This document shows, piece after piece, positions 1-33,858 of a stretch of 33,858 bases of DNA. How positions within the stretch are numbered: the first letter of the stretch is position 1; each line of letters opens with the position of its first letter. The position numbers and the translations under genes are program-made. The notes below the pieces were generated by a model, which saw only the letters and a program-made list of their open reading frames with translations, was not told where the DNA came from and ran no database searches. Origin of the DNA: a bacterium (GTDB lineage: Bacteria > Chloroflexota > Dormibacteria > Aeolococcales > Aeolococcaceae); contig JACWAJ010000022.1 of NCBI GenBank assembly GCA_014874355.1, forward strand, positions 1-33,858, given 5' to 3'.

Positions 1-150
1 GAGCGGCCCGTACGAAGTACGGGCGCGAGTCGGTTCCTCCCTCGTAGGCACACGGTCCCATGAGCGGCCCGTACGAAGTACGGGCGCGAGTCGGTTCCTC
101 CCTCGTAGGCACACGGTCCCATGAGCGGCCCGTACGAAGTACGGGCGCGA
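1..150. repeat. 61-bp tandem repeat, about 2.5 copies
   Basis: Two identical 61-bp units lie at 1-61 and 62-122, followed by a partial third copy at 123-150. Each unit contains the perfect inverted repeat CCCGTAC-GAA-GTACGGG (7-23, 68-84 and 129-145), which can form a 7-bp stem with a 3-nt loop. The array continues off the left edge, so its full length is unknown. It lies just downstream of the small minus-strand gene ending at 156, so the hairpins could also help end its transcript. No variable spacers are present, so this is not a CRISPR array. Confidence 0.85.
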
Positions 151-155
151 GCGCT

Positions 156-467
156 TCAGCCCACCTCTTCCTCAAGCGGGACCATCAGTGTGTCCTGGAT
201 GTCGTAGAGAGCCTCCATCCACTCGCTGATGGCAATCTCGTCCACACAGCGGTCCACCACCGGGTGGCGCTCGCCGCCGAGGAATGTCGCAACCCGAGCC
301 TTGAGCTCCAGGGGAATCTCCAACTCGTCCGCGAGGTTGAGCACCTCCAACTCGTCGATGAGTTGGTCGATGTGCCGGATCTTGTTGCGACGAGCACACC
401 GAGCCACACGCTCGGCCTCGTAAAACTCCTCGAGCGCCCCAATCACAAAACAGGTCTCTTCGATCAT
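156..467 (-). CDS. small acidic conserved-type hypothetical protein
   Basis: This gene encodes a 103-aa protein of unknown function. It is rich in Glu, Asp and Leu, and the pattern suggests an all-helical soluble protein (for example the segment IDQLIDELEVLNLADELEI). No signal peptide, membrane helix or catalytic motif is visible. The ATG at 465-467 follows a purine-rich GGGGGTGAAGCG, which could act as the ribosome site. The gene is divergent from birA, with 87 bp between the two starts, and ends six bases before the 61-bp repeat array. Its sense is favoured over the overlapping plus-strand frame because the composition is protein-like and the birA frame only becomes recognisable after 555. 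I do not recognise the family. Confidence 0.6.
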   Translation of the reverse strand: MIEETCFVIGALEEFYEAERVARCARRNKIRHIDQLIDELEVLNLADELEIPLELKARVATFLGGERHPVVDRCVDEIAISEWMEALYDIQDTLMVPLEEEVG

Positions 468-554
468 CGCTTCACCCCCGAAAGGTCATCCCTTCCTATC
501 CAACGGCCAACGCCACAAGGCCCACTGCTTCTCTGGGCCCGGTCCCCATCAGTC

Positions 555-1334
555 ATGCTTCGCTCAGTGACCGACCTCTCCTCCTCCAACAGCCCGCTCG
601 TGCGAACGTGTCGCGCCGCCTTTGAAGGTTTTGATCTCCACACGCTGGCGCAGACCACCAGCACACAAGACAGGGTGCGTGCAGCTGCGCGGGCCGGTGC
701 CGACGCCGGGTACTGCGTGGTCGCCGACGCCCAGACCGCTGGACGGGGACGGCAGGGGCGGCGTTGGGATACGCCTCCCAATGCAGCGCTGCTCATGTCG
801 ATCCTCGTCGATCGAGGACGAAACCCTGGGGCCATCCCCCTGGCGGCGGGACTGGCGGTGTGCGATGCGCTTGCCGAACTCGAAGTGACAGCGCAACTCA
901 AGTGGCCCAACGACGTTCTCGTGTCCGGCCGCAAGCTGGCCGGCATCCTGGCCGAGATTGAACCCCGAGCCGTCGGGGCCGACGTGGCCTTGGGGATCGG
1001 GATGAACCTCGAGGTGCGAGAGTTCCGCGATGGTGCCGGCGGTGTCAGCCTCCACGAACTGGCAGCAAAACCAGCCTCCCGAGCGACCCTGCTGGCCCTG
1101 ATCGTCCCGGCACTGCGGCGCCGTCTCGATGCGCTGGACGCCAACGGCGTGGCCGCAATCGCCGGCGACTGGCGACGACGGGCTACGGGCATCGGCAAAA
1201 CGGTTGTGGCGACCACCCCCACCGGCACTTTCCACGGCATTGCCGTCGACATCGACAGCGACGGCGCACTGCTCGTCGACACCGCCACCGGGCGAATCCG
1301 GCTCATTGCTGGAGACGTCCATCTCATCGGCTGA
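555..1334 (+). CDS. birA: biotin--[biotin carboxyl-carrier protein] ligase
   Basis: BirA activates biotin with ATP and attaches it to the lysine of biotin carrier domains. The 259-aa protein carries the biotinyl-AMP loop GRGRQGRRW at residues 63-71 and the KWPNDV motif at 116-121, both hallmarks of the BPL/LplA fold. A short C-terminal SH3-like domain (about 210-259) follows. It has no N-terminal helix-turn-helix, so it is a monofunctional ligase that cannot repress its own operon as the E. coli protein does. The open frame runs much further upstream, but that part is antisense to the neighbouring small gene, so ATG 555 is preferred. GTG 567 is an alternative, and neither has a good ribosome site. 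A likely substrate is the carrier domain encoded at 22643-24439. Confidence 0.93.
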   Translation: MLRSVTDLSSSNSPLVRTCRAAFEGFDLHTLAQTTSTQDRVRAAARAGADAGYCVVADAQTAGRGRQGRRWDTPPNAALLMSILVDRGRNPGAIPLAAGLAVCDALAELEVTAQLKWPNDVLVSGRKLAGILAEIEPRAVGADVALGIGMNLEVREFRDGAGGVSLHELAAKPASRATLLALIVPALRRRLDALDANGVAAIAGDWRRRATGIGKTVVATTPTGTFHGIAVDIDSDGALLVDTATGRIRLIAGDVHLIG

Positions 1335-1552
1335 CGCGCCCCATCACCAACGGCGTCACGCCTTCCCCGTCCCACGCCCTCTCGGGGCATATTGTGCTTC
1401 ACAAATCGAGCGTAGGCGTGGGCCACGGACATGAGGCGGACAATGTGCGAGAGTGGGAATTTGGCTGTGCCACAAAGGGTTTCGCCCGGTTTCACTGACT
1501 CCCGAAACACCACTCGCCACGATTGTGTGGCGGTGAAAGGCTGCCCCTCTGG
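1335..1552. other. intergenic region between convergent genes, no gene seen
   Basis: The 218 bp between the birA stop and the end of the minus-strand cytochrome operon hold no convincing gene. A minus-strand frame starts here and runs antisense through the whole of birA, but it has no ribosome site and shows no recognisable domain. The only structure I can support is the hairpin at 1511-1535. Confidence 0.5.
1511..1535 (-). terminator. candidate hairpin terminator of the cytochrome operon
   Basis: CGCCAC (1515-1520) pairs with GTGGCG (1527-1532) around a 6-nt loop. The stem extends by three more pairs, CAC 1511-1513 with GTG 1533-1535, across a bulged T. It begins 17 nt after the stop codon of the last minus-strand gene and is followed on that strand by only a short TTT. 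It could therefore be a weak intrinsic terminator. Confidence 0.4.
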
Positions 1553-1681
1553 CTACTTCGAGAAGAACGACCGGTAGCCGTAAAACCCCGCCAGCAATAG
1601 AGATGTCACCACCCAGAGGCTGACGAAGATAACATCACCCCACCCGGCTTCACCCGGATCGAGAGCGGCAAGGAAGTGCAC
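1553..1681 (-). CDS. 42-aa single-helix membrane protein, last gene of cytochrome b operon
   Basis: This tiny gene is the last in the cytochrome operon. It encodes 42 aa starting MHFLAALDPGEAGWGDV, followed by one predicted membrane helix at about residues 17-36 (VIFVSLWVVTSLLLAGFYGY) and the basic tail RSFFSK. The GTG at 1679-1681 has GAGG eight nucleotides upstream. That ribosome site overlaps the end of the preceding small gene, as expected for a coupled operon. Small one-helix subunits (PetG, PetL, PetM, PetN) are known in b6f complexes, so a structural role in this quinol reductase is a reasonable inference. No sequence similarity to those proteins is claimed. Confidence 0.6.
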   Translation of the reverse strand: MHFLAALDPGEAGWGDVIFVSLWVVTSLLLAGFYGYRSFFSK

Positions 1682-1691
1682 TGGATTAGCC

Positions 1692-1814
1692 TCAATGTGC
1701 TTTGAAGTTCTCGAGGAAGTACTCGACGAGGATGACCAGGCAAGTCACCCCGACAAGCACCAGAAACATGAAACCCGTTCCGATCACGTCTTTGGCTCGC
1801 GAGCTGAGTCTCAT
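1692..1814 (-). CDS. 40-aa single-helix membrane protein in cytochrome b operon
   Basis: This gene encodes a 40-aa protein with a basic start (MRLSSRAKDVIG), one membrane helix at about residues 12-31 (rich in Val, Leu, Phe and Thr) and a short acidic/amphipathic end (EYFLENFKAH). Its ATG overlaps the TGA of the subunit-IV-like gene (ATGA, 1811-1814), so translation is probably coupled. The next tiny gene begins only 10 bp downstream. The position, coupling and topology (positive inside) suggest an accessory subunit of the quinol reductase. The family is not recognised. Confidence 0.6.
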   Translation of the reverse strand: MRLSSRAKDVIGTGFMFLVLVGVTCLVILVEYFLENFKAH

Positions 1815-2374
1815 GGCACGAGGCCCTGATATCCCAGGATCTTGGTCCAGTCCCAGACAAACCCCGGCCCCCGGAAGAACACCCCTATTACGACGAACGC
1901 GAGACACATGCAGACGAACAGGGTGAAGAGAGCGATCGCCACCTTGCGCTCCTGTGGGCGGCGACTGGGGTTGCGGTCCAGGTACGGCATGGCGAGCATG
2001 CCGATCACCACCATGATCGGGAACGCCACCCCCGCCATCACCGGGGGAAAACGCTGCAGCAGTTCCTGTAGGCCCAGGAAGTACCACGGCGCTTTGGCGA
2101 AATCAGGGGTTACCGTCAGGTCGGCGCGCGCCAGCAGCGGTGCGGCTACCAGAAACGACACAACCAGCAGGAACACAAACATCGCAAGCGCGCTCAAGTA
2201 CTCACGCCATACGAGATAGGGGTAGGTGACGACAACCTCATCCTCCTTGGCCATCTGCACCACAAGCGGCGCGCGGGCCAACTCGGGACCGGTGGTCGAG
2301 GCAAGCGGACTCCGCCCCTTAGCCGGCGGGGTCACCCGAGGAGGATCGCCGCCGTTCCGACCTGACCTAGCCAC
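1811..2374 (-). CDS. cytochrome b C-terminal domain protein, subunit-IV-like
   Basis: This 187-aa protein is the separate C-terminal half of cytochrome b. It carries part of the quinol-oxidising (Qo) site of a bc/b6f-type complex in the cytoplasmic membrane. Three membrane helices are visible at about 58-80, 112-130 and 146-168. A loop with APWYFLGLQELL (95-106) stands where PEWY is found in classical enzymes. A hydrophilic 45-residue N-terminus precedes the first helix. The GTG at 2372-2374 abuts the TAG of the cytochrome b gene. An internal ATG at residue 41 is an alternative start. It lacks the fused cytochrome c domain found in many Gram-positive homologues, and no cytochrome c gene lies nearby. 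Confidence 0.85.
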   Translation of the reverse strand: MARSGRNGGDPPRVTPPAKGRSPLASTTGPELARAPLVVQMAKEDEVVVTYPYLVWREYLSALAMFVFLLVVSFLVAAPLLARADLTVTPDFAKAPWYFLGLQELLQRFPPVMAGVAFPIMVVIGMLAMPYLDRNPSRRPQERKVAIALFTLFVCMCLAFVVIGVFFRGPGFVWDWTKILGYQGLVP

Positions 2375-3115
2375 CTAGAGCCCCCCCGTGAAGCCGTCCT
2401 TGCGAACGCGCCAGAAATGGATGACCATGAAGAGAATCCCTATGAGCGGAAGCACCGCTACGTGCAGGACGTAGAAACGGATCAACGTGCCCTGCCCCAC
2501 GTTGGGTCCTCCAAGCAGGACGTACCGCGTGAATGGCCCCAAAAACGGGGCGTACTTGGCCATGTTGGTCCCAACCGTGACCGCCCACACCGAAAGTTGA
2601 TCCCACGGCAAGAGGTAGCCCGAGAACGACAGCAGCAGCGTGATAACCAGCAATGCCGTACCGATGGTCCAATTGAATTGTCGAGGAGACTTGTATGCAC
2701 CTTGGTAGAAGACCCGCACCATATGCAACCACACAACTATGACCATGGCATGAGCAGACCAGCGATGGAGGTTGCGCATGACCGCACCGACCGGCGAACC
2801 GGATTGCAGACCCTGGATGTTCTGGTAGGCCTGATCCGTGGAGGGGACGTAATAGAACATCAGAAAGATGCCTGTGACCGTAAGTAGAAGGAAGAGGAAG
2901 AACGACAAACCGCCAAGGCAGAAGGAGTAGGAAAACCGGATCGCCGACTTCTTTACTCGCACCGGATGGATGTGGAGGAAGAAGTTGGTGAGCACAGTCC
3001 TGGCCGCCACCTTGTCGGTGGTTGGCAGACCGCGGCGGAAGACCGAGCCCCAGATGTCACGGCCCACCTGTCTGCTCGGCTCCCAAAGCCCCCCACGCTC
3101 AGCCTGATTGCTCAT
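2375..3115 (-). CDS. qcrB: b6-type cytochrome b, N-terminal half of quinol reductase
   Basis: This 246-aa membrane protein binds the two b hemes of a menaquinol/plastoquinol-type reductase. Heme ligands are visible as H117/H131 in helix B and H218/H233 in helix D. The 14-residue gap in the second pair is the b6 pattern (classical cytochrome b has 13). C66 in the segment FSYSFCLGGL aligns with the cysteine that holds the extra heme ci in b6 and Bacillus QcrB. The gene is followed directly by the subunit-IV-like gene. Upstream it is separated from the Rieske gene by a 185-bp inverted-repeat element. ATG 3113-3115 has only a weak GAGAA ribosome site. The family is clear; the heme ci assignment comes from motif recognition. 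Confidence 0.93.
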   Translation of the reverse strand: MSNQAERGGLWEPSRQVGRDIWGSVFRRGLPTTDKVAARTVLTNFFLHIHPVRVKKSAIRFSYSFCLGGLSFFLFLLLTVTGIFLMFYYVPSTDQAYQNIQGLQSGSPVGAVMRNLHRWSAHAMVIVVWLHMVRVFYQGAYKSPRQFNWTIGTALLVITLLLSFSGYLLPWDQLSVWAVTVGTNMAKYAPFLGPFTRYVLLGGPNVGQGTLIRFYVLHVAVLPLIGILFMVIHFWRVRKDGFTGGL

Positions 3116-3140
3116 TTGGTTCTCATTATTCTGGGACGAG

Positions 3141-3325
3141 CCTAGCAGCCTGTCTCAAGTAAGGCGACGCTGATGTGCCACACCGGCCGCCGAGGTCAAG
3201 GAGGCGCACGAGGATCGCACCACGTGTACTTGCAGTACTCGTGGGAGAACCGGAGAAGCCGACGCCGGGATCGGCAAGTCGGGGCGGATGCGGCAGTGGT
3301 GCATTACTTAAGACAGGCTGCTAGG
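3141..3325. mobile_element. 185-bp MITE-like element between Rieske and cytochrome b genes
   Basis: Terminal inverted repeats of 22 bp lie at 3141-3162 and 3304-3325 and match at 21 of 22 positions. The outermost bases include CTAG on both sides (3142-3145 and 3321-3324), which fits a 4-bp CTAG target duplication as made by IS5-type elements. The inner repeat then starts CAGCCTG. The interior has no transposase frame of useful length, so any movement would need an enzyme supplied in trans. The right end overlaps the Rieske stop codon (TAG, minus strand, 3321-3323). Family membership is inferred from the duplication and repeats only. Confidence 0.75.
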
Positions 3326-3971
3326 TGTTCTTCAGTGTGGTGGGGGCCAGATGCACAACATTACCGGTGGCGTAGTCGAGCCGCCACGTCGGCGGCACCT
3401 TGTCACCGGCCTGACGCCGTACCACGATGGTGGCGGGGTCGATTACCAGTTTGCCATCCGGCGCCTTCTTGATGTTGACCCAGTCCATGGGGCGTGGAGC
3501 CGGGCCGTAGAAGTTGGTGGAGTCGATGAAGAACCGAGCGCCATGGCACGGGCAGACCCAACCGTTGGGCTGGCGCTCACCGGGCTTCCGGTCGCCACGA
3601 TCAGCGGCGCGCTCTTTCGACGTATTCGTGCCGTTCACGACATCGGAAACGTAGTTGGGAATGCACTCAAGATGGGTACACACGAGAAACACCGCGTAAA
3701 AGCCCCCCTCGTCCCTGACCACGGTCACCCGCTTGTCGGCGATGTGCAACGGGTTGCCCACAGTGATCGTGGCAGGGTCTACGTCCAACTTGAACTCGGC
3801 CGCTTTACCGTCAGAGGTGTCGGGTACGAGAAATTTGAGACTGACCAGCCCTCCGACGATCAGCGCACCCATACTGGCAAGTCCCCCCGCTCTGACCAGA
3901 AACTGGCGACGGGTTACCTCAGGGCGACGGCCACGCCTGTCGGTCGGACTGTCGAACGAATTTCGCGACAT
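3321..3971 (-). CDS. qcrA: Rieske iron-sulfur protein of quinol reductase
   Basis: This 216-aa protein carries the 2Fe-2S cluster that takes electrons from quinol in bc/b6f-type complexes. Box 1 is CTHLEC (98-103) and box 2 is CPCHGA (140-145). C98, H100, C140 and H143 are the expected ligands, and C103 and C142 the expected disulfide. The normally conserved Gly of box 1 is Glu102. A 36-residue insert separates the boxes (longer than usual). TRRQFLVRAG at 20-29 followed by a membrane anchor (about 31-50) is a Tat-type export signal. ATG 3971 has GGGAG four bases upstream and is preferred over a TTG at 3992. The stop codon lies in the end of the inverted-repeat element. Confidence 0.93.
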   Translation of the reverse strand: MSRNSFDSPTDRRGRRPEVTRRQFLVRAGGLASMGALIVGGLVSLKFLVPDTSDGKAAEFKLDVDPATITVGNPLHIADKRVTVVRDEGGFYAVFLVCTHLECIPNYVSDVVNGTNTSKERAADRGDRKPGERQPNGWVCPCHGARFFIDSTNFYGPAPRPMDWVNIKKAPDGKLVIDPATIVVRRQAGDKVPPTWRLDYATGNVVHLAPTTLKNT

Positions 3972-4030
3972 GGGGCTCCCGGGCGACTGCAATGTTGTTG
4001 GTGCTCTGGCCGGATACTAGCAGCCTGAAT

Positions 4031-4216
4031 TCACACGAACAGATGCTGCAGGGGCGGCGTGATGAGGGTGGCGAACACAATGGTCGAGATCATCACCACA
4101 AAGAACAGGACCACGATGACAAAACATCCGAAGTCCTGGCGAATCGCGAGAATCAGGCGTTCGAGCAGTCCTGTAGGGTTGGCAGCCGGCATGCAGTGCT
4201 CAGGATAGGGCCTCAT
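4031..4216 (-). CDS. 61-aa single-helix membrane protein upstream of Rieske gene
   Basis: This gene encodes a 61-aa protein with a hydrophilic N-terminus and one long hydrophobic helix (about residues 31-53, CFVIVVLFFVVMISTIVFAT). It ends in TPPLQHLFV. The ATG overlaps the TGA of the preceding gene (ATGA, 4213-4216) and the Rieske ATG follows 59 bp after its stop. The arrangement suggests co-transcription with the quinol reductase genes. The gap to the Rieske start contains the 11-mer CTAGCAGCCTG, which also ends the nearby element. Function unknown. Confidence 0.55.
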   Translation of the reverse strand: MRPYPEHCMPAANPTGLLERLILAIRQDFGCFVIVVLFFVVMISTIVFATLITPPLQHLFV

Positions 4217-4875
4217 CGCAAAGCCTGGGGGGTGCGCTGACCCAGAACGTCAGCCGAGCCCACGCGGCTCAGGCGCAGGACGAGAAGCCGGCTTGACCGG
4301 CTGTCGCTGTCCCTGGGCTGCCCCCTGTGGGCGAGCGCATCGAGGTGGTCCAAGACGGCATCGCTGTGGCGAGCGGCATCCCCGAACCGGTCCAACACGG
4401 CGTCGTAGGCGGCATTGGCACGACGGAGCGCCTTCATATCGCCGGCTTCGATAGCGTCGTCAATGTCGAAGCCGGCACGCTGGAGCACGCTGTCGAGATC
4501 CTCGGTGGCGCGGCCCGCGGCAGCGATAGCCGGCTTGCCCGCACCCTTCGTCTTGGCGTCCTTCTGAATCTGCAGACTGGCATTGAACATGGCCGCATAC
4601 AGGTCATCTCCAACATGCCGTATGGCAACACCCGCGACAGCCCTGGAGCCACGTTCCCCAGCAAGAATCAGACGCCTGTCCACTGCCCGGTCCAGCGCTC
4701 TCTCCACCTTGCCCCACGGCTCACCGGTAGGCACTTCTCGCATCAAGCCGTCGGCAACCTTCTCCAACGCAGCGAAGTAGCGAGCAGTGCGACCGTGGCC
4801 AGCGAAAGCGGACAAGGCGGTTTCCAGCGCCTCGGTGGCGGCAGTGGTCAGATCTCTAAATCCCCGGGCCGGCAT
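4213..4875 (-). CDS. hypothetical helical protein, first gene of cytochrome operon
   Basis: This gene encodes a 220-aa protein I do not recognise. The N-terminal 180 residues look mostly helical and soluble, rich in Ala, Asp and Arg, with no signal peptide or membrane segment. The C-terminal 30 residues are basic and low in order (RDSDSRSSRLLVLRLSRV). ATG 4873-4875 is preceded by GAGG ten bases upstream. It is the most upstream minus-strand gene of the cluster that continues into the Rieske and cytochrome b genes. Its start faces glgE across a 137-bp divergent promoter region. A link to respiration is inferred from position alone. Confidence 0.6.
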   Translation of the reverse strand: MPARGFRDLTTAATEALETALSAFAGHGRTARYFAALEKVADGLMREVPTGEPWGKVERALDRAVDRRLILAGERGSRAVAGVAIRHVGDDLYAAMFNASLQIQKDAKTKGAGKPAIAAAGRATEDLDSVLQRAGFDIDDAIEAGDMKALRRANAAYDAVLDRFGDAARHSDAVLDHLDALAHRGQPRDSDSRSSRLLVLRLSRVGSADVLGQRTPQALR

Positions 4876-4934
4876 ATGCGATCCTCTGGCAATACGCTCT
4901 CAACGAGAAATCAATGTACTCGCCACAGGCGGAC

Positions 4935-4948
4935 ATTGGGCGCCCAAT
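4935..4948. promoter_or_regulatory. perfect 14-bp palindrome upstream of glgE, candidate operator
   Basis: ATTGGGC-GCCCAAT is a perfect palindrome in the 137-bp region between the divergent genes starting at 4875 (-) and 5013 (+). It sits 65 bp before the glgE GTG, a position suited to a dimeric repressor or activator. Which direction it controls cannot be told from sequence, and no matching regulator gene was identified. Confidence 0.4.
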
Positions 4949-5012
4949 CGCGACCCTGCTAGCCTTTCCCTCGATTGATGGTCCCTGGACAGTTCGGCAG
5001 CAAGGAGATGGC

Positions 5013-7007
<1,995 letters not shown>

Positions 7008-8666
7008 GTGCTTCCCAACAACGAAGATCCACTGTGGTTCAAACGTGCCGTCTTCTACGAGGTCTTGGTGCGTGCCTTCTGCGACAGCAATGCTGACGGG
7101 GTGGGCGACTTCCCGGGACTGATCAGCAAGCTCGACTACCTCGAATGGCTGGGGGTCGACTGCCTGTGGCTGCTTCCCTTCAACAAGAGTCCGCTGCGCG
7201 ACGGCGGCTACGACGTCGAGGACTACTACGCCGTGCTTCCCGAATACGGCACCGTCGACGACGTCCGCCAACTGGTGGATGCAGCCCACGCCCGCAACAT
7301 GCGCGTAGTCATGGACCTCGTCGTGAACCACACGTCGGACCAGCACAACTGGTTCCAACAGGCCAGGTCTTCACCCGACAGCCCCTACCGCGACTATTAC
7401 ATGTGGTCGAAGACCAAGGAAACCTACGCCGACGCACGAATCATCTTCATCGACTCGGAGGTTTCCAACTGGACGTGGGACGATCAGGCCGGGGCGTACT
7501 TCTGGCACCGCTTCTTCAGCCACCAGCCCGACCTCAACTACGACAACCCCAAAGTCCACGACGAGATGATCGACGTCATGCGCTTCTGGCTGGATCTCGG
7601 GATGGACGGCTTCCGCCTGGATGCGGTCCCCTACCTATACGCCCGCAACGGCACCAACTGCGAGAACCTTCCCGAAACCCATGCCTTCCTCGCCAAGCTG
7701 CGACAGACGGTGGATGCAGAGTACGGCCCTGGACGCATACTGCTCTCGGAGGCAAACCAGTGGCCGGAGGATGTCGTCGACTATTTCGGCACGCCGCAAG
7801 CGCCCGAGTGCCACATGAACTTCCACTTCCCGATCATGCCGCGCATGTTCATGGCACTGCGACGTGAGCAGCGTTATCCGATAACCGAGATTCTCGAGCG
7901 CACTCCACCCATCCCCGATGACAGTGCCTGGGGCATCTTCCTACGCAACCACGATGAGTTGACCCTGGAGATGGTCACCGACGAAGAGCGCGACTACATG
8001 TACCGTGAGTACGCCCATGACCCGCGCATGAAGGTGAACCTGGGCATCCGGCGCCGCCTCGCCCCATTGCTCGACAACGGCCGCCGTCGTACCGAGTTGT
8101 TCTGCTCAATGCTGTTTTCGCTGCCCGGAACACCGATCCTTTACTACGGTGACGAGATCGGCATGGGAGACAACATCTATCTGGGTGATCGCGACAGCGT
8201 TCGCACGCCGATGCAGTGGTCGATAGATCGCAACGCCGGCTTCAGCCAGGCCGACTTCGCGCGGCTCTACCTGCCCGTGCTGATGGATCCGGTCTACGGT
8301 TATCAGTCTGTCAATGTCGAAGGCCAGAAGCGCAACGAGTCCTCCTTACTGCAATGGATGCGCCGTTGCATCACCATGCGCAAACGCTGGCGCGCCTTCG
8401 GCGAGGGGAGCTTCGAGGTGCTCGACGCCACCAACCCCTCGATTTTCGCTTACCTTCGCGTATTCGAAGATGAAATCATCCTCTGCGTCAACAACTTCTC
8501 GCACTTTCCCCAACCCGTCGAGCTCGCCCTGCGCCGTTTCAGCGGCATGACGCCGGTGGAGATGGCAGGTGGAGTGCCATTCCCGGTCATCGGGGATCTC
8601 CCTTACCTCCTCACGCTTTCGTCGCATGGTTTCTTTTGGTTCCATCTTCAGGAGCTGCGCCCATGA
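7008..8666 (+). CDS. treS: trehalose synthase / maltose alpha-glucosyltransferase
   Basis: TreS interconverts trehalose and maltose and feeds maltose to the maltokinase encoded next. The 552-aa GH13 protein shows the nucleophile D205 ([10 protein letters not shown]), the acid/base E248 ([11 protein letters not shown]) and the transition-state Asp D316 (RNHDELTLE). The N-terminal [15 protein letters not shown] motif is typical of TreS. GTG 7008 directly follows the glgE TGA and has AAGGAA at 6995-7000. It is not fused to maltokinase as in many actinomycetes; the kinase is a separate gene overlapping by 4 nt. Confidence 0.95.
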
Positions 8667-10183
8667 CCACTGCCGCCGTCCACAGCGTCCTCCAACGTCA
8701 CGGCCTGGAGGGGGTCGTTCCCGCGCTACGCGACCACCTCGTACAGCAACGATGGTTCGGCGGCCGGGAACGCGGCGTGGACCGCATCGACATCGCAGAC
8801 ATAGCCGAGATGCACGACAAGGAACCCACGTGTCTCTGGCTCGGCATTAGAACTCACTACACCGATGGCGGCTCCGACCTGTACAGCGTCCTGGTGGGCA
8901 TTTGCAATGCCGACCACACCATGGCTCAGGTCGATGCCAGGTACCGAATCGCCACCCTTGAACACGATGGCCTAAAGCGGGTGGTCTACGACGCACTTGC
9001 CGACAACGACTGCTCCCTCCTGCTCTTCGAATTGATGTTGCGCGGTGAGCAACGCGCCACGTCTGCGGCGACGATCCGAGCGGAGGCAAACCCCAAGGTA
9101 TCCCCGGATCTCGACCCCACCGCAATCCGGCTCATCAGCGGTGAGCAGAGCAACACATCGCTCGCTCGCGGACAGAGTGAGTTCTTCAAGTGGGTGCGGC
9201 GAATCGAGCCCGGACCATCCATTGAAACGGAGATGCTCGACGCGCTACGTCAAGGCGACTTCGTCCATATGCCAGAGCAACTTGGCGGTATCGACTACAT
9301 CCGCAGCAATGTCCCCCCAACCCGTCTTGCCCACCTACAACGGTACGTGCACAACACCAGCGAGGGTTGGGCGCTGGCGCTGACGTCGCTGCGCGATCTC
9401 TACGCCTCCGCCGAGGCCTCTGGCGCTCGCACACTGCAGGAGCGGCTCGCTGCCGTCGCCTGTCAGGGTGGCAACTTCACCTCCGAAGCAATCCGGCTCG
9501 GCGAGGTCACGGCGGACATGCACGTGGCACTCGCATCCCCCACACTCACCGGTGCATCGACCCCTGTAGTCATCACCCCAGAGATGCTGGAAGGCTGGGC
9601 CGGCACGATGACCGCGGAACTGGACCGCCTTCTCGCATCGAGCAATCCCCAGATCCACCCGCTGCGTCCTCACCGCGACGCACTGACTCAGTGCTTTGAA
9701 GCGCTGCGTCACAGCGAGGAGGCCTGTGTGGCAACGCGAATCCATGGGGATTACCACCTGGGCCAGGTGCTGCGCACAGATGCCGGCTGGCTCGTGATCG
9801 ACTTCGAAGGTGAACCCGCACGCCCGCCGGCTGAGCGACGGTTGCGATGGTCGCCGCTGCGGGATGTGGCCGGCATGCTGCGTTCCTTCGATTACGCGGC
9901 TGCGGCTGCGCTCATGGAGCGCACCTCGCCGGCAGATCCAACCTGGCACGATCTCTTGGCCCAAGGCGATGCCTGGGCTAAAACCAATCGAGATGCTTTC
10001 TGGAACGCTTACATGGCAAGCATCGGCAATGCCGCACTGCCGTTTCCGAGCGCGAATTTCGCGTTGACCCTACGGCGTGCATTCGAGGTGCAGAAAGCGG
10101 TTTACGAGGTCACCTACGAACTGGGACACCGCCCTGATTGGGTCGGCATCCCGCTTGGTTTTTTGTTGGAGGTAGCGCAGTGA
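8663..10183 (+). CDS. mak: maltokinase (Pep2-type)
   Basis: Maltokinase phosphorylates maltose with ATP to give maltose-1-phosphate, the donor for GlgE. The 506-aa protein has the aminoglycoside-kinase-like C-lobe with the catalytic HGDYHLGQ motif (D363) and the metal-binding DFEGEP motif (D380, E382). The N-terminal region contains [10 protein letters not shown], typical of Pep2/Mak cap domains. The ATG at 8663 overlaps the treS TGA (ATGA) and follows AGGAG (8650-8654), so the longer upstream frame is not used. Its own TGA overlaps the glgB GTG. Confidence 0.94.
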
Positions 10184-12360
10184 AAGCCATACCTCAAGCC
10201 AGCTTCGAGGCTGACGTCTCGAGCCTACGCAACGGCACCCACCACTCGCCTCACTCGTTTCTCGGGCCCCACCCCGATGGCGACCTAACCATCGTCCGTG
10301 CCTACCATCCCGACGCGATCGCCGTCGAGATTGCCACCAAAGACGGCGTCTTTCCCGCTCGTCGCATCCATCCCGGTGGCCTCTTCGAGGCGCGAGTACC
10401 GGTGCGCGATCTGCCGGGTTACCGTCTGCGTTTCACCTCGCCGGCGCAGAAATGGGAGGCCGACGACCCCTATCGTTTCCTGCCCACACTTGGCGAACTG
10501 GATCTCCACCTCATCACCGAGGGCCGGCACCGCGAACTATGGCGGCGTCTGGGCGCTCGCATACTGGAACACCAGGGGGTGGTGGGAGTCGCCTTCGCTG
10601 TCTGGGCGCCCAACGCGAGTGGCGTTCATGTCGTTTCTGACGCAAACTTCTGGGACGACCGCACCCTGCCAATGCGTTCGCTGGGCGCATCAGGCGTGTG
10701 GGAGTTGTTCGTCCCCAACGCTCATCCCGGAACCAAGTACAAGTTCCGGGTGACCGGGGCGGGTGGACGTCAGAAGCTGAAGTCCGACCCTCTGGCGCGA
10801 TTCCAGGAGTCGTCACCGGCCCGAGCATCAATTGTCGAGGACAGCCATTACGCGTGGAGTGACGTCGACTGGCTGCAAGCACGAGCCACGGGCAATCCCG
10901 TCGAAAAGCCACTGTCCATCTACGAACTCCACCTGGGTTCCTGGCGGCGCGGTGACGGCGACCGAGTCCTTGGCTACCGCGACATCGCGGAGCAGCTGGT
11001 GACATCGTGCCGCGACATGGGCTTCACGCATGTGGAATTGATGCCCGTGGCCGAACACCCCTTCACGGCCTCGTGGGGCTACCAGGTCACCAACTACTAC
11101 GCACCCACATCTCGCTACGGCACGCCTGACGACTTCCGCTGGTTCGTCGACCATCTCCACCAGCACGGCATCGGTGTCATCGTCGATTGGGTGCCGGCCC
11201 ACTTCCCCCGCGACGATTGGGCGCTGGCCGGCTTCGACGGCACCGCACTCTACGAACACGCTGATCCGCGACGCGGTTCCCACCCGGACTGGGGCACGTT
11301 GATCTTCAACTACGGGCGCAACGAAGTGCGCAACTTCCTGGTGGCCAACGCGCGTTACTGGATGGACGAGTTCCATATCGACGGGCTGCGCGTCGATGCC
11401 GTAGCTTCCATGCTCTACCTCGACTACTCCCGCAAGGCAGGCGAGTGGGTGCCCAACATCTACGGCGGCCGCGAGAACCTTGAAGCCATCGCCTTCCTGC
11501 GTGAGTTCAACGAGATCGTCCATGCCGACTTTCCCGGCGCCATCACCATCGCAGAGGAATCGACCGATTGGCCTGGCGTCTCCCGACCAACCGTGAGCGG
11601 GGGACTCGGTTTCACGTTCAAGTGGAACATGGGCTGGATGCACGACACCCTTGACTACATGAGCAAGGACGCCGTATTCCGCCGCTACCATCACAACCAA
11701 CTAAGTTTCGGCCTGTGGTATGCATGGTCGGAGAACTTCGTGCTGCCGCTCTCGCACGACGAAGTCGTCCACAGCAAGGGTTCTCTCGTCGGCAAGATGA
11801 GCGGTGACATGTGGCAGAAGTTCGCCAACCTACGAGCCCTGCTCGGCTGGATGTGGGCTCACCCCGGCAAGAAACTCCTTTTCGCAGGCTGCGAGTTCGG
11901 CCAGATCGCAGAATGGTCGCACGACAACCCGCTTGACTGGCATCTTCTGGACGACGACCGCCATGCCGGTGTGCAACGGCTGGTGTGCGATATCGGAGCC
12001 CGTTATAGGGAAACCGCCGCGCTCTTCGAGCGCGACGCATCGCCTGCGGGGTTCCATTGGCTCGACGTCGGCAATGCCGACCAGAACGTCATCAGCTTCA
12101 CACGTTTTGACGCCCACGGTTACCCTGGCATCGTGTGCATCGCCAACTTCTCGCCGATCGTGCACACCAGCTTCCGCGTCGGGCTACCGCGGCCAGGCAC
12201 ATGGCGCGAGATTCTGAACACCGATGCCACACCGTATGGTGGGAGCGGTCAGGGCAACCTCGGTGCCGTCACGACCGAGCCCGTACCCTGGCATGGTTGC
12301 GGAGATTCGGCGTTGATGACACTGCCGCCACTGGCAACACTCTGGCTCAGCCCGGAATGA
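10180..12360 (+). CDS. glgB: 1,4-alpha-glucan branching enzyme
   Basis: GlgB makes alpha-1,6 branches in the glucan that GlgE lengthens. The 726-aa protein has an N-terminal domain (about 1-105), a CBM48 domain (about 105-215) and a GH13 barrel with nucleophile D406 (GLRVDAVASMLYLDYSR), acid/base E459 (TIAEESTDWP) and LSHDEVVHSKGS. These positions match the E. coli enzyme within one residue from memory. GTG 10180 overlaps the mak TGA and has GGAGG at 10168-10172, seven bases away. It is the last gene of the GlgE operon. Confidence 0.96.
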   Translation: MKAIPQASFEADVSSLRNGTHHSPHSFLGPHPDGDLTIVRAYHPDAIAVEIATKDGVFPARRIHPGGLFEARVPVRDLPGYRLRFTSPAQKWEADDPYRFLPTLGELDLHLITEGRHRELWRRLGARILEHQGVVGVAFAVWAPNASGVHVVSDANFWDDRTLPMRSLGASGVWELFVPNAHPGTKYKFRVTGAGGRQKLKSDPLARFQESSPARASIVEDSHYAWSDVDWLQARATGNPVEKPLSIYELHLGSWRRGDGDRVLGYRDIAEQLVTSCRDMGFTHVELMPVAEHPFTASWGYQVTNYYAPTSRYGTPDDFRWFVDHLHQHGIGVIVDWVPAHFPRDDWALAGFDGTALYEHADPRRGSHPDWGTLIFNYGRNEVRNFLVANARYWMDEFHIDGLRVDAVASMLYLDYSRKAGEWVPNIYGGRENLEAIAFLREFNEIVHADFPGAITIAEESTDWPGVSRPTVSGGLGFTFKWNMGWMHDTLDYMSKDAVFRRYHHNQLSFGLWYAWSENFVLPLSHDEVVHSKGSLVGKMSGDMWQKFANLRALLGWMWAHPGKKLLFAGCEFGQIAEWSHDNPLDWHLLDDDRHAGVQRLVCDIGARYRETAALFERDASPAGFHWLDVGNADQNVISFTRFDAHGYPGIVCIANFSPIVHTSFRVGLPRPGTWREILNTDATPYGGSGQGNLGAVTTEPVPWHGCGDSALMTLPPLATLWLSPE

Positions 12361-12385
12361 ACTCCCACCACTGTTCCAAACCAGC

Positions 12386-12391
12386 TACGCT
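12386..12391 (+). promoter_or_regulatory. candidate -10 element of a leaderless zinc-finger gene
   Basis: TACGCT fits the TAnnnT -10 pattern and ends six bases before the ATG at 12398. There is no Shine-Dalgarno sequence between them. The same layout occurs before purB, metH, the HIT gene and the carboxyltransferase gene, so a leaderless mRNA is inferred. No good -35 is visible. Confidence 0.35.
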
Positions 12392-12397
12392 TACGCG

Positions 12398-12757
12398 ATG
12401 AATTCCGACGCAGTCCGGCTACGCCTACAAGAAGAACGAGAGCGCGTGCTCTACGTGCGTGACGCCGCCAGCCGCTTGCACACCGAGGTCGCCAACTCCG
12501 ATGGCGACACGCTCACCCCCGACGCCCTCACCTCGGAGAAGGCTACCGAGACCATCGGGCGCGAACTCGATGAATCCGTGGCTTCGCACGCCGAGGTGGA
12601 GCTGGAAGAGATCGAAGCCGCACTGGCCCGTCTCGATGCCGGAACCTATGGATTCTGCCAGGAGTGCGGTCTGCCGATCAGCGATGATCGGCTCGAGATC
12701 CTCCCTGCCACCCGCCATTGCGTGGACGACCAGGCCAAGCTCCAGCGCCACCGCTGA
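12398..12757 (+). CDS. DksA/TraR-family zinc finger protein
   Basis: This 119-aa protein belongs to the DksA/TraR group, which bind RNA polymerase in other bacteria. A helical N-terminal part (about 1-75, coiled-coil-like) precedes the finger CQECG, 17 residues, then C. The second CxxC pair is CVDD, so the fourth zinc ligand is Asp instead of Cys. The acidic coiled-coil tip pattern of E. coli DksA is not clear. The ATG lies 37 bp after the glgB stop without a ribosome site, and a -10-like TACGCT stands directly upstream, so it may have its own leaderless transcript. Confidence 0.8.
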   Translation: MNSDAVRLRLQEERERVLYVRDAASRLHTEVANSDGDTLTPDALTSEKATETIGRELDESVASHAEVELEEIEAALARLDAGTYGFCQECGLPISDDRLEILPATRHCVDDQAKLQRHR

Positions 12758-12811
12758 GGATTCCCGGCTACATTGTCCGCGCGATTGTCCGCTTGATGTC
12801 CTCGCGCACGG

Positions 12812-13303
12812 ATGAAACTGTCCTACATGGACAACGGGCCGCTGATCCCATCCGACCTCGTGAGTGGCGGCACGTCGAGCGACGCAAGAGCGGCTAAGGC
12901 GATCGCCAGGCGGCTCTTGCCGGCAGTGCGACGCTTGGAAAAGCATGCGACCCAAGAGTCTGGCGTCTCAGTGCGGCGCATTTCCACGGCCGCCGACGTC
13001 TCCAGTTTTCGCATCGACGTGGCCGACTGCCCCTACTACGCAACCATCACCGAGCACAACGTCATCGAAACCTACGCTGTGGAACACCGCTGTGTAAAAC
13101 CCGGCGAGCCCCGGATGGAGATGCGGCCGGTACTCGTCGAGGTGATGCACGTCTTCACCGTGCACGACGCCGAAGGAACGCTGGTCTCGGCAACCGACGC
13201 GGTTCCCCCTAGCGACAAAACGCTTCCCGACCCGGAGACTTACAGCGTCTTCGGCGACCTCTTCGCCGCCGCCGACCACTTCTCGGCAGGGCACGCGGCC
13301 TAG
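12812..13303 (+). CDS. hypothetical soluble protein
   Basis: This gene encodes a 163-aa protein of unknown function. The middle (about 60-125) alternates in a way expected of beta strands (for example RIDVADCPYYATITEHNVIETYAVEH), while the N- and C-terminal parts look helical. There is no signal peptide or membrane helix. ATG 12812 has no ribosome site; an internal ATG at 12827 is equally possible. The gene is 54 bp downstream of the zinc finger gene and converges on purB. Confidence 0.5.
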   Translation: MKLSYMDNGPLIPSDLVSGGTSSDARAAKAIARRLLPAVRRLEKHATQESGVSVRRISTAADVSSFRIDVADCPYYATITEHNVIETYAVEHRCVKPGEPRMEMRPVLVEVMHVFTVHDAEGTLVSATDAVPPSDKTLPDPETYSVFGDLFAAADHFSAGHAA

Positions 13304-13365
13304 ACGCCGAGAAATCCGCACCCGGCCACCGCGATTTCTCAGCGCAAATAAAGGATCCGGCTCAC

Positions 13366-13382
13366 GGCGGGCCAAGCCCGCC
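13366..13382. terminator. hairpin between convergent genes
   Basis: GGCGGGC-CAA-GCCCGCC forms a perfect 7-bp GC stem with a 3-nt loop. It lies between the stop of the plus-strand hypothetical gene (13303) and the stop of purB (13421, minus). There is no T-run on either side, so it may act as a weak or factor-assisted two-way terminator. Confidence 0.4.
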
Positions 13383-13420
13383 TACGCCGGCAGAGTTGCT
13401 CAGCAGACTTCTGGCTCGTG

Positions 13421-14716
<1,296 letters not shown>

Positions 14717-14724
14717 GTGACCGA

Positions 14725-14752
14725 ATTCTAACTGCCGTGGCGGAAGTGTCAC
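14725..14752 (-). promoter_or_regulatory. purB promoter, leaderless layout
   Basis: On the minus strand GTGACA (14747-14752) and TAGAAT (14725-14730) are separated by 16 bp. The -10 box ends eight bases before the purB GTG, so transcription should begin at or next to the start codon. This is the best promoter of this type in the window. Confidence 0.55.
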
Positions 14753-14813
14753 GACGGGGTTACCCGATCGCAGACTTCCTGGTCTCAACGCTATGCTCGC
14801 ACTGGAGGGATAA

Positions 14814-15449
14814 ATGCGCCACGCCGACAAGGCCCAAGTGCCGGCCCGCTTCGTCTCGCGACGGAACGGTATGGTAGCGCGCGCCCCGCGGCGGCGTCAT
14901 GGCGGCCAGGCCATGATCGAGTTCGCCTTCGCCGTCTTTATCCTGTTCATATCGATCTTTGCCGCGATAGCCTCATCGCTCTGGGCCATCGAGAGTATGG
15001 GGGCGGTCTATGCAGAGGAAACCGGCCTGCACATGGCCGCCTCCGCACAGGGGACTGGCGTGCTGTCCGGGCACAACTACCGGGTGAGCCCGACGATCAT
15101 CACCAAGGTGGTGGAACAACTCAAGCCGTCGATGATGGGCACCAATGTGGTATCCGGGCCAATAACGGGAGATGGCCGCTGCGTCAACACCACCGTCGCA
15201 CAGGTTGCCAACGCCCACAACAGCCCCACGGTGGAGGTCTGCGCGGAAATAGTCCCAGACTCGACCACCTACTGGCCAAAGGGGTCTTCGATTCCAACGT
15301 ATCACTATGACTTCCAGCCCCAGCAGGTCCGGTTCTACGTCATGGGCTGCGCCAATGTCATGGTGCCGATGGTCCCGTTATTCTGCCCCGGCGGCCGCGG
15401 CGTTCCCATCAACAACTTTGCCGCCAGTCAGGAATTGGTGTTCAGTTGA
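14814..15449 (+). CDS. TadE-like pilus/secretion protein
   Basis: This 211-aa protein has a basic N-terminus, the TadE-type motif GGQAMIEFAFAVFIL (about 30-44) and one membrane helix (about 34-56). A 150-residue extracellular part with four or five cysteines follows. TadE-like proteins are minor pseudopilins of tight-adherence pili or envelope proteins exported with them. ATG 14814 has a strong GGAGGG (14804-14809). The TGA overlaps the next start (TGATG). No Tad ATPase, prepilin peptidase or secretin lies beside it, so its partners must be elsewhere. Confidence 0.75.
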   Translation: MRHADKAQVPARFVSRRNGMVARAPRRRHGGQAMIEFAFAVFILFISIFAAIASSLWAIESMGAVYAEETGLHMAASAQGTGVLSGHNYRVSPTIITKVVEQLKPSMMGTNVVSGPITGDGRCVNTTVAQVANAHNSPTVEVCAEIVPDSTTYWPKGSSIPTYHYDFQPQQVRFYVMGCANVMVPMVPLFCPGGRGVPINNFAASQELVFS

Positions 15450-16066
15450 TGACACACCACCCGCGCCACCGCCACGCCAATGCTCAGGCCACCATTGAGA
15501 TGGCCATGACGCTGGGCATCATGCTGACCCTGGCCTTCAACTTCATCGCCGTCATGGTCATTGTCAAAGGTCAGAACCAGTTGCAGTCGGCGCTCAGTCT
15601 GGCCGCGCAATCGTCGCTCACCGCACAGGTGGACGATCCCTACGACGCCTGCGTCTACGCATCCCGGACCTTCTGGTCGACCATCTACGCCCAACCCTCC
15701 CTGGCCGAGGCCGGAACCACGGGAAGCAGCAATTACTGTGGGGGTGGCATCAGCCACGACCCCTTCCCCTGGTATGGGATTCCCAGGAGCATGGAGGCGC
15801 AGCCACCGACCAACTCCACATTCAAGATCACAGATTTCTCGTGCTCTTCAACCGACCCAATGCATGACTACTACACCAGTACTGGCATCAACGGTCCGGG
15901 CGCCGTCACATGCACGGCCACACAGAAGTTCACCCTACAAGGCCAGCTCCCCTTCCTCGCCACCGGAGATCCGACATTCACTGCCATTGCCACCGCCACG
16001 CCAGGGCAGACGCGCCAGTGCAACCCCTATAGCCCCAGTTTCCGTAATAACCAAAGCATATGTTGA
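15449..16066 (+). CDS. TadE-like pilus/secretion protein, second copy
   Basis: This 205-aa protein has the same plan as its neighbour: a basic His-rich start, NAQATIEMAMTLGIML (about 12-27), one membrane helix to about residue 43, then a Cys-containing extracellular domain rich in Ser, Thr and Pro. ATG 15449 overlaps the preceding TGA, and no separate ribosome site is visible, so it is probably translated by coupling. It overlaps the following gene by 7 nt. Confidence 0.7.
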   Translation: MTHHPRHRHANAQATIEMAMTLGIMLTLAFNFIAVMVIVKGQNQLQSALSLAAQSSLTAQVDDPYDACVYASRTFWSTIYAQPSLAEAGTTGSSNYCGGGISHDPFPWYGIPRSMEAQPPTNSTFKITDFSCSSTDPMHDYYTSTGINGPGAVTCTATQKFTLQGQLPFLATGDPTFTAIATATPGQTRQCNPYSPSFRNNQSIC

Positions 16067-16581
16067 CGCTCCCGCGACGACGCCGCCACCGTAGCCACGG
16101 CCAGATCATCATCATCTTCGCCCTGATGCTGACCACCTTCCTCTTCGGCTTGGTCGTCGCCGTCATCGATCTGTCCACGATCTACGGAGCGGAGTCCAAG
16201 TTCGCCCGGGCGGCCCAAAACGGCGCCGTCGCCGGCGCCGCCCAGGTCGACGTCGACACGTTCATTGCCACGGGTCAAGTCACCATTCTGCCGGGGAGCG
16301 GTCCAGCAGTTTGCCGTTCGACCATCACCCAAGAGCTCCGTGATCCAACCACCCACCAGTCTCTCCCCAACGTGATCGCAACCTGCACCATCGGGAATCC
16401 TCCCGCCAACGGATTGCCCGGCAACTACCAGATGACCGCCACGGTCAGCCGCCCAATAGACCTTCCCCTCAATTTCCTGGGCGGAGTACTCCCGCCATTC
16501 ACAGTGACCCAGACGTACACCGCGCTGGCCCAGTGCGGATTCACCACACCGGACGCGACGGGATGCACCACGACCCCCTGA
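16060..16581 (+). CDS. TadG-like envelope protein
   Basis: This 173-aa protein starts with basic residues, then HGQIIIIFALMLTTFLFGLVV (one helix), then IDLSTIYGAESKFARAAQNGAVAGAAQVD. That is the layout of Flp pilus assembly TadG-like proteins, where the Ala-rich helix follows the membrane segment. It ends with a Cys pair. It lacks the long VWA domain of full TadG. ATG 16060 overlaps the previous gene by 7 nt. The three genes form one translationally coupled unit. Confidence 0.68.
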   Translation: MLTLPRRRRHRSHGQIIIIFALMLTTFLFGLVVAVIDLSTIYGAESKFARAAQNGAVAGAAQVDVDTFIATGQVTILPGSGPAVCRSTITQELRDPTTHQSLPNVIATCTIGNPPANGLPGNYQMTATVSRPIDLPLNFLGGVLPPFTVTQTYTALAQCGFTTPDATGCTTTP

Positions 16582-16619
16582 CGCGACCCCGGACCCCCAC
16601 ACTCCCCGCACTGACGCGC

Positions 16620-16625
16620 TACTCT
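16620..16625 (+). promoter_or_regulatory. candidate -10 of leaderless HIT gene
   Basis: TACTCT fits TAnnnT, ends eight bases before ATG 16634, and no Shine-Dalgarno sequence intervenes. No clear -35 is seen, so this is a tentative leaderless promoter. Confidence 0.35.
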
Positions 16626-16633
16626 TCACCACC

Positions 16634-17389
16634 ATGAGAGAGGGGACCGAGAGCCAGTCGATTTATCCCTCTAAGCCCGCCCCCCGTGGGCTGGTCACGG
16701 CCGCATGGTCGGGCCGGCGCTGGCAGCCCGACGGCACCGACGTATTCTGCGGCGACCGGCGCAACCTGCCGGAAACGCTTTTCGAGACCGCACACTTCTT
16801 CGCCATACCCGACCTCTTTCCCCTGACCCCGGGTCACATCCTCATCATCCCCAAGCGCCACTACCCCTGCTACGGCGCCGTGCCGGCACGCTTCGAGAGG
16901 GAACTGGAACAGGCGGTGCAACGCGTCCGCGCCTTCCAGCAAGACGACATGGGCCTGGAACCGCTCATCTGGGAGAACGGCGGGTCGGCAGCGGGACAGA
17001 GTGTCCGCCACGCCCACCTCCACATCATCCCCATGCCCAAGACGGTGAGCGCATTGCCCGACCCCAAGCAAGCACTGCCCATCGCCACGGGCTTGACCGC
17101 CATCCGCCACTGGTGGCACAGCCATAAAGGCGGCCGGCCCTATCACCTGGTGGATTTCCGCGGTGAACGACGTCTGCTTCCCGGCGGCAGCCCCGACGTC
17201 TACGACGTCAACCTCCTCAAGACCCAGGTCCTGAACGTCGAGGTGGCCCCCGACGGCCGCCACTGGGTACGCAAGCCCAACCCGACCAGTGTTGCCGGCA
17301 CCGTGATGCGCTTCCGCCGCTGGGAAATGTCTCATCCGGACGTCTCGCAACATCCGCGCAGGGGACCCGGCGCCGGCTTGGCGGCGTAA
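16634..17389 (+). CDS. HIT-family nucleotide hydrolase/transferase
   Basis: This 251-aa protein has the histidine triad HAHLHIIP (H126, H128, H130), the active site of nucleotidyl hydrolases and transferases. The N-terminal half has the expected HIT core (FFAIPDLFPLTPGHILIIPKRH, in two parts around 55-76). A C-terminal extension of about 100 residues (RPYHLVDFRGERRLLPGG and on) is longer than in simple HIT proteins. The substrate cannot be told. No ribosome site precedes the ATG. The TAA stop is part of the target duplication of the element that follows, so the element inserted exactly at the gene end. Confidence 0.85.
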   Translation: MREGTESQSIYPSKPAPRGLVTAAWSGRRWQPDGTDVFCGDRRNLPETLFETAHFFAIPDLFPLTPGHILIIPKRHYPCYGAVPARFERELEQAVQRVRAFQQDDMGLEPLIWENGGSAAGQSVRHAHLHIIPMPKTVSALPDPKQALPIATGLTAIRHWWHSHKGGRPYHLVDFRGERRLLPGGSPDVYDVNLLKTQVLNVEVAPDGRHWVRKPNPTSVAGTVMRFRRWEMSHPDVSQHPRRGPGAGLAA

Positions 17390-17566
17390 GGGTTCACGCC
17401 CGAATAATCTCGGCACCTCCATCTACCGATCCTCGCCGGATGCCAGCGTCGCCTTCTGCGCTTCTCGTTCAGGTACCTACAGGTACCATCACTGCGATGC
17501 TCATCCGGCTCCTTGGCCTCGACGGTTTCGGCGGCGTATCTGCCGAGATTATTCGGGCGTGAACCC
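17390..17566. mobile_element. 177-bp MITE-like element with TAA duplication
   Basis: Perfect 26-bp inverted repeats lie at 17390-17415 and 17541-17566, beginning GGGTTCACGCCC, and both ends are flanked by TAA (17387-17389 and 17567-17569). The 125-bp interior has no useful frame; it includes GGTACC twice within 17 bp. The perfect repeats suggest recent movement or selection. The left TAA is the stop codon of the HIT gene. The transposase that would mobilise it is not in the window. Confidence 0.8.
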
Positions 17567-17659
17567 TAACCCGGCCGCAAAACTCGCGGTAGTGGTCGAT
17601 CGCGTAACGCTTTGCCACTTGTCTCCGTTTGCCAATCAGATGCGCCTGGGAACCGCCCC

Positions 17660-18238
17660 ATGACCCTCCCCAGGGCATATGAGGACCAACTTGTCGAAAG
17701 GGCCAAGGTTGACGCCGAGGCTTTTGGAGAGCTCTACGACTACTACGTCGGGCAGATTCACCGTTTCGTTTACAGCCGGCTCCACGACCCGGCCGCTGCC
17801 GAGGATGTCACCTCCGAGGTCTTCCTCAAAGCGCTACGGGCCGTGGGAAGGTACAAGCCGTCAGGCCCTCCCTTCAGTGCCTGGCTCTACCAGATCGCAA
17901 CCAATGCCGTGAACGACCACTACCGCAGCCGCAAGCCGGCATCCGACATCGACACTGCCCTCGGCATAGCCGATCGGGCCACGCCTCCGGACGAACACGT
18001 CATCCAATCGATCGAGGCCAGGCGCGTCTGGGCGGCCATCGACTCGCTCCCTCGCGCCCAGCGGACGGCGATGGCACTGAAGCTCGGCAACGATCTCAAG
18101 CTGGCGCAGATCGGGGGGATCATGGGCAAGAGCGAAGGGGCCATCAAGCTGCTGATCCACCGCGGCATGGCCGGGGTTAGAGCCCGGCTCGAAGTCGATA
18201 CCTCGCCGGTCGGGGAGAAGGTGGAGGCCGCAAGATGA
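17660..18238 (+). CDS. ECF-type RNA polymerase sigma factor
   Basis: This 192-aa protein has sigma-70 region 2 (about 25-95, including DPAAAEDVTSEVFLKALRA and FSAWLYQIATNAVNDHYR) and region 4 (about 120-175, with LPRAQRTAMALKL and a helix-turn-helix ending GAIKLLIHRGM). It would direct RNA polymerase to a small regulon. ATG 17660 follows GGGA (17648-17651); the frame is open to 17612 but unsupported. Its TGA overlaps the ATG of the next gene (ATGA), the usual layout of an ECF sigma and its membrane-bound regulator. Confidence 0.92.
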   Translation: MTLPRAYEDQLVERAKVDAEAFGELYDYYVGQIHRFVYSRLHDPAAAEDVTSEVFLKALRAVGRYKPSGPPFSAWLYQIATNAVNDHYRSRKPASDIDTALGIADRATPPDEHVIQSIEARRVWAAIDSLPRAQRTAMALKLGNDLKLAQIGGIMGKSEGAIKLLIHRGMAGVRARLEVDTSPVGEKVEAAR

Positions 18239-20448
18239 CCAGGGGCCACACGCTCCCACCCACCAGTAGCACCGGCGATGCCGAACTCGACGCCCTCTTT
18301 GGCAACGACCCGGAACTGCTGGCAACCGCCCGCCGGCTCAAGGCGGCAGCGCCAGAGCCCGTCCTCGACGGGCAATTCCGCAGCCGCCTACGAGCCCAGC
18401 TTGTGGATGAGGCGAAACGCCAGTTGAGCCCATCCCGCCGACACTGGTGGCACCGGCGCGGCGGCACGTTGCCGGCATTCGGTCTGCTCGGTGGCGGACT
18501 GGCTCTGGTGGCCGCAAGTCTGGTACTGATCCTCGGCTCCCCCAGCGCAGAACCCTTGCACGCACCCGCGGCAACGGCGGCGATTGCCAACAATCCGAGC
18601 ATCGATCCCGCGGAGGCCATCACCGTCAGCTTCAACCAGCCGATGGACAAGACCGCCGTCGTGGCCGGTCTCCACCTGCAGCCGGCAGCCGCCGTGACAA
18701 CCAACTGGCAAGGCAACACCCTGGTGGTGACGCCGCTGCACCCGCTGGCAGCAAACACCGCCTACACCGTCACGATCGATCAGGCGGCGGTGCGTTCGGT
18801 CAACGGAACGACCGCAACCGCAGCGGTCCGGTTCAGCTTCGGCACCGCGCCCACGCCGACACCCTCGCCCATACCGGCTCCGGCCGCGCCCCCAACGCTG
18901 GTTCCAACCCCTCTCGCCGGCCTCGGCTCGCCCGTGGTCCTGGGCTTCGACCAGCACGGCTCCGTAATCGTCAGTGGCCACCTCGACACCACGACATCGC
19001 CGGGTGATTCCGCCACCCCAGATATAAGCCCACCATCCAGTGCGACCCCAAGCGCCACACAGAGCGCAGTTGTCGCCAACGGCACCTACCGCCTCGCGGC
19101 TAACGCCACGCCGCAACGCATCGGTGATGCCGCCGGCGCTGTCGCCCACAGTCCCGACGGAGCCCATCTGGCCCTGGCGACCGTAGCGGAGGCCGGTTCT
19201 GGCAGCAGCATCTCCATAGCCAACCCAGACGGCAGCAATCCCAAACACCTGGCCGGCACCACAGACACGGCCATTGCGTTGACGTGGACATCGTCCACGA
19301 CCATCGAGGTCATCACTGCACAACGGATCGAGAGTTTCGATACCAACGGTAGTCACAGCGACGTTCTAACCGCGACCGCGGGCGAACATTTCACCGGCAT
19401 TGGAGCCGCCGGGGGCCGTTTCGTGGTCTCCGAGGCGAGCGACCATTCCCGTGTCACCGACCTCTTCTCCAAGACCAGTTGGGTGCTGCCCGATGCAGCA
19501 GCGGTGGTGTGGAGTGCCGACGGAACCACGTTGGCGTGGCGTAACGCATCGAACTCGCGAATCGTCGACATCGCCGACCTGGACCAACTCAGCCGGCCGG
19601 CCGGCCTGACACTGCCCGACAACGCCGGCAGCATCGGTGCCCTGGCGATCGACCACACCGGCACAGAGGTCGCCGTAGTTGACGACAGTACCCGGTTGTG
19701 GCTCCTCGGCACGAGTAGCGGCGCCGTCCTCGCCACCTTCCCCGGCCCGGTGGCGAGCGCCGGGTTCGCTCCTGACGCCGACCAAATCGTGCTCGTGGAC
19801 CGGGTAGGCAACGTCTCCACCAGCGCAATACCGGCACCACCGGCCGCACCGGCCAACGTCCCCGCAGAAGCGCTCACCCTCGCCAACAGCTTCGTCGCCG
19901 GTCAGATTCGAGGCGACTCCACAACGCTGCAACAACTCGTCGGCCCTGGAGTGGACGTCACCACACCCCGCGGGCTGAGCCGCGGCTTTGTCGTCTCCAT
20001 CGCGCCCAGCAACGGCAGAATGGAAGCGCAGGCTCGCCTCATAGTCGACCCGTCAGGCTCGCATGGCGCCACTGTCGCCGACGAGACGCTGACAATCGGA
20101 GCCGATTCGACGGGGATCTACCACGTTCTGGCGCTGCAAACTGGCCAGCTCAGCGATCAACCCTCTGGCCCGCATGTGATCCACGCCGGGCTGGGACGCG
20201 ACCCGTCAGTCGTCCGCGTCGCATTCGACAGCGACCTCGACGCCAGAACGGTCAGTGGCGCATTTGGCATCACCAGCGGACCGGCAAGCATTCCCGTGGT
20301 GGTCACGTATGACGCCACGTCGCGAACCGCCACCCTCACACTCCTGTCCCCCGCTGGCGCGGGCCTCACGCTATCGGTGGCAGCCTCACTGCGAGACATC
20401 AGCGGCCAGGCGCTCGCCCACTCGTATTCGGTGACGCTGACTTCCTGA
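18235..20448 (+). CDS. membrane-anchored protein with Ig-like and propeller-like domains, possible anti-sigma
   Basis: This 737-aa protein has a cytoplasmic N-terminus of about 75 residues, one membrane helix (about 79-100, FGLLGGGLALVAASLVLIL) and a large extracellular part. The latter begins with an SbsA-type Ig-like domain (about 115-205: ITVSFNQPMDK, LVVTPLHPLAANTAYTVTI). A Pro/Thr-rich linker, repeats such as VAHSPDGAHLALA and VVWSADGTTLAWR that resemble a beta-propeller, and a second Ig-like region near the C-terminus follow. It is translationally coupled to the ECF sigma gene, so it probably controls that sigma factor. The N-terminus lacks an obvious zinc anti-sigma HxxxCxxC motif. Confidence 0.72.
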   Translation: MTRGHTLPPTSSTGDAELDALFGNDPELLATARRLKAAAPEPVLDGQFRSRLRAQLVDEAKRQLSPSRRHWWHRRGGTLPAFGLLGGGLALVAASLVLILGSPSAEPLHAPAATAAIANNPSIDPAEAITVSFNQPMDKTAVVAGLHLQPAAAVTTNWQGNTLVVTPLHPLAANTAYTVTIDQAAVRSVNGTTATAAVRFSFGTAPTPTPSPIPAPAAPPTLVPTPLAGLGSPVVLGFDQHGSVIVSGHLDTTTSPGDSATPDISPPSSATPSATQSAVVANGTYRLAANATPQRIGDAAGAVAHSPDGAHLALATVAEAGSGSSISIANPDGSNPKHLAGTTDTAIALTWTSSTTIEVITAQRIESFDTNGSHSDVLTATAGEHFTGIGAAGGRFVVSEASDHSRVTDLFSKTSWVLPDAAAVVWSADGTTLAWRNASNSRIVDIADLDQLSRPAGLTLPDNAGSIGALAIDHTGTEVAVVDDSTRLWLLGTSSGAVLATFPGPVASAGFAPDADQIVLVDRVGNVSTSAIPAPPAAPANVPAEALTLANSFVAGQIRGDSTTLQQLVGPGVDVTTPRGLSRGFVVSIAPSNGRMEAQARLIVDPSGSHGATVADETLTIGADSTGIYHVLALQTGQLSDQPSGPHVIHAGLGRDPSVVRVAFDSDLDARTVSGAFGITSGPASIPVVVTYDATSRTATLTLLSPAGAGLTLSVAASLRDISGQALAHSYSVTLTS

Positions 20449-20567
20449 TCCCCACCATCCGGTGGCTGGGCAAGACGGTCGTGATAAATGTCGGGGGCAT
20501 CACCCGATAACGACAGCAGAACAAATAGTCTCTGGGCGTTCGGGCAGGCAGTCGATAGGGCCCCCTT

Positions 20568-21188
20568 TCAAGCCCAGACGAACAGTTCCGCCTCCACGGG
20601 AAGCAGGATCGTGTTGTCGAAGGTCGTCGAGTCTTGTAATGCCGTGATGCAGTGTTCTAGGACATGCCGGCGCTGCACTTCGGAAAGGCCGGTGTCGAGG
20701 TTGCGCTCGCCAATGAGCGCGGCGTAGAACTGCCGGGCCGAGTCGAAACGCGCGATGTCAAAGACGGGGGTCACGGTGCAGCCCGCCGGAACCGGTGCTA
20801 CCGGCGTCAACCCGAGGTCGGGCACTGACGTACCGACAGTTTCGAGTGCCGCCGCCGCAATGGCCTCGTGGACCGCCGCGGCGGTGAAGTGGACGGCGGC
20901 GACAACGCCACCTTTCGTGATTGCCCGCATTGCCGCAAGCGTGTCCGCCGGTGCCGCCTCGATGCCGAGTGTGCCAACTGCTACGGCCAACTCCGAAGAA
21001 CCTGGATCGGTTTTTGCCGTCACCGTCACACCGCGACCGAGTAGTTCTCCAGTCAGGACGCCACAATCCCCGTCCACCACGTAGACACAACGACCGCTGA
21101 CGTTACCCAGCGCGATCACAAGTTGCTCGGCAAAAGGCGCCAGCACGCGGTTTGCATAGGTAAGTCCGTAACCGGTCATTCCGATCAT
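20568..21188 (-). CDS. eroded SAM-methyltransferase-like protein in biotin-enzyme operon
   Basis: This 206-aa protein has the overall order of a class I methyltransferase: YANRVLAPFAEQLVIAL, then the glycine loop position VVDGDCGVLTGELLG, then MRAITKGGVVAAVHF as in the post-motif of UbiE-like enzymes. The SAM-binding motif (normally DxGxGxG) is changed to VDGDCGVLTG. The middle of the fold is short by several tens of residues. SAM binding is therefore doubtful. ATG 21188 overlaps the TGA of the biotin carboxylase gene. The frame is open upstream, inside that gene, but the overlap start is preferred. Role unknown. Confidence 0.55.
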   Translation of the reverse strand: MIGMTGYGLTYANRVLAPFAEQLVIALGNVSGRCVYVVDGDCGVLTGELLGRGVTVTAKTDPGSSELAVAVGTLGIEAAPADTLAAMRAITKGGVVAAVHFTAAAVHEAIAAAALETVGTSVPDLGLTPVAPVPAGCTVTPVFDIARFDSARQFYAALIGERNLDTGLSEVQRRHVLEHCITALQDSTTFDNTILLPVEAELFVWA

Positions 21189-22630
21189 CCGGTAGCCGTC
21201 ACGATCGCGGCCGCGATGGCGGCAGCGCGAGCGGGGTCTCGCAGCAAGCGCAGAAACGGTTTCTGGCGCTCCGCCCAAATATCCGCCACCGCAACGAGTT
21301 GTGGCCGCTCATCAATGAAGCGGGTCGTGTAGTTGCCATCAGCAAAGCCGGGATCGTCGAGAATCGCCAGGTGGTAGGCGATGTTGGTACGGATTCCTGT
21401 GATGACAAACTCGAGCAGCGCCCGCCGGCCACGGGCAATCGCCTGCCGGCGATCCTCCCCAAAGACGACAAGTTTGGCAACCATCGAGTCGTAGTGCGGA
21501 GATACCGTTCCGGGACTAAAGAGCGACGAATCGATCCGCACACCCGGGCCTGACGGCTCGTGGTATCCGGTCACCTGGCCGGGCGATGGCAGGAACCCCT
21601 TTTGGTAGTTCTCAGCGTTGATGCGGAATTCGATGGCATGCCCCCGCTGCACGATATCGTCCTGCGAAAACCGGAGCTTCTCCCCGGTGGCCACCCGGAT
21701 CTGCTCGACGACCAGGTCTATACCTGTAACCCATTCGGTTATGGGATGCTCGACTTGGAGGCGAGTGTTCATCTCGAGGAAGAAGAACTCGCCATGCGAG
21801 TAGATGAACTCGACGGTGCCAGCGTTGACGTAGCCGGCAGCCCGCGCCGCCCGGACCGCAGTCTCACCCATGCGGCGCCTCGTCGCTGCGTCGATGATCG
21901 GTGATGGCGACTCTTCGATGATTTTCTGGTGCCGGCGCTGGATGCTGCATTCACGTTCGCCCAAATGGACGACGTTCCCATGAGCGTCGGCAAGGATCTG
22001 GATTTCGATATGCCGAGGATCCTCGATATAGCGTTCCAAATAGATCGTCTCGTTGCCAAAAGCGCGCTTCGCAGTACTGCGCGCGGTCTCGATACCACTG
22101 CGAAACTCGGCCTCGTCGCGGGCCAAGCGCATGCCAATCCCACCGCCGCCGGCGGACGCCTTGATGAGCACGGGGTAACCCAGCGCAGCAGCGGCGGCCA
22201 CCGCTTGGTCGATGTCGTCCAGTGCGTCCGTGCCCGGAACCACCGGGACACCCGACTCCCGCATCCGCTGTCGCGCCGACAGTTTCTCGCCCATCATCGC
22301 CATCGCCTCGGGCGGAGGACCGATGAACACAATGTCGCGCTCGGCACAGGCACGCGCCAGTGCTTGATTCTCACTCAAGAATCCGTAGCCAGGATGGATG
22401 GCCTCCGCTCCCTGCGCCACCGCGACATCGAGGATCCGGTCGACAACCAGATAGGACTGCGACGGAGACGCGGGGCCGATTTCCACCGCCTCATCTGCAA
22501 GGGCTACAAACGCAGCTCCACGATCAACATCGCTGTGAACCGCCACAGTGGAGATGCCCATGTCGCGGCAGGCACGGATGATCCGCACCGCAATCTCGCC
22601 ACGATTGGCTACAAGCACCTTACTGAACAT
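21185..22630 (-). CDS. accC: biotin carboxylase subunit
   Basis: This subunit carboxylates the biotin on a carrier domain using ATP and bicarbonate. The 481-aa protein starts with FSKVLVANRGEIAVRIIRA (2-20). It has the ATP-grasp Gly-loop KASAGGGGIGMR (157-168), HIEIQILAD (207-215), GERECSIQRRHQKIIEE (224-240) and EMNTRLQVEHP (286-296), with all expected residues present. It is co-transcribed downstream of the carboxyltransferase/carrier gene (12-bp gap). The ATG has a weak AAGGG upstream. It could belong to an acetyl-, propionyl- or pyruvate-type enzyme; the neighbour points to a pyruvate carboxylase/oxaloacetate decarboxylase-type partner. The symbol accC is by family only. Confidence 0.93.
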   Translation of the reverse strand: MFSKVLVANRGEIAVRIIRACRDMGISTVAVHSDVDRGAAFVALADEAVEIGPASPSQSYLVVDRILDVAVAQGAEAIHPGYGFLSENQALARACAERDIVFIGPPPEAMAMMGEKLSARQRMRESGVPVVPGTDALDDIDQAVAAAAALGYPVLIKASAGGGGIGMRLARDEAEFRSGIETARSTAKRAFGNETIYLERYIEDPRHIEIQILADAHGNVVHLGERECSIQRRHQKIIEESPSPIIDAATRRRMGETAVRAARAAGYVNAGTVEFIYSHGEFFFLEMNTRLQVEHPITEWVTGIDLVVEQIRVATGEKLRFSQDDIVQRGHAIEFRINAENYQKGFLPSPGQVTGYHEPSGPGVRIDSSLFSPGTVSPHYDSMVAKLVVFGEDRRQAIARGRRALLEFVITGIRTNIAYHLAILDDPGFADGNYTTRFIDERPQLVAVADIWAERQKPFLRLLRDPARAAAIAAAIVTATG

Positions 22631-22642
22631 TGCTTCGCGCCC

Positions 22643-24439
22643 TTAGTCTATGTGGACAACCGGATCGCGCGGACTGACCACGGCACCCACTTCGACATAG
22701 ACATGCGACACCGTGCCCGCCTTGGTCGCGGTGATGTCGTTCTGCATCTTCATTGCCTCGAGGACGGCCACCACCTGGCCAAGTTCAACATTATCGCCAA
22801 CTTCGACCATAACCTTGAGTATGAGACCCTGCATCGGCGCCACCACGGTTCCCTCGCGGACCCTGTGCGTGTCTGAGGCGACTGCAGGAATGGCGGCGGT
22901 GGGATCTCCCGAGAGAGATCCCACTGCCGCTATGACACGAACGCTGTAGGACTGGCCGTCGACTTCAACTGTCAGATCGCGAGCCTCCGAGAGCGCAGCG
23001 GATTGCGAACCACTTGGCTCGCTTCCCAAGACAGGCTCGCTCGGAGTTTCATCCGCAGCCGGAAGCGTTCTGGCGACCGGTTCGTCCCCGAGGACCTCGA
23101 CGTCCGTCTCACCCCGGGCCAGCGCCAGCCACTCGCCCCCGAACAGTGCGTAACTCACGACTGCCGCATCGTCCGCTCCGAGAGCCTCGCGTTCCAGTTC
23201 GGCACGAGCAGCCTCAATCTGAGGATCGATCAAATCGGCAGGCCTGAGCGTGATCGGCTCCTCCCTGCCGTTGACACTGCGCAATACTCCAGCATCACTC
23301 GCAGTGGGTGGCCGGCCGTAGCGGCCAAGGCAGTAGTCCTTGACCTCATGGCTCAGTGTCGCGTAGCGGTCACCGTCGCACACGTTGTAGACCGCCTGTG
23401 TGGCGATTATTTCGGTGAGCGGCGTGATCAGCGGCGGATAACCCAGTTCAGCGCGAACGCGAGCCACCTCCTGCTCGACTTCCGAGATTCGCTCCACCGA
23501 GTCACGCTCACGCAGTTCGGTCAGGGCATGGCCCATGGCCGATGGCGGCAACAGCCCGCGCAGCGCCGACGTATCCAGCCGCATTGCCGTGGGGTCGACG
23601 ATGTCACCGTAATGCTGGAGAGCATCCTCCAACATGAGCGACGCCGTCACGATCGAGTCCAGGGCGAGACCGGTGTCGAACAGAGTCTCGCGGAGTGCCG
23701 TCACCACCGCCTCCGCAGCAGGGAAGGAAGCGCCACCGGCAAGTGGTGCAAGCGCAACATCCAGACGTGTCACACCGGCTTCAACTGCGGCCAGATAGGC
23801 GAAGTCGGCTTGGCCGGACTGCGCCGTGAAGGAAACCGCGAGCGGGAGTGACGTCGCGTCACGAATGCCGCGCGCCAATTCCGTGGCTCGCGCCACGCCG
23901 AGCACACCAAGCGGGTCGTGGAGACACAACGAGTCGTAACCGCGATCCGCAAGCGCTCGTGCCATCTCGATGACACGAGCTGACGCTTCTCCACCCGCGG
24001 TACTGAAAACAATGACACCCTCTGCATGCCGGGCCGTAGCGTGCACCGCGGTGAGACAGCGTTCCAGGTTGCGGATGTCATTGAGCGGGTCGTAGCAGCG
24101 GAAGATGTCAACCCCGGCATTGGCGGCCACACGCACAAAGACGTCGACGACATCATCGGCGACATGACGGTGGCCGACGAGAGCCTGGCCTCCGATGGTG
24201 GCCAGCAATGCCGTCGACTGAGCCACTTCGCGAATGGCGCGCAGGCGCTCAAAAGGGTTCTCCCCGAGGAAACGAAGTTGCGCTTCGAAGGTTGTGCCCC
24301 CGAAGACTTCGAGCGCGGCAAAGCCGCACGAGTCGAGGCGTTCGGCGACGGCAACGGCATGGCGCTGCCGCATCCGGCTCACCAACAACGCCTGCTGACC
24401 GGACCGCAGTGAGGTTTCCACAAGTTCGACGCCTGGCAT
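22643..24439 (-). CDS. carboxyltransferase/biotin carrier fusion with lost metal site
   Basis: This 598-aa protein is built like oxaloacetate decarboxylase alpha or pyruvate carboxylase subunit B. It has a carboxyltransferase barrel (about 1-290), a helical conserved domain (about 300-400, with LGYPPLITP and VKDYCLGRYGRPP), a linker rich in Glu, Pro and Ser, and a biotin carrier domain with EAMKMQN (K564, 34 residues from the end). In the barrel, the Asp of LRDGQQ is Ser13, the carbamylated Lys is His174 (LCLHDPLG), and the two metal-binding His of HTH are Ser203 and Thr205 (SFT). The substrate loop that normally reads IPGG is LPPS. The metal-dependent reaction should therefore be lost, although the carrier looks functional. 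ATG 24439 has a TAGAAT -10 eight bases upstream. Confidence 0.88.
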   Translation of the reverse strand: MPGVELVETSLRSGQQALLVSRMRQRHAVAVAERLDSCGFAALEVFGGTTFEAQLRFLGENPFERLRAIREVAQSTALLATIGGQALVGHRHVADDVVDVFVRVAANAGVDIFRCYDPLNDIRNLERCLTAVHATARHAEGVIVFSTAGGEASARVIEMARALADRGYDSLCLHDPLGVLGVARATELARGIRDATSLPLAVSFTAQSGQADFAYLAAVEAGVTRLDVALAPLAGGASFPAAEAVVTALRETLFDTGLALDSIVTASLMLEDALQHYGDIVDPTAMRLDTSALRGLLPPSAMGHALTELRERDSVERISEVEQEVARVRAELGYPPLITPLTEIIATQAVYNVCDGDRYATLSHEVKDYCLGRYGRPPTASDAGVLRSVNGREEPITLRPADLIDPQIEAARAELEREALGADDAAVVSYALFGGEWLALARGETDVEVLGDEPVARTLPAADETPSEPVLGSEPSGSQSAALSEARDLTVEVDGQSYSVRVIAAVGSLSGDPTAAIPAVASDTHRVREGTVVAPMQGLILKVMVEVGDNVELGQVVAVLEAMKMQNDITATKAGTVSHVYVEVGAVVSPRDPVVHID

Positions 24440-24447
24440 GGCGGGTG

Positions 24448-24453
24448 ATTCTA
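24448..24453 (-). promoter_or_regulatory. candidate -10 of leaderless carboxyltransferase gene
   Basis: On the minus strand TAGAAT ends eight bases before the ATG at 24439, and no ribosome site lies between. The box and spacing match the purB promoter. No convincing -35 is seen. It would drive the three-gene operon down to 20568. Confidence 0.45.
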
Positions 24454-24501
24454 ATCGGTTGAGTCTCACGCGAGTTCGTGGTGTGCCCTGCACACGGCGA
24501 G

Positions 24502-24530
24502 TTGACAACCGTGTATGCACGCACCATGCT
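24502..24530 (+). promoter_or_regulatory. candidate promoter of histone-like gene
   Basis: TTGACA (24502-24507) matches the -35 consensus. CATGCT (24525-24530) follows after 17 bp as a poor -10. The region lies about 100 bp upstream of the histone-like gene. Confidence 0.35.
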
Positions 24531-24631
24531 ATGCGCGTCCCGACAGTATCGGTGTGTTTTCACAACGTCCTGTCAGAAACACACAGAAGCGACGGCTTTA
24601 CAAGGACCGTCGCACAGGAGGCGCGTACGAT

Positions 24632-25183
24632 ATGCCCAGGACCAGCCGGAGAAGTGGCGGTCTCGACAAAGCCGTCAAGCGAACCGTCAAGCGAACCGTC
24701 AAGCGTGCATCGGCGTCGACATCGCGTCATGCCAGTACCAGTGGCGGCGAACTCTTGAAGGCCGTACACAGCCTCGTGCAAGCGCTGCCTGTCGCCGAAC
24801 TTGAGAAGCGTCTCAGCGGACTCGAGAAGGCCGTGGCCAAGTTGGAGTCGGACCTTCGTTCCGCCGCACACAAGGTTGGCCTAGCCGTCGCCAAGCGCAG
24901 TGCTACCAGAAAACCAGCAGCAGCCAAGCGCACGCCCGCGAAGCGCGCCACGGCCAAGCGTGCTACCGCCAAGCGTGCACCTGTGAAGCGCACAACCGTC
25001 AAGCGTGCCCCCGCAAAGCGTGCTCCCGCCAAGCGTGCACCTGTGAAGCGCACAACCGTCAAGCGCGCCACTGTCAAACGAGTTGCCGTCAAGCGTGCAC
25101 CCATCAAGCGCGTCGTGTCGCGTCGCGGGCGTCCGCGGAAGACCGCGCCCGTCAACGCAACGCCAATCTCGATTACAGGCTGA
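24632..25183 (+). CDS. histone H1-like Lys/Arg-repeat DNA-binding protein with AT-hook
   Basis: This 183-aa, very basic protein likely coats or compacts DNA. After a basic start (RTVKRTVKR) comes a short coiled-coil-like segment (about 55-82, VAELEKRLSGLEKAVAKLES). The C-terminal half is a five-residue repeat ending in KR (about 13 copies, residues 97-160, such as APAKR, TTVKR, ATAKR). An AT-hook, RGRPRK (165-170), follows. ATG 24632 is ten bases from AGGAGG (24616-24621). The DNA carries a 12-bp tandem repeat at 24674 and a 40-bp repeat (24966-25005 and 25026-25065), so the copy number could vary. It resembles actinobacterial and AlgP-type histone-like proteins in composition only. Confidence 0.82.
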   Translation: MPRTSRRSGGLDKAVKRTVKRTVKRASASTSRHASTSGGELLKAVHSLVQALPVAELEKRLSGLEKAVAKLESDLRSAAHKVGLAVAKRSATRKPAAAKRTPAKRATAKRATAKRAPVKRTTVKRAPAKRAPAKRAPVKRTTVKRATVKRVAVKRAPIKRVVSRRGRPRKTAPVNATPISITG

Positions 25184-25189
25184 TTTCAC

Positions 25190-25711
25190 TCAGTTCAAAG
25201 AGCCCTCGCCCATCGGCGAGGGCTCTTTCTTATTTTCGGACCTTGCCCTGGCCGGTGTGCGCACCATCGACGCGATATCAACGACACGATTACGGCCCTG
25301 TCCTTTGGCGGCATAGAGAGCCTCGTCTGCCAAACGGATTAGATCGTGCCCCGACGTGGTGTCTTGCGGGAAGTTCGCCAATCCAACGCTTGTAGAAAAG
25401 TGAAGTCGCTCTCTGCCCTTGCCGATGTCCACACGCATCCGCGCAACGGCAAGCCGGATCTTCTCCGCAACCAGCGCAGCCTCTGACGGCGACGTGTTCG
25501 ACGTCACCACGACGAACTCCTCGCCGCCATAGCGTGCGGCCAGGTCGGAGCGACGGGTACTGCCGGTCAAGACCGTGGCAAACGCGATGAGAGCAAGGTC
25601 GCCGGCAGGGTGGCCATGCTCGTCGTTGACACGCTTGAAGTGGAACGCCCCATTGTCGTCTGCGCCCTGGTCCTCGATGGCGACAATGTCACTCACGACA
25701 AGACTAACCAT
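25190..25711 (-). CDS. N-terminally truncated GGDEF-domain protein, possible remnant
   Basis: This 173-aa protein contains most of a diguanylate cyclase domain: HFKRVNDEHGHPAGD (24-38), an inhibitory-site RRSD (53-56), RYGGEEF (60-66), TSVGLANFP and LIRLADEALYAAKGQGRN. The first part of the domain, including DxLTGLxNRR and the Asp residues of DxDxFK (here GAFHFK), is missing or replaced, so c-di-GMP synthesis is doubtful. The last 13 or so codons read through the terminator hairpin of the convergent histone-like gene (NKKEPSPMGEGSLN). It may be a remnant or a c-di-GMP-binding protein. ATG 25709-25711 has a G-rich stretch upstream. Confidence 0.65.
   Translation of the reverse strand: MVSLVVSDIVAIEDQGADDNGAFHFKRVNDEHGHPAGDLALIAFATVLTGSTRRSDLAARYGGEEFVVVTSNTSPSEAALVAEKIRLAVARMRVDIGKGRERLHFSTSVGLANFPQDTTSGHDLIRLADEALYAAKGQGRNRVVDIASMVRTPARARSENKKEPSPMGEGSLN
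25197..25228. terminator. strong two-way terminator hairpin
   Basis: The arms AAAGAGCCCTCGCC (25197-25210) and GGCGAGGGCTCTTT (25215-25228) pair perfectly over 14 bp around a CATC loop. A T-rich run follows on the plus strand and A/T bases flank the minus side. It lies 14 bp after the histone-like stop and inside the 3' end of the convergent GGDEF frame. Confidence 0.9.
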
Positions 25712-25803
25712 AGCGTCCCCGCCCTCCGAACAGCATGCGGTACCACGTCTCGCCTACTCTGGCGGCACAAATCCGCACAACCCACTCCTTGGAGAATTTC
25801 CTC

Positions 25804-26730
25804 GTGAAGACGCTCGTCACCGGTGGCGCCGGGTTCATTGGGTCCACCCTCACTGACGCCCTGCTGGCCCGTGGGGACGATGTGGTGGTGGTCGACAACC
25901 TGTCCCGGGGGCGGCGCGAACGGGTCCGCCCCGAGGCACGCTTCGAACAACTGGACATCGTCAGCGATGACCTTCGCCACCTGGTCGGCGACGTGCGCCC
26001 CGAGGTGATCTTTCACCACGCCGCGCAGATCGATGTGCGCCGGTCGATTCGCGAGCCCATGTTCGACACGTACAGCAATGTCGTTGGCACCGTCAACCTC
26101 TTACAGGCCGCCGTGGATGCCGGCTGTCGCCGCGTCGTCTTCGCATCGAGCGGCGGCACCGTTTACGGTGAAACCGACGTACTTCCAACCCCGGAATCGC
26201 ATCCCTGCAGGCCCGAATCCATCTACGGCGCCGCCAAACTCGCAGGAGAGACGTATGGCCGCACGTTCGAGAAACTCCACGGCCTGGAGTTCGTCGCCCT
26301 GCGCTACGCCAATGTCTACGGCCCGCGCCAGGATCCCCACGGCGAAGCCGGAGTGGTGGCGATCTTCGCGAGACACCTCTTGCAGGGAGACAGGGCCGTC
26401 ATCAACGGAGATGGTCGCCAGACGCGCGACTACGTCTACGTGGACGATGTCGTCGCGGCCAACCTGGCCGCCATCAGCAGCGCAGTCGGGGCCTACAACA
26501 TCGGCACCGCCCAAGAGACCGATGTCAACCAGATCTACGCGAGCATTGCGCTAGCCTGCCACGTGGACGCTCCAGCCAGCCACGGCGAGGCTAAACCCGG
26601 AGAACAGCAACGCTCATGCCTGGACTTCAGTCTTGCGGCTCAAAAGCTCGGTTGGAAACCGGAGTTCTCCATCCAGCAGGGCATCGAGCGAACCGTGGAC
26701 TTCTTTCGCCCTACTTGTACCGAAACGTAA
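25804..26730 (+). CDS. NAD-dependent sugar epimerase/dehydratase (GalE-like)
   Basis: This 308-aa protein is an extended short-chain dehydrogenase. It has the NAD loop TGGAGFIGS (6-14), D31 at the end of strand 2, HHAAQ (71-75), SSGGTVYGE (115-123) and the catalytic YGAAK (Y141, K145). UDP-glucose 4-epimerase is the nearest well-known family, but the substrate may be another nucleotide sugar. GTG 25804 is preceded by GGAG and gives the exact family N-terminus [11 protein letters not shown]. Its 3' end overlaps the infA stop region by 20 bp on the opposite strand. Confidence 0.9.
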
Positions 26731-27013
26731 TCCGGCCGCGAGTCAGATCGTAGGGGCTCAACTCGACACGAATCTTGTCCCCGATCAGAATCCGGATGTA
26801 GAACTTGCGCATCTTGCCGGAGGTGTACGCAAGCACCTCCTGACCGGTCGCCAGCTTGACCTTGAACATGGCGTTGGGTAACGGTTCGAGAACGGTGGCA
26901 TCCATCTCGATGGTCTCTTCCTTGACCGGAGCCGCGCCTTCAACCTTGGTAACGTCACGCCGGCGAGGCGAGCGGCGACGCGTACTGCCCGGCCGGGGGG
27001 GACGACGAGCCAC
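26711..27013 (-). CDS. infA: translation initiation factor IF-1 with N-terminal extension
   Basis: IF-1 binds the ribosomal A site during initiation. The OB-fold core is clear: [37 protein letters not shown] and [18 protein letters not shown]. The usual protein is about 72 aa; this one has 100, with a basic, Pro/Arg-rich extension of about 28 residues ([19 protein letters not shown]). No in-frame start exists nearer the core. GTG 27011-27013 has a perfect GGAGG (27020-27024) six bases away, so the extension appears real. The gene is divergent from metH and overlaps the epimerase 3' end by 20 bp. Confidence 0.95.
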
Positions 27014-27099
27014 TAAGAGCCTCCAAAAGAGCCGGTTTGGTCAACGGCACCGGGACAAGGGCCCGAACGGCAGCCGTAGGCGGCCACATTAGCACGTCC

Positions 27100-27105
27100 T
27101 AGAAT
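27100..27105 (+). promoter_or_regulatory. candidate -10 of leaderless metH
   Basis: TAGAAT ends seven bases before ATG 27113 with no ribosome site between. This supports ATG 27113 over the in-frame GTG 27107, which would lie within the promoter. No good -35 is seen. No cobalamin riboswitch can be recognised in the 99-bp infA-metH gap. Confidence 0.4.
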
Positions 27106-27112
27106 CGTGCCG

Positions 27113-30100
27113 ATGCGAGAAGAGTCCGAGGCGGCCACAACCACATCGGCATTCCTCGACGCCCTGAGGGAACGGGTCCTCGTATACGACGGTGCCATGG
27201 GGACCAGCCTCCAGGCACTCGAGTTGACGGCAACCGACTTCGGAGGCGCCGGCCGGGAGGGTTGGATCGACGGACTGGTCCTGAGCCGTCCCAACGTGAT
27301 TGCAAACGTACACCGGACGTTTCTCGCCGCCGGCTGCGACGTCATCGAAACCTGCACCTTTCAGGCAACCCGACCACGACTTGCCGAATGGGGGGCCGGC
27401 GGGCAGACCTACCAACTCAACCATGCGGCGGCCACACTGGCCCGCAATGTCTGTGACGAGTTCTCCACGGCGAGACAGCCACGCTTTGTTGCCGGCTCAA
27501 TCGGGCCTAGCGGCTTTCTGCCGTCTTCGAGCGACCCCTCACTCGGGATGATCAGCTTCGCGAAGCTCGTCGACACATTCGCCGAGCAGGCAGAGGGCCT
27601 GGTGGATGGCGGCTGCGATCTCATCGTCATCGAGACCGCCCAGGATCTTCTCGAGGTCAAAGCGGCGATCTTCGGGGTGAGGCGCGCATTTACGAGCCGG
27701 AACACCAGCTTGCCCCTGCACGTATCGGTGTCTTTGGACACCAATTCGCGGATGCTGCTAGGCACCGACATCGGCGCGGTGTTCTGCGTTCTCGACGCTT
27801 TGGACGTCGACATAATCGGGATCAACTGTTCGATCGGGCCCGACCACATGGGCGCCCCCCTGCGTTACCTTGCCGAGCACACCACCCGGCCAGTTGCCTG
27901 CATTCCCAACGCGGGCATACCCACCAATGTTGGAGGCAAGGCCCATTTCCCACTGCAAGCGGTACCCATGGCGGAGCAACTGGCACACTTCGTCAACGAG
28001 ATCGGAGTCGACATTGTCGGGGGCTGCTGCGGGTCCACCCCAAGGCATATCGCCGAATTGGCGTCTCGCGTGTCAGGATCACCACGACGTCAACGAACGG
28101 TGTATGAGCCGCCAATGCTCGCCAGTAGCATGGGGGCCACGCCGCTGCTTCAGGAGCCGCGGCCACTGCTCATCGGTGAGCGCGTCAACGCCCAGGGCTC
28201 CAAGAAGATCAAGCGCCTGCTCCTTGACGACGACTATGACGGCATCCTGTCGGTGGCTCGCGCCCAGGTCAACGGTGGTGCTCACGCCCTCGACGTCTCG
28301 GTCGCTCTGACCGAGCGCAGCGATGAAACCGAGCAGATGCGCCGCGTCGTCACCGCCCTGCAAATGGCCGTCGACGCCCCACTTTGCATCGACTCCACCG
28401 ACCAGGACGTCATTCGTACCGCACTGGAAAACTGTCCTGGACGCCCTGTCGTCAACTCAGTCAATCTGGAGGGCGGCCGCGCCCGGTGCGAAGCGGTTCT
28501 GCCACTGGTCCGCGATCACGGTGCCTGCGTAATTGCACTCACGATCGACGAACAGGGTATGGCAACCACCCGGCTGCGCAAACTCGATATCGCGCGCCGT
28601 ATCCGCGACATCGCATGCCAGGAGTTCTCGCTGCGGCCCGAGCAGTTGCTCTTCGATGCACTCACGTTCACGCTCGCCACTGGAGAGTCGGAGTGGGTCG
28701 AGTCGGCGGTGGAGACGATCGAGGGCATCCGTCTCATAAAACAAGAACTCCCTGGAGTCCTGACCGTGCTGGGCATCAGCAATGTCTCATTCGGACTGGG
28801 CGGCGGCACCCGGGCCGTACTCAACAGCGTCTTCCTCCACCACTGCATCGAAGCCGGCCTCGACGCGGCCATCATCAATCCGGCCCTCACCGTCCCCTAC
28901 GCCGAGATCGGCGCATCCGAGCGCCGTCTGGCCGAGGACCTGATCTTCAACCGCGACCCGGCAGCACTGGCCAACTACGTCGACCACTTCAGCGCCAACA
29001 CCATGTCCTTGGAGTCCACAGCGCCAGATCCGTTTGCGGGCATGACGCCAGATGAACGTATCGCCGCCCAGATCCTCCACCGCCACAAGGACGGTATCGA
29101 AGAACAACTCGAACTGGCGCTGCAGGAACGCACCGCCATAGAACTAATCAACGAAGTCCTCCTGCCCGTGATGAAGGATGTCGGAGATCGGTTCGGGGCA
29201 GGTGAATTGATACTGCCCTTCGTGCTGCAGAGCGCCGAGGTCATGAAACGTGCCATGGCCCACCTGGAGCAATACCTGGAGAGGCACGAGAACCACAGCA
29301 AGGGCAAGATCGTCCTCGCGACGGTCTACGGGGATGTCCATGACATTGGCAAGAACCTCGTCAGCACCATCCTCACCAACAACGGCTACACGGTCTACGA
29401 TCTCGGCAAACAGGTTCCCATCAACACGATCATCGACAAGGCCGTCGAGGTCGAGGCCGACGCCATCGGCCTGTCAGCCCTGCTCGTGAGCACAAGCCGG
29501 CAGATGCCGCAGTGTTTGCAGGAACTGGCAGAGCGCAACCTTGAGTTCCCCGTCATCATCGGCGGCGCTGCGATCAATCGGAGTTTTGGCCGGCGCATCC
29601 TCTATCTGGACGGTTCCGGGCACACTTACGCGCCCGGCGTCTTCTACTGCAAGGACGCTTTCGAGGCGCTGGACACAGCCGATCAGCTAACCGACTCATC
29701 CCGGCATGAGGCCCTGGTCAGCCGCATCCACGATGAGGCCGCCCTCTTCCGCGATCGCGAACAGGCCAGGCTAGAGGAACGAGCCAAGCACACAGTCTCC
29801 ACCACATCGCCGCCCAACCGCAGTGCCACGCGCACTGACGTACCGGTGCCGACCCCGCCTTTTTGGGGAGCCCGGACACTTGCCGCCATCGATCCTGATG
29901 CGGTCTATCCCTGTATCGACCGCAACTCGCTGTTCAAGATGAGCTGGCAGTTCCGCGGGGTTACCGATCCCAAGCAGTGGGCGGAGCTTGTCCGCGACGA
30001 ACTCGAGCCCCGGCTGGCAAGATCCATGCGAGATGCCAAGGAGGAAGGGTGGCTCGACCTGCAGGCGGTGTACGGATACTGGCCGGCCCTTGGCGACGGC

Positions 30101-30664
30101 GATGCCGTAATCGTCTTTGACCCCCAAGACGTCGACCGGGAGATAGGCCGCTTCACCTTCCCGCGGCAACACGAACAGAACCGCCTCTGCCTTGCCGACT
30201 ACGTCCGCCCCCGCCACCTCGTAGTGGCGGGTGAGCGCGACGTAATCGCCCTGCAGCTCGTCACCACCGGGCCGGGACCGAGCCAGACGGCCGGTTCGTT
30301 GCAGGCAAGCGGCAACTACGACGACATGCTGCAGATCCACGGCTTCGCCACCCAGATGGCCGAGGCGACGGCGGAATGGCTGCATCGCAGGATCCGCCTC
30401 GAACTGGGGCTGGGTCCAGATCAGGGACGGCGCTACTCGTGGGGTTACCCGGCATGCCCCGAGCTATCGGAACATGCGACCTTCTTCAAGATCGTACCTA
30501 CCAACGACATCAATGTTTCGCTGACCGCTGGCTTTCAACTCGACCCTGAACAATCGACAGCTGCGATCGTCATGCACCACCCGGAGGCCCGCTACTTCGG
30601 CATTTACAAATCGCACACATCGATACCGGCGACAACCAGCGAACCCGAGAGGGGGACAAGCTAG
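27113..30664 (+). CDS. metH: cobalamin-dependent methionine synthase
   Basis: MetH transfers a methyl group from methyltetrahydrofolate through cobalamin to homocysteine. The 1183-aa protein has all modules in order: the homocysteine domain (about 1-325) with zinc ligands C239, C305 and C306 (GINCSIGP, GGCCGSTPRH); the folate domain (about 345-610, GERVNAQGSKKIK onward); the cobalamin cap and Rossmann domain (about 640-890) with DVHDIGKNL (H743 as the lower cobalt ligand); and the reactivation domain (about 940-1183) with RYSWGYPACPELSEH. The start is ATG 27113. The last 95 bp overlap the convergent receiver gene. Confidence 0.96.
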   Translation: MREESEAATTTSAFLDALRERVLVYDGAMGTSLQALELTATDFGGAGREGWIDGLVLSRPNVIANVHRTFLAAGCDVIETCTFQATRPRLAEWGAGGQTYQLNHAAATLARNVCDEFSTARQPRFVAGSIGPSGFLPSSSDPSLGMISFAKLVDTFAEQAEGLVDGGCDLIVIETAQDLLEVKAAIFGVRRAFTSRNTSLPLHVSVSLDTNSRMLLGTDIGAVFCVLDALDVDIIGINCSIGPDHMGAPLRYLAEHTTRPVACIPNAGIPTNVGGKAHFPLQAVPMAEQLAHFVNEIGVDIVGGCCGSTPRHIAELASRVSGSPRRQRTVYEPPMLASSMGATPLLQEPRPLLIGERVNAQGSKKIKRLLLDDDYDGILSVARAQVNGGAHALDVSVALTERSDETEQMRRVVTALQMAVDAPLCIDSTDQDVIRTALENCPGRPVVNSVNLEGGRARCEAVLPLVRDHGACVIALTIDEQGMATTRLRKLDIARRIRDIACQEFSLRPEQLLFDALTFTLATGESEWVESAVETIEGIRLIKQELPGVLTVLGISNVSFGLGGGTRAVLNSVFLHHCIEAGLDAAIINPALTVPYAEIGASERRLAEDLIFNRDPAALANYVDHFSANTMSLESTAPDPFAGMTPDERIAAQILHRHKDGIEEQLELALQERTAIELINEVLLPVMKDVGDRFGAGELILPFVLQSAEVMKRAMAHLEQYLERHENHSKGKIVLATVYGDVHDIGKNLVSTILTNNGYTVYDLGKQVPINTIIDKAVEVEADAIGLSALLVSTSRQMPQCLQELAERNLEFPVIIGGAAINRSFGRRILYLDGSGHTYAPGVFYCKDAFEALDTADQLTDSSRHEALVSRIHDEAALFRDREQARLEERAKHTVSTTSPPNRSATRTDVPVPTPPFWGARTLAAIDPDAVYPCIDRNSLFKMSWQFRGVTDPKQWAELVRDELEPRLARSMRDAKEEGWLDLQAVYGYWPALGDGDAVIVFDPQDVDREIGRFTFPRQHEQNRLCLADYVRPRHLVVAGERDVIALQLVTTGPGPSQTAGSLQASGNYDDMLQIHGFATQMAEATAEWLHRRIRLELGLGPDQGRRYSWGYPACPELSEHATFFKIVPTNDINVSLTAGFQLDPEQSTAAIVMHHPEARYFGIYKSHTSIPATTSEPERGTS

Positions 30665-31007
30665 CAGCCTGGACACGAGCCGTCATGTCTGTGAGCTGAA
30701 AGGGCTTTGCCCGCGTTTGGACGCCTTCCCGAGCCTCCAACCCTGCGATGGTCTCGGCATCCAAACGCCCGCTCACCACAAGCACCTTGGTGGTTCTGTC
30801 TCGACTTCCCCGGATCGAGTCGAGGAAACGGTTTCCATCGCTGTCATTGGGCAGGACCAGATCGGGACGGAACTCGTCGAATGCGCACAGCGCCTCATCG
30901 ATGTCGTGTGCCACCCGCACCGCATAGCCCTCCATCGTGCACAGGAGGGACTCCACGTCTGCCAGGACGTCGTAATCCTCAACGATGAGGCTTCGCTTCA
31001 TCGACAT
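30570..31007 (-). CDS. receiver-like protein lacking the phospho-acceptor Asp
   Basis: This 145-aa protein has the response regulator fold: KRSLIVEDYDVLADVESLL (4-22, acidic pair E10/D11), FRPDLVL (46-52), VLVVSGR (75-81, S79) and TRAKPFQL (98-105, K101). The residue after DLVL, normally the phosphorylated Asp, is Pro53. The loop to DG is about three residues short (PNDSDG). It may therefore act without phosphorylation. No output domain follows. ATG 31007 has GGGGG directly upstream. The final 30 or so residues lie antisense to the metH end and look unrelated to the fold. No kinase gene is adjacent. Confidence 0.7.
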   Translation of the reverse strand: MSMKRSLIVEDYDVLADVESLLCTMEGYAVRVAHDIDEALCAFDEFRPDLVLPNDSDGNRFLDSIRGSRDRTTKVLVVSGRLDAETIAGLEAREGVQTRAKPFQLTDMTARVQAASLSPSRVRWLSPVSMCAICKCRSSGPPGGA

Positions 31008-31065
31008 ACCCCCATCGTTTTGGTCATCCTGCCCCTTCAAATCCTGCAGGCGACAAAGCCGCGGG

Positions 31066-32232
31066 TCACGCTTCACGGTCGATGACTGTGGCAATGCCCT
31101 GGCCACCGCCGCAACACATCGTCTGGAGGCCAGTCTGGAGATTCTGCCGCTCCAGTTCATGGAGCAATGTGGTCATCAGACGAGCACCCGAGGCGCCCAG
31201 CGGATGACCGAGCGCAATGGCTCCGCCGTTGACGTTCACCTTGTCCATGTCGGGCTTGTGTTCGTGCGCCCAGGCGAGGACAACGGGGGCAAATGCTTCG
31301 TTGATCTCGATCAGGTCGATGTCCTGGAGGCGAAGACCGGCACGTTCCAGCACCTTCGTGGTCGCAGGTATGGGACCGGTGAGCATGGTCACGGGATCGA
31401 CACCCACCACGGTTTGAGAGCGAATCCGCGCCCGAGCGGTGAGCCCCAGTTTCCGGGCCCGGCTCGCCGACATGAGCAGGATGGCAGCGGCGCCGTCGGC
31501 TATCTGCGAACTGTTCCCTGCGTGCAGAATTCCGTCTTCTTTGAACGCCGGCTGCAGGGTGGCGAGAGTCTCAACTGTGGTGCCCGGCCGGATGCCCTGG
31601 TCCTGCGAGACGACACGACCGTTGCCATTGTCGCCAATTACCAACGGAGCGATCTCGCGATCGAAACGTCCTTCGGCCTGGGCCCGCGCGGCTCGGCGCT
31701 GTGACTCGGCAGCGAACTCATCCGCAGCCTCACGGCTGATTTGCCACTGCTCCGCGATCATCTCGCACGCCAGACCCTGGTTGACGATGCCATAGGTGTC
31801 GAGGAACTCCGGTGGGAACGGCATGCCCGGGCCTTGAAGCAGTGTGGACCCAAGCGGAACGCGACTCATACTCTCGACCCCGGCGGCTATGACGATGTCA
31901 CACACACCCGCACTGATGAGATTGGCGGCGAAGTGGACCGCCTGCTGAGAGGAACCACACTGCCGGTCGAGGGTGGTGCCCGGAACCTCGACCGGGAACC
32001 CGGCGGTGAGCAACGCTTGGCGCGCAAGGTTGAGAGCCTGCTCGCCGGTCTGGCTGACGCAACCGAAGATCACGTCATCAACCATGTGGGACTCGAGCTT
32101 GGCGCGCCCGACCACCTCCTTGAGAACGTGCGCCGCCAAAAGAACGGGGTGAACGTCCTTGAGGTCGCCATTCTTGAGATTCCCCTTCCCCAGCGGCGAT
32201 CTCACCGCCTCGACGATGACGACCTCTGGCAT
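31066..32232 (-). CDS. acetyl-CoA acetyltransferase / thiolase
   Basis: Thiolases cleave or condense beta-ketoacyl-CoA. The 388-aa protein has the nucleophile C92 (TLDRQCGSSQQ), the NEAFAP motif, H343 (ALGHPLGASG) and C373 (TMCCGGGQG), all present and correctly spaced. ATG 32232 has GGAG seven bases upstream. A beta-oxidation (FadA-type) or biosynthetic role cannot be told apart by sequence reading alone. It shares its strand with the receiver gene 58 bp downstream, but that link is unclear. Confidence 0.93.
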   Translation of the reverse strand: MPEVVIVEAVRSPLGKGNLKNGDLKDVHPVLLAAHVLKEVVGRAKLESHMVDDVIFGCVSQTGEQALNLARQALLTAGFPVEVPGTTLDRQCGSSQQAVHFAANLISAGVCDIVIAAGVESMSRVPLGSTLLQGPGMPFPPEFLDTYGIVNQGLACEMIAEQWQISREAADEFAAESQRRAARAQAEGRFDREIAPLVIGDNGNGRVVSQDQGIRPGTTVETLATLQPAFKEDGILHAGNSSQIADGAAAILLMSASRARKLGLTARARIRSQTVVGVDPVTMLTGPIPATTKVLERAGLRLQDIDLIEINEAFAPVVLAWAHEHKPDMDKVNVNGGAIALGHPLGASGARLMTTLLHELERQNLQTGLQTMCCGGGQGIATVIDREA

Positions 32233-32421
32233 GACTGGACTCCAAGGTGGCTGATTACGTAAACGACATTAGCAGTGGGCTCTTCAGTGATGCGGTGGCC
32301 TCAGGAACCTCTACCAGCGGGAGACACCGTGCCAAAACGGAGAGTCCAATTCGGCAGGTTCCGGAGTAGTTGGTATCATGATCGAATTCGGGTTCTCGGA
32401 AATCCAATGGGGAGGCCACTG

Positions 32422-33732
32422 GTGCTCGGGCTTAGAGCTACATCACGTGATCAGGCAAACACCGTCCGCCTCCAGGTAGTCGACAGCCTGCCTGGCTGCT
32501 ACAAGCTGCAGGCGGCCATCGACAAGATGACCAGCCGGGTGGGCGTTTGCGCCGTCAGCTTTCATGCCGACGAGGCGCTCAATGCAGCTCTGGCAACCCA
32601 GCCAGACGTCATCTTCATCAACCACAGCAGCATCCGCAACGCGATGCAGCTCGCCCGCTCGCTGGCATCCGAGGTGCCTTCCGCGGGGCTGGTGATCGGA
32701 GTGGACCAGATCGAGTCAATGGGTGGCGACCCGGACGCTGAGGGCACGACCTATTCGGTCGTCCAACTGCCCCTGAATAAGCACAACGGCGCCCGTGCGG
32801 TCCACGCGATTCTCCGCGCCGGGCAGCACCCAAGCATCGAGCAGCCAAAGGGCATCGGTATATCGCAGCGGTCGCTGGTCATCTACGTCCAGTCCGGCAA
32901 GGGAGGCGTCGGCAAGTCGTTGATCGCCGCCAACCTTTCCGTTCTGTTCGCACAAGCCGGCAACCGGGTCTGCCTCGTCGATCTGGACTTGCAGTACGGC
33001 AATGCCGGCGCGATCGCCACGCCGCGAACTCACGGCGGAGGCACGATTCTCGATCTGATCGATGCGCAGACCGTGAACGTCGACGGGCTGTTTCGCGCCC
33101 TCGTCGACGGCCTCCCCGACCGTACGCTCGAGAACCCCACCGGGTTGCTCCGCATCCTACGACCACCCCAGCACCTCGCCTGGACGGAATTCGTGACGCC
33201 GCAACACCTCGCGGTAGTGCTGGAAACGCTGCGTGAACAGTTCAATGTGATCGTCATAGACTCCGCCTCGTACTTGGAGGAGCGAACGCTCGTCGCGGTC
33301 GCAGAGACGGACTGGGTTGTTCTCGTAACCTCGACTCAGTTGACGTCGTTGGAGAACACGCGACGCGTCGTCGATTTCCTCAGCGTGATGCAGGAATTCG
33401 ACGTGGCACGCGTGCAACTCGCTGTCAACCAGATCACCCCCTACAGCTACACGTCCCTGCGTGAAGTGGAACAAACGATCGGTCTTCCCGTGATCACGTC
33501 ATTGCCATACGCATCCAAGATCGTCGAGCGCTCGATTGCTTTCGGGAAACCGTTTGTCCTGGAGCACCCAAAGGCGCTGATTACAGAACGGCTCACCGGA
33601 CTGGCCTCTCGCCTTGTGCCCCTCGCCACCGAGAGCGGCAGCCACGCAATTCGGAAATGGCTCAATTCCGAGGAATCGCCTGACGAGGACGCCGAAGGCG
33701 AACCCACCGCCCCGACGGCAGAGGCCGGGTAA
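32422..33732 (+). CDS. cpaE: CpaE/TadZ-type pilus localisation ATPase
   Basis: This 436-aa protein has an N-terminal receiver-like domain (about 1-135) and a MinD/ParA ATPase domain. The latter has a deviant Walker A, GKGGVGKS (159-166, K160), LVDLDLQYGN and VIVIDSAS. This order is typical of CpaE/TadZ, which places tight-adherence pili at the cell pole or assembly site. The N-terminal domain lacks a clear phosphorylatable Asp, as is usual in the family. GTG 32422 is six bases after GGGGAGG (32409-32415); ATG 32407 would overlap this ribosome site. The acidic tail (about 415-436) is low in order. It is probably functionally linked to the TadE/TadG-like genes 16 kb away. Confidence 0.88.
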   Translation: MLGLRATSRDQANTVRLQVVDSLPGCYKLQAAIDKMTSRVGVCAVSFHADEALNAALATQPDVIFINHSSIRNAMQLARSLASEVPSAGLVIGVDQIESMGGDPDAEGTTYSVVQLPLNKHNGARAVHAILRAGQHPSIEQPKGIGISQRSLVIYVQSGKGGVGKSLIAANLSVLFAQAGNRVCLVDLDLQYGNAGAIATPRTHGGGTILDLIDAQTVNVDGLFRALVDGLPDRTLENPTGLLRILRPPQHLAWTEFVTPQHLAVVLETLREQFNVIVIDSASYLEERTLVAVAETDWVVLVTSTQLTSLENTRRVVDFLSVMQEFDVARVQLAVNQITPYSYTSLREVEQTIGLPVITSLPYASKIVERSIAFGKPFVLEHPKALITERLTGLASRLVPLATESGSHAIRKWLNSEESPDEDAEGEPTAPTAEAG

Positions 33733-33751
33733 GAACGCATCCCGGAGAAGC

Positions 33752-33828
33752 TGGTGGTCAGCGGGGGACTCGAACCCTCGACCTCGCGGATGTGAACCGC
33801 GCGCTCTAACCAACTGAGCTAGCTGACC
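33752..33828 (-). tRNA. tRNA-Val (anticodon CAC), CCA encoded
   Basis: Read on the minus strand, GGTCAGC (33828-33822) pairs with GCTGACC. The D arm GCTC...GAGC, the anticodon stem CGCGG/CCGCG with loop TTCACAT (anticodon CAC), the T arm GAGGG-TTCGAGT-CCCCC and the discriminator A followed by encoded CCA are all present. It is convergent with the cpaE gene, 19 bp from its stop. It reads the Val codon GUG. Confidence 0.96.
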
Positions 33829-33858
33829 TCGGTACGCGAGTCTAGCCCTATCGAGAAC

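Follow-up and report, generated by a model that had tools for sequence, protein, structure and literature searches.

Gene content around the PycB-like locus

The window analysed here, a stretch of 33,858 nucleotides, comes from a bacterium that belongs with Candidatus Dormibacterota, a lineage of uncultured soil bacteria. Its genome (G000; 1.45 Mb, 98.8% estimated completeness) was compared with a set of 61 related genomes of 1.4–4.4 Mb, nearly all of them larger than G000, which is, within its family, a streamlined or fast-evolving genome. Families are labelled f1 (that of the window), f2 (the sister of f1), f3 and f4; genera are labelled g12–g16, and G and L numbers denote genomes and loci.

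The gene under study, P0001, occupies positions 22643–24439 of the window, as originally predicted, and is read from the minus strand. The intact frame encodes a PycB/OadA-like protein of 598 aa plus stop, with Pfam matches to HMGL-like (residues 4–267), PYC_OADA (309–442) and Biotin_lipoyl (531–597). The carboxyl-transfer (CT) barrel, delimited by Pfam, alignment and a structural model, covers residues about 4–290 (23570–24430, minus strand); the PYC_OADA domain lies at 23114–23515 and the biotinyl domain at 22649–22849, both on the minus strand. The biotinyl domain carries the EAMKM attachment site expected of an AccB-like carrier, and within it the lysine that had been predicted to be intact, K564 (codon 22748–22750), is in place. 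The order CT, PYC_OADA, biotinyl, together with an adjoining biotin carboxylase (BC) gene, is that of a PycB beta subunit.

The BC gene (21185–22630, minus strand; 481 aa) is found 12 bases downstream of P0001 and is the sole PF02785 match in G000; its catalytic motif EMNTRLQVEHP was kept, in agreement with the prediction of an intact partner enzyme. The Ala-rich C-terminus of this BC (21194–21247, minus strand) resembles the helix with which PycA docks into the beta subunit, and may function likewise. The related genomes mostly have a single BC, adjoining the P0001 homologue. In genus g12 the PycB-like and BC genes are separated by other genes spanning about 4 kb; at one such locus (L042, 7278–11126) the insert holds one L,D-transpeptidase-like gene and several membrane-protein-like ones.

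The third gene (20568–21278, minus strand; the true start is probably inside the listed frame) is a divergent methyltransferase-like ORF. No Pfam match was obtained for the window copy or for the homologue at L038, so the window copy would be degenerate or fast-evolving; homologues at L031, L034 and L036 are recognisable methyltransferases (PF13649). On the plus strand the window encodes a BirA-type biotin protein ligase (564–1334; BPL_LplA_LipB and BPL_C domains), the enzyme needed for biotinylation. Also on the plus strand are a GlgE-type alpha-glucan/trehalose cluster (4914–12360; GlgE-like, amylase-family [trehalose synthase-like], maltokinase-like and branching-enzyme-like proteins) and, divergent from P0001, a gene (24515–25183) for a Lys/Ala/Arg-rich basic repeat protein (KRAxAKR...) of histone-H1-like composition; genes resembling the latter were also seen near L079 and L070.

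Replacement of the metal site

When P0001 was searched against solved structures with phmmer, the best match was the PycB chain 5ks8_C (E 9e-99), followed by OadA 2nx9_A (E 4e-79) and transcarboxylase 5S 1rqb (E 1e-67). In these alignments all four metal ligands (Asp, carbamylated Lys, His and His) are replaced, as the original prediction had claimed: Ser13 stands for the Asp (24401–24403), His174 for the carbamylated Lys (23918–23920), and Ser203-Phe-Thr205 for the HxH pair (23825–23833; all minus strand). Accordingly LRDG or LRDA reads LRSG, IKD or LKD reads LHD, and HAHATSG or HCHSTAG reads SFTAQSG. The claim that the surroundings align without gaps was borne out for PycB and OadA, which are gap-free from residue 6 past the metal site; the 5S alignment has a 2-residue shift ahead of the His pair and is otherwise gapless near the site. 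The substrate loop is changed as well, again as first noted, from PGG to Pro298-Pro299-Ser300 (23540–23548, minus strand). Two losses were found beyond those first noted, the biotin-pocket Ala being replaced by Thr49 (24293–24295) and the substrate-binding Arg by Gly83 (24191–24193; both minus strand). P0001 therefore lacks the metal ligands, the biotin-pocket Ala, the pyruvate Arg and the PGG loop by which a PycB subunit is recognised. The A49T change in the pyruvate carboxylase (PC) of Methylobacillus flagellatus leaves 1% activity and equals the human PC disease mutation A610T (PMC5059739).

An AlphaFold2 model of P0001 (56 input sequences; pLDDT 88.8 on average and about 95 in the CT domain) superposed on 2nx9_A at 1.6 Å over 451 columns (TM-score 0.95 by target). 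By alignment and by this superposition, no other residues appear to take over the metal site, and the loss of the ligands stood after comparison with OadA, 5S and PycB and after structure prediction. An oxaloacetate decarboxylase alpha subunit or a transcarboxylase 5S with unusual metal chemistry is a very improbable identity: the NCBIfam oadA and 5S models do match P0001, but at scores far under their curated cut-offs (oadA, 438 bits where 756.5 is required; 5S, 292 where 827 is required), and P0001 lacks the metal ligands that both families have. A search for OadB (PF03977) gave no match in the 61 genomes, and an OadA sodium pump was rejected on this ground.

A match to P0001, mostly full length, was found in 58 of the 61 related genomes, and homologues with altered metal positions, as the original prediction had proposed to look for, were common: three of the ligands (Asp, Lys and second His) are missing from 35 aligned sequences of f1 and f2, and the fourth, the first His, is retained in f2 and in two f1 genera. 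Family f4, archaeal and Dehalococcoidia sequences keep the D/K/H/H set, and all four positions are invariant in 39 canonical relatives. Since those 39 all have the Asp and the second His and 35/35 aligned clade members lack both, the loss is more than chance. In a quick tree computed without the ligand columns, some of whose branches (L070 and L079/L064 in particular) are weak and long, a single change accounts for where the Asp is present, and likewise for the second His; the residue itself changes at least 8, 9, 4 and 7 times at the four ligand positions. By these alignments and this tree the metal-site loss is old, dating to an ancestor of two Dormibacterota families.

What now stands at the four positions varies within the clade (H/Q/Y/A/S/L, H/F/Y/Q/R, S/H/R and A/S/C/T/V), with entropy percentiles of 0.77, 0.73, 0.52 and 0.71 (32 clade members, positions 4–439). 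Arg83 is missing in over half of the clade; Thr at position 49 is peculiar to P0001, most clade members having Ala or Ser; and the loop at 298–302 is clade-specific. Residues R12, Q16, Q85, R114, D117, N120 and D175 are invariant in the clade, and R12 and Q16 are substrate contacts in canonical enzymes. For the CT domain, Nei-Gojobori omega was 0.03–0.16 (14 close clade pairs) vs 0.01–0.03 for canonical pairs, with 0.14–0.71 for the linker; being low but above the canonical values, it indicates that the barrel is selected, more loosely than before. At the metal positions the replacements drift freely; the CT domain as a whole remains under purifying selection.

These data bear on two alternatives. 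A decaying pseudogene in a reduced genome, which the divergent third gene and the long P0001 branch might suggest, is hardly credible, given intact frames in dozens of independent MAGs, homologues without stops, and omega values far under 1 in every domain of clade members. The possibility that homologues kept the ligands and P0001 alone was decaying, which could have undone the original prediction, was thus contradicted by the clade-wide loss and by dN/dS. The second alternative is that the CT domain is still catalytic, as a metal-independent or other-substrate carboxyltransferase or as a lyase-like barrel. Purifying selection on the barrel and the seven invariant residues speak for it, but the four positions hold no conserved new residue, and so no new shared catalytic group there, while Arg83 is lost in over half of the clade and P0001 has Thr49; we regard continued catalysis as quite improbable.

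A separate group of eight PycB-like sequences (L094, L096, L097, L101, L103, L105, L106 and L107), probably family f3, keeps the Asp and both His and has Glu for Lys at the carbamylated position (GIEDVAG). It has Trp for the biotin-pocket Ala in 7/8 members and PAP or PTP for PGG, and branches separately from the clade of the window. The group may have lost or changed its function independently. PEP carboxylase was found in 6/6 f3 genomes searched. As a clean substitute for lost PC this enzyme was rejected, its distribution being patchy (33/61 genomes, and absent in G000).

Biotin carriers and carboxyltransferase partners

In G000 the genes for AccD and AccA lie behind a FabH-like gene (L213). 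The genome further encodes a PccB/MmdA-type subunit adjoining methylmalonyl-CoA mutase (L139) and a second PccB-type subunit adjoining an HMGL-like gene (L140); assignment of the PccB-type subunits to propionyl-CoA and methylcrotonyl-CoA rests on these neighbour genes. None of the three loci has its own BC, so that there are acyl-CoA carboxyltransferase subunits without another BC, the setting expected for an AccB-like role of P0001. In canonical f4 relatives BC is already single, and BC sharing may therefore predate the loss of the CT site.

Carrier classes were read from exact translation of Pfam matches. G000 has two biotin carriers, P0001 and a much smaller protein (about 70 aa, motif ESMKM) encoded beside enoyl-CoA hydratase; the third Biotin_lipoyl match is a lipoyl domain. 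Many f1 relatives also carry the small protein. In 11 MAGs from four genera (g13–g16) and two families, the P0001 homologue has the sole biotinyl domain found (G012, G013, G018, G032, G033, G035, G037, G038, G039, G040 and G044); the other Biotin_lipoyl matches in these MAGs have lipoyl motifs (TDK, SDK, TEK) or belong to a GcvH-like protein in G033. The related MAGs are 84–93% complete, and an AccB could be missed in any one of them, but eleven agree. All 11 are in the ligand-less clade by matching genomes to loci by coordinates, with G037 placed by the Asp position only, read with a class-wide LRxGQQ DNA pattern that is noisy and was put to no other use. AccA was present in 10/10 of the eleven that were tested, and each of those ten had four Carboxyl_trans matches. 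DNA matches to the motif ExMKM were considered as further biotin carriers and rejected, those translated having fallen outside any biotinyl domain.

The P0001 module could instead serve one partner, for instance acetyl-CoA carboxylase, with the small ESMKM carrier serving the PccB-type subunits from the same BC. The small carrier gene does adjoin a PccB-type gene in G014, G009, G030 and G057; in G000, however, the two are about 26 kb apart on the same contig, and the eleven MAGs without the small carrier nevertheless have several Carboxyl_trans genes. We consider this division of labour unlikely.

A proposed role as biotin carrier and BC scaffold

The single BC has to supply all the biotin-dependent carboxylases that operate in these cells, and the sole biotin arm that can be seen in eleven genomes is borne by a dead PycB; both point to a carrier and scaffold. 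We think it probable, short of confident, that P0001 is a former subunit of a two-subunit PC that is now part of a BC-carrier module for acyl-CoA carboxylases, with its dead CT domain as scaffold. In the ancestor, P0001 would have been the beta subunit (CT plus BCCP) of that enzyme, and the CT site would have died in the ancestor of the two Dormibacterota families. BC would carboxylate biotin on K564, presumably biotinylated, and AccA/AccD and the two PccB-type subunits may then accept the carboxyl group in trans. The barrel of the CT domain would stay as a dimerising scaffold, holding BC and the biotin arm by a putative docking, and P0001 would be retained because its arm and the neighbouring BC are the carboxybiotin source of the lineage. 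The same carrier role would apply in G000 despite the small second carrier. In the M. flagellatus enzyme (MfPC) the alpha subunit by itself is monomeric, and for Staphylococcus aureus PC the BC domain in isolation is inactive (PMC5059739); from this, a beta-type scaffold may be needed for BC.

Several points count against the carrier and scaffold reading: the small ESMKM carrier could serve the acyl-CoA carboxyltransferases in G000 and in many f1 relatives, the incomplete MAGs may each hide an AccB, and R12 and Q16 are invariant, which plain scaffolding does not require. The last of these raises the alternative that the dead CT pocket is a sensor, in which a metabolite (2-oxo acid, acyl-CoA or biotin) gates BC or the carrier arm. 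The homologous single-chain pyruvate carboxylases are allosteric enzymes, and the clade-specific loop at 298–302 would fit a sensor, as would the retained R12 and Q16; the retained residues may however be structural. We judge the sensor to be a minor possibility as the primary explanation, and it is compatible with, not exclusive of, the carrier reading.

The original prediction had left two branches, a different chemistry or substrate, and a scaffold for the carrier. The second gained support from the single BC, the sole carrier in eleven MAGs, the drift at the metal positions and the purifying selection. The first found little, there being no new conserved residue, and Thr49 and Gly83 in P0001; the invariance of R12, Q16 and the others leaves it a small probability. 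The wider proposal is that fatty-acid synthesis in this lineage draws its carboxybiotin from a dead PC subunit, which would act both as scaffold for BC and as the general biotin carrier, and whose dead pocket may sense a metabolite; in our view it has an even chance of being correct.

Comparison with known systems and implications

The closest known system is PycA/PycB of M. flagellatus (PDB 5ks8, PMC5059739), which shares with the locus the domain order, the split of the BC gene from the CT plus BCCP gene, the best sequence and fold match, and the Ala-rich BC C-terminus. It differs in that P0001 is without the metal ligands, PGG loop, biotin-pocket Ala and substrate Arg, and in that no HGE motif, as found in the BT-like domain, was recognised in P0001, whose linker is low-confidence in the model. 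The proposed BC and carrier would supply AccA/AccD in trans like AccB/AccC of multisubunit acetyl-CoA carboxylase; the carrier here, however, has 598 aa and includes a dead CT barrel of the pyruvate type, and no AccB-type protein was found in the eleven MAGs. Actinobacterial acyl-CoA carboxylases (AccA3-type) have BC and BCCP fused on one chain as a shared subunit with no CT relic. One biotinylated module for several carboxyltransferases is likewise proposed here; in contrast, the BC of P0001 is separate and the BCCP is attached to a CT relic. The acetyl-CoA carboxylase of Chloroflexus aurantiacus, in a neighbouring phylum, also has a rearranged carrier, a fused BC-BCCP, but no pyruvate-type CT domain is involved (PMC11077971). 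No prior report of a dead-CT carrier in Dormibacterota was found in the open-access literature. Shared BC/BCCP modules and dead enzyme domains are each already known; their combination in P0001 is new.

General family models label genes of the P0001 type pyruvate carboxylase subunit B, and with this label metabolic models would credit an anaplerotic CO2 fixation that these bacteria very probably lack. If the carrier reading is true, a metabolic enzyme lost its chemistry and lived on as a scaffold, close relatives with an intact active site would let the states before and after the loss be compared in nature, and the way in which a single biotin carboxylase supplies several carboxyltransferases would become testable.
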